Below, one piece after another: positions 1 through 52,448 of a DNA stretch of 52,448 nt. The stretch's first letter is position 1. Every line of letters starts with the position of its first letter. This DNA comes from an uncultured Halieaceae bacterium (GTDB lineage: Bacteria > Pseudomonadota > Gammaproteobacteria > Pseudomonadales > Halieaceae). Made by a program: the position numbers and the translations under genes. The notes below the pieces were generated by a model, which did no database searches, was not told the origin of the DNA, and saw only the letters and a list, made by a program, of their open reading frames with translations. Where the stretch lies: the NCBI GenBank assembly GCA_913048575.1, contig CAJWWJ010000002.1, positions 1 to 52,448 of the forward strand, given 5' to 3'.

Positions 1-38
1 GTTTAAGCCGTCCTGTTTAAGCCGTCCTGTTTAAGCAT
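1..38. repeat. 14-bp tandem direct repeat (gtttaagccgtcct), about 2.6 copies, overlapping the cpdA stop codon; truncated by the window edge
   Basis: Direct reading: gtttaagccgtcct gtttaagccgtcct gtttaagc. Confidence 0.85.
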
Positions 39-855
39 AGCCGCGCGAGGTCAGATCAACCGTAAAGGTCTCATCAACCACTCGCAACACGTCAGCTTCC
101 CACTGCCCATCCTCGTGCAGCGCTAATAATCGACACCCCGGTGCCACATCATCAACCTGAAACTGAGCAGATCCTGGCGCGAACTGAACGCAGGTAGAGG
201 GCGCTGTCAGGCATTGTACGCCGCGATGCGCCTGAACAGAATCCTGATGAACATGTCCCGATACCACCACTCCCCGGTTACCCAGCGGGATTAACAGGTC
301 GAGCGCCTCCGACGCATTCCGCACGTTTTGTTCATCGAGCCAGGCGCACCCCACTGGCATCAACGGATGATGTGTCGCTACGAGCAGCGGTCTATCCGTC
401 TTGATCGCTTGCTGAACCGCTTTGCTTAAAGCCAGTAATTCCGAGTCAGCCAGCAGCCCAGCTACTGCGCCGGGTTGTTGCGTATTCAGCATGACAATAT
501 CCCAGTGGGACAGTCCAATGTTGCGTCTAAAATAATGCGCCAACGGATGGCTCGCCTGCCAAATGGCATCATGGTTTCCCGGCAACCAAAAACTGGGGAT
601 GCCCAGCGGCTCAATCAACGTGCACAATCTTTCGTAGGCTTTTTCACTCTCGTCACCAGCCAAATCACCAGTTAATAACAGTGCGTCCACACGCTCTTGC
701 CCAGCAATCAAACGACAAACGGCTGCCAGTGACTGATCGGTATCAATGCCTACGAGCCGCCCTCCGGATTCAGCCATGAGATGCGTATCTGATAGTTGGA
801 GGATCCGCGCCGAGCCGGGCGTAATGAGCGCGGTCTCGCCGCTGAGCGGGGTCAT
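31..855 (-). CDS. cpdA: 3',5'-cyclic-AMP phosphodiesterase (calcineurin-like metallophosphoesterase)
   Basis: Translation has metallophosphoesterase motifs (LSDTHL, GDLAGD, GNHD, ATHHPL, SGHVHQD); next to DUF1249 and tolC as in many gammaproteobacteria. Confidence 0.93.
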   Translation of the reverse strand: MTPLSGETALITPGSARILQLSDTHLMAESGGRLVGIDTDQSLAAVCRLIAGQERVDALLLTGDLAGDESEKAYERLCTLIEPLGIPSFWLPGNHDAIWQASHPLAHYFRRNIGLSHWDIVMLNTQQPGAVAGLLADSELLALSKAVQQAIKTDRPLLVATHHPLMPVGCAWLDEQNVRNASEALDLLIPLGNRGVVVSGHVHQDSVQAHRGVQCLTAPSTCVQFAPGSAQFQVDDVAPGCRLLALHEDGQWEADVLRVVDETFTVDLTSRGYA

Positions 856-1337
856 GGCGCTGAGGTATCGGCGTCAGGCAATACCGTGTCGGCTGAACGC
901 CCGTGGGTCAAGCAAAACGATAGCAGTTCGGATGCAAATCGATTTTGCTGATATTTTTCGTCCCGCTGCAGCATGTCAGGATTGGGATACCGATACCGGG
1001 CCTCAAAACGGCGTGACGTGCTGCAGTGCACTATCTCAGCCATTCTGGCGTCATGATAAAGCCTGAGATCAAAGTAACTGCCCGCCCACACTCTGGGGGT
1101 GGCACTGTGATAACGCAGCCGCATGTCAGTGGTGTAACGGCCACGGGCCGTGACCTCAAGTGCCACCGTGACATCACCAGCAGCAAAATCCCAGTCTGAA
1201 CGCTGCTCGTAATCGGGAAACAACCGCATGAGACGATGGTAGTTAACCTCGCAGAGCGCATGCAGATCTGCCAGATCTATTTGATAACCGCGACGCTGTC
1301 GCCGGCGCAATGCCGTCCGGTTTTTCTTTTCAGTCAT
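852..1337 (-). CDS. DUF1249 (YqiB-like) family protein
   Basis: Start reassigned to MTEKKNRTALRRRQRRGYQIDLADLHALCEVNYHRL; the longer ORF (to 1496) has an unlikely N-terminus and overlaps tolC. 4-bp overlap with cpdA. Confidence 0.85.
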   Translation of the reverse strand: MTEKKNRTALRRRQRRGYQIDLADLHALCEVNYHRLMRLFPDYEQRSDWDFAAGDVTVALEVTARGRYTTDMRLRYHSATPRVWAGSYFDLRLYHDARMAEIVHCSTSRRFEARYRYPNPDMLQRDEKYQQNRFASELLSFCLTHGRSADTVLPDADTSAP

Positions 1338-1462
1338 AGGCGCTAGTGTATCAAGGCCCTGCCCCCCCGCGAACAGCCAAAATCTTAACGGCTTTGGATG
1401 CTTAAAAACGCTGCTCGCAGTGGTAGACTCGCCTCCTTTATACCTGCTAGGTACTACGCCAC

Positions 1463-2899
1463 ATGATGAAGCTCCAACGCCGCTTTTGCGCTCCACTCAC
1501 CCCCTTGGCCGCTTTTGTTCTCAGCTGGGTCAGTGTCACTGCCCAGGCCGATACGCTGGTTGATATTTATGAGTTGGCACTCGAGAACGACGCGCTACTC
1601 AGAACCAAGGTGGCACAGTATGGGGCCGATTTAGAGCTCGAGAACCTCGCGCGCGCACCCCTGCTACCTCAAGCGGTGGCGGGATATCAGGTGTCAGAAA
1701 CTGAAACAGACACGACATCACCCACCATTATTCAGGACCCAAACCTGGGCTTTGTCGTCATTGATGGCAATTCGGTGAGAAATATCGACAACGAGGGTTA
1801 CGACGTCAGTTTGTCGCAAACGCTGTTTAATCTGTCGGCCTGGTTTGGCTGGCGAGCGGGCAAAGAAACCTCACGCCAAGCAGAAGCGAACCTCGCTGCA
1901 GCGCAGCAGGACCTGATTGTACGCGTGGTACAGGCCTATTTTGCAGTTTTGAGAGCACAGGACAATCTACGCGCTTCGCAAGCTCAAGAGCGTGCCTTTG
2001 AACGCCAACTAGAGCAGACGCGCCAACGCTTTGAGGTAGGTCTCATTGCTATCACCGATGTGTATGAAGCAGAAGCGGCCAGAGACTTAGCCCAAGTAAC
2101 CCGTATCGTCGACGAAAATAACGTTGCGGTAGCGAAAGAAAATCTGTCGGTGTTAACGGGTCAGGCCCCTGGCGCGCTTTACGTGTTGGGAGAGGAGTTT
2201 GACCCCAGACTTCCCGAGCCCAGTGATCGATCGGAATGGGTTGATTTTGCGCTATCCAATAACAGTGAGCTTGCGGCCGCGCGTTATGCCGAAGAAGCCG
2301 CGCGTCAAAATGCCACCTCTTCCAAGATGGAGCACGCACCGACGGTCACCGCGACTTATCGTTATCAAGATACCGAAACGACTGGCAGCATCGATCAAAA
2401 CCCCCCTAGCCTGTTCAATCTGCCGCCAAACTCGGATCAAACCAATGAGACGTGGCAAGTCAGATTTGACATGCCGTTATTTTCTGGCGGCGCGGTCAGC
2501 GCTAACCGGCGACGCGCCGCAGAGCAATTCAATGTCGCCCGTGAATCACGCATCAACCTGACCCGCAATACCGTCACGCAAGCGCGATCCCTGCACATGA
2601 CCGTCGTATCAGATGTTTCTAGAGTCAAAGCGAGACAGCAGTCAATCATCTCCAGCCAAAGTGCACTCGACGCGACGCAAGCTGGCTATGAGGTCGGCAC
2701 GCGTAACATCGTAGACGTACTCAATGCGCAAAATAAGGTGTTTGCGGCGCAACGTGACTACGCCAACAGTCGCTATGACTTCATCATCAATTCACTGAGG
2801 CTCAAAGAGGTCGCGGGCACGCTATCTCCAGAGGATATCGCTCGGCTGGAGAGCTTTTTACTGCAGCCCGTCGCGCCGACAGCATCTGCTGCTGAGTAG
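1463..2899 (+). CDS. tolC: TolC family outer membrane efflux protein
   Basis: N-terminal signal peptide, OEP-type repeats (DIYELALENDALLRTK..., RFEVGLIAITDVYEAEA..., YEVGTRNIVDVLNAQ); beside DUF1249/cpdA. Confidence 0.92.
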   Translation: MMKLQRRFCAPLTPLAAFVLSWVSVTAQADTLVDIYELALENDALLRTKVAQYGADLELENLARAPLLPQAVAGYQVSETETDTTSPTIIQDPNLGFVVIDGNSVRNIDNEGYDVSLSQTLFNLSAWFGWRAGKETSRQAEANLAAAQQDLIVRVVQAYFAVLRAQDNLRASQAQERAFERQLEQTRQRFEVGLIAITDVYEAEAARDLAQVTRIVDENNVAVAKENLSVLTGQAPGALYVLGEEFDPRLPEPSDRSEWVDFALSNNSELAAARYAEEAARQNATSSKMEHAPTVTATYRYQDTETTGSIDQNPPSLFNLPPNSDQTNETWQVRFDMPLFSGGAVSANRRRAAEQFNVARESRINLTRNTVTQARSLHMTVVSDVSRVKARQQSIISSQSALDATQAGYEVGTRNIVDVLNAQNKVFAAQRDYANSRYDFIINSLRLKEVAGTLSPEDIARLESFLLQPVAPTASAAE

Positions 2900-2900
2900 G

Positions 2901-4217
2901 TCAGGGCAAGTGGGCTGATAACACCGCCCATTGTGCCTCTATCACACCGCTTTGCGCTGACTGGAACGCGCCAGCACGAGCTCCTATTTCAGTGGCTTGA
3001 CGCCGATCTGAATCCGGCCCGATCAAACCCATCACAGCGTCGGTTAGCGTCGGAAGCTCAACTTGTATGGCGCCACCACATCGCACTAAGTCACGGTACA
3101 TGGTCGCAAAGTTAAACGTGTGAGAGCCAGTAAGAATAGGCAACTGCCACACCGCCGCTTCTAATGGGTTGTGGCCGCCGTGAGGCACCAAACTCCCGCC
3201 GACAAATACCAAATCGGCAAAACCGGTGAGCGCGCCCAAAGACCCTAAGGTATCAATCAGCAATACGTCATCCGATCGTTGCATGTCGCGCTGCTCACTA
3301 TGACGTATTACCTGTAAAGCCTGCATCGCCGGCAGTGCAAGAATGGAGTCTGCGCGCTCTGGGTGACGCGGTGCCAACATCAACAGCGCGTTCGGCGAGA
3401 CGCCCTTCAAGGCTAAAAACGCGTTTAATACAGCCTCCTCCTCTCCGGGGTGTGTGCTGGCAGCCAACCAAACAGGTCTATCTTGAAGCGCCCCGCCCAG
3501 CCGCTGATGCTCAGCCTGATAAGCCGCCCGCAACGCCTGCGGATCCAACGCAAATTTTAAATTCCCCGTTACGACGACCTGATCAGGGCATGCACCCAGC
3601 GCAACCAGTCGCCTCGCGTCAGCGCGTTCCTGGGCGGCAATTGTCGAAAAAGAGGCAAGCGTCGGGCGGATCACGCTCGACACGCGCGCATACCCTCTGG
3701 CAGATCGTTTTGACAGACGAGCATTCAGCAGCACCACGGGTATGGCTTCCGCATGCGCCTGTACCACCATATTGGGCCAAATTTCAGTCTCAACAAATAC
3801 GCCAACACGGGGCTGCCAATGAGTAAGAAAGCGACGCACCGCGCCTGGGGTATCAAAAGGAATCCAATCACTAAAAACCCGCTCACCAAAACGTTGTCGA
3901 ACTTGAGCGGCGCCGGTTGGCGTCGTCGACGTAATGAGCAGGGAGAGGTCGTCCCGATCACCCAGCAAACGCTCAATGAGCGGCGAAATCGCTAAGGTCT
4001 CACCAACCGAGACCGCGTGAATCCATATCAGCTTGCGTGGCCGAGACGCCGGCACGCTGCCATACCAGCCCAGGCGACGCCATAAATGCGCTCGATAACC
4101 CGACTGATTTCGCCCGCGCCACCAAAGACGCGCCAGAAAGAGTGGCACTAAGAGCCGCATCACCCAAGAATAAACAAGGAGATTAATAGAAAGGGACCAC
4201 CGGTTTCGAACGCTCAA
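2901..4217 (-). CDS. waaA: 3-deoxy-D-manno-octulosonic acid (Kdo) transferase
   Basis: Translation matches the WaaA/KdtA pattern (IWIHAVSVGE, VETEIWPN, LLNARLSKRSARGY, VFVGGSLVPHGGHNPLEAA). Confidence 0.94.
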   Translation of the reverse strand: MSVRNRWSLSINLLVYSWVMRLLVPLFLARLWWRGRNQSGYRAHLWRRLGWYGSVPASRPRKLIWIHAVSVGETLAISPLIERLLGDRDDLSLLITSTTPTGAAQVRQRFGERVFSDWIPFDTPGAVRRFLTHWQPRVGVFVETEIWPNMVVQAHAEAIPVVLLNARLSKRSARGYARVSSVIRPTLASFSTIAAQERADARRLVALGACPDQVVVTGNLKFALDPQALRAAYQAEHQRLGGALQDRPVWLAASTHPGEEEAVLNAFLALKGVSPNALLMLAPRHPERADSILALPAMQALQVIRHSEQRDMQRSDDVLLIDTLGSLGALTGFADLVFVGGSLVPHGGHNPLEAAVWQLPILTGSHTFNFATMYRDLVRCGGAIQVELPTLTDAVMGLIGPDSDRRQATEIGARAGAFQSAQSGVIEAQWAVLSAHLP

Positions 4218-4257
4218 GACAATCGTATACTCTCAAACTGATCAGAGGGAGCCTACC

Positions 4258-4869
4258 ATGCCACAGCCACCCCACGCCGATGTCCGTGGATTTTTGCCGG
4301 ACAATGAGGGCCTACAACTTTACGAGTGGGCGCTGGCCGCAACCGCTACTGGCCCTCTTTTGGAAATTGGAAGCTACTGCGGTCGCTCAACGATCTGGTT
4401 AGGTCAAGCCGCACAAGCGCGACAAACCGCCGTATTCGCAATAGACCATCATCGCGGCTCTGAGGAGCATCAAATAGGAGAGAGCCACCACGATGCTGAG
4501 TTAGTAAACGCCGAAGGATTATTCGATACCTTTGCGGCGTTTCGTCGCAATATTGTTCAGGCTGATCTCGAGCAAGTCGTCATTCCCATCGTTACCGGAA
4601 GTGCACAGTTCGCAGCTCATTGGGCGGGCCCATTAAGCGTCGTATTTATCGATGGTGGTCATAGCCTCGACGCGGCGCTCGCTGATTATCGCCACTGGGC
4701 CCCGCGTATCGAACCCGGCGGAATCCTCGCCATTCACGACGTTTTTCCAGACCCCGCTGACGGTGGTCAGGCGCCTTATACTATTTGGCGGTTGGCACAA
4801 CAATCAGGGCTCTTTACCCCCGAGGGAACAGTGGGAAGCCTGCGCGCCCTGCGCCGACTGGCGGGCTGA
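4258..4869 (+). CDS. class I SAM-dependent methyltransferase (Methyltransf_24-like)
   Basis: LLEIGSYCGRSTIWLG SAM-binding loop, AIDHHRGSEEH, VVFIDGGHSLDAALADYRHW, GGILAIHDVF. Confidence 0.8.
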   Translation: MPQPPHADVRGFLPDNEGLQLYEWALAATATGPLLEIGSYCGRSTIWLGQAAQARQTAVFAIDHHRGSEEHQIGESHHDAELVNAEGLFDTFAAFRRNIVQADLEQVVIPIVTGSAQFAAHWAGPLSVVFIDGGHSLDAALADYRHWAPRIEPGGILAIHDVFPDPADGGQAPYTIWRLAQQSGLFTPEGTVGSLRALRRLAG

Positions 4870-4877
4870 CGCACTCA

Positions 4878-5969
4878 CTAGACCCCCGCCTCCAGCGGAG
4901 GCGCCTCTAAAGAGTCATTCAGAGTCGAGCCCATAAATAGGCGGCACGCTGCGGTGTGCTCAGTCAGTGCGTCCGCTGCCAATAGCACGGCCCCCGCGGT
5001 CCACGTGGGCTTTTCTAATGGCCATAGCGTCCGTTCAGCAAACTGATACCCAGTCCACCATGCGCCATCATTATCTCGCCACTGCGCCAACCAGCTGAAT
5101 AATTCGGCTGCCTGCTCTCGCTGCCCCGCCGCCAATAACGCCAAGGTCAACTCGCAGGATTCTGCGACCGTGGCCCAGGGCTGGTGATTTTCACAGCGAC
5201 AGCCGATCCCGGGCTCAACAAATTCTGACCAACGACTGCTCAACCGCTGTTGCGCCGCTTCGCCTTCTACCACTCCGGTTAAGATCGGGTAAAACCAGTC
5301 CATTGCATAGCGAGACTTGCTCTCCCAAGTGCGATCAAAGCGCGCCGGCTTATGTCGTAATGCCTCACCGAGTCGTGACCTCGCGTTTTCCCAATGATCT
5401 CGCTTTTGGCCTAGCTGATCGGCGATCAATATGCCGCACTCCAGCGATTTGTAGATAGAACTGCAGCCGGTCACCAATGCGTCACCGAGTGGCGCACCCA
5501 CGCTGTCAACCGCCCAATCAATCTCGCCCTCTGGGCCCTGATAACGCAATACAAACTCTAGTGCGCGCACAACCACAGGAAACAACCGCTCGAGGAATAG
5601 GGCATCTTGTGCAATCAAAAAGTGATGCCATACCCCTGTCGCAATATAGGCTATGTAATTGGTCTCGCGTCGCTCCACTGATCGATCGGGTTGCCCCTCG
5701 CGATAACAGGCCCACCAGCTTCCATCGACAAGCTGCGTGTCTGACAGCCAGAGATAGGCGCGCTCTGCCGCATCGATTTCACCGGCAATACTCAGCGCCA
5801 TCGCTGCCTCGGTGTGATCCCAGGGGTCAGTGTGCCCTCCCTCGAACCATGGTATTTCGCCAGATGGCCTTTGAGTCTTCAGGATAAAGTCGACCGTTGG
5901 CCGCAACCAGCTGTCAGGATACGAGCCGCCGCTCAGTCGCATGGTCTGCACAGATCGAGCCGTCATCAT
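4878..5969 (-). CDS. alpha/alpha-toroid protein (prenyltransferase/squalene-cyclase-like fold), function unknown
   Basis: Four QW-like motifs (TQRPSGEIPW, TQLVDGSWW, YQGPEGEIDW, QWRDNDGAWW), Trp-rich; no signal peptide; 4-bp overlap with the upstream methyltransferase. Confidence 0.7.
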   Translation of the reverse strand: MMTARSVQTMRLSGGSYPDSWLRPTVDFILKTQRPSGEIPWFEGGHTDPWDHTEAAMALSIAGEIDAAERAYLWLSDTQLVDGSWWACYREGQPDRSVERRETNYIAYIATGVWHHFLIAQDALFLERLFPVVVRALEFVLRYQGPEGEIDWAVDSVGAPLGDALVTGCSSIYKSLECGILIADQLGQKRDHWENARSRLGEALRHKPARFDRTWESKSRYAMDWFYPILTGVVEGEAAQQRLSSRWSEFVEPGIGCRCENHQPWATVAESCELTLALLAAGQREQAAELFSWLAQWRDNDGAWWTGYQFAERTLWPLEKPTWTAGAVLLAADALTEHTAACRLFMGSTLNDSLEAPPLEAGV

Positions 5970-6673
5970 GCGGGCTTAGTAAAATACAAAATAATGCTTT
6001 TACCCATAAACGGATTGAGTAACACATCGATCGCACGGGTCAGCCATGGCTTTTTCATCAAGTCCCACACGAGGAGGCGGTGATAAGCTTTAACCAGCCA
6101 AGGCTCTCGGTCGAGGCGCCAAAAAAGGCACTTTAACCACCAGTAAGGCACGTGCAAGGCATGAGCGCTGCCCCGGCCAACACAGATAAAACCCAAACGC
6201 TCCACTTCACGACGGAGATGCGTGGCATCAAAAATACGAATATGCCCACCAGGGGTCGTTCGATACCCCTCACTCAAACGCCAGCAAATCCACTCTGGCC
6301 ATTGGCGCGGCACACTGATCCCCAGTTTGCCACCGGGTTTTAAAACCCGCATGGCCTCCTCCAGCACCAGAAGGTAGTTTGGGATGTGCTCTAATATCTC
6401 ACTGGCAATCACGACATCGGCGGTATTATCAGCGATGGGCAGAACGGTGGCATCACCCACTCCAAATCCAATCTCACCCTGAGGCGAATGACACTGCATA
6501 TCGCTCATTCTTTCAGTAGCAGTCGCTAGCGCCGTTTCAGAAAGATCGATACCCACTGCGTGAACATCGGGCAAACAATAAGCTGCCAAGGAATGTCGAC
6601 CCTCTCCACAACCGATATCCAAGCACAGATCACCTGGTTTCAACGCCAATTCGTCTAAATCCAGCGTCAACAT
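5966..6673 (-). CDS. class I SAM-dependent methyltransferase (Methyltransf_11-like)
   Basis: LCLDIGCGEGRHSLAA motif I, IASEILEHIPNYLLVLEEAMRVLKPGGKLGISVP. Confidence 0.87.
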   Translation of the reverse strand: MLTLDLDELALKPGDLCLDIGCGEGRHSLAAYCLPDVHAVGIDLSETALATATERMSDMQCHSPQGEIGFGVGDATVLPIADNTADVVIASEILEHIPNYLLVLEEAMRVLKPGGKLGISVPRQWPEWICWRLSEGYRTTPGGHIRIFDATHLRREVERLGFICVGRGSAHALHVPYWWLKCLFWRLDREPWLVKAYHRLLVWDLMKKPWLTRAIDVLLNPFMGKSIILYFTKPA

Positions 6674-7911
6674 GAATCAATGCATCGCCGATACTGCTCG
6701 ACCATCAGTCGTGCGCAGACCGACCAAGAGAAAGTGCGATGCGCGCGGTGTTGCCCTCGATTGATCAGCTCGGCAGCGACATCGGCCTCGGACAACACCA
6801 CATCAACCGCCTCAGCAAGCGCTTTAGCATCGCCGGCAGGCACCAATAACCCGCCATCACCCACCACTTCTGCTAACGCACCACCATCACTCGATACCAG
6901 TGGAATACCCGACGCCATCGCTTCGACAGCCGGCAAGCCAAACCCCTCATAAAGTGATGGGACCACTGCGACCGTGCTCTCTGCGTACAAGCGAACAATA
7001 TCAGCGTGGGAAGCGCCGCCTACAAAGTGAATGCGGTCACCGAGTTGTAGTTGACTGATCAGCGCCTCGGTGTCACCCCCGGGCTTCGGTGAGGCAATTA
7101 ACACCAACTGCAATGCCGGTCGGTCAGCGCTGAGTAATTTAAACGCCTGCAACAATACAGCCAAGCCCTTTAAGGGCGCGTCAGCAGACGCTGTCGCGAT
7201 CAACTGAGCGGGTTTTCGGGTGACATCGGGCAACGCTCGGAACAACTCAGTATCCACCCCATTGGGTATGACCTGGATCGCACTGGGCAGCACACCAAAG
7301 TCTGTGGCAATGTCAGCTGCTGAAGCTCTCGAGACGGTCACAATGTGATTCAGTTGCGCAGCCACTCGCGCCTGCATCGTTAAAAAAGAATGCCAGCGGC
7401 GAACCAATAATCGCGCACGCCAGCCTGACGCACCGGCCAACGCCACGTTTAAATCGCGACTAATAGGATGATGAATCGTGGTCACGACGGGCAGGCCCGC
7501 CTGTTGCAGATCAAGAATGCCATCTGCCAGCGTTTGGTTGTCGTGTATGACATCAAAGTGCTGGGCATGGGCCAGTATCCAATCACGTGCGCGTTCACCA
7601 AAGGTCCAAGGCTCAACGAAGCCGCCGCTTAATTTGCTAATCCACTCTCGCCGATTCAAAGGGTCGCGCAGTTCAGTTCGTGTGACGCTGCCCAAATCTC
7701 GGGCGTATAGATCAAGACTCGGTAGCTTAACCAGCCTGACAGTGTCAGCGAGGTCTGGATAGGGCGGCCCCGAAATCACCGTCACCTCATGACCCAATGC
7801 CGTCAACGATTGACTGAGATAACGCAGATAAACGCCCTGCCCGCCCGAAAAAGGGGCTGACCGATAACCCAACAGCGCAATACGGAGGCCGCGCTCAGGG
7901 CGCTGATCCAT
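6667..7911 (-). CDS. glycosyltransferase family 4 (GT-B) protein
   Basis: GGQGVYLRYLSQSLTALGHEVTVISG N-terminus, VIPNGVDTELFR, VPSLYEGFGLPAVEAMASGIPLVSSDGGALAEVVGDGG EX7E region. Confidence 0.92.
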   Translation of the reverse strand: MDQRPERGLRIALLGYRSAPFSGGQGVYLRYLSQSLTALGHEVTVISGPPYPDLADTVRLVKLPSLDLYARDLGSVTRTELRDPLNRREWISKLSGGFVEPWTFGERARDWILAHAQHFDVIHDNQTLADGILDLQQAGLPVVTTIHHPISRDLNVALAGASGWRARLLVRRWHSFLTMQARVAAQLNHIVTVSRASAADIATDFGVLPSAIQVIPNGVDTELFRALPDVTRKPAQLIATASADAPLKGLAVLLQAFKLLSADRPALQLVLIASPKPGGDTEALISQLQLGDRIHFVGGASHADIVRLYAESTVAVVPSLYEGFGLPAVEAMASGIPLVSSDGGALAEVVGDGGLLVPAGDAKALAEAVDVVLSEADVAAELINRGQHRAHRTFSWSVCARLMVEQYRRCIDSC

Positions 7912-7979
7912 CCCAGTGAGCGCAGGATGAGGCGAATGAATCGGCGCGTTAATGGGTTACTCCTGGTCGAGAAAACTAA

Positions 7980-7996
7980 TGGCAGTCTGCCTGCCA
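7980..7996. promoter_or_regulatory. Inverted repeat TGGCAG-N5-CTGCCA in the divergent GT4/rmlA intergenic region; further CTGCCA copies at 8057-8062 and 8075-8080
   Basis: Direct reading; GCCTGCCAC occurs twice (7989-7997 and 8055-8063). Confidence 0.35.
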
Positions 7997-8103
7997 CAAT
8001 ATCGGCTGACAGCGTCAAAGTACAGCGGCGCTGAGTGTATCGCCCACTCGCCAAGCCTGCCACCGGGCTGTAGACTGCCAGCGTCTTATAAAGTCATACT
8101 TTT

Positions 8104-9012
8104 ATGTCACTTTCCACGCACTACAAGGGCATCATTCTCGCTGGTGGATCTGGTACCCGACTGCACCCATTAACGACTACCGTCAGCAAGCAGCTGATGC
8201 CGGTTTATGACAAACCCATGATTTACTACCCGCTTGCCACCCTGATGCAATCGGGTATTCGGGATGTGCTGATCATTACCACGCCGCAAGATCAACTGGC
8301 CTATGCCGATTTATTGGGGGATGGCCGGCAGTGGGGCATCAATATCCAATACACACTGCAACCTAGCCCCGACGGCTTGGCACAGGCGTTTTTGCTCGGG
8401 GAGGACTTTATTGGCGACACACCGGTCTGTTTGATTCTAGGCGATAACATTTTTTACGGTGCCGGTCTCACGACCAAGCTGAGGCGAGCTGCGCAACGTA
8501 ATGACGCAGCTTCGGTCTTCGCCTACTACGTCAATGACCCAGAACGTTATGGCGTGGTTGAATTTGATGCCCATGGGTCTGCCATTGGGATTGAAGAAAA
8601 GCCAGACCAGCCGCGCTCACACTATGCCGTCACCGGTCTGTATTTTTATAACAACGATGTCGTCTCGGTCGCTAAGGGTATCCGCCCTTCTGCGCGAGGT
8701 GAGCTCGAAATTACCGATATTAATCGCCATTATCTCGCGCAGGGCACATTACAAGTCGAAGTCATGGGGCAAGGCACCGCGTGGCTCGATACCGGCACGC
8801 ACCAATCGTTGCTCGATGCCGGCAACTTCATCCGCGTCGTTGAAGAACGGCAAGGCCTCAAGGTCGCGTGCTTAGAGGAAATCGCCTATCGACTGGGCTA
8901 CATTGATGCCGAGCAGGTGCTGGCATTGGCCGCGCCGCTAACCAAAAGCGGTTACGGCGTTTACCTAGAACGACTCGTGAATGAAGGCGAGTTCATCTTT
9001 GATGGAGATTGA
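8104..9012 (+). CDS. rfbA: glucose-1-phosphate thymidylyltransferase
   Basis: [37 protein letters not shown] signature. Confidence 0.97.
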
Positions 9013-9571
9013 ACCCACACCAATAGCGGGCGCTTCTATACTGCGCCCTAAAGTCCATGGTGATGCCCGTGGATTTTTTCTTGAGACTTGGCACGCAGAT
9101 CGGTATGCCGAAGCGGGCATTGACCAGCCATTTGTTCAAGATAATCACAGCCGGTCATCACGCGGGATTCTGCGTGGAATGCATTTCCAAACAACGCAAC
9201 CACAAGGCAAGCTCGTCCGGGTGACCTCAGGCGAAGTCTTTGACGTGATCGTCGATTGCCGCGCCGATTCACCGAGTTGTGGCCAGTGGTACGGCGTCAC
9301 ACTGACCGCGGAGAATCACAAACAACTCTGGGTGCCACCTGGCTGTGCTCACGGCTTTTATGCTCTAAGCGACAGCGCCGACTTTTTGTACAAGTGCACC
9401 GACTACTACCACCCCGGCAGCGAAATCACGCTGGCCTGGGATGACCCGACCGTTGGCATCAATTGGCCCATTCTTAACGGAACACTGCCGCAGGTGTCAG
9501 AGAAGGACTGCCACGGTATTCATTGGGACGCCCTGCCCTTGTTCAGCAATGAAGCACTCCGTCAGCCGTAA
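9002..9571 (+). CDS. rfbC: dTDP-4-dehydrorhamnose 3,5-epimerase
   Basis: [44 protein letters not shown]. Start reassigned to [10 protein letters not shown], overlapping the rfbA stop by 11 bp. Confidence 0.96.
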
Positions 9572-9716
9572 CCACCCATCCCAAACACAACGTGAGCACA
9601 CCCAGTTCCGCAACGAAACGGCTGATGACGCGCTCTCCAGTGGTTTCGTTCTGGTGGGTCCATCGACAAAAACGCGATCGATGACGTGTGCTACTTCGAT
9701 GGCTTAAACCAAAACA

Positions 9717-10775
9717 CTACAGCAGTGGCCGCCACCAATCTTCGTTATCGAGATACCAATCAACCGTTTTACTGAGTCCACTTTCAAAAGTCTCCTCAGG
9801 CACAAAGCCCAGCTCACTTTCGATTTTTGATGCATCAATCGCATAACGCCAATCGTGGCCAGCACGATCCATCACAAACTCGATCAGGCTCTCGCTGGAC
9901 AAACTCCGCGCCGGCGGTGCATTTGGAAATCGTTGAGCTAACGTATCGTTCCCCGCAAAGCGTTCGTCTAGCATCCGGCACAGCAATCTCACAATATCGA
10001 GATTAGCCCATTCATTCTGACCACCAATGTTATAGACCTCACCCGATGTACCTCTATGAAGCACAGCCGCAATGCCACGAGCGTGATCTTTCACGTACAG
10101 CCAATCACGAATATTGGTTCCATCACCATAAATAGGCAGTGCGCCACCGTCTAAAATACGCGTCAGGCACAGGGGAATTAATTTCTCGGGGAAGTGGTAG
10201 GGCCCGTAATTATTCGAGCAATTACTCGTCGTGACCTGCAACCCATAAGTGTGGTGATACGCCCGCACCATATGATCACTCCCCGCCTTACTCGCCGAAT
10301 AAGGGGAATTTGGCTCGTAGCGAGTGGTCTCTGTGAAAGGTGGGTCATTAAGAGTGAGTGATCCGTATACCTCGTCAGTAGAGACATGATGAAAACGGTG
10401 CTCGCAACCCGAGCCCGACAGCCAAGCGTTGCGAGCAGCGGAAAGTAAGACATGGGTGCCCTGAAGATTCGTGCGGATAAACTCATCGGGGCCCGTGATC
10501 GATCGGTCGACATGGCTCTCTGCAGCAAAATGCACGATGGTGTCAGTACCATAGTCGCTCATGACACGCGCCACGAGCGCCGAATCACAAATATCTCCTT
10601 CGACAAATTCAACGCGGCCACTGCCTTCCAACGGCGCTAAGCTGGCACGATTCCCGGCATAGGTGAGCGCATCGAGGACCACTAAAGTGTGGTCCGGGTG
10701 CGCCTGCGCCCAATGGTTCACAAAGTTCACCCCAATGAACCCCGCGCCACCTGTTACCAGCAAAGACTGTGTCAC
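9717..10775 (-). CDS. rfbB: dTDP-glucose 4,6-dehydratase
   Basis: LLVTGGAGFIGVNFVNHW, HFAAESHVDRSI, YSASKAGSDHMVRAYHHTYGL. Confidence 0.97.
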   Translation of the reverse strand: MTQSLLVTGGAGFIGVNFVNHWAQAHPDHTLVVLDALTYAGNRASLAPLEGSGRVEFVEGDICDSALVARVMSDYGTDTIVHFAAESHVDRSITGPDEFIRTNLQGTHVLLSAARNAWLSGSGCEHRFHHVSTDEVYGSLTLNDPPFTETTRYEPNSPYSASKAGSDHMVRAYHHTYGLQVTTSNCSNNYGPYHFPEKLIPLCLTRILDGGALPIYGDGTNIRDWLYVKDHARGIAAVLHRGTSGEVYNIGGQNEWANLDIVRLLCRMLDERFAGNDTLAQRFPNAPPARSLSSESLIEFVMDRAGHDWRYAIDASKIESELGFVPEETFESGLSKTVDWYLDNEDWWRPLL

Positions 10776-10779
10776 GATA

Positions 10780-11661
10780 TTAAGACTCCCTCGCCTTGAC
10801 GGCTCTTAAATTGTCACGCAACGCATCGCGCCAAGGGCGCTGCACCACGCCTAGTTGGTGACACGTTTGTTTTACATTCAGCACACTGTAAGCGGGCCGC
10901 TTAGCCGCAGTCGGAAATGCTGAGGTGGTAATGGGATCTACCGTGACCGCGGTCGTTAACAACCCGATGGCCAACGCCTCGTCACGAATGGCACAGGCAA
11001 ATTCATACCAACTGATTTCCCCCTCGTCGCTCCAATGGAAAAGACCCACCGCCTCAGGCCTCTGAGCTAATCGCCAACAAATTCGAGCTAGACTGGACGC
11101 TGCCGTGGGAGCGCCCACCTGATCACTGACGACGCTCACCGCACCGCGCTCTCGCATGAGCCTCAACATCGTGATCATAAAATTCTTGCCTTGAGGAGCA
11201 TAGACCCAGCTCGTACGTACCACCGCATGACTCGTGCCACTCGCGAGTACTGCTTGCTCACCCTGTAATTTGGTTTCGCCGTAGACCCCTAGGGGTGCAG
11301 GGGTGTCTGTCGTTAGATAAGGGGTCGTTGCGGCGCCATCAAACACAAAATCAGTCGACACATGCACGAGACGAATACCCTGCTCGGCGCAGAGTGTGGC
11401 TAACCGTTGCGGCGCGTCAGCATTAAGCGCCTGCGCCCGGTGGAGATCACCCTCGGCAGCATCCACCGCAGTATAAGCAGCGGCGTTAATGACCATTTGC
11501 GGCGACAAGCGCCGGAGGCAATCACGTAGTGCGCCGTCGTCAGTCACATCACATTGCGCTCGAGCCAACCCATGAACACGCAGTTGCGATGGCGCCGCTG
11601 CCACACACGCTTGCCCAAGTTGACCGCCCGCGCCCAGCACCAGTGCCAGCGAATCACTCAC
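10780..11661 (-). CDS. rfbD: dTDP-4-dehydrorhamnose reductase
   Basis: LVLGAGGQLGQAC, VINAAAYTAVDAAE, VHVSTDFVFDG. GTG start at 11661 preferred (GTGA overlap with the upstream hydrolase stop); the ORF track extends to 11679. Confidence 0.94.
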   Translation of the reverse strand: MSDSLALVLGAGGQLGQACVAAAPSQLRVHGLARAQCDVTDDGALRDCLRRLSPQMVINAAAYTAVDAAEGDLHRAQALNADAPQRLATLCAEQGIRLVHVSTDFVFDGAATTPYLTTDTPAPLGVYGETKLQGEQAVLASGTSHAVVRTSWVYAPQGKNFMITMLRLMRERGAVSVVSDQVGAPTAASSLARICWRLAQRPEAVGLFHWSDEGEISWYEFACAIRDEALAIGLLTTAVTVDPITTSAFPTAAKRPAYSVLNVKQTCHQLGVVQRPWRDALRDNLRAVKARES

Positions 11662-12467
11662 AAATGCGCTTCCAACCACCCTGCGAAACGGTCCATCACT
11701 GCTTCGGACTCAGGTTCATTAAAAATCTCGTGGTAGAGGTCAGGCCACCAATCCAGCGTTTTATCTTGAGAAGCCAATGCCTGAAAAAAGGCGCGTGATC
11801 CATCGGGCATGGCCATGACATCTGCTTCCCCATGAGCAATGTAGATCGGCAAAGTAATGTGCTGCGCACCCGCGATGGCGTCGTCCATCGCACTCAGTAG
11901 TTCCATCCCCAACGCGGCGGTGATTTTGCCGTTATAAACCAGAGGATCGGCAATATAATCGGCCACGACCGCAGGATCGCGACTGATCTGGTCCGCCTCT
12001 AAACTCATCATGCCTATTTTGGGCATGACGGCGCGCAACAGCCGGCCCAACCAAAGCGTTACGGGTGACACTGCCTCATCTGCGGAAAAGGCCGGGGCAG
12101 AGAGCATGGCGCCTCGGTAAGACTGCGCATCCTGAAGTAGTAGGTGCGCGGCAATTAAACCGCCCATGCTGTGCCCGAGCATGAACGTGGGCGTATCCGG
12201 ATACCAACCAGTCATCGCATCACGCAACTCGGTGAGGGGAGCAAGATACTCACTGAACTGGGCGACATAGGCGCGAGTACCCGGCGACGCACCGTGGCCG
12301 ATATGATCAGGGCCCACGACGGCGATGCTTCTCGCATTAAAATAAGCAGCTAAACGCTCGTACCGCCCCGTATGCTCAGCCAGCCCGTGTATCAACAAAA
12401 TGCAGGCTTTTGCCTCTTGTACCGGCCAATGCCGATACTGAATGCCCGAAGACAAGGTTTCCATCAT
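11658..12467 (-). CDS. alpha/beta hydrolase (monoacylglycerol lipase / lysophospholipase-like, Hydrolase_4)
   Basis: LIHGLAEHTGRYERLA, GPDHIGHGASPGTRAYV, MLGHSMGGLIAAHLL nucleophile elbow, HGEADVMAMPDGS, YHEIFNEPE. Confidence 0.88.
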   Translation of the reverse strand: MMETLSSGIQYRHWPVQEAKACILLIHGLAEHTGRYERLAAYFNARSIAVVGPDHIGHGASPGTRAYVAQFSEYLAPLTELRDAMTGWYPDTPTFMLGHSMGGLIAAHLLLQDAQSYRGAMLSAPAFSADEAVSPVTLWLGRLLRAVMPKIGMMSLEADQISRDPAVVADYIADPLVYNGKITAALGMELLSAMDDAIAGAQHITLPIYIAHGEADVMAMPDGSRAFFQALASQDKTLDWWPDLYHEIFNEPESEAVMDRFAGWLEAHL

Positions 12468-12593
12468 GTGATCTCCAACCAACTCGAACACTGCTATTGC
12501 TGAGGCGCGCTAAGGCAAAGTTTCTACGCCAATTCCACTCGTTACATCACGTCGCCAACCGTCACACAGTGCCTCTTTACTCCCGCAATCCCG

Positions 12594-13517
12594 CTATGCG
12601 ACAGGGGCCAGCCAGTCAGCATAGTCTGCCTGCGCGCCGCGCACTGACTCGAGGTAAATGCGTTGTAAGGTTTCAGTAATCGGCCCGCGAACTCCAGTGC
12701 CAATCGTGCGGTTATCCACTTCACGAATCGGGACAACCTCAGCCGCCGTACCAGTAAAAAAAGCTTCATCTGCAACATAAACTTCATCGCGAGTAATGCG
12801 CTTTTCCTTCACGGTAAGACCCTGATCTTCTGCGATACGAATAATGCTGTCGCGTGTGATGCCCTCTAAGCAAGAGGTCAATTCTGGCGTGTACAGCACC
12901 CCATTGCGCACCAAGAAGACGTTCTCGCCGCTGCCTTCAGCGACGTAACCTTCGTTATCTAACAATAACGCCTCTTCGAAGCCGGCATCTAGGGCTTCCC
13001 TCAACGCAAGAATAGAGTTGATGTAGTTGCCATTGGCTTTGGCTTTACACATGGTGATGTTCACGTGGTGACGCGTATAGCTCGACGTCGCGACGCGAAT
13101 ACCACGATCCCTAGCTTCGGGGTCCATATACGATGGCCATGCCCACGCCGCCACCATCACATGTGTTTTCAGATTATCGGCGCGCAATCCCATTCCCTCC
13201 GAACCGAGAAAGCACATCGGACGGATATACGCCTCATCTAACCCATTGGCACGCACCACCTGACGCTGTGCCTCACTCAGAGTCCCTTTGTCGAAGGGCA
13301 TCTCCATGCGCAAAATGTGGGCGGAACGAAACAAGCGATCGGTATGCTCTTGCAAGCGGAAGATAGCGGCGCCTTGTGAGGTGTTATAAGCACGCACACC
13401 CTCGAAAACGCCCAGACCATAATGAAAGGTATGGGTTAAGACATGCACCTTCGCTTCCTGCCAGGGCACCATTTCGCCATCGAGCCAAATGTGGCCGGTG
13501 AGTTGTGAGAGATCCAT
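12594..13517 (-). CDS. ilvE: branched-chain amino acid aminotransferase
   Basis: IWLDGEMVPWQEAKVHVLTHTFHYGLGVFEGVRAY, KANGNYINSILA, EALLLDNEGYVAEGSGENVF. Confidence 0.96.
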   Translation of the reverse strand: MDLSQLTGHIWLDGEMVPWQEAKVHVLTHTFHYGLGVFEGVRAYNTSQGAAIFRLQEHTDRLFRSAHILRMEMPFDKGTLSEAQRQVVRANGLDEAYIRPMCFLGSEGMGLRADNLKTHVMVAAWAWPSYMDPEARDRGIRVATSSYTRHHVNITMCKAKANGNYINSILALREALDAGFEEALLLDNEGYVAEGSGENVFLVRNGVLYTPELTSCLEGITRDSIIRIAEDQGLTVKEKRITRDEVYVADEAFFTGTAAEVVPIREVDNRTIGTGVRGPITETLQRIYLESVRGAQADYADWLAPVA

Positions 13518-13551
13518 ACTACGTCCTTAATCGCGCCACCAAGGCCCGACT

Positions 13552-16446
13552 CTATGTTGCTTGAAGACCGGGCAATAATGCCTCTGTCACCCGTTTTACC
13601 TGTTCGCGACCCGCCACATGCGCGCCCGCCTCAACCTGTGTATCTGCACCTTGCAGCGCAAGCCCGTGTAATGCACTTCGGTAGATCAAATAACGGCTCG
13701 ACAACACAGCCGCCTGATCCGCACTTAGGACCCCCACTTGTTCGAGGCTTTCCAATAAACGGATCACATCTGACCACTGCGCCAGCGCTGGATACTCAGA
13801 CGCATGAGCTAACACGAGGTATTGCACCACAAATTCGATGTCGACAATACCACCTTGATCACGCTTGATATCGAAGCGCTCAACGCCGCGGTTCATCGAT
13901 ACCTGCTCGGTCAGCATTTTGTGGCGCATGTCACGCACGGCTACTGACAATACGAGCGCGTCCCGAGGCATGGTCAGGACCTCTCGGCGCAGTTGCTCCA
14001 GCGATGCCCTGAGCGAGGGGTCACCCGCGACCGTGCGGCTACGCACCAAAGCCTGATGCTCCCACGTCCATGCAGATTCGAGTTGATAACGCCTGAAGCC
14101 GGTGAGGGTCGTGGCAACCAACCCAGAATCCCCGTCAGGGCGCAACCGAAGGTCCACCTCGTATAACCTTCCTGAAAACATTTGCGCCGACAGCACATGG
14201 GTCACCCGCTGGGCGAGTCGCGTATAAAAACGGCTATTGTCGATCACTTTAGGGCCAGCGGTTTGTCCATCGGCACCATTAAATACAAACACCAAATCAA
14301 GATCTGAACCATAACTCAACTCAATGCCACCCAGTTTTCCATAGGCCATCACCGCAAACCCAACCTGCTCTGCCTGAGGCTCACCATGACGTTGCACGAG
14401 TTCAGCGCGAGCGACTGCGATCGCTTGCTCGATCATCACCTCGGCGAGAAAGGTCAAATTGTCACTCACCTGCATCACCGGAAGCGTGCCAGATAGCTCA
14501 CTGGCGGCGACTCGCAATATCGCGCCCTCCTTGATGCGGCTTAATGCGCCCATCTGCCCTTCCAAATCCTCCTCCGGAATCCGCAGCAGCTGTTGCCGCA
14601 CCAAGGCTTTTATCTCGTCACGACTCGGCGCGCTGAAAAGTTGTGCCTCATGAAGCAACTCATCCAAAAGCTCAGGGCGCGACGCCAAGCGATCGGCGAC
14701 CCAGGTGCTGGCCGCAACGAGGGACAGCAAATGTTTCAAGGCAGCAGGGTTTTCCTGCAGTAACACGAGATAGGCACTGCGCCGGCAAACGGCCCTCACA
14801 AAGGGCAACGCCCGCGTTAAGGCATTGTCTGGGTTGGCTTCATGAGCGGCCATCTCGCACAGTAACGGCAGAAACGCCTCAAAACGCTGCCGCCCCTCCC
14901 CTTGTAAGCTTGCCACCCAGGGACTATCAAGCAATGACCCCACTGTCTCCCAAGTAAGACCAGGGTGTCGATAACCCAATACCGTCAGCGTCTCCGCATT
15001 GAGCGCAGAAAAGCGTGTTTGAGATACGACCAGCTCATTGCTCGACTGGTCATTTGGGTCGGCAATCAGAGCACTAAATACAGCATCGACCTCGCCGCGC
15101 GCAACAACGAGGTCGCCATCGAGCGATTCCCACGAAGCGTACCCGACTAGGATGGCCAACTTGGCTTTGTCGAGCGGCTCAGTCGGCAACGCTTGAGTCT
15201 GTCGATCGGCCATCCCTTGGAGTCCGTGTTCCACCCGTCGGAGCAAACGATAATGATCTGATAAACGCTGGCCCTGTTGTGTCGGCAAGACGTCAGCCTG
15301 CATCAAGGCCTGCAACGTTGGCAGGAGTGATTGCAAACGTAGCCCGGGCATACGCCCCCCATGAATCAACTGCAGACTCTGCGCAATAAATTCAATCTCG
15401 CGGATACCGCCGGAACCGCGTTTCACGTCGGCTTCTATCCCCAAGCGGGTCACCTCGGCACGCATCATCGACTTCATACTCCGCAGAGCCGCAATGACCG
15501 AAAAATCGGTATAACGTCGATATACAAAGGCACTTAGCATAGCCATTAAGCTGGTTTTTGCCGCCGCAGTGCCAGTAATGGGTCGCGCTTTTACCATCGC
15601 ATAGCGCTCCCACTCACGGCCCTGCTCCTGATAATAGAGCTCTAAGGCGCTAAAAGCGCCGACCAATGCGCCGCTGTCACCATAGGGCCTTAACCGCATA
15701 TCGACTCGAAACGCAAAACCGTCTTCGGTCACCGCGTCGAGTAAACGAATCACCAGCTGCCCCAGCCGAACAAAGTAAGTCTGATTGGCGAGCCGCTGTT
15801 TCCCTCCTTCTGTCTCGCCGGCCTCCGGATAAGCGAAAATGAGATCAATATCAGAAGACAGATTTAATTCGTTGCCACCGAGCTTGCCCATTGCCAGCAC
15901 CACCAAGGACTGCTCGTCACCGGACTCTTGTCCGATCGGTAACCCGTATTTCGGCCGCAGCGCCGACACGGCAAAAGCGACTGCAGCACGAATGCAACAA
16001 TCGGCTAGGCCGCTCAGCTCAGCGAAGGTGTCCTCCACTGTGGCCAACTGCGCCACTTCGCGCCAGATAATGCGTACCAAATGCCGATGCCGAAACGTGC
16101 GCAAAGCAGCGAGACAATCAGACTCAGACGCATTGGGCCCACACAAGATGGCGAGGGCCGCATCCCATTGCTCAGTCGTCCATTCGCGCGCCACCAGCAA
16201 GGTGCCATCAGCCAGTGCGTCGCACAGCCAAGCTGATTGTCGGCCAGCCTGGTCGACAAAAAAATCACTGCCGGCCATCAAAGTGCGGAAAGTCTGCGAC
16301 TGATCAGCCTCCGCGACGACTTCACAAAGGGCTTCATAAGCACTGCTGCCCAATCGGGCGGTCAAGCGGACTGATGACGCCCTGACACTGTCATCAAGCC
16401 AATCTGACGCGAGCGCGTCAATTCCAGGAGCGATCGGAGGTGGCAT
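13552..16446 (-). CDS. glnE: bifunctional glutamine synthetase adenylyltransferase/adenylyl-removing enzyme
   Basis: Two nucleotidyltransferase domains (GKLGGNELNLSSDIDLIFAY; GKLGGIELSYGSDLDLVFVF), 964 aa. Confidence 0.97.
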   Translation of the reverse strand: MPPPIAPGIDALASDWLDDSVRASSVRLTARLGSSAYEALCEVVAEADQSQTFRTLMAGSDFFVDQAGRQSAWLCDALADGTLLVAREWTTEQWDAALAILCGPNASESDCLAALRTFRHRHLVRIIWREVAQLATVEDTFAELSGLADCCIRAAVAFAVSALRPKYGLPIGQESGDEQSLVVLAMGKLGGNELNLSSDIDLIFAYPEAGETEGGKQRLANQTYFVRLGQLVIRLLDAVTEDGFAFRVDMRLRPYGDSGALVGAFSALELYYQEQGREWERYAMVKARPITGTAAAKTSLMAMLSAFVYRRYTDFSVIAALRSMKSMMRAEVTRLGIEADVKRGSGGIREIEFIAQSLQLIHGGRMPGLRLQSLLPTLQALMQADVLPTQQGQRLSDHYRLLRRVEHGLQGMADRQTQALPTEPLDKAKLAILVGYASWESLDGDLVVARGEVDAVFSALIADPNDQSSNELVVSQTRFSALNAETLTVLGYRHPGLTWETVGSLLDSPWVASLQGEGRQRFEAFLPLLCEMAAHEANPDNALTRALPFVRAVCRRSAYLVLLQENPAALKHLLSLVAASTWVADRLASRPELLDELLHEAQLFSAPSRDEIKALVRQQLLRIPEEDLEGQMGALSRIKEGAILRVAASELSGTLPVMQVSDNLTFLAEVMIEQAIAVARAELVQRHGEPQAEQVGFAVMAYGKLGGIELSYGSDLDLVFVFNGADGQTAGPKVIDNSRFYTRLAQRVTHVLSAQMFSGRLYEVDLRLRPDGDSGLVATTLTGFRRYQLESAWTWEHQALVRSRTVAGDPSLRASLEQLRREVLTMPRDALVLSVAVRDMRHKMLTEQVSMNRGVERFDIKRDQGGIVDIEFVVQYLVLAHASEYPALAQWSDVIRLLESLEQVGVLSADQAAVLSSRYLIYRSALHGLALQGADTQVEAGAHVAGREQVKRVTEALLPGLQAT

Positions 16447-16680
16447 TCAACATTCCTAATGTGGCACCGCAATGCCGTGTTCAACGTTGCTGCACGTCGT
16501 GCGACTAGCCTATCGGTAACGCGAGACGGCTGCCAGTCGGATCCTGCCATTGTCTTCGCGCGACGGTTTTTTTACTCTTTCTTGGGGCGTCATGACTCAG
16601 GTAGGATGCCATGCCCCAAAGGACGGGCGGACTTACCAGAGCATTAATGGCTCACAGCACCGACACACCACTAGGCAATC

Positions 16681-17988
16681 ATGACTTCAGAAGACAGCAA
16701 CATCGCATGGTTTCGTTATACGGGTCCCTACATCAAGGCGCACCGAGGGAGAACGTTTGTCGTTTATCTCGGCAGTGGTGCACTCGATACACCGCGATGC
16801 GTCACACTGGTTCACGACTTAGCGTTGCTGCATTCACTCGGGGTACGCCTCGTACTCGTCCACGCCACACGCGAAGCCATTGGTCAGAAGCTGGCCGCTA
16901 ATAATACGCCTGAACAGTTTCATCACGGTATCCGCATTACCGATGATCACACGTTGGCCATTGCGAGTGATGCGGCGTCACATCAACGGCTGCACTTAGA
17001 GCGCATGATGTCGACAGGGCTGCCCAACACCCCGCTGCTCGGCGCACGGCTGCGAGTGATCAGCGGCAACTTTGTTACCGCGCGTCCATTGGGTATCTAT
17101 GATGGCGTTGACTATCTTCACAGCGGTGCGGTTCGAAGGGTGGATGCTGAAGGCATCGTATCGGTACTCGACAATGACGCGATTGCCCTCATTTCACCAT
17201 TGGGCTACTCACCCGCTGGGGAGCTCTTCAGCGTCAGTGCCAGTGAAGTCGCAGAAGCCGTCGCAGTGGCGATCGGCGCAGATAAACTGCTATTCCTCGA
17301 TCGATACGAGGGGCTTATGACCGCCGACGGCCAACTAATCCGTCAATGCACCGTCGCCACAGCAGAACAACTTATCATCAATGATCATGAGCAAAAGCGA
17401 CTCAGAGATGCAGCCTGCCGTGCCTGCATCGCCGGGGTGGAGCGCAGCCATGTCATCAGCTTCGAGCGTGAAGATGCGCTGATGGAAGAATTGTTCACTC
17501 ATGATGGTTCGGGCACGCTGATCGCGCAAAATCAGTATGAGCAAGCCAGACGCGCGCACATTGACGACATCGCGAGCATTGTCGAACTCATCCGTCCGCT
17601 CGAGGACAGTGGCGCCTTAGTCAGAAGGTCACGCGAGCGGCTCGAAGAGGAAATCGAGCACTTTTCGATTCTCGAGCGCGATGGTCGGGTGATTGCCTGC
17701 GCGGCACTCTATGCTTACCCAGATGAAAAGGTGGGCGAAATTGCCTGTGTGGCGACGCACCCCGATTACCGGCGCGCCGGCCGAGCCGAACAACTGCTTC
17801 AAGCGCTGCTGAACCAGGCCGCAGAGCACGCTCTGACGCACGTTTTCGCGCTCACTACACAGACGACCCATTGGTTTCTTGAGCAAGGCTTTGCGCCAAC
17901 CACGCAAGAAGCATTGCCAGTAGAGAAACAACAACTGTATAACTGGCAACGAAACGCAGCCGTCCTGATCCGGCCGGTATCACACTGA
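16681..17988 (+). CDS. argA: amino-acid N-acetyltransferase (N-acetylglutamate synthase, kinase-like plus GNAT)
   Basis: WFRYTGPYIKAHRGRTFVVYLGSGAL; C-terminal GNAT EIACVATHPDYRRAGRAEQLL. Confidence 0.95.
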   Translation: MTSEDSNIAWFRYTGPYIKAHRGRTFVVYLGSGALDTPRCVTLVHDLALLHSLGVRLVLVHATREAIGQKLAANNTPEQFHHGIRITDDHTLAIASDAASHQRLHLERMMSTGLPNTPLLGARLRVISGNFVTARPLGIYDGVDYLHSGAVRRVDAEGIVSVLDNDAIALISPLGYSPAGELFSVSASEVAEAVAVAIGADKLLFLDRYEGLMTADGQLIRQCTVATAEQLIINDHEQKRLRDAACRACIAGVERSHVISFEREDALMEELFTHDGSGTLIAQNQYEQARRAHIDDIASIVELIRPLEDSGALVRRSRERLEEEIEHFSILERDGRVIACAALYAYPDEKVGEIACVATHPDYRRAGRAEQLLQALLNQAAEHALTHVFALTTQTTHWFLEQGFAPTTQEALPVEKQQLYNWQRNAAVLIRPVSH

Positions 17989-18040
17989 ATGACTGCCAGT
18001 GATAAGCTGACCCTCGTTTTTTAAACACTGGGAGATTTCA

Positions 18041-19885
18041 ATGCCCCAATACCGATCCCGCACTTCGACCGCTGGGCGTAATATGGCAGGTGCTCGCGCG
18101 CTATGGCGCGCCACCGGCATGCAAGATGGTGACTTTGAAAAGCCGATCATTGCGGTGGTCAATTCATTTACTCAGTTTGTACCAGGGCACGTGCATCTTA
18201 AAGATCTCGGGCAGCTGGTCGCTCGCGAAATCGAGGCGTCAGGTGGCGTCGCTAAAGAATTTAATACCATTGCTGTCGACGATGGCATCGCAATGGGCCA
18301 TGACGGGATGCTCTACAGCTTGCCCTCTCGGGATCTCATTGCGGATTCGGTCGAATACATGGTCAATGCGCACTGTGCCGATGCCATGGTGTGTATTTCT
18401 AACTGCGATAAAATCACACCGGGGATGCTCAACGCGGCCATGCGCCTCAATATCCCGGTGATATTTGTCTCGGGTGGCCCAATGGAAGCGGGAAAAACCG
18501 CCCTGTCAGAACACAAACTCGATTTAGTGGATGCAATGGTCATTGCGGCTGACTCGAGTGCCGATGATGCGACGGTAGAAGCCTATGAGCGCTCAGCCTG
18601 TCCTACCTGCGGTTCATGCTCGGGCATGTTTACTGCCAACTCAATGAATTGCCTGACCGAGGCGCTCGGTTTGAGTTTGCCGGGCAATGGCTCACTGCTC
18701 GCCACACATGCTGATCGTGAGCAGCTTTTCCTGCGTGCCGGACGTTTGATTGTAGAGGTCGCTAAGCGCTGGTATGAGCAAGATGACAAGACGGCCTTAC
18801 CGAGAGAAATTGCCAGTAAAAAGGCCTTTGAGAATGCGATGACCCTCGATGTTGCGATGGGAGGATCGACCAATACGATTCTGCACCTGCTTGCGGCAGC
18901 ACAAGAAGCGGGAGTGGACTTTGATATGGCAGATATCGACACCCTATCGCGAAAGGTGCCACAGCTGTGCAAGGTCGCTCCGAGCACCCCCCTCTACCAC
19001 ATGGAGGATGTGCACCGGGCCGGCGGCGTGATGGCGATTCTTGGTGAACTGGCACGCGGCCACTTACTGCATCTCGATTGCCCCACGGTCCACAGTGATA
19101 GCCTGGCCAGCGCCTTATCAGACTGGGATATTATGCAAACGGAGCGCGACGATGTGCGCACGCTTTATGCGGCGGGCCCGGCGGGTATCCCTACACAACA
19201 GGCCTTCAGTCAGGCAGTGCGCTGGCCAACTCTGGATACCGACCGACACTCGGGCTGTGTCAGGGATATGGCGCACGCTTACTCACAAGAGGGCGGGCTC
19301 GCTGTCCTATTTGGCAATATCGCTGAAGCGGGCTGCGTGGTCAAAACTGCTGGCGTCGATGACGCCTCGTTACGCTTTAGTGGGCCCGCGCATATTTGCG
19401 AAAGCCAAGAGGGCGCCGTCAGCGATATTCTCGAAGATCGTGTTAAGGCAGGGGATGTGGTCGTCATCCGCTACGAGGGGCCGCGCGGCGGGCCCGGTAT
19501 GCAAGAGATGCTCTACCCCACCAGTTACCTGAAATCGAAAGATTTGGGCAAAGCCTGCGCCCTAATTACGGATGGTCGCTTCTCAGGCGGTACATCAGGC
19601 TTGTCGATTGGGCATGTCTCACCCGAGGCGGCAGCGGGCGGAGCAATCGCCCTGATCGAACCCGGCGATATCATTGAGATCAATATTCCTGAGCGGCAGA
19701 TCAATGTCCTGCTCGATGAAGCGACGCTGGCAGGGCGTCGAGATGCCATGAATCACCGAGCGCGAGCATGGAAGCCGGTGGATGAAAGACCAAGAAAGGT
19801 CTCTACTGCACTCAAGGTCTATGCCAGCATGGTCACCAGTGCCGACAAAGGCGCCATTCGCGACAGCAGTCTGATTGACGGATAA
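18041..19885 (+). CDS. ilvD: dihydroxy-acid dehydratase
   Basis: [88 protein letters not shown]. Confidence 0.98.
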
Positions 19886-19891
19886 CGCGCA

Positions 19892-20722
19892 TTAGTCCAC
19901 GCCCGCAAGTTGGGCGAGGTCGTCGCGTAAAGCGCTGAGCCGTCGTCTTAACTTGTTGTCCTGCTTGCTGCTACGCAGAATGAGCACATCGCGAACGAGC
20001 TGCAGGATCACCTCACCATTATGGTCAATGCCTTCTCGGTAGGCGGGCAGTTGCGCCTCATCGCGACCGGCAATCAGTGCTCGCACCTGTTGCGGCCAGT
20101 CGGCACTATCCGCGATAAGAATCTCTGATAACGTCGTAATCCAGACCCGTCTATCCGCTAGCCAAAACGTGTCCAGCCTTGTCATCTCCATCACACCACT
20201 GCGTATTCGCTCTGTCTGTTGATCAGATAGCGGCCCAAGGTAGTCAGACATTTGCTCGTCAAAACGCGCGGCAATGTCGGTGCGATAGTCCTCGTCATCG
20301 CGTGCTAATCGATCTGCTTCCAATTCGTCTTGTTTAGCCAGCAAGGTCTCGACAAAGCCCCGTCGCTGCGAGCGATCGAGCGTTTGTCCTGTGCTCAACA
20401 ACAAGTCTAAAAAGGGACCTTGAATCCGGTTAGCGGCCGCCTCTATTCTGTCCGCCATTAAGCGTGCCGACTCAACGGGTACGCCCTCGTCAAGAATGAC
20501 CAGAGTCTCATCAAGCAGCGTGACATAGCTGGGCAGCTCTTCTTGGCGGTGCCAAGACAATAAGTCATCGAGTCGCTCATCAAATTGTGCCTGCTGATTA
20601 CGACTCAAAGAGACGTAATCGTCGAGGTACCAACGAATAACAATATCGACTCGGTTATAAATAAATTGGGTCGCGGAACAGCCCGATATCAAGCACAGCA
20701 TCAGGCACATGAGCAGCCTCAA
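19892..20722 (-). CDS. DUF6279-like lipoprotein
   Basis: Lipobox LISGC, then SATQFIYNRVDIVIRWYLDDYVSLSRNQQAQFDERLDDLLSWHRQEELPSY. Start uncertain: TTG at 20722 or ATG at 20710; the ORF track start at 20905 overlaps leuA. Confidence 0.75.
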   Translation of the reverse strand: MRLLMCLMLCLISGCSATQFIYNRVDIVIRWYLDDYVSLSRNQQAQFDERLDDLLSWHRQEELPSYVTLLDETLVILDEGVPVESARLMADRIEAAANRIQGPFLDLLLSTGQTLDRSQRRGFVETLLAKQDELEADRLARDDEDYRTDIAARFDEQMSDYLGPLSDQQTERIRSGVMEMTRLDTFWLADRRVWITTLSEILIADSADWPQQVRALIAGRDEAQLPAYREGIDHNGEVILQLVRDVLILRSSKQDNKLRRRLSALRDDLAQLAGVD

Positions 20723-20769
20723 TGACCGGCCAGCCCGGCCATGCGCATCGGCTGCGCGGTGAGGCTCGG

Positions 20770-22446
20770 TCAAGCGGCGTTGGCAGTGATCAGTCCGCGG
20801 CCGTCCAGAGCAGACAGAATAGCCGCTAGTGACGCGTGCACGATGTCGTGGCTTCGACCGACGCCGCAGGGCCGCTCGCCATCGATGTTGAGCTGGACGT
20901 AACACACTGCCTCCGCATCGGCGCTCTGCCCTAAAGTGTGCTCAGAATACTCTACTACCACGATGTGTCGACCCGTGACGGACTCCATGGCCTGCACAAA
21001 GGCATCGACCACGCCATTCCCTTGGCCACTCAGCGCAACGTCACCGCCTGGCCCCGTCAGGGTGACTTCTAAACCGTCACTACCGTTTTGTCTTAATAAC
21101 TGGTAATTCCCAAGCTGCCATCGATCTGCGGTCATTAAATAGGTTTGCTGAAAAAGCGCATAGATCTCGTCAGAGGACACCTCTGCTTCGCTGTCTTCTG
21201 CTAAATCTTGCACCGCAGTGCTGAAATCCACCTGCAACCAGCGGGGTAACTCCAGCCCATAATCCCGCCTCAGCACGTGCGCGACGCCGCCCTTGCCCGA
21301 TTGGCTGTTGATTCTAATCACCTCCTGATACGTCCGCCCAATATCAGCGGGATCAATCGGTAAATAAGCGACATCCCAACCACTGTCGGCATCACGCTTT
21401 GACAAGCATTTGTGAATAGCGTCCTGATGACTGCCCGAAAAGGCGGTAAACACCAACTCACCCGCGTAAGGGTGCCTAGGATGAACCGGTAATTGGGTGC
21501 ACTCACGCGCCACCGTGCAGATCTCATCCATATTAGTGAAATCAAGCTCAGGGTCGACGCCTTGGCTATACAGATTCATCGCCATCGTCAGAATGTCCAT
21601 GTTGCCGGTACGCTCACCATTGCCAAGCAACGTGCCCTCTACCCGATCAGCACCGGCCATCAGACCCAATTCAGAAGCGGCAACCGCGCACCCTCGATCG
21701 TTGTGGGTATGTAACGACAAAATTAACGAGTCACGGTGACGCACATGGTCACTGAACCACTCTATTTGATCAGCATAGATATTGGGGGTGCTCATCTCGA
21801 CGGTTGCGGGCAGATTGATGATCACCGGGTTTTCAGGTGTGGGGGACAGTACCGCGTTCACCGCGTCACACACCGTCACCGCAAAATCCAACTCGGTCCC
21901 GGTAAAGCTTTCCGGACTGTACTCAAAAACCCATTCTGTCTCGGGTTGGGCTTCAGCCGCGGCTTTCACCAACTGTGCGCCGGTCACGGCAATCTCAGTA
22001 ATACCGGCTCGATCGAGGCCAAATACGTATTCACGTTGTACTGTAGAAGTGCTGTTATAAAAGTGAACGACCGCTCGGCGTGCACCCGCTAACGCCGCAA
22101 AGGTCTTAGTAATCAAGTCGGGGCGGGCTTGAGTGAGTACCTGCACCGTGACGTCCGCTGGAATCCGGTCCTCCTCGATCAATTTGCGCAAAAAGGCAAA
22201 GTCATGGCTGGACGCCGAGGGAAACCCCACTTCGATCTCTTTAAAACCAATGGATATCAACAGCTCCCACAAACGAAGTTTCTGTGCCGCATTCATGGGC
22301 TCAACCAAAGCCTGATTGCCATCACGAAGATCGACTGAACACCAAGAGGGTGCCTGAGTAATCCGCTGATCCGGCCAGCGGCGATCGGGCTTGGCAATCG
22401 GCTCAAAAGCGCGGTACTTACGATGGTCAAAGCGCAGCATGCTCAC
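20770..22446 (-). CDS. leuA: 2-isopropylmalate synthase (longer, type-2 form)
   Basis: CSVDLRDGNQALVEPMNAAQKLRLWELLISIGFKEIEVGFPSAS; LHTHNDRGCAVAASELGLMAGADRVEGTLLGNGERTGN. Confidence 0.96.
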   Translation of the reverse strand: MSMLRFDHRKYRAFEPIAKPDRRWPDQRITQAPSWCSVDLRDGNQALVEPMNAAQKLRLWELLISIGFKEIEVGFPSASSHDFAFLRKLIEEDRIPADVTVQVLTQARPDLITKTFAALAGARRAVVHFYNSTSTVQREYVFGLDRAGITEIAVTGAQLVKAAAEAQPETEWVFEYSPESFTGTELDFAVTVCDAVNAVLSPTPENPVIINLPATVEMSTPNIYADQIEWFSDHVRHRDSLILSLHTHNDRGCAVAASELGLMAGADRVEGTLLGNGERTGNMDILTMAMNLYSQGVDPELDFTNMDEICTVARECTQLPVHPRHPYAGELVFTAFSGSHQDAIHKCLSKRDADSGWDVAYLPIDPADIGRTYQEVIRINSQSGKGGVAHVLRRDYGLELPRWLQVDFSTAVQDLAEDSEAEVSSDEIYALFQQTYLMTADRWQLGNYQLLRQNGSDGLEVTLTGPGGDVALSGQGNGVVDAFVQAMESVTGRHIVVVEYSEHTLGQSADAEAVCYVQLNIDGERPCGVGRSHDIVHASLAAILSALDGRGLITANAA

Positions 22447-22548
22447 AGTGGTCTTCCTAAAGAGGGTTAGCGAGCAACGTAGTCTATCCAGCCATCGCGA
22501 GGGATAGTCACTTAAATTAGCGGTAATTCACACATAGTTAGTGATATT

Positions 22549-22592
22549 CTCTAAATTTATGGGATATTATCTCCTATATCCCCAATTTAGAG
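22549..22592. promoter_or_regulatory. Imperfect palindrome (ctctaaatt...aatttagag enclosing gggatat-N8-atatccc), candidate Lrp-type operator
   Basis: Direct reading: outer arms 22549-22557 and 22584-22592; inner arms 22561-22567 and 22576-22582; ends 6 bp upstream of the Lrp-type ATG, in the leuA/lrp divergent region. Confidence 0.55.
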
Positions 22593-22598
22593 CGTTTT

Positions 22599-23075
22599 AT
22601 GGGCGGGAATGACCTGGAGCTAGACCGTATTGATCGTAAGATTCTGCACATCTTGCAGCGTGATGCTGGGCTGAACAATCTTGAACTTGCCGAGCGTGTA
22701 GGCCTATCGCCCACCCCCTGTGCTCGCCGGGTGAAACGCCTTTGGACAGAAGGCGTAATGACCCACCAAGTCGCAATGGTAGACCCCAAAAAACTGGGTC
22801 TTCATCTCACTGCTCACGTGAGCGTCACCATGGACCGACATACGCCGGATCGCTTCGAAGTTTTTGAAGAGACGATCGCAGATGTCCCCGAGGTGGTGGA
22901 CTGTTGCGTCGTAACAGGTCAAAGCGCTGATTACCTGCTGAAAGCTGTGGTAAGAGACATGGCCCACTATGAACAGTTTTTGCTGGGAACACTGACGCGT
23001 ATCGCTGGGGTCAGTGCGGTGCACTCAAGCTTCGAATTACGACGCGTGCTATCCCGCACTGCGGTGAGCGTTTGA
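22599..23075 (+). CDS. Lrp/AsnC family transcriptional regulator
   Basis: LELDRIDRKILHILQRDAGLNNLELAERVGLSPTPCARRVKRL HTH plus C-terminal RAM-like domain. Confidence 0.93.
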   Translation: MGGNDLELDRIDRKILHILQRDAGLNNLELAERVGLSPTPCARRVKRLWTEGVMTHQVAMVDPKKLGLHLTAHVSVTMDRHTPDRFEVFEETIADVPEVVDCCVVTGQSADYLLKAVVRDMAHYEQFLLGTLTRIAGVSAVHSSFELRRVLSRTAVSV

Positions 23076-23083
23076 CAAGCTGG

Positions 23084-23737
23084 TTACTCGGCGGCTAACT
23101 CTTTTTCAACGAGGTATTGCGCGATCTCCAACATATTGGTCTGGCTGCCCGCAGATCGTGTCTCAATGAGGTATTTTCCCGCCACCATTAATGAAGGTGT
23201 TCCCGATATTTTTGCGGACTTTGCGCGCGCGTCAGCCTGTCGAACTTGAGAATCTACACCAAACGAATCAAACGCCTTATCGAATTGCACGGGGTCAACA
23301 CCACTGTCCTCGAACAAATCACGTAACGCGAGCCGAGAGGACAGGCGCTCGCGTTTAACATGCATGGCATCAAAAATAATCGGGTGCACCGTTTCCTTAA
23401 CACCTAGCACCTCGGCTATGTAATACGCCTTGGCATGTATTTTCATCCCGTCATTCCAGACCGCTGGTGAGGGTTGCACCACGGCACCCTCTGGTAGCTG
23501 CTTACCCCACGCCGTGAGCATGGGTTCAAAGGTGTAGCAGTGCCCGCAGCCGTACCAAAAGAACTCGGTCACCACCACGTCTTGAGAACGACCGGTAGCA
23601 ACGGTGGGGGTGAGTATTTGGTAATGCTGCCCCTCCACCCAGCGCTCTTCGGCTATTCCTTTGCCGCTTAACGTGGTCAGAGCAACCAATACAGTGCAAG
23701 CAAGCCAAAAAATGGGTCGAGTGGTCGTGTTGATCAT
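23084..23737 (-). CDS. dsbA: thiol:disulfide interchange protein DsbA
   Basis: Signal peptide from MINTTTRPIFWLACTVLVALTTL; FFWYGCGHCYTFEPML; cis-Pro region SGTPSLMVAGKY. Start moved from 23818 to 23737. Confidence 0.9.
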   Translation of the reverse strand: MINTTTRPIFWLACTVLVALTTLSGKGIAEERWVEGQHYQILTPTVATGRSQDVVVTEFFWYGCGHCYTFEPMLTAWGKQLPEGAVVQPSPAVWNDGMKIHAKAYYIAEVLGVKETVHPIIFDAMHVKRERLSSRLALRDLFEDSGVDPVQFDKAFDSFGVDSQVRQADARAKSAKISGTPSLMVAGKYLIETRSAGSQTNMLEIAQYLVEKELAAE

Positions 23738-23792
23738 AGAGATCCCTCCCTGGAGCGGGTGACCAGTGTCACCCGTCGGTACTATGAAATAG

Positions 23793-24449
23793 CTATGGGT
23801 TAGGTTGCAGCCCCGCAATGTAGCTCGCTACCGCCTCAATTTCCATATCGCTCATCCGGAATGCCGTGGTACGCATGATCCGAGCGTCACCACCATTTGT
23901 GCGGCCGGTTGGATCCTCGTAGCCCTTTCTAAACATTTTAAGCTGTGACGCAATGTACTCGGCGTGTTGCCCTCCGAGAGAAGGATACCCCGCTAAGCTG
24001 TTGCCGTTTCCAGTGGGGCTATGACATCCGGAACAAGCGGGCACCTGTCTGTCCGCAATACCGGCTAAATACACCTTTCTGCCGAGCGCGACTTTATCGG
24101 GATCACTCATACCGCCCGATCGCTCCTGGGCGTCATAAAATGCAGCGATATCTGACAGGTCTTCATCGGTCATGTTGTCGACCTGCCCTGCCATGAGCGC
24201 GACCGGACGACGGCCATCGCGGATATCTTGCATCTGTTTGAGCAAGTATTTATGCCCCAGGCCAGCCAGCTTAGGGAACGTAGGCACGGCACTGTTGCCA
24301 TCAACCCCGTGGCAGGCGACGCAGGTGGCGGCCTTAACCTGCCCTGCTTCGGCGTCACCAGTACTGGCGTTTACCGCTGCACCACTACTGAGCAACGCGA
24401 TCAACAACAAACCTTGAGTCTTTTGGGCCAAGCGCTGAAACATAATCAT
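23793..24449 (-). CDS. cytochrome c4 (diheme)
   Basis: Signal peptide and two CxxCH motifs (CVACH, CSGCH). Confidence 0.93.
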   Translation of the reverse strand: MIMFQRLAQKTQGLLLIALLSSGAAVNASTGDAEAGQVKAATCVACHGVDGNSAVPTFPKLAGLGHKYLLKQMQDIRDGRRPVALMAGQVDNMTDEDLSDIAAFYDAQERSGGMSDPDKVALGRKVYLAGIADRQVPACSGCHSPTGNGNSLAGYPSLGGQHAEYIASQLKMFRKGYEDPTGRTNGGDARIMRTTAFRMSDMEIEAVASYIAGLQPNP

Positions 24450-24464
24450 TCTCGTTCGCCAGTA

Positions 24465-24788
24465 TTATTGTGCGGTGGACATGTAAGTGATGAGTGCCGC
24501 GTAATCTTCGTCACTGCAACTATTGCAGAGCCCGCCCGGCGGCATCGCACCCAAGCCATTGCGGACTGACGCGACCAGTGCGTCCATACCTTTTTCTAAT
24601 CTCGGCGCCCAGGCAGCTTCATTGCCGGTTGCCGGCGCCCCTGCCACACCCACAGCATGACAAGCACCACATGAGGCAGCGTATTGTGCTGGTGGATCAC
24701 CGGCGAACACGGTCGGCGCAACAACCAATGCAGCGCCAGCAGCCAAGCGCATTGCAGCGCGAGTAAATGCGATTGTTTTCATGATCAA
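24465..24788 (-). CDS. cytochrome c5-family protein
   Basis: Signal peptide, CGACH motif, GLGAMPPGGLCNSCSDEDYAALITYM. Confidence 0.92.
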   Translation of the reverse strand: MIMKTIAFTRAAMRLAAGAALVVAPTVFAGDPPAQYAASCGACHAVGVAGAPATGNEAAWAPRLEKGMDALVASVRNGLGAMPPGGLCNSCSDEDYAALITYMSTAQ

Positions 24789-24978
24789 ACCCTCTAAAAG
24801 CTTCTTGTATGTCGTGATTCAAATACGGTTGCGCACTGTCGGCGGCTCACGCTTGCCGTTATCACAAACGGCCCTTCGCTGATCATCGCTATCATGCAGC
24901 AATTTACACTTTTAACCTGCGCCACCTGTAAGACAGCGTGGCATTATAGACGTTCCGTGTCGTGGCACAAATCGCAAA

Positions 24979-25644
24979 ATGACCGAGCAAACAACGTCGC
25001 CTATTAAACTCAATTTTCGTGAGGCGACCTTTCTCCAGAGTGCCAGCGCTATTGAGAATGCACCGGCCGATAGCGGCTGGGAGGTGGCGTTTGCCGGCCG
25101 GTCTAATTCCGGAAAATCTAGCGCAATCAACACCTTAACAGAACAAACAAAGCTGGCGCGCACCTCCCGCACGCCGGGGCGTACGCAATTGATTAACTTT
25201 TTTTCGCTGACCGATCACCAACGGATAGTCGATCTACCCGGCTATGGCTTTGCCAAAGTACCCCTCGCGGTCAAAAAGAAGTGGAACCAACAGCTCGAAC
25301 GTTACCTGCAACACCGACAAAGCCTCCGAGGACTGGTCATGCTGATGGATGTTCGTCACCCACTGACCGAACCGGATCAACAAATGCTGGGCTGGGCCAT
25401 CTCCGCGACGATGCCGGTCCATATTTTGCTCACCAAAGCCGACAAACTCAAACGGGGGCCCGCACAAAACACGCTACTCTCTGTTCAAAGTCGACTCCGA
25501 GAGCACGAAGAACTGGTCCGAGTACAGTTGTTCTCATCACTCAAGCGGCAAGGGGTAGACGTCCTCAGCAAACAGATTAATCGCTGGTTAACCGACGACT
25601 CTGTCCTCGCTGATGAACCCAAATCACCATCCGAGACCTCTTAA
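24979..25644 (+). CDS. engB: ribosome biogenesis GTP-binding protein YihA/YsxC
   Basis: [47 protein letters not shown]; divergent from cytochrome c5 and convergent with polA. Confidence 0.96.
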
Positions 25645-25653
25645 CACCGACGA

Positions 25654-28419
25654 TTAATGGGCCTCATCCCAGTTATCGCCCGTACCGACCTCTACCACTA
25701 GCGGGACATCAAGCCAGCCGATGTCTGACATCAGCGCGGCGACCTTCTCGCTCAGGCTGGCGACAGCATCGTCAGCCACCTCGAATACCAGTTCATCGTG
25801 GACTTGCATCATTAATCGAGCATCCACCCCTGACGAATCAATCCACGCATCAACGGCCAGCATGGCCAGTTTAATCAGATCCGCAGCCGTGCCTTGCATC
25901 GGCGCATTAATCGCAGTGCGCTCAGCGGCCTGTTGCCGCTGTCGATTGCGGGCATTGATCTCGGGCAGGTACAAGCGCCTTCCTTTGAGCGTTTCAACAT
26001 AACCTGTCTCATGCGCTAGGGCGCGCGTCCGCGCCATGTAGTCGGCGACACCGGGATAGCGTGCGAAGTACACGTCGATGTATTCCTGCGCCTCGTGTCG
26101 GCCGATACCCAGTTGCTTTGCGAGTCCAAAAGCAGACATACCGTAAATCAACCCAAAGTTAATCGCTTTAGCCTTGCGTCGTTGGTCAACCGATACTTGC
26201 TCAATATCAACGGCAAATACTTCAGCTGCAGTAGCGCTGTGAACATCGAGGCCCTCAGCGAACGCAGCCAGCAAGCCGGGATCCTGAGAGAGGTGCGCCA
26301 TAATGCGCAACTCTATTTGCGAGTAGTCCGCCGCGACAATTTTACAGCCCGGAGCGGCAATAAACGCTTGTCTAATGCGTCTGCCCTCTTCTGTGCGAAT
26401 CGGAATATTTTGCAAATTGGGATCTGAGGACGATAACCGACCCGTCGCTGTTACGGCCTGATGATAAGAGGTATGTACTCGCCCTGTTTTGGCGTCGATC
26501 ATACCGGGAAGCTTGTCGGTATAAGTCGATTTAAGCTTGCTGAGGCTTCGGTATTCCATCAACACAGCGGGCAGCGGATAATCCAAAGCTAACTCTGCCA
26601 ACACCTCTTCTGCAGTCGAGGGTGCGCCTTTAGGCGTTTTCTTCAGCACGGGCAGCTCAAGCTTATTGAAAAGTATCTCGCCAAGCTGCTTAGGTGAGCC
26701 GAGGTTAAACGGACCGCCCGCTAGCTCGTGAGCCTTAGCCTCAAGCGCCAGCATTCGCTGACCAAGCTCAGCACTTTGCGCCGCCAGTTGCTCGCGACAT
26801 ACCAACGCACCGTTTCGCTCGATACGAGACAGCACGGGCACTAACGGAACCTCCAACTCTCGGTACAACTGCTGAAGAGAAGGCTCCGCTTCTAATCGAG
26901 CAGACAACAATGCATGTAACCGCAAGGTGACCTCGGCATCCTCGGCCGCATAGGGCGCTGCTTGTTCAACCGGCACTTGGTTGAAGGTGATCTGCTTAGC
27001 CCCTTTACCCGCGATGTCCTCGAAGTGAATGGTGCGCTGCCCCAAATATTTCAGAGCCAGCGTGTCTAAGTCATGGCGACTTCCAGTCGCGTCAAGCACG
27101 TAAGACTCAAGCATCGTATCCTCGCGAATTCCCCGCAGAGTAATACCGTGGTTCATCAGAACATTGGCATCATATTTTAGATGCTGACCCAGCTTTCCTT
27201 TTGACCCATCCTCTAGCAATGGCTTCAACTGAGCCAGCACCTCATCCCGACTGAGCTGCTCTGGCGCGCCGGGATAGTCATGTGCGAGCGGTACGTACGC
27301 GGCCGTACCCGCCTCCACCGCAAAAGAAACGCCCACGATTTCTGCGACCATATAATTCAGGCTGGTTGTTTCGGTATCAAAGGCGAAAAAATCGGCGGCT
27401 GAGAGTCTGTTTAGCCAATCATCCAAGGTAGCCGAATCCAGTATCGTTACGACGTTGAGGGGGTCGACGACCTGTGGTGGCCTGTCCTCAGATAATGTGT
27501 CTTCTGTCGGCTCACTGGAGGCGGCTTCCACCATGGCACCAAGGCCATTATCGAGTAACGCCTCCAGCCAATTTTTAAACTCAAGGTCGCGAAACAAAGC
27601 AATCAATGCCTCGTTATCAGGTGGGGTCGAATTCAAAGCGCCCACTTCCAATCCCAGCTCACAGTCTATTTTGATCGTCGCCAATTCGTAACTCAGCACT
27701 GCCTCGGCTTGCGCAAGTTCCAACTTACCCGCAAGGCTTTTAGCGCCGCGAATCGGCAAGGCTGCAACGGCATCTAGCTGTTGATAGATCGCAGTCATAC
27801 CACCGAGGTGCTGTAATAACGCGGTTGCCGTCTTCTCACCAACACCAGCCACTCCAGGAATGTTATCGACTTTGTCTCCCATTAAAGCCAGCAAATCGAT
27901 AATCAGCTCCGGCGGGACACCAAACTTATCGACAACGCCTGCACTGTCCATCGCGGTATTGTTCATGGTGTTAATCAGCGTGACTTTGTCGTTGACCAGC
28001 TGCGCCATATCTTTATCACCGGTCGAAATGACCACCTCGCGACCACTGCTCGCTGCCTCGACAGACAGCGTCCCAATCACGTCGTCTGCCTCAACGCCTC
28101 CTATGCAGATCAAGGGCAAGCCCATCGCTTTGATAGCGGCATGAATCGGCTCTATCTGCTCACGCAATTCGTCTGGCATGGGCGGCCGGTTGGCCTTGTA
28201 GTCGGCATACATCTCATGACGAAAGGTCGGCCCCTTGGCATCAAAGACCACCACGACCTGATCGCCATCATAATCGGCGACCAACTTGCGGATCATCCCA
28301 ATCACGCCTTTCGCAGCGCCAGTATTCAGGCCCTTTGAATTGGTCAGTGGGGGTAACGCATGGTAAGCGCGGAACAGATACGAAGAGCCATCCACCAGAA
28401 TTAGGCGATTTGACATCAT
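25654..28419 (-). CDS. polA: DNA polymerase I
   Basis: 5' nuclease, DTETTS 3'-5' exonuclease motif, O-helix RRKAKAINFGLIYGMSAFGL, C-terminal MQVHDELVFEV. Confidence 0.99.
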   Translation of the reverse strand: MMSNRLILVDGSSYLFRAYHALPPLTNSKGLNTGAAKGVIGMIRKLVADYDGDQVVVVFDAKGPTFRHEMYADYKANRPPMPDELREQIEPIHAAIKAMGLPLICIGGVEADDVIGTLSVEAASSGREVVISTGDKDMAQLVNDKVTLINTMNNTAMDSAGVVDKFGVPPELIIDLLALMGDKVDNIPGVAGVGEKTATALLQHLGGMTAIYQQLDAVAALPIRGAKSLAGKLELAQAEAVLSYELATIKIDCELGLEVGALNSTPPDNEALIALFRDLEFKNWLEALLDNGLGAMVEAASSEPTEDTLSEDRPPQVVDPLNVVTILDSATLDDWLNRLSAADFFAFDTETTSLNYMVAEIVGVSFAVEAGTAAYVPLAHDYPGAPEQLSRDEVLAQLKPLLEDGSKGKLGQHLKYDANVLMNHGITLRGIREDTMLESYVLDATGSRHDLDTLALKYLGQRTIHFEDIAGKGAKQITFNQVPVEQAAPYAAEDAEVTLRLHALLSARLEAEPSLQQLYRELEVPLVPVLSRIERNGALVCREQLAAQSAELGQRMLALEAKAHELAGGPFNLGSPKQLGEILFNKLELPVLKKTPKGAPSTAEEVLAELALDYPLPAVLMEYRSLSKLKSTYTDKLPGMIDAKTGRVHTSYHQAVTATGRLSSSDPNLQNIPIRTEEGRRIRQAFIAAPGCKIVAADYSQIELRIMAHLSQDPGLLAAFAEGLDVHSATAAEVFAVDIEQVSVDQRRKAKAINFGLIYGMSAFGLAKQLGIGRHEAQEYIDVYFARYPGVADYMARTRALAHETGYVETLKGRRLYLPEINARNRQRQQAAERTAINAPMQGTAADLIKLAMLAVDAWIDSSGVDARLMMQVHDELVFEVADDAVASLSEKVAALMSDIGWLDVPLVVEVGTGDNWDEAH

Positions 28420-28420
28420 A

Positions 28421-29071
28421 TTAGTGGTCCCAGAGATACTGCGCGGATCGTAATGTTACCCGCATTTTGGGTATGTCGAGCGGCGCACGAAAAAAGCCAT
28501 GATAATCCCCTCTGGGGTTCATCAGCGCCACGTTGGCACTGTGCTCCATCTGGTAACTGCCGTCGCTGGCAGTGACCTTACGAAAAGGCGCGTTCAAGCG
28601 CTGAGTCACACTTAAGATCGATTCAAAAGCGCCCGTTACGCCAAGAAAATCCGGGTGAAAGTACGGAACATATTGCGATAACCGCTCGGGCGTATCTCGG
28701 GCGGGATCCACCGACAGCATCACCACAACAGTCTCATCAGCCTCGGTGCCTTGCAGCTGTTGTTTCAACTCGGCCAAATCAGAGAGTGTGGTCGGGCAGA
28801 TATCAGGGCAATGCGTGAAACCAAAAAACAACAAGGTCCAGTGGCCCTCGAGACGATCAGCGGTAAACGGCGCGCCAGCGTGGTCAATCAGCGAAAAGTT
28901 GCCCACATCACGGGGGGTATCGAATAAAAATAATCCATTGATGCGGCTCTCAGCGAGGCTCATCACGCGCGGCTCACCCACGCGATGGACAAAGCTCGCC
29001 ACGACAATGGCCATAAACACCAGTACGCCAAAAATCGTCCAGCGAATCCCGCTTCGATCCGATACCGTCAC
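28421..29071 (-). CDS. SCO family protein (copper chaperone for cytochrome oxidase)
   Basis: LLFFGFTHCPDICPTTL CxxxC motif, SVDPARDTPERLSQYV, YQMEHSANVALMNPRG. Confidence 0.93.
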   Translation of the reverse strand: MTVSDRSGIRWTIFGVLVFMAIVVASFVHRVGEPRVMSLAESRINGLFLFDTPRDVGNFSLIDHAGAPFTADRLEGHWTLLFFGFTHCPDICPTTLSDLAELKQQLQGTEADETVVVMLSVDPARDTPERLSQYVPYFHPDFLGVTGAFESILSVTQRLNAPFRKVTASDGSYQMEHSANVALMNPRGDYHGFFRAPLDIPKMRVTLRSAQYLWDH

Positions 29072-29152
29072 CCATCACTCCTTTCTTTTCCACTTGGTTT
29101 GGGCGCCCCTTCGTGGGATTCCCGCAGACACCTGTCGATAACAGATCCCGTG

Positions 29153-29830
29153 TTAGCTGCCCGAGTTCTTTAGTAAAAATCGAAGATCACTAATCACATC
29201 TTTATAATAAAGATCATTTGCCACCTGCATCATGATCCAGCCTGCCGGATCAACAACATACCAATGACCGCCATCACCCAGGGTCGACGGCATCAGTGGC
29301 TCGATTTCTGCTGCGGGCAACGTCAGTGCCGTCACACCCGCATGCTCGGCCGCGATCCAATCGGCCAAATTGCCATCAAAAGTCGAGGTGGCAGCTGATG
29401 CCGTCTCGTCAGCAGGCGTCACCGCGATCCGGTCTGCAGGCAGATCCGTCAACACGACACGCCCTACGCGGTTAAAGTCTTTGCCAAGAGCAATGTGGAT
29501 CTGCCGAGTTTGATACAGTTTTTCTTGGCAGATTGCCTCACACACGCCGCCACGATGAAGGATCAAAAAATGCCACTTTACCGGCAGGTCCTCCCAAAGC
29601 AGGTCGGCTGCGCCGTCATCCGAAAAAGTCCTCTGCGACAGACTTTTCGGAGGCACGATCAACTCGCCATGGTTGGCCGTCCCCATTGCGCCAACAATAT
29701 CAAACTGCCCCTCTGCCACAGCCCACCACAGCAACGTTGCCGCCAACATGATGCTCAGTGGAATCCCCGCAATAAGCAGCAATACCCGGCGTCCTTGCTG
29801 TCGCTTCACGACATCATTACCCGTATTCAT
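29153..29830 (-). CDS. membrane-anchored Sco/thioredoxin-like cytochrome oxidase cluster protein (uncharacterised)
   Basis: N-terminal TM (VLLLIAGIPLSIMLAATLLWW), HRGGVCEAICQEKLYQTRQIHIALG CxxxC; between SURF1 and SCO. Start moved to ATG at 29830. Confidence 0.75.
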   Translation of the reverse strand: MNTGNDVVKRQQGRRVLLLIAGIPLSIMLAATLLWWAVAEGQFDIVGAMGTANHGELIVPPKSLSQRTFSDDGAADLLWEDLPVKWHFLILHRGGVCEAICQEKLYQTRQIHIALGKDFNRVGRVVLTDLPADRIAVTPADETASAATSTFDGNLADWIAAEHAGVTALTLPAAEIEPLMPSTLGDGGHWYVVDPAGWIMMQVANDLYYKDVISDLRFLLKNSGS

Positions 29831-30594
29831 GAGGAAGGCCTGCCCGCGACAATCTCTCGTATATTCGACATGAGAAGCACTCCGATTAGTAACAAAACAG
29901 CAGCCATGGCAAACCATTGGACCGCGTACCCCATATGTTTAGCCGATGACTGATTCACAACCGGCCATTCAGCTACTAGGGCTAACGGCGAGGCGGGGTC
30001 TATCCTGACCTCATAAGGGAATACGGACTTACCCGTTAGCGCTGCCAGTGTGTCGAACCACTGGTCCCAATACAAAGTTTGCACGGTTGACGGCAAGCGA
30101 TCGGGTGGCGGTTGTTCGACCATCATGATCGGCTTAGCACTCGGAACATACACCTGCCCCTCGATTACTGCGGCGCCCTCCATCAACTTAACGACAGGGG
30201 TTGTTCGACGGGATGGATCGCCCGCCAACCAACCCAGATTGACTGGCACCGACCAGTCACCGGTCTCTATCAATGCAATCACGTGATACCCCACACGTCC
30301 TCGGTGCAAACGATTATCCAGCAGCAAATAAGCTTCAGGATCCAGCACGCCCTGCCAGCGTACGCGGCGATCCGCATATTGAGTGACATCAGACGTCTGC
30401 AACAGTGCCGAGGGCGTGACTGCTGGCAACGCGCTGCGCGCTTCCCAGCGCATTTGCAGCAGGTTTTTTTCGTCTGCGCGCCCAAGCTGCCAAAAGCCCA
30501 AATTCAGTAACAGGGCAAACAGCACCGCGCCAGCGACGCACGCCCGCACATCACCCTTAATCTCCAAGCGCCCGATGCTTCCGTTAAACTGCAC
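29827..30594 (-). CDS. SURF1 family cytochrome c oxidase assembly protein
   Basis: LLNLGFWQLGRADEKN, YLLLDNRLHRGRVGYHVIALIETG, VNLGWLAG, C-terminal TM (MGYAVQWFAMAAVLLLIGVL). Confidence 0.92.
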   Translation of the reverse strand: MQFNGSIGRLEIKGDVRACVAGAVLFALLLNLGFWQLGRADEKNLLQMRWEARSALPAVTPSALLQTSDVTQYADRRVRWQGVLDPEAYLLLDNRLHRGRVGYHVIALIETGDWSVPVNLGWLAGDPSRRTTPVVKLMEGAAVIEGQVYVPSAKPIMMVEQPPPDRLPSTVQTLYWDQWFDTLAALTGKSVFPYEVRIDPASPLALVAEWPVVNQSSAKHMGYAVQWFAMAAVLLLIGVLLMSNIREIVAGRPSS

Positions 30595-30659
30595 TCACTG
30601 ATCCTCCATGCTGACCCGGAACCCAACACCCACCGGGCACCACCAGAAAGGTTAACCCC

Positions 30660-30911
30660 ATGCTTAAAGCGCTCATAATCCTGCTCATGATAGCCCTTGT
30701 AGTGAGCCTCGCGTCAGGACTAGTCTTTCTTTTATCGGATCAAGGTAACACTGAGAAACGCCGATTATTCAACTCGTTGGGCATACGACTTGGACTTGGC
30801 TTTTCTTTGCTGTGCGTGATCCTATACGGGGTCATGACGGGCCAGCTGGGCCATCGCAACCCCTGGGACGCAGAACCGGTTACCGAGACGCCGACTAACA
30901 CCCCGAGGTAA
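30660..30911 (+). CDS. DUF2909-like twin-transmembrane protein
   Basis: MLKALIILLMIALVVSLASGLVFLLSDQGNTEKRRLFNSLGIRLGLGFSLLCVILYG; two TM segments; located in the cox cluster. Confidence 0.8.
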   Translation: MLKALIILLMIALVVSLASGLVFLLSDQGNTEKRRLFNSLGIRLGLGFSLLCVILYGVMTGQLGHRNPWDAEPVTETPTNTPR

Positions 30912-30985
30912 CACTCCGGCCCCAACAGCAGGGCCTCCAAGAAGACGCTTAACGAAATGCGATCTTACGGTGACAAGCGATCATT

Positions 30986-31006
30986 AAAAAGGGCGCCGCA
31001 GCGCCC
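30986..31006 (-). terminator. Rho-independent terminator for the coxB-coxA-ctaG-coxC operon
   Basis: On the minus strand: GGGCGC-tgcg-GCGCCC followed by TTTTTAA, downstream of the coxC stop. Confidence 0.8.
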
Positions 31007-31027
31007 TCCATCGTGGGTTGAAGCGCC

Positions 31028-32008
31028 CTACAGAATATAAACAAATAAAAACAAGAAGACCCACACGACATCAACGAAGTGCCAGTACCAACTCGAAGCC
31101 TCGAAGCCAAAGTGATCCGATGCCGTAAAATGCTCATTCTTCACAGAGCGCACCAACTGAATCAGTAACATGGTCATACCCATGGCTACGTGAAAACCAT
31201 GAAAACCCGTCAACATGAAAAAGGTCGAACCATAGATTCCGGAGTTGAGCGTTAACCCGTACAACACGTAAGCCTCGTAGTACTCTGCAGCTTGGAGCCC
31301 CAAAAAGATCAGCGCAAGCCCAACCGTAATCCCCAGCCAACGATTAAATTTTGCTCGATCACCCGCCAAAATAGCCGTGTGCGCCACATGCACCGTCGCA
31401 CTCGAGGACAACAAGATAATCGTGTTCCACATAGGCAGCCAGGCGTACCAAGCATGCGCGTCGGCGGGCGCCATCGACTTTTCCTGAGAGACAAAATCGC
31501 CATTATTGGCAATCACCTGCGCATCCGCTCCACCCACTGTCTCTTGCGGCGTAATAGACGGCGGCCAAGTGAACTCGAAACCCGGCCACAGCAGATCGTT
31601 CATCCGTCCACCTTCGCCCTCACCAGCAAGCCAAGGACCTGCCAACTGCCGCACATAAAGCAACGTGCCAAAGAAAGCAGCAAAAAACATGACCTCAGAA
31701 AAAATAAACCAAAACATGCCCAAGACATAGCTCTGGTTCACCTGCCCACTGTTCAAACCGGCGATGTTCTCTTTAATAACCGTCCTAAACCAGCTGGTGA
31801 GCGTCAAAATGAAAAAAACCAACCCCGCTGTCAGCACCCAACCTGAATAGCTGGCGTCGTCTGCCGAGCCATAAGTCATCTCATTGAGCATCAAACCGCC
31901 ACCGAAAACCGACAGTAACAAGCCAATCGTCGCTCGCACGGCGAGACTGGAAGACTCGGGCACGTAGTACTTTTCATGCCCGGTTGCGGTGGATGGGTTA
32001 CTGGACAT
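31028..32008 (-). CDS. coxC: cytochrome c oxidase subunit III
   Basis: MFWFIFSEVMFFAAFFGTLLYVRQLAGPWL, GFHGFHVAMGMTMLLIQLVR, WYWHFVDVVWVFLFLFVYI. Confidence 0.96.
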   Translation of the reverse strand: MSSNPSTATGHEKYYVPESSSLAVRATIGLLLSVFGGGLMLNEMTYGSADDASYSGWVLTAGLVFFILTLTSWFRTVIKENIAGLNSGQVNQSYVLGMFWFIFSEVMFFAAFFGTLLYVRQLAGPWLAGEGEGGRMNDLLWPGFEFTWPPSITPQETVGGADAQVIANNGDFVSQEKSMAPADAHAWYAWLPMWNTIILLSSSATVHVAHTAILAGDRAKFNRWLGITVGLALIFLGLQAAEYYEAYVLYGLTLNSGIYGSTFFMLTGFHGFHVAMGMTMLLIQLVRSVKNEHFTASDHFGFEASSWYWHFVDVVWVFLFLFVYIL

Positions 32009-32031
32009 AGGAGTCTCCTAGAGTGCGCTGA

Positions 32032-32598
32032 TCAACGGGTAGCGACTTGGTCAGTCACCGCATCGGTGACATCAAACAATGTGTAAGACAGCGTAATAGT
32101 ATGGATATCGCGAGGCAGGTCTTGATCGACGATAAACTGAAGCGGCATGTCAGCCGCTGCCAATCCTGCGAGCCCCTGCTGCTCAAAACAGAAACACTCT
32201 GTCTTGTGAAAATAAGGGGCGGCTCGACTCGGCGAAATACTGGGGATGGCCTGAGCCACCATAGGCGCAGTAGTCGGATTAGTAGCTCGGAATATCGTGC
32301 CATTAGCAGCACCTGGATACACCCGCATGATTCTCTCATCAGGAGAGAAGCCCCAGGGCATTTCATTGTTCTTGATGGCGACAAACTGAACCGTGATTTC
32401 CCGACTCTCGTCGATCATCACCGGCACTGCGGTGTAAGCCGACCCCGCAGTCTTACCATTAATACCCAGTACGTCACACAACACGTTATACAGCGGCACC
32501 ATCACGACGAACACAAAAGCAAACATCACCACTGCGACACCGCTTAGCTTCAATGCGGTATCGATAGCGGGTACTTTACTGAGGCGCACGTAAGCCAT
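32032..32598 (-). CDS. ctaG: cytochrome c oxidase assembly protein CtaG/Cox11
   Basis: Single TM, VPLYNVLCDVLGINGKT, KTECFCFEQQGLAG copper-binding motif. Confidence 0.95.
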   Translation of the reverse strand: MAYVRLSKVPAIDTALKLSGVAVVMFAFVFVVMVPLYNVLCDVLGINGKTAGSAYTAVPVMIDESREITVQFVAIKNNEMPWGFSPDERIMRVYPGAANGTIFRATNPTTAPMVAQAIPSISPSRAAPYFHKTECFCFEQQGLAGLAAADMPLQFIVDQDLPRDIHTITLSYTLFDVTDAVTDQVATR

Positions 32599-32619
32599 CG
32601 TCAGTTATCTTGCGACGAC

Positions 32620-34200
32620 TTAAAACGTGCCCGCTGGTTTGGATACCAACGGTGGCTCTTCAAAAGTGTGATAGGGCGCAGGCGTTGGAACAGTCCACTC
32701 AAGACCTTCCGCACCATCCCACACTTTCTCGTCACTGACTCGCTCGCCGGAGACGATCGTCGCAATCACGTTATATAAAAATAGCAGCTGCGACGCGCCG
32801 TAAATAAAGGCGCCAATCGACGACATCATGTTGAAGTCGGCAAACTGCAACGCGTAATCGGGAATCCGCCTCGGCATGCCGGCGAGCCCCACAAAGTGCT
32901 GCGGGAAAAAAGTGATATTGAAACCAATGAAAGAAATCCAGAAATGGATTTTACCCATTGATTCGCTGTACATACGCCCACACCATTTCGGCAACCAGTA
33001 GTACACCGCAGCCGTCATTGAAAACACTGCACCGGCCACCATCACGTAGTGGAAGTGGGCCACGACAAAATAGGTGTCGTGGTACTGGAAGTCTGCCGGC
33101 GCAATCGAGAGCATCAAGCCGGTAAACCCGCCCAAGGTGAACAACACCAAAAAGCCAATTGAGAACAACATGGGCGTCTCAAAGCTCAACGAGCCACGCC
33201 ACATGGTTGATATCCAGTTGAAGACCTTCACGCCGGTTGGTACTGCGATCAGCATGGTTGCGTACATAAAGAACAGCTCGCCGGCAACAGGCATACCCAC
33301 CGTGTACATATGGTGCGCCCAAACGACGAACGACAAAAAGGCGATCGACGCAGTGGCGTACACCATTGAGGCGTATCCAAACAATGGCTTACGAGAAAAC
33401 GCGGGGATGATCTGCGAGACCACGCCAAACGCCGGCAGAATAATGATGTAAACCTCTGGATGGCCAAAAAACCAGAAGATGTGCTGAAACAGCACCGGAT
33501 CACCGCCGCCAGCGGCTGAAAAGAAGCTGGTGCCGAAGTGGATATCCATCAGCATCATCGTCACGGCACCCGCTAACACTGGCATCACTGCAACCAGCAA
33601 AAAGGCAGTGATCAACCAGGTCCAAACGAACATGGGCATTTTCATGTAGGTCATGCCCGGCGCACGCATGTTCATCACCGTGGCGATAATATTGATCGAG
33701 CCCATGATTGATGACACGCCCAAAATATGGATGGCAAAAATAAAGAAAGTAACTGATGGCGGCGCGTACGTCGTTGAAAGGGGGGCATAAAAAGTCCAGC
33801 CAAACGCAGGCGCGCCGCCTTCCATAAACAGGGTTGAAGCGAGCATCAAGAAAGCCGGTGGCAAAATCCAGAAGCTCCAGTTGTTCATGCGCGGTAGCGC
33901 CATATCAGGCGCCCCAATCATCATCGGAATCAGCCAATTAGCCAAGCCAACGAAGGACGGCATAATGGCGCCAAACACCATGACGAGTCCGTGTAAGGTG
34001 GTCATCTGATTGAAAAATGCTGGCTCTACCAACTGCATACCGGGCTGGAAAAGCTCCGCCCGAATAACCATGGCGAAAAAGCCCCCCAGCAGGAACATAG
34101 CAAAGGAGAACCAGAGGTACATCGTACCAATGTCCTTGTGGTTGGTCGTGAACAACCAACGTGTCACACCTGTTGCCGGCCCATGATGATGATCACCCAT
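32620..34200 (-). CDS. coxA: cytochrome c oxidase subunit I (A-type heme-copper oxidase)
   Basis: WLFTTNHKDIGTMYL, TTLHGLVMVFGAIMP, HIFWFFGHPEVYIIILPAFG, DTYFVVAHFHYV. Confidence 0.98.
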   Translation of the reverse strand: MGDHHHGPATGVTRWLFTTNHKDIGTMYLWFSFAMFLLGGFFAMVIRAELFQPGMQLVEPAFFNQMTTLHGLVMVFGAIMPSFVGLANWLIPMMIGAPDMALPRMNNWSFWILPPAFLMLASTLFMEGGAPAFGWTFYAPLSTTYAPPSVTFFIFAIHILGVSSIMGSINIIATVMNMRAPGMTYMKMPMFVWTWLITAFLLVAVMPVLAGAVTMMLMDIHFGTSFFSAAGGGDPVLFQHIFWFFGHPEVYIIILPAFGVVSQIIPAFSRKPLFGYASMVYATASIAFLSFVVWAHHMYTVGMPVAGELFFMYATMLIAVPTGVKVFNWISTMWRGSLSFETPMLFSIGFLVLFTLGGFTGLMLSIAPADFQYHDTYFVVAHFHYVMVAGAVFSMTAAVYYWLPKWCGRMYSESMGKIHFWISFIGFNITFFPQHFVGLAGMPRRIPDYALQFADFNMMSSIGAFIYGASQLLFLYNVIATIVSGERVSDEKVWDGAEGLEWTVPTPAPYHTFEEPPLVSKPAGTF

Positions 34201-34214
34201 CGTGTTCTACCTCT

Positions 34215-35327
34215 CTATCCGTTGTTCATTCCAGTGACATCGCCCGGTTGGACAATATCGCCTGTGTTATTGCCAAAAGCGTTGCGTTGGTAGGTGAGGA
34301 CCGCGGCCAACTCTACCTCGTTCAGCTGGGCATCAAATGCCTGCATAGCCGTTCCCGCAACGCCCTTCGCGACAATCGCCATGTGCTGCGACAAATCGCC
34401 CATCACGACCGAACTCCCTGCGATCGCATTACCAATACCACCCTCGCCTTGAGCACCGTGGCAAGCAACGCACGCTGTCTCGTAGACCGCTTTTCCCTGC
34501 GCCATCAGCTCGTCGGCAGAGAGCGTTTGCAGGGCGAGCTGGCTTTCGGCCTGTGCAGCGCCGCGTTTGGCGGCCTGCCATGCCTGAAATTCCTCTGGCG
34601 AAACGGCATGCACGACAACCGGCATAAACCCGTGGTAGGCGCCACATAGTTCCGTGCACTGGCCCCGATAAATGCCTTCCTGAGGTACGCGGGTCCACGC
34701 CTCGTTAATAAAGCCCGGAATCGCATCCCGCTTGACCGCAAGCTCCGGCACCCACCACGAGTGAATGACGTCGTTTGCCGTGATCAAGAACCGGACTTTC
34801 GTATTGGTCGGGATCACCAGAGGCTCATCGACCTCGAGCAAGTAGTGGTCGCCTTTGGCTTCCGTGTTGTAAATCTCTTCTTGTGGTGTCGTCAGATTAG
34901 AGAAAAAGGAGATGTTTTCGCCAGTCTCGTCCAAATACTCATACTTCCACTTCCACTGATGTCCTGTGATCAGCACGTCGAGTTCAGCCTCGTCGTTGTC
35001 ATAGACTTCTAACAGCGTTGATGTTGCTGGGACCGCCATAGCGATCAAAATCAAAAACGGCACCACCGTCCAGGCGATCTCTACCTTAGTGCTCTCGTGG
35101 AACTGCGATGCCTCATGCCCACGTGACTTACGATGCGCGTAAATGGAGTAAAACATCACCGCAAAAACGGCGACGCCAATCACAACGCAAATCCACATAA
35201 TCAGCATGTGAAGTTCGAAGATGTCAGCGCCAATCTCGGTAACACCGGGCGACATGTTGACTTGATTTTGTGCAGCCGTAAACGACGCAAACAGTGCCAA
35301 AGGCACTCCTGAGAAGATTCTTCCCAT
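34215..35327 (-). CDS. coxB: cytochrome c oxidase subunit II with C-terminal cytochrome c domain
   Basis: CuA motif (CTELCGAYHGFMPVVVHAVS), HSWWVPELAVKRDAIPG; C-terminal CVACHGAQGEGG. ATG at 35327 preferred; the ORF track start at 35387 is possible. Confidence 0.95.
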   Translation of the reverse strand: MGRIFSGVPLALFASFTAAQNQVNMSPGVTEIGADIFELHMLIMWICVVIGVAVFAVMFYSIYAHRKSRGHEASQFHESTKVEIAWTVVPFLILIAMAVPATSTLLEVYDNDEAELDVLITGHQWKWKYEYLDETGENISFFSNLTTPQEEIYNTEAKGDHYLLEVDEPLVIPTNTKVRFLITANDVIHSWWVPELAVKRDAIPGFINEAWTRVPQEGIYRGQCTELCGAYHGFMPVVVHAVSPEEFQAWQAAKRGAAQAESQLALQTLSADELMAQGKAVYETACVACHGAQGEGGIGNAIAGSSVVMGDLSQHMAIVAKGVAGTAMQAFDAQLNEVELAAVLTYQRNAFGNNTGDIVQPGDVTGMNNG

Positions 35328-35351
35328 CGCGTGCGTACTCCATTTGTTGAT

Positions 35352-35373
35352 GTGGCGCCGAACCCCGCGCCAC
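35352..35373. repeat. 7-bp inverted repeat (GTGGCGC-N8-GCGCCAC) just upstream of the preferred coxB start
   Basis: Direct reading; lies in the putative 5' leader, or in the N-terminal coding region if translation starts at 35387. Confidence 0.4.
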
Positions 35374-35397
35374 AAAGGGGTGATCAAAAGCGCGGCG

Positions 35398-35403
35398 ATT
35401 ATA
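35398..35403 (-). promoter_or_regulatory. Possible -10 element (TATAAT on the minus strand) for the cox operon
   Basis: Perfect TATAAT in the coxB/yheV region, but no convincing -35 box. Confidence 0.3.
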
Positions 35404-35543
35404 ACGAAGTTGCAGTAAAATACATGGTGAGAACTACACAGCTGGCGCGAAATGCACAGGGTATGGCGCGGACTTTATGAAAATTAATGCTTTTTGTGTA
35501 TCCGGTGCATGACTGCAAGTTATAAGTGGGGCAAAGGGGCCGG

Positions 35544-35795
35544 TCAGCCGTCGATGAGTTTGACCGGGTCAGAGGGAGTCTCGACGCGCCTCGCCGCCGC
35601 GCGCGTGACGCGGGTAGCCGGCAGATCAGCCGGTGCAACCGGGCGGGCCTCGACATATCCACAGGCCACGCAACGGCGCTCATCGGCATCCGCGTCGATC
35701 ACAATACGATCTTGTTCCTGACAACTCGGGCAAACGGCACCCGCGACAAAGCGCGGCCGTTGATTGGTGTCAGGCTGAGAATCAGACATACTCAC
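35544..35795 (-). CDS. YheV-like putative zinc-ribbon protein (DUF2387)
   Basis: Two CxxC pairs (CPSC ... CVAC) in an 83-aa protein. Confidence 0.82.
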   Translation of the reverse strand: MSMSDSQPDTNQRPRFVAGAVCPSCQEQDRIVIDADADERRCVACGYVEARPVAPADLPATRVTRAAARRVETPSDPVKLIDG

Positions 35796-35852
35796 GTCGC
35801 CTTAATAATGACGCGCTAGTGTAGCAAGTTAGATTGGCGCAGGAGACCCAGT

Positions 35853-36416
35853 GTGACCCAAATTAATTTCACAGGCGAAGCACATATCCGTGAGGCACTA
35901 GGGGTAACGCCCAGCCTCGGCGCAAGAGTGCTGATTGACCCGACGGCGGTAGTGATGGGTGACGTTTGGCTCGGTGACGATGCCAGCGTATGGCCTCATG
36001 CCGCGATGCGGGGTGATGTGCAGATTATCCGCATTGGCGCACGCACCAACATTCAAGACGGCACCGTGTTGCACGTCACGCATGAGGGGCCCTATAACCC
36101 CGACGGGTATCCATTACACATCGGTGATGATGTCACAGTAGGACACCGAGCATTGCTACATGGTTGCACCGTCGGTCATCGTGTGCTGGTCGGGATGGGC
36201 GCCATTGTTATGGACAAAGTTGTGGTCGAGGATGAGGTGATGATCGCGGCGGGTTCACTGGTCACACCCGGAAAGAGACTCCGCAGCGGGCACCTTTATG
36301 CTGGCAGTCCAGCGCGCGAAGTGCGCGCCCTGTCCGAGAGCGAACAACGCTTCCTGCAATACAGCGCCGATGGTTATGTCTCACTCAAGCAACGATACCT
36401 CGACAACAGCAATTAG
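35853..36416 (+). CDS. gamma-carbonic anhydrase family protein (left-handed beta-helix hexapeptide repeats)
   Basis: VWPHAAMRGDVQIIRIGARTNIQDGTVLHVTH, VTVGHRALLHGCTVGHRVLVGMGAIVMD; GTG start. Confidence 0.93.
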   Translation: MTQINFTGEAHIREALGVTPSLGARVLIDPTAVVMGDVWLGDDASVWPHAAMRGDVQIIRIGARTNIQDGTVLHVTHEGPYNPDGYPLHIGDDVTVGHRALLHGCTVGHRVLVGMGAIVMDKVVVEDEVMIAAGSLVTPGKRLRSGHLYAGSPAREVRALSESEQRFLQYSADGYVSLKQRYLDNSN

Positions 36417-36419
36417 GGG

Positions 36420-37271
36420 TCAGTCCCCCGAGGCAGCGCGCAGAGACGACACCACCGATGTGGTCTCTGGGTGTTCACCACGCCAGAGGAAAAAGCTCTC
36501 TGCTGCCTGTTCAACCAGCATGCCCAAACCATCTAAGACTTCCACCACACCGTGAGCGCTCGCCCATTCCATAAAAGGTGTTGGTGCGCGCCCGTAGGCC
36601 ATGTCGTAGGCGCGACACTGTGGCGCGAATGCCATCGAGCTCGATAAAGCGGGCATTTCGTTACTCAAACCGGTACTGGTGCCATTAATAATCAGGTCCC
36701 ATGGCTCTGTCGGTACCTCTTGGTAACCGCCGCCTGAGACAGGTACGGCATCGGAAGTCCACTGCTGGGCTAATTGCTGTGCACGCTCAGGGGTCCGATT
36801 CGCCAAAAATAGGCAGTGCGGGACTTCAGTGAGTAACGCGGGTATCACCCCCCGAACAGCGCCCCCTGCGCCCAATATGAGAATGCGGGCATCGCGCAAA
36901 AGCCAGCCAGCATTGACCGTCATATCAGTCACTAACCCCCGACCGTCCGTGTTATCCGCAATGATGCTGCCGGCCTCGTCACGCGTTAAAAAATTGGCAG
37001 CGCCCGCCGCTTGAGCACGCGGAGAGGCCTGATCCGCTAACGTAAATGCACGCGTCTTAAACGGCAGCGTCACATTCAGACCATGACCTCCGTCGTCAAA
37101 AAACTGCTGGACCCACTGCTCAAACGAATCCACTGCCACCAACACCGCCTGATAATCGATCACCTGATTCGTTTGCTGCGCAAATGCAGAGTGGATAGCC
37201 GGCGATAAGCTGTGGCCAATCGGGTTACCCACGACAGCAAAACGGTCACGGCGCGTTTGCATGCCAGTCAT
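36420..37271 (-). CDS. aroE: shikimate dehydrogenase
   Basis: VVGNPIGHSLSPAIHSAFA, GLNVTLPFKTRAF, ILGAGGAVRGVIPAL, IINGTSTGL. Start moved to MTGMQTRRDRFAVVG. Confidence 0.95.
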   Translation of the reverse strand: MTGMQTRRDRFAVVGNPIGHSLSPAIHSAFAQQTNQVIDYQAVLVAVDSFEQWVQQFFDDGGHGLNVTLPFKTRAFTLADQASPRAQAAGAANFLTRDEAGSIIADNTDGRGLVTDMTVNAGWLLRDARILILGAGGAVRGVIPALLTEVPHCLFLANRTPERAQQLAQQWTSDAVPVSGGGYQEVPTEPWDLIINGTSTGLSNEMPALSSSMAFAPQCRAYDMAYGRAPTPFMEWASAHGVVEVLDGLGMLVEQAAESFFLWRGEHPETTSVVSSLRAASGD

Positions 37272-37329
37272 CCCTCTCTTCCCTCGCTCAAGTGGCTGAC
37301 GATCAGTGAGACAGAGACGCAATGACCGG

Positions 37330-38297
<968 letters not shown>

Positions 38298-38312
<15 letters not shown>

Positions 38313-38876
38313 TGTGCCATCCCCTACGCGGCGAATAGTTGATGGCTTACCCGCTTTCTCCAGCATCCCTGGCATAGCCGGTAACGTTACCCCAAAGTAG
38401 CGCCGTAATGACCATAAATAATGGGGTGGGGGTAATCCCGCGGGGTTGGCGCTGGTTGAAACCAAGGGCCCACCAAAGGACTCACTTAACCGCTTGAGTG
38501 GCAACGCTGACGTCACACGAATGGCGACCTCAGTGCTATCCCCCGTGATCCAGTCCGGAAAGACACCCTGATTGGGTACTAACCAAGTGTTGGGGCCTGG
38601 CCACGATGCGCGCACCCGTTGACGCTCATCGGGTGACAGAAAGGACAGCACCCCGTCGAACATTGCTGCATCAGCGGCCACCACAATGAGCCCTTTGTGG
38701 ACTGAGCGCCGTTTGAGGGTCAATAGGTCATGAACCGCCACTTCACTGTAAGGGTCGCAACTGAGCCCCCAAACGCCCTCTGCGGGGCAGGCTACCACCC
38801 CACCGCTATCCAAAACCGAGCGGAGCAACGGCAGGCGCCATTGCGCATAAAATGGAACTTGGTGGAGTGGGCGCAT
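38298..38876 (-). CDS. tsaC: threonylcarbamoyl-AMP synthase (YrdC/RimN family)
   Basis: GVVACPAEGVWGLSCDPYSEVAVHDLLTLKRRSVHKGLIVVA; GPLVSTSANPAGLPP; conserved dprA-tsaC-hemF-aroE order. Confidence 0.93.
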
Positions 38877-38940
38877 AACCGTCGCTCACAGTGAAAGACG
38901 CTATTTTACCGCACCCTGTGGGCAGGGAGCTAACGCACTT

Positions 38941-40098
38941 TTAGCGCTTAGCACCGTAACCTTTTGGGCCCTTTTGTATCCAGCCTTGCACTTCTAGGGC
39001 AGACAAGCACGCCAGACAGCGGTCCACGTCCCAATTAAGTCGCAGCGCTAAGGCCTCAGCTCGATGAGATTCCCGCCCCAACAAAAACAGTATCTCACGC
39101 TGATCCAGCGGCAGTGATTGAGGCTGAGCCGACACAGCGCTGGCGTGACGAGCCACCGACTCGGTCAATAACGGGTCCGGTATCCTGAGATCTAAGCAGT
39201 GGGCAAGATCCTCGGGCGACTGAATGAGTATCGCACCCGCATCGAGAAGATATCGACACCCCGCTCCTTCGGGGTGATAGATCGACCAAGGTAATGTCAT
39301 CACGTCGCGACCCTGATCCGCGGCAGCAGTGGCGGTGATGAGCGTCCCGCTCGGCCGCCCGGCCTCAATTACCAGCGTCGCCTGACTGAATCCCGATAGG
39401 GTCCGATTGCGACGATGAAAATGGTGTTTTCTTGGCGGGGTGCCTAACGGAAATTCACTCACGACAGCACCCGACTTGGCGATATTCGCTGCCAGTTGAC
39501 GGTGTCTTGAGGGGTAGATTTGATCAAGGCCAGAGGGTAATACCGCGATCGTTTTACCCTTTGCAGACAGTGCCGCTTGGTGCGCAACCCCGTCGATGCC
39601 GAGGGCCAAGCCACTCACAACAGTAAGACCTAGCGCAACCGCCGCATGGGTTAAATCCGTCGCAGCGCGTTGCCCATCTAAGGAAGGCTTACGGGTTCCT
39701 ACAACAGACAGTGTGGTGCTTCTTAGGTTATCCAGATCTCCCTGCACAAACAGAAAGGGAGGGCGGTCGCCGCATTCGGCCAGCAGCGGCGGATATAAAG
39801 GATCGCGTATCGTCACAAGATACAGTGACGATGATTTTGGCAGGCAACGCAGCAGTCGATTAGGGCACGCGCTATCGATCATCCCCTGCAAAGACGCCCA
39901 ACCCGCTGGCCGACCATTGGTCTCACTATTCGTCTCACTATGACCAGAACTCGACAGTTCACTGTCGCCCAGTATCGACTCAGGTGATGGCCACCGCTGC
40001 AAAACCTGATCTAACCAACCCGCACCGCGCTCAATCATTTGCGTGAGCGCAATCCAGCGCGCGTCAGCCTGAGCGTCCAGCCCAAATTGGTGTGCCAT
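38941..40098 (-). CDS. dprA: DNA-processing protein DprA (Smf)
   Basis: VVGTRKPSLDGQRAATDLTHAAVALGLTVVSGLALGIDGVAHQAAL, GLDQIYPSRHRQLAANIAKSGAVVSEFPLGTPPRKHHFHRRNR. Confidence 0.95.
   Translation of the reverse strand: MAHQFGLDAQADARWIALTQMIERGAGWLDQVLQRWPSPESILGDSELSSSGHSETNSETNGRPAGWASLQGMIDSACPNRLLRCLPKSSSLYLVTIRDPLYPPLLAECGDRPPFLFVQGDLDNLRSTTLSVVGTRKPSLDGQRAATDLTHAAVALGLTVVSGLALGIDGVAHQAALSAKGKTIAVLPSGLDQIYPSRHRQLAANIAKSGAVVSEFPLGTPPRKHHFHRRNRTLSGFSQATLVIEAGRPSGTLITATAAADQGRDVMTLPWSIYHPEGAGCRYLLDAGAILIQSPEDLAHCLDLRIPDPLLTESVARHASAVSAQPQSLPLDQREILFLLGRESHRAEALALRLNWDVDRCLACLSALEVQGWIQKGPKGYGAKR
39920..39943. repeat. In-frame 12-bp tandem duplication within dprA (gtctcactattc/gtctcactatga) encoding SETN-SETN
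   Basis: Direct reading; 10 of 12 positions identical. Confidence 0.7.
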
Positions 40099-40191
40099 GA
40101 AAACTCCTGAAGTCAGTGGTCAAAAACACGACTCGACAATCACATTGCACCGGCGCGCGATGCCCTACGAGCGATGCTGAGGTCGGCTGTT

Positions 40192-41250
40192 TTAAGGGCT
40201 CCGCAGGGCATCGCCGACTGCTAGCGGTCGACTGGCCTCCAGTACCAACCCAAAACTGGCTCGATCAAAGACGGCAAAAACCATCAAGACGCCGGCCCGA
40301 CGATCGGGCAGCACAACTGATTGAGCCGTCAAGGAATCCTCTGCTGGAGGCGGTCGCTGCTGAATCATCAGCACGTCCCCCTCGTGCACCGACTCGCGCG
40401 CACCGCGATTGATCACAACAATATCCAGTGCACCAATCTGTGCCATACCACTGGCAGCCCCAATTATTAGGGCATTTTCGATCATAACGGCCGGCGCCTG
40501 AGGGTGATACGCCGCTTGAGCCATGACCTCCTCAACACCTAACAGGCGGTCACCTAGGCGAATTTCTTGCCGCGCTTGCGTCACCACCAGTGCGCTCAAC
40601 CCCTCTGAACTCAGCAAGCTGTTGACGCTAGCCCGCCCAATATCAGTCATAAAAATGCCGAGGTCCTCCTCGGTCAGAGGGTCGATCAGTGTCGCTTCCT
40701 GTCGCACCAAGTGATAGCTGCCTGTGCTAACCCCAATGTCCCTGCTATAGAGCGTGTCCCCAACACTACTGAGCAAACGGTCGGCGTCAGTCGCCACCAC
40801 ATAGGGGATTTGAGCTAACGCGGCAGATTCAATCACGCGATGCTGCCGCAAAAAAGGCGCAATTTGCGCTTGAGGAATGGCGGGGATGGCCGCATGTAAT
40901 GGGCCACGCCGCAAACTCGGTGATAGCGTCACATCGCCCCGCTCAGTCGCCTTTAGTGTCGGCCTGCCCTCGTCCCAAACAACGCTCAGTTCGTCGCCAG
41001 ACTCAATAGCGTGAGCGTCATCAAGGTGTTCATTACCAGCCCACAGCTCTTGCCACCGCCATGGCTCTCGCAAAAACAGTGATGCAATGTCCCATACTGT
41101 ATCGCCGGGCTGCACGGTGTAGTGTTCGGGAGCAGTCTCGCTCAGCGTTAGTGGTGGCTCTGGTTGCGCAGCATCGAGTCGCGCTGCTGGTATTAATAGT
41201 GTGATCAACAAGCCAGCACGCCCTAAGCGCCCAACTCTGTTCTGCAGCAT
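40192..41250 (-). CDS. LysM domain-containing protein
   Basis: Signal-like N-terminus (LGRAGLLITLLIPAARLDAAQ), YTVQPGDTVWDIASLFLREPWRWQELWAGN LysM motif. Start uncertain (41307 or 41250). Confidence 0.87.
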   Translation of the reverse strand: MLQNRVGRLGRAGLLITLLIPAARLDAAQPEPPLTLSETAPEHYTVQPGDTVWDIASLFLREPWRWQELWAGNEHLDDAHAIESGDELSVVWDEGRPTLKATERGDVTLSPSLRRGPLHAAIPAIPQAQIAPFLRQHRVIESAALAQIPYVVATDADRLLSSVGDTLYSRDIGVSTGSYHLVRQEATLIDPLTEEDLGIFMTDIGRASVNSLLSSEGLSALVVTQARQEIRLGDRLLGVEEVMAQAAYHPQAPAVMIENALIIGAASGMAQIGALDIVVINRGARESVHEGDVLMIQQRPPPAEDSLTAQSVVLPDRRAGVLMVFAVFDRASFGLVLEASRPLAVGDALRSP

Positions 41251-41455
41251 CGCAATCCATTTGCTTTTTTCCAAGGCATCCACTCCATTGGCATCAACGC
41301 GACTCAATCCATTGAGAGGCTACCCACCTGCCATCCATGCAGATCAGTGCCATCGCGGTATACTGTCAGTGTGCGAGGCTGTCGAGCACAGGGCAAGACC
41401 AAATCCGAACACTTTTCTACGCTGACGAACACGCTCCGAACCGGACTCACCAAGC

Positions 41456-41965
41456 ATGGCGCTACTTCAGATTCTCGAATTTCCTGATCCAAGGCTCCGC
41501 ACACGGGCAGTGCCCGTGGATCAGGTCACTGACCGTATCCAAACGCTGATCGATGATATGTTTGAAACCATGTATACCGCTCCCGGGATCGGGTTGGCAG
41601 CGAGCCAAGTCGATGTGCACGAGCGCATCATCGTGATGGACTTGTCAGACGATCACTCAGCACCTCGGGTCTTTATCAACCCTGAAATCAACGTGATTGA
41701 CGAGGATTTGGGTTCCTATGACGAAGGCTGTCTATCGGTACCCGGTTTTTATGAAACGGTTCAGCGTCCCAAGGTGATCGCCGTGAAAGCCTTAGATCGG
41801 GACGGAAATCCCTTTACCGAAGAACTAGACGGCTTGATGGCTATCTGCCTCCAACACGAGATCGATCACCTTGAAGGAAAGCTCTTTGTCGACTACCTGT
41901 CGGCATTAAAACGGCAACGCATTCGCGGCAAGCTAGTCAAAGATCAAAAGCGCCGCGACTCCTAG
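41456..41965 (+). CDS. def: peptide deformylase
   Basis: [50 protein letters not shown]. Confidence 0.98.
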
Positions 41966-42937
41966 ATGACCGCGCCACTGAATATTGTCTTTGCAGGCAC
42001 GCCTGAGTTCGCGGCAGCGCACCTGACCCATTTAATAGCCGGGCCCCATCGGGTCGTCGGCGTATTAACTCAGCCAGATCGACGCGCAGGCCGTGGTAAA
42101 AAGCTGCAACCATCGGCTGTCAAGTCAGTGGCGCTCGACGCCAATATTCCGCTTTGGCAACCCGACACGCTGAGAGACCCGGCAAGCGAGGCACAATTAG
42201 CGGCTTACGATGCAGATGTCATGGTCGTCGTGGCCTACGGCTTGATTCTGCCCGCAGCGATACTGGCCATACCTCGTATCGGCTGTCTTAATGTCCACGC
42301 CTCCCTATTGCCTCGATGGCGCGGCGCTGCGCCGGTACAACGTGCAATAGAAGCTGGGGACCTTAAAACGGGTGTCAGTATTATGGTGATGGAGCCCGGT
42401 CTCGACACGGGGCCGGTCCTACTGCGTAAGGAGGTGGCCATCACCGACAACCATACCGGAGGCACACTACTGGCGGACCTTGAGCGGGTTGGGACACAGG
42501 CGATCACAGAATGCCTCGCGGACATTGCGTCGCGGCTGTTAAGCGCACAAGCGCAGGATGAACAGCAGGTGACTTATGCAGCGAAGATCGAGAAAGCCGA
42601 AACCGGCATCGACTGGGGTCTCGGTGCCATCGAGATCGATCGTAAAGTCCGCGCACTACTGCCCTCACCCGGTTGCTTTACGATGTTGAACGATGATCGA
42701 CTCAAGGTGTGGGCGGCACACGCCCTCGATCAAGCCCACGACGCGGCCCCCGGTGAGATTATGAGCGCCAATCACGACGGACTGAGCGTCGCCTGTGGTG
42801 AGGGTGTTCTGGTGATTACGGAAGCACAAATGCCCGGCGGAAAACCCCAGTCCGTGGCAACACTGCTCAACGGTCATCAAGACAAACTTAAGCTTGGCGC
42901 GCAATTCACCCTCACCGGCAACCGTGCGCATGTCTAG
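41966..42937 (+). CDS. fmt: methionyl-tRNA formyltransferase
   Basis: IVFAGTPEFAAAHLTHLI, LNVHASLLPRWRGAAPVQRAIEAGD. Confidence 0.98.
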   Translation: MTAPLNIVFAGTPEFAAAHLTHLIAGPHRVVGVLTQPDRRAGRGKKLQPSAVKSVALDANIPLWQPDTLRDPASEAQLAAYDADVMVVVAYGLILPAAILAIPRIGCLNVHASLLPRWRGAAPVQRAIEAGDLKTGVSIMVMEPGLDTGPVLLRKEVAITDNHTGGTLLADLERVGTQAITECLADIASRLLSAQAQDEQQVTYAAKIEKAETGIDWGLGAIEIDRKVRALLPSPGCFTMLNDDRLKVWAAHALDQAHDAAPGEIMSANHDGLSVACGEGVLVITEAQMPGGKPQSVATLLNGHQDKLKLGAQFTLTGNRAHV

Positions 42938-44222
42938 TGCACGCCAAGTGGCTGCCGACATCATCGGTCGTGTCCTCAGTGGGGAGTCACTGAATCATTT
43001 ACTCCCGGCGGCATTCGATCAGGTAGCTGACGGGCAAAGGCCGCTGTGCCAAGAATTGGTCTATGGCACGCTCAGAGAGTGGCCCATGCTTCAGGGTATT
43101 ATCAACAGCCTGATTAAAAAACCGCTCCGTAAAAAAGATAACGATGTACTCGCATTAATCGGCAGCGCTCTTTACGAATTCACCCAACTCAGCACCCCAA
43201 AACATGCCGTGGTATCCGAAACCGTCAATACCGTTCGACTGATGAAAAAACAGTGGGCATCCGGATTGGTCAATGGCGTCTTACGGTCCTTTCAACGCGC
43301 AGAGCCCCTGTCTGGGTTCGCCCTGACACCAGCGCAACGGCGGGCGTTACCCAGCTGGCTTGACGCGCTCATTGAGCAGGAATATGACGACCACTTAGAC
43401 GCCATTGCGGAGGCATCGCGTCAGCGCCCACCCATGACACTGCGCGTCAATAACATCCGTAACGAGCGGGACACTTACCTAAGCCTGCTAACCGACGCTG
43501 GTCTTTCAGCGCACCCTCACGATCATCTGTGTGACGGTATTACGCTGCAACAACCCGTTGATGTGACCTCATTGCCAGGCTTTTTCGATGGGCTGGTCAG
43601 TGTTCAAGATGGCGCCGCACAGCGCGTGGCCGATCTCATCAACCCACAGCCCGATGAGCGAATTCTTGACGCTTGTGCTGCACCTGGCGGAAAAGCCTGC
43701 CACCTACTTGAACGACAGCCCGGCCTGAAAGAACTCGTTGCTTGTGATGCGAGTGCGGGGCGTTTGCAACGAGTTGCAGACAACACCGAACGACTTGGCC
43801 TGACCTCAACGATTATCGAAGCTGACGCACGTGCACTTCCTTCGGCGATGTTATCACCGGGGTTCGATGCGATTTTGGCAGATGTGCCTTGCTCGGCTAC
43901 CGGGGTGATGCGCCGCAATCCCGACGTCAAGCTCTTGCGCCGAACAGTGGATATCAGTCAGTTCGCTGAACAGCAGTTAGCCATTTTGCAGGGGTTATGG
44001 CCGGCCTTAAAGCCGGGCGGACGACTGCTCTATGTCACCTGCTCAATACTCGATGCTGAAAACGATGCCGTCGTGAAAGCCTTTAGTCGACAACACGAGG
44101 TTCACATCATGCCGATTGTGATGGAACGAGGCATCGCACGGGACGCTGGTTGGCAGGTAATGCCCGAGGTCAACGGTGGCGATGGTCTCTACTTTTCATT
44201 ACTGTCCAAGCCGGCAGATTAA
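42930..44222 (+). CDS. rsmB: 16S rRNA (cytosine(967)-C(5))-methyltransferase
   Basis: N-terminal NusB-like domain, DACAAPGGKACHLLE, ADVPCSATGVMRRNPDVKLLR. Start moved to MSSARQVAADII, 8-bp overlap with fmt. Confidence 0.96.
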   Translation: MSSARQVAADIIGRVLSGESLNHLLPAAFDQVADGQRPLCQELVYGTLREWPMLQGIINSLIKKPLRKKDNDVLALIGSALYEFTQLSTPKHAVVSETVNTVRLMKKQWASGLVNGVLRSFQRAEPLSGFALTPAQRRALPSWLDALIEQEYDDHLDAIAEASRQRPPMTLRVNNIRNERDTYLSLLTDAGLSAHPHDHLCDGITLQQPVDVTSLPGFFDGLVSVQDGAAQRVADLINPQPDERILDACAAPGGKACHLLERQPGLKELVACDASAGRLQRVADNTERLGLTSTIIEADARALPSAMLSPGFDAILADVPCSATGVMRRNPDVKLLRRTVDISQFAEQQLAILQGLWPALKPGGRLLYVTCSILDAENDAVVKAFSRQHEVHIMPIVMERGIARDAGWQVMPEVNGGDGLYFSLLSKPAD

Positions 44223-44319
44223 TCGCTTCGCGTCGGCCGCAACGTGACTAATCCACATGGCGTGGTGGGTTTGACATAGTTTAAGGTGAGGCAGCATCGT
44301 TGAGAGGGTCCAGAGGCCC

Positions 44320-45696
44320 ATGAAAATCATTATCCTCGGAGCAGGTCAGGTGGGGGGTACGCTCGCAGAGCACCTGGCCGACGAGCAAAACGATATTACC
44401 GTGGTTGACGAACGGGCGGCGACATTGAAGCGTCTGCAAGAGCGGCTGGATATCCGCACGGTCTTAGGTAACGGCGCCCACCCCACAACGCTCATGAACG
44501 CTGGCGCTGACGATGCCGATATGCTGATCGCGGTGACCGATAGCGATGAGATCAACATGCTCGCCTGCTCAGTCGCCTTCACGCTTTTTCGGACCCCAAC
44601 TAAGATCAGCCGCGTGAGGTCTACCGACTATTTATCAGAACACGCTGCCTTATTTGCCTCTGGCGCAATTCCAGTCGATGTCATCATTGGTCCAGAGCAA
44701 CTCGTCACCCGCAATATCGAGCAGTTGATTGCCAACCCCGGGTCACTACAGGTCCTTGATTTCGCCGAGGGCCGCATTCGTCTTGTAGCCGTCAGAGCGG
44801 TAGAGGGGGGCCCCATCGTCGGTCGAGAGCTGCAAGAAATTCGCGAGCACATGCCGCGAGTCGATACCCGGGTTGCCGCTATTTTTCGACGTCTCGGCGA
44901 CCCGATCATTCCAGAAGGCTCCACCGTCGTCGAGCCTGACGACGAAGTGTTCTTTATCGCGGCGCGAGAACATATCCGTGATGTCACCGCCGAACTCCGA
45001 GATGTCGATAAGCCCTATCACCGCATTATGATTGCCGGCGGTGGCAACATCGGAGCGACCCTAGCGGGTCGGTTGGAAAAACGTTACCAAGTCAAAGTGA
45101 TTGAGCGCTCCTATGAAAGATGTCGGACGCTATCGGATTTATTAGAGGACAGCATCGTCTTACACGGCAGTGGTAATGAACCCATGCTGTTACGACAGGA
45201 GAATATTGAAAATACAGATGTTTTCTGTGCACTAACCGATAACGATGAATCAAACATCATGATGTCGATGCTGGCCAAGCGGTTAGGCGCTAAGAAAGTG
45301 ATCACGCTCATCACGAATTCAGCCTATGTTGATTTGATCGGCGAAGAAATTGACATCGCCATCTCACCGCAACAAATCACAATTAGTAGTTTACTGGCGC
45401 ATGTTCGCCGCGGTGATATCAGCGCTGTTCACTCTCTTCGCCGAGGCGCAGCTGAAGCCATTGAGCTCACGGCGCACGGTGATGCACGCTCGTCTAAAGT
45501 AGTCGGCCAGCGCCTAGATGCACTGAAACTGCCGTCGAGCGTCACGGTAGGCGCGATTTTGCGTGGTGATGATGTGTTAATTGCACATGGCAATGTTGTC
45601 GTAGAGGCGAATGATCACGTGATTCTGTTTTTGACTGACCGCACGCAGATTTCCGCCGTCGAAAAATTGTTTGCAGTGGGCTTCGGCTTTATCTGA
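44320..45696 (+). CDS. trkA: Trk system potassium transporter peripheral protein TrkA
   Basis: Two TrkA-N domains (MKIIILGAGQVGGTLAEHLA; IMIAGGGNIGATLAGRLEKRYQVKVIER) with TrkA-C domains. Confidence 0.97.
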   Translation: MKIIILGAGQVGGTLAEHLADEQNDITVVDERAATLKRLQERLDIRTVLGNGAHPTTLMNAGADDADMLIAVTDSDEINMLACSVAFTLFRTPTKISRVRSTDYLSEHAALFASGAIPVDVIIGPEQLVTRNIEQLIANPGSLQVLDFAEGRIRLVAVRAVEGGPIVGRELQEIREHMPRVDTRVAAIFRRLGDPIIPEGSTVVEPDDEVFFIAAREHIRDVTAELRDVDKPYHRIMIAGGGNIGATLAGRLEKRYQVKVIERSYERCRTLSDLLEDSIVLHGSGNEPMLLRQENIENTDVFCALTDNDESNIMMSMLAKRLGAKKVITLITNSAYVDLIGEEIDIAISPQQITISSLLAHVRRGDISAVHSLRRGAAEAIELTAHGDARSSKVVGQRLDALKLPSSVTVGAILRGDDVLIAHGNVVVEANDHVILFLTDRTQISAVEKLFAVGFGFI

Positions 45697-47144
45697 TGCA
45701 GTTTGCGATGGCCTTTAAAATCATCGGTGTGTTGTTGATATTATTCAGTAGCGCAATGCTGCCCTCGCTATTCTTATCGGTAATCAGTCAAGACGGCATC
45801 GAGTCGGCCTTTGCGATCGGCTTTGGCGCAACACTGGCAGCAGGCATACTGCTGTGGCTGCCTAACCGCCTTCGTCGTCGGGATCTAAATATCCGTGATG
45901 GCTTTCTCGTGACGGCCTTATTTTGGATTGTGCTGGGGTTATTTGGCGCCATACCCCTTTGGATCACACCGCAACTCGACTTATCGCCGATCGCTGCTAT
46001 TTTCGAATCCATATCGGGACTGACCACCACGGGTGCAACGGTTATCACCGGGCTCGATGCACTGCCTCGGTCGCTCTTACTCTACCGACAACTGCTCCAA
46101 TGGCTCGGCGGCATCGGTATTATCGTTTTAGCCGTAGCGATTCTCCCGATGCTCGGCATCGGTGGCATGCAGTTATACCGTGCAGAAAGCGCGGGCCCCT
46201 CCAAAGATCGCAAACTGACGCCGCGGATCACCAGCACCGCAAAAGCGCTATTTGGTATCTATTTGTTACTCACCGTAGCGTGTGCTTTGAGTTACTTTGC
46301 CGCCGGCATGTCGCCGTTTGATGCGCTGTGTCATGCCTTTTCCACGGTCGCGATCGGGGGTTTTTCTACCCATGATGCGAGCCTAGGCTACTACGAAGAA
46401 AACGCTATTTTATTGGTGAGCTCGTTATTTATGCTGTTCTCAGCGATCAATTTTGGTCTGCACTTTGTCGCATTACAACGCCGCACCGCGCGCGTTTATG
46501 CGCGCGATTCCGAAACCGCTTTTTTTGTCACTGTGATAGCACTGGCTACCGTCGTCACCTGCAGCTTGTTACTGACCACCGAAACGCTAGGAGTAGAAGA
46601 CAGCCTGATACACGGATTCTTTCAGACGATTTCTATCGCAACAACGACAGGGTTTACCACCCAAGATTTTTCAATCTGGCCCCTGTTTTTGCCCATTCTT
46701 TTATTGATGCTGAGCTTTATGGGCGGTTGCGTAGGATCAACAGGAGGCGGCATGAAGGCGATGCGAATTTTGCTGATATTCCGCCAGGGTGTGCGAGAAC
46801 TTCGGCAACTGCTTCACCCCAATGCGGTGATTCCACTCAAACTGGATGCGCGGAGAGTTCAAACGGAAGTGATCAGTGCAGTTTGGAGTTTTTTTGCCGT
46901 TTATATGTTTTGTTTCGTCATGATTTGGCTCGCATTACTGGCCACTAATCTTGACTTTATTTCTGCTTTTTCAGCAGTGGTCGCGACGATGAATAATTTA
47001 GGGCCGGGCTTAGGCGAAGTGTCCGGCGATTACGGATCCGTGAGTGAAGCAGGAAAATTGATTCTTTGCTTAGCGATGCTGATGGGTAGGCTAGAGGTAT
47101 TCACTTTGCTGGTGTTATTCACCCCTGCATTTTGGCGTCACTAA
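45696..47144 (+). CDS. trkH: TrkH family potassium uptake protein
   Basis: FESISGLTTTGATVITGLDALPRSLLLYRQLLQWLGGIGIIVLAVAILPMLGIGGMQLYRAE, ISIATTTGFTTQDFSIWP; stop/start overlap (TGATG) with trkA. Confidence 0.97.
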   Translation: MQFAMAFKIIGVLLILFSSAMLPSLFLSVISQDGIESAFAIGFGATLAAGILLWLPNRLRRRDLNIRDGFLVTALFWIVLGLFGAIPLWITPQLDLSPIAAIFESISGLTTTGATVITGLDALPRSLLLYRQLLQWLGGIGIIVLAVAILPMLGIGGMQLYRAESAGPSKDRKLTPRITSTAKALFGIYLLLTVACALSYFAAGMSPFDALCHAFSTVAIGGFSTHDASLGYYEENAILLVSSLFMLFSAINFGLHFVALQRRTARVYARDSETAFFVTVIALATVVTCSLLLTTETLGVEDSLIHGFFQTISIATTTGFTTQDFSIWPLFLPILLLMLSFMGGCVGSTGGGMKAMRILLIFRQGVRELRQLLHPNAVIPLKLDARRVQTEVISAVWSFFAVYMFCFVMIWLALLATNLDFISAFSAVVATMNNLGPGLGEVSGDYGSVSEAGKLILCLAMLMGRLEVFTLLVLFTPAFWRH

Positions 47145-47160
47145 GTCATTAGCCGCGCTG

Positions 47161-47982
47161 TTACTTCAAGCCTCGCGATTCTTGAATAACCTCATAAGCA
47201 GCCGTGATCTCTTGCGCACGCTCGGTACCCACTCGCAATAACTCATCAGGTACACCCTCGGCGATCAATTTATCCGGGTGATTCTCACTCATCAGCTTTC
47301 GATATCGACGCTTAATTTCTGCAGGAGTGGCATCAGCTTGCAAGCCGAGCGCGGCATAAGCGGTATGCAACGCGTTTGTGGCACTACTCTGCCCCGAGCG
47401 CCGATAATCCGACTGCGAGGAGTAGCGCTCTTGAAATTGTGCCTGCGCATTGGCCATTGAGATCAATTGGTCAACTTCACGCTGTGGCAGTGAAAGCAGC
47501 GCCGCCACTTGATACAAAGCCTCTCGCTCAGCCTCTGAAAAGGTGCCGTCGGCAAGCGCGATGCCGATCAAGAACGCCATTAAAGTATGTTGTGCCTGCC
47601 GCCGTGGCCCCAAACATTGGGCAAAGCGCGCAACCGTCGGTGCGGGATCAAAGCCAGACGAAGACCCCACCTTAAAGTGCTCAATCGCATTACGGCGTTG
47701 CAACGCGGTGAGTCTGAGTTGCGTGAATAACGATTCGGTCTGTGCAACCTCGGCTTCAGAAACGCGCCCATCCGCCTTAGCAACGAACCCTAATAAGGTA
47801 AAGGAGGTTTCAAAAAATTGGGCCCGCATCATAGGAACGGCTTCAGGTCCGGACAGTTGCAGCGCGCGCCATAAACCTCGATCAAAAGCGTGGCCGAGTA
47901 CCAAACCGAATAATAAGCCGGCAGGACCAAAGGCCAAAAACCCAATGGTGCCCGCTATGCACTTACCGATAATTCTGTTCAT
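47161..47982 (-). CDS. djlA: DnaJ-like co-chaperone DjlA (TerB-like plus J domain)
   Basis: Gly-rich N-terminal TM, TerB-like middle, C-terminal J domain with ENHPDKLIAEG (HPD). Confidence 0.92.
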   Translation of the reverse strand: MNRIIGKCIAGTIGFLAFGPAGLLFGLVLGHAFDRGLWRALQLSGPEAVPMMRAQFFETSFTLLGFVAKADGRVSEAEVAQTESLFTQLRLTALQRRNAIEHFKVGSSSGFDPAPTVARFAQCLGPRRQAQHTLMAFLIGIALADGTFSEAEREALYQVAALLSLPQREVDQLISMANAQAQFQERYSSQSDYRRSGQSSATNALHTAYAALGLQADATPAEIKRRYRKLMSENHPDKLIAEGVPDELLRVGTERAQEITAAYEVIQESRGLK

Positions 47983-48932
47983 GACGACACCCTACCCTCA
48001 TCGATAAGCGGTGAATTGAGCCAATCGTAATGATCGACTGGGCCCTGCGGACGGCAACGAAAACGCTTGTACTGCCACTGATATTGGGCTTCGTTGCCGA
48101 CGATAAGATTTTCAACCCCACGGTTAATTGCCGTCAGAGCCTCCAGCGAGTCATCACTATAAACACCCTCCTCTGTGGCACGGTATATCGCGTGAAAACC
48201 CGTTGGTGTGCGGAGCACTGTACCCATGACAGCCGCCGCGCCTGATCGCTTAATGAGGTTGTAGGCCAGCGTGGCGGTAAAACACTCGACACCAAAGAAC
48301 GGGGCATTGAGCCCAGCCTTGTCATCTTTGGGGACCTGATCAGGCAATATCCCTGTAATCCCGCCCCGTCGGACGGAGCGCACCAGCTCGGCAATCCCAC
48401 GTGGCGTTGTCGGAACCAACCGGCCGCCTGTTCGTTGTCGACCACGATGCACCAGTCGGTCCACTCGCTTCAGGGCCAAGGGTTCGTAAAGCGCGACAAG
48501 ATCTCCCAGCGTCGCAAGGTGCATCCCTAACAATTCCCAGTTGCCCAAGTGCGGGCCCAACACAATAACGCCCCTACCGGAGGCAAGCGGCTCGGTGACA
48601 GCCTCAATACCTTCAACGGTTAACATTGCAGACGTTTTCGACCATGAACCTGACCACAGCGGGCCAATTTCAGTTAATAATTCTGCTGTTGATTGCACGC
48701 TTTGACGAGCCACGGCGCGCCGTTTGTCAGGGGCCCAATCAGGGTAAGCCAACTCAAGATTTCGAATCGCCACGCGACGCATTCGTGCGTTGAACCGATA
48801 TAGGACGCGCCCCACCCCTTTGCCCAGCGCTCGTGACCAACGTATCGGGATGAGTCGTGTCACAGTCATCAACACTTTCACAAGCGAGACTACCGTCCAC
48901 TCCAACCAAACGGGTTTTGATGTCACAGCCAT
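47979..48932 (-). CDS. lysophospholipid/lipid A acyltransferase family protein (LpxL/HtrB-like)
   Basis: [46 protein letters not shown]. Start uncertain (MAVTSKPVW at 48932 or upstream at 48962). Confidence 0.88.
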
Positions 48933-49032
48933 AACGATACCGAAACTCGGTAAGATCCACATGGGGAAAGCTTATTATGGCGCGCACAACGCAGTTATAC
49001 TAATGCTTGTCTTTTGTTTTAGGTTATTTCCT

Positions 49033-49977
49033 GTGGGTTCCCCGACATTTCAAGATATTATCCTGCGCTTGCAGGGCTACTGGGCCAGCCACGGCTGTGT
49101 TGTCCTACAACCCCTGGACATGGAGGTGGGCGCAGGGACCTTTCATCCCGCCACGTTTTTACGCGCACTGGGGCCAGAGAATTGGAACGCCGCTTACGTG
49201 CAGCCCAGCCGGCGGCCTGCCGATGGTCGCTATGGCGAAAACCCGAACCGTTTACAACATTACTATCAGTTTCAAGTTGTTATGAAGCCGTCACCACCGG
49301 ACTTCCAAGACCTTTACCTGGGCAGTCTTTATGCGCTGGGCGTAGACCCCCTCATACACGACATACGCTTCGTTGAAGATAACTGGGAATCACCCACACT
49401 CGGCGCTTGGGGCTTGGGGTGGGAAGTCTGGTTGAACGGCATGGAAGTCAGCCAGTTCACCTATTTTCAACAAGCCGGCGGGCTAGAATGCTACCCAGTG
49501 ACCGGCGAGCTCACCTATGGCATCGAGCGAATCGCCATGTATCTGCAAGGGGTCGAATCAGTCTATGACTTGATCTGGGCAGAGACTCCTGCAGGGCCCG
49601 TCACCTATGGTGATGTGTATCACCAAAACGAGGTGGAAATGTCGGTATTTAATTTTGTAGAAGCCGATGTTGATAACTTATTTACTCAGTTCGCTTTTTA
49701 TGAACAAGAAGCAATCCGTCTAGCCAACAAGCAACTGCCCCTACCCGCCTATGAGCAGGTGATGAAAGCCTCACATACCTTCAATTTGCTGGACGCGCGA
49801 CATGCTATCGGCGTGACCGAACGGCAACGCTATATCCTGCGAGTCCGCACGCTGGCGCGGGCGGCATCACAGGCCTATGTTGCGGCGAGAGCCGCTCTCG
49901 GTTTTCCTCAGGCAGATCCTGATCTCGCCGCCGCAGCATTGGCACAACTCGACGCTGTGAAGGAGTCTGCCGCATGA
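49033..49977 (+). CDS. glyQ: glycine--tRNA ligase subunit alpha
   Basis: [73 protein letters not shown] start preferred over the long ORF from 48790. Confidence 0.97.
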
Positions 49978-52049
49978 GCACAGCTGATCTGCTTTTTGAG
50001 TTGGGAACAGAAGAACTGCCCGCCGGAGACATTGAGCAACTCGTGACCGCACTGTCAGCGGGCATAGCGAACGGCTTAACAGAGCAAGGTTTGCCTTTTA
50101 CTGATGCTCGTTGTTTTTCCACTCCGCGCCGACTGGCGGTATTGATCAGTGATGTCACCCTCAAAGGCCCTGACATCGAGCGGACGGTGGTTGGCCCACC
50201 TGTCTCTGCCGCTCGCAACGAAGAAGGAGATTGGACCAAAGCGGCTGAAGGATTCGCCCGAAAACAAGGCATCACCCTAGATGCCTTGTTGATAAAGGAG
50301 GAGCAAGGTGTTGAACGGATTGTCGCCAACATTGCTCAAATTGGCGTCGAAGCGGCGTCAGTGATTCCAGAGATTGTCAGCGCCGCTGTCAACGCACTAC
50401 CTGTCTCAAAGCGGATGCGATGGGGACGCACCCGGTATGATTTTTTAAGGCCTGTGCAATGGCTAGTGCTATTACTGGGGAAAGCCACCCTTCCGCTCGA
50501 GTTATTTGGACGACACAGCGGTCGGGAGAGCAGGGGCCACCGTTTTCACGCTAACCATGCTGTCAGTATTGCCGAACCGAGTGACTATAAAGCCGCACTG
50601 CACCAAGCAAAAGTGATAGTAGATGTAGACGAGCGCCGTGCGCGAGTCGCTGAACAGGTATCTCAGCTTCAGGGCACGGGAGAGCAAGTCGCCTTATCGA
50701 AGGAATTGCTCAATGAGGTCACCGGTCTGGTTGAGTGGCCTGTCGCACTCCGCGGCAGCTTTGATAAAAGCTTCCTTGATGTGCCTGCTCAAGCATTGAT
50801 TTCCGCGATGAAAACACACCAAAAATATTTTCACATCACGGATCAAAAGACTGGCGCATTACTGCCTGCGTTTATCACCGTCGCCAATATCGAGAGTCAA
50901 CAACCCTCAGAGGTCATCGCGGGCAATGAGCGCGTGATCCGACCCAGACTCAGCGATGCTGCTTTTTTCTTTGCCAATGATAAACAATCGACCTTGTCAT
51001 CAAGGCAAGAGCGGTTAAGCAGTGTCATCTTTCAGCGCGAACTGGGAAGCCTGCTAGACAAGACGCATCGCATGGAAACGTTAGCGGCAGCATTGGCTAA
51101 CGCCACAAACGCCGACCCCGGTATCACCGCACGGGCAGCAGCGCTCGCCAAATGCGACCTGGTGTCAGAGATGGTGCTGGAGTTTCCTGAACTACAAGGT
51201 ATCGCGGGCGCACATTACGCTCGGCACGACGGCGAACCTGATCGTGTCGCCAACGCGATAGAAGCGCATTACTACCCCAGGTTTGCTGGCGACGCCCTAC
51301 CCGCCACTCCCGAAGCAACGGCAGTGGCCTTAGCCGATCGCCTTGATACCTTAGTGGGTATTTTTGGTATCGGTCAGCCGCCGACAGGCTCTAAAGACCC
51401 CTTTGGACTGCGGCGCGCAGCATTGGCGATTATCAGGATGCTGATTGAGTGTGATCATCCGATAGCACTCGATAACTTGCTAGAAAGTGCCTGCGCTCAC
51501 CACAAGGCAGCGTTGGCACCCGATACTGCTGATCAGGTCTTACAATACCTCCTAGAGCGGCTCGATAACTGGTACGAAAGCCAATCGATTCACGTAGACG
51601 TGGTGCGCGCCGTACTGGCGGTAGAAACGCGGCAGCTTCACGATATCGATCTGCGGATCAAAGCACTGGCCGCATTTGCCGAAACCGACACAGCCCAACA
51701 GCTGGCGGCCGCCAACAAGCGCGTGGCGAATATTCTTGCTAAATCCGACGAGCAAGATATCGCGCCACCCGATTCATCACTCTTTCAGGAGCCGGCTGAG
51801 CACGCGCTCCTCAACGCGGTCACTCAGGCAGGACAGGCGCTGACACCGCTGATTGCCGAGCGAGACTATCGCGCCGCCCTAGAGCAATTGGCAACGTTGC
51901 GGGCACCGGTGGACGACTTTTTCGAGTCAGTCATGGTGAACGCCGAGAACCCCGCCGAGCGAGTTAACCGGTTACGGTTGCTGGGCACCTTGCGATCTTC
52001 ATTCACACAGCTGGCTGATTTAGCACTGTTGTCCTCGGGCTCAGAATGA
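49974..52049 (+). CDS. glyS: glycine--tRNA ligase subunit beta
   Basis: [79 protein letters not shown]. Confidence 0.98.
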
Positions 52050-52448
52050 GCGCTGACGCGTTGTTTTGGGCCGGCCTAGCCACCGCGGTCAGTGTTGGCT
52101 TGGCACTGTGCCTTATGGCGCTACAAAAAAGACGGGCAGACTTAACCGCGGCCCAACAGATGCTGACCGCACAGGCCACTGAGACCGCGGTGGCTCACGA
52201 ACGAAATGCTCAACTTCAAGCGGAGTTGTCGCTGTTACAACAAACACTGGCGACGCTGCAGGCAGACCTCAGCGCGCAAACGGCCACCCTCACCGAACGC
52301 GAAGCCAACCATCAAAATCAAATTAAATGGGCAGAGTCCTCTCGCACTGCACTCAAAGCAGAGCTAGAAAACATCGGCCAAAAACTCCTGTCGGCCTCGG
52401 GAAAAACGCTTGAGACCACTAACCAAAAAAGTCTCGATAGCCTACTCA
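52046..52448 (+). CDS. DNA recombination protein RmuC-like, N-terminal part (truncated by window end)
   Basis: ATG overlapping the glyS stop (ATGA), N-terminal TM (ALFWAGLATAVSVGLALCLMAL) then coiled coil ending KWAESSRTALKAELENIGQKLLSASGKTLE. Confidence 0.7.
   Translation, partial: MSADALFWAGLATAVSVGLALCLMALQKRRADLTAAQQMLTAQATETAVAHERNAQLQAELSLLQQTLATLQADLSAQTATLTEREANHQNQIKWAESSRTALKAELENIGQKLLSASGKTLETTNQKSLDSLL

What the first reader, a model, noticed from the sequence alone, without database searches (positions are those of the whole stretch)
4258..7911. Four-gene cassette (GT4, SAM-MT, alpha/alpha-toroid protein, second SAM-MT) as a candidate undescribed glycan or glycolipid pathway
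On the minus strand, the GT4 glycosyltransferase (6667-7911), methyltransferase (5966-6673) and toroid protein (4878-5969) overlap by 7 and 4 bp, so they are probably one translationally coupled operon. A second methyltransferase (4258-4869) converges on them with an 8-bp gap. None has an obvious signal peptide, so the pathway looks cytoplasmic. The next genes on the other side make dTDP-rhamnose. Inference: the genes build a methylated, possibly rhamnose-containing small glycan, with the toroid protein acting on a sugar or polyprenyl substrate. I recall similar GT4/methyltransferase/'prenyltransferase' combinations in other bacterial genomes but know of no assigned function.
Basis: partly seen in the sequence, partly recalled or inferred. 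Interest (0 to 1): 0.7.

Follow-up and report, generated by a model that had tools for sequence, protein, structure and literature searches.

The report
Methylmannose polysaccharide genes in marine bacteria
These four genes are the complete set that mycobacteria use to build and recycle a small methylated mannose chain inside the cell, found here in an ocean bacterium (Luminiphilus) and widespread in its relatives, where the chain's proposed mycobacterial partner enzyme (fatty acid synthase I) was not detected in the genomes tested.

Summary
The anatomy is right; the 'undescribed pathway' reading is wrong. The four genes are orthologues, in identical order and orientation, of the mycobacterial 3-O-methylmannose polysaccharide (MMP) cluster: ManT (6667-7911 -), putative 3-O-methyltransferase MeT3 (5966-6673 -), MMP hydrolase MmpH (the 'toroid', 4878-5969 -) and 1-O-methyltransferase MeT1 (4258-4869 +, convergent). 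ManT, MmpH and MeT1 match solved M. hassiacum enzymes at 46-49% identity (E 5e-99, 2e-95, 2e-53). Every catalytic residue proved by mutation in ManT and MmpH is kept. MeT3 is 45-49% identical to the protein in the same slot in mycobacterial loci, down to the same 7-bp overlap with manT. The window is Luminiphilus (Halieaceae): MmpH occurs in 57 and MeT1 in 59 of 61 sampled family genomes. Order and direction of the three-gene operon hold in 99 of 99 loci. The set also occurs across Pseudomonadales, in SAR86 and in Alphaproteobacteria. The adjacent rhamnose genes are not part of it. The paper I could read on these genes surveys only mycobacteria and other actinobacteria. These hosts show no FAS-I, the in vitro target often proposed for MMP. 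Most likely: cytoplasmic MMP or a close variant. Not shown: the polymer itself, and GDP-mannose as donor (one guanine contact is changed).

The parts
6667..7911 (-). manT: alpha-(1->4)-mannosyltransferase (GT4), elongates the mannose chain
   Evidence: PDB 7qsg (M. hassiacum ManT) E 5.3e-99, 45.8% identity over 400 residues; K240, E313, E321 and H142 of M. hassiacum correspond to window K248, E322, E330 and H147, invariant in 68 homologues
5966..6673 (-). meT3: class I SAM methyltransferase, putative MMP 3-O-methyltransferase (pMeT3 orthologue)
   Evidence: 45-49% identical to the protein between manT and mmpH in mycobacterial loci, same 7-bp overlap with manT; subfamily-specific C-terminal block; AlphaFold model pLDDT 91.9, best PDB folds RebM and AtmM
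4878..5969 (-). mmpH: MMP hydrolase, (alpha/alpha)6-barrel alpha-(1->4)-endomannosidase (the 'toroid protein')
   Evidence: PDB 7qsj E 1.8e-95, 46.3% identity; catalytic D47, D50, E262 correspond to window D48, D51, E270; D47 and E262 without substitution in 77 aligned proteins, D50 is D or N
4258..4869 (+). meT1: MMP 1-O-methyltransferase, caps the reducing end; convergent to the operon
   Evidence: PDB 6g7d/6g80/6h40 E 1.8e-53, 48.7% identity over 195 residues; convergent position matches mycobacterial loci

Best explanation
The cassette is a complete MMP (3-O-methylmannose polysaccharide) biosynthesis and recycling cluster in a marine gammaproteobacterium (Luminiphilus, Halieaceae). By the mycobacterial mechanism, ManT adds alpha-(1->4)-mannose from GDP-mannose to short oligomannosides; MeT3 methylates O-3 of the new units; MeT1 methylates O-1 of the reducing end; MmpH cuts mature MMP internally into defined fragments that prime new chains (partially conservative self-replication). 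Shown in mycobacteria by others: the MmpH, ManT and MeT1 activities, and loss of MMP in an mmpH mutant. Shown here: orthology, gene order, kept catalytic residues, co-occurrence and a GDP-mannose-forming enzyme gene. Inferred: the polymer itself, the MeT3 reaction (only putative in mycobacteria too) and the cellular role, most likely binding or buffering of acyl chains, or cold adaptation.
For: Matches to solved M. hassiacum enzymes. Catalytic residues kept. Same order, orientation and 7-bp manT/meT3 overlap in mycobacterial loci, recognised by 74-88% identity to the M. hassiacum ManT and MmpH sequences. 99 of 99 loci ordered alike. MmpH in 57 of 61 and MeT1 in 59 of 61 Halieaceae genomes; the two genomes without MeT1 also lack MmpH, and in the two with MeT1 but no MmpH the MeT1 gene starts 85 and 364 bases from a contig start. 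Mannose-1-phosphate guanylyltransferase/phosphomannose isomerase over its cut-off in 30 of 31 family genomes, G000 included. Biochemistry and mmpH mutant: PMC9883506.
Against: No polymer has been shown in any proteobacterium. The ManT aspartate proposed to contact guanine (D293) is H in the window and T/H/N in most of its Pseudomonadales relatives, so the donor nucleotide is not certain. In Gammaproteobacteria the cluster sits in the LPS-core (waaA/hldE) neighbourhood, which leaves a link to LPS possible. About 46% identity does not guarantee identical chain length or methylation.
Confidence: 0.87

Rival explanations
1. The same enzymes make a variant polymethylated oligosaccharide in Proteobacteria: another nucleotide donor or hexose, another methylation pattern, or extra acetylation. 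The life cycle is the same but the molecule is not MMP.
For: Guanine-contact D293 replaced by T/H/N in most Pseudomonadales ManT; a hexapeptide O-acetyltransferase gene beside the cluster in 10 loci, while S. griseus MMP is acetylated (PMC9883506).
Against: Sugar- and phosphate-binding residues of ManT and the MmpH subsite residues N101, T163, M215, Y219, E262 and E265 are invariant in the aligned homologues; GDP-mannose-forming enzyme present.
Confidence: 0.2
2. The cassette decorates LPS core or O-antigen with methylated mannose, since it lies between core genes (waaA) and dTDP-rhamnose genes.
For: Position next to waaA, hldE, heptosyltransferase and WaaP-type kinase genes in Halieaceae and SAR86.
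Against: The same four genes, in the same order, occur in Actinobacteria without LPS and in proteobacterial loci where waaA and rml genes were not found within the locus; an internal hydrolase of the product and no export gene in the set.
Confidence: 0.05
3. A new rhamnose-containing or polyprenyl-linked glycan pathway.
For: Adjacency of rml genes in the window and Halieaceae loci; weak squalene-hopene cyclase match of MmpH (E 0.0019, below cut-off).
Against: rml genes are absent from the neighbourhood outside Halieaceae-type loci; MmpH is 46% identical to a solved endomannosidase with its catalytic residues kept.
Confidence: 0.01

Closest known systems
Mycobacterial MMP gene cluster (MeT1, MmpH/OrfA, pMeT3, ManT), M. 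hassiacum MHAS_04402-04405 (PMC9883506)
   Same: All four genes, same order, same convergent meT1, same 7-bp manT/meT3 overlap, same ManT and MmpH catalytic residues, 46-49% identity
   Different: Gram-negative marine host; FAS-I not detected in related genomes; guanine-contact Asp of ManT not kept; located in the LPS-core gene neighbourhood
Streptomyces cluster (S. griseus makes acetylated MMP, PMC9883506)
   Same: manT-meT3-mmpH order with meT1 downstream and convergent where found (L096, L097, L100, L101)
   Different: meT1 2-8 kb away or elsewhere in the genome; the window has no acetyltransferase beside the cluster
Mycobacterial 6-O-methylglucose lipopolysaccharide (MGLP) pathway
   Same: Another cytoplasmic polymethylated polysaccharide proposed to bind acyl chains
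   Different: Different enzymes and sugar; not searched for in this genome

Membership tests
MMP biosynthesis gene cluster | ManT, MmpH and MeT1 orthologues all present | tested here: met
   PDB matches 7qsg E 5e-99, 7qsj E 2e-95, 6g7d E 2e-53
MMP biosynthesis gene cluster | pMeT3 orthologue between manT and mmpH | tested here: met
   45-49% identity to the same-slot gene in mycobacterial loci, which are recognised by 74-88% ManT/MmpH identity to M. hassiacum
MMP biosynthesis gene cluster | Order manT-meT3-mmpH with convergent meT1 | tested here: met
   99 of 99 loci; 88 of 89 for meT1; same in mycobacterial loci
MMP biosynthesis gene cluster | MmpH catalytic acid/base D47, D50, E262 | tested here: met
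   Window D48, D51, E270
MMP biosynthesis gene cluster | ManT catalytic K240, E313, E321, H142 | tested here: met
   Window K248, E322, E330, H147
MMP biosynthesis gene cluster | ManT uses GDP-mannose | tested here: inconclusive
   Guanine contact D293 is H302 in the window; GMP_PMI gene present on G000 C39
MMP biosynthesis gene cluster | Cell makes alpha-(1->4)-3-O-methylmannose polymer | not testable with these tools
   Needs extraction and mass spectrometry
Terpene cyclase / prenyltransferase toroid | Significant match to the SQHop or prenyltransferase models | tested here: not met
   Only PF13243 at 17.8 bits, cut-off 26.1
GH15 oligosaccharide amylase | Score above the TIGR01577 cut-off | tested here: not met
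   56 bits against 820.7; a distant fold relation only
dTDP-rhamnose glycan cluster | rml genes conserved with the cassette across lineages | tested here: not met
   rml genes recur only in Halieaceae-type loci

The most novel reading that the evidence does not exclude
Marine Gamma- and Alphaproteobacteria, SAR86 among them, make a self-recycling methylmannose-type polymer (possibly a variant with another donor or acetylation) whose function cannot be regulation of FAS-I, because these cells lack FAS-I; its original role is therefore something more general, such as acyl-chain buffering or cold adaptation.
Probability: 0.5. Interest if true: 0.75.

Novelty: new member of a known kind. Interest (0 to 1): 0.6.

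Why it matters
MMP is described as a mycobacterial (and Streptomyces) cytoplasmic polysaccharide, and its in vitro effect on FAS-I is the usual explanation for it (PMC2674218). Here the whole pathway is nearly fixed in a marine gammaproteobacterial family, common in its order, and kept in SAR86 genomes held here at 1.2-1.3 Mb, none with a detectable FAS-I. That makes the long-open question of what MMP is for testable in Gram-negative marine isolates, and offers many orthologues of a rare alpha-(1->4)-mannosyltransferase and endomannosidase.

Tried and rejected
Prenyltransferase/terpene-cyclase and GH15 glucoamylase readings of the toroid. Rhamnose pathway link. Looking for a fifth conserved gene: ORF clustering over 81 loci found only the four genes shared across lineages; the next families (waaA, tolC, rml, hldE, ilvE, an acetyltransferase) are confined to some lineages. 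The PNAS 2019 MeT1 paper is not held, so whether it mentions Proteobacteria is unknown. The plasmid collection gave one actinobacterial record, Nonomuraea, with the same arrangement.

Full report
Observation. The four ORFs, their overlaps and the 8-bp convergent gap are exactly as reported. Pfam gives GT4 and two SAM methyltransferases and no family for the 363-aa protein.

Identification. A search of solved structures settles it. The 363-aa protein matches MmpH of Mycolicibacterium hassiacum (7qsj, E 1.8e-95; the only other match up to E 1 is at E 0.18). The GT4 matches ManT (7qsg, E 5.3e-99; the next solved GT4 is at 1.5e-25). The 203-aa methyltransferase matches MeT1 (6g7d, E 1.8e-53; next 0.007). 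[quoted passage not shown] The fourth, pMeT3, has no solved structure. The window's 235-aa methyltransferase is 45-49% identical to the gene that lies between manT and mmpH in mycobacterial loci. An AlphaFold model of MeT3 (pLDDT 91.9) has RebM and AtmM, known to me as sugar O-methyltransferases, as its nearest solved folds.

Active sites. From the paper, MmpH D47, D50 and E262 and ManT K240, E313 and E321 are essential or nearly so by mutation, and ManT H142 is implicated by structure. All are present in the window proteins. K240, E313, E321 and H142 are invariant in 68 ManT rows; E262 is invariant in 77 MmpH rows; D47 is not substituted in any row; D50 is D in 62 and N in 14. One departure matters: D293, proposed to contact guanine, is H in the window and its nearest relatives and T or N in most other Pseudomonadales, but D in the M. 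hassiacum, Streptomyces and Nonomuraea rows and several alphaproteobacterial rows. Donor specificity is therefore inferred, not shown. A GDP-mannose-forming enzyme gene is present in the window's genome.

Distribution. The nearest named record is an uncultured Luminiphilus (88% identity), so the window belongs to Luminiphilus/Halieaceae. MmpH is in 57 of 61 genomes sampled from the family, 69 of 195 from the order, 9 of 369 from the class, 5 of 399 from the phylum, and 65 of 397 from the phylum of a Streptomyces genome. MeT1 is in 59 of the same 61 family genomes; the two lacking it (G001, G045) also lack MmpH, and the two with MeT1 but no MmpH carry MeT1 85 and 364 bases from a contig start, so presence and absence agree apart from likely assembly breaks. 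Named hosts include Halieaceae, Spongiibacteraceae, Cellvibrionaceae, Microbulbifer, Endozoicomonas, SAR86, Rhodobiaceae, Parvibaculum and Streptomyces, and one SAR324-labelled bin that could be a binning error.

Architecture. manT-meT3-mmpH are co-directional and in that order in 99 of 99 loci that hold all three. meT1 is convergent downstream in 88 of 89 loci where it was found, and within 700 bp in 78. Of ten loci with the three genes but no meT1 in the fetched stretch, seven were checked by genome and all seven have meT1 elsewhere. No other gene is shared across lineages. The rml genes are a Halieaceae-type neighbour, not part of the unit.

History. In a quick maximum-likelihood tree of MmpH the actinobacterial and proteobacterial sequences separate with 99% SH-aLRT, and the Alphaproteobacteria form one clade inside the gammaproteobacterial set, suggesting transfer from Gamma- to Alphaproteobacteria. 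SAR86 and Halieaceae share the surrounding LPS-core neighbourhood (ilvE, hldE, waaA), which suggests an old position within Gammaproteobacteria.

Mechanism. Best reading: ManT elongates, MeT3 methylates O-3, MeT1 caps O-1 at the reducing end, and MmpH cuts mature chains into primers. This is the self-recycling scheme of PMC9883506, carried over by orthology. The role in cells is unproven even in mycobacteria: in vitro effects on FAS-I are reported, with doubts raised by mutants (PMC2674218), and the mmpH mutant grows more slowly at 15 C (PMC9883506). A FAS-I domain (PF08354) was found in 0 of 31 Halieaceae genomes and 0 of 8 other cluster-bearing genomes, while the positive control Corynebacterium glutamicum rang. 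If the polymer is made here, FAS-I control cannot be its job in these cells.

Novelty. The pathway is known; its presence in Proteobacteria was not found in the papers searchable here, but the key 2019 PNAS paper is not held. Filed as a new member of a known kind.

Noticed in passing
L049, L053, L057, L058, L061, L064, L067, L071, L072, L079 (e.g. L057:9800-10522 +): A hexapeptide-type acyltransferase gene recurs near the MMP cluster in Microbulbifer, Simiduia, Endozoicomonas, Aestuariicella and others, usually beside meT1; S. griseus MMP is acetylated, so it may be an MMP O-acetylase. Absent beside the cluster in the window.
   Followed up: partly
window ManT residue H302 (within 6667-7911): The guanine-contact Asp293 of mycobacterial ManT is replaced by T/H/N in most Pseudomonadales but is D in the actinobacterial rows and several alphaproteobacterial rows.
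   Followed up: partly
L084, L086, L090: SAR86 genomes of 1.2-1.3 Mb keep the whole cluster, inside an LPS-core neighbourhood (ilvE, GT9, WaaP-like, hldE, waaA) resembling that of Halieaceae.
   Followed up: partly
L021:9136-10143 +: In Nonomuraea a DUF1702 gene lies between mmpH and meT1.
   Followed up: no
L063:9977-10537, L083:9751-10344: Two alphaproteobacterial loci carry a protein of about 190 residues with no Pfam match right after meT1.
   Followed up: no
G091, G343 and G106, not fetched: Divergent MmpH relatives (31-41% identity), two of them in genomes of 0.9-1.3 Mb, may mark a further subfamily.
   Followed up: no
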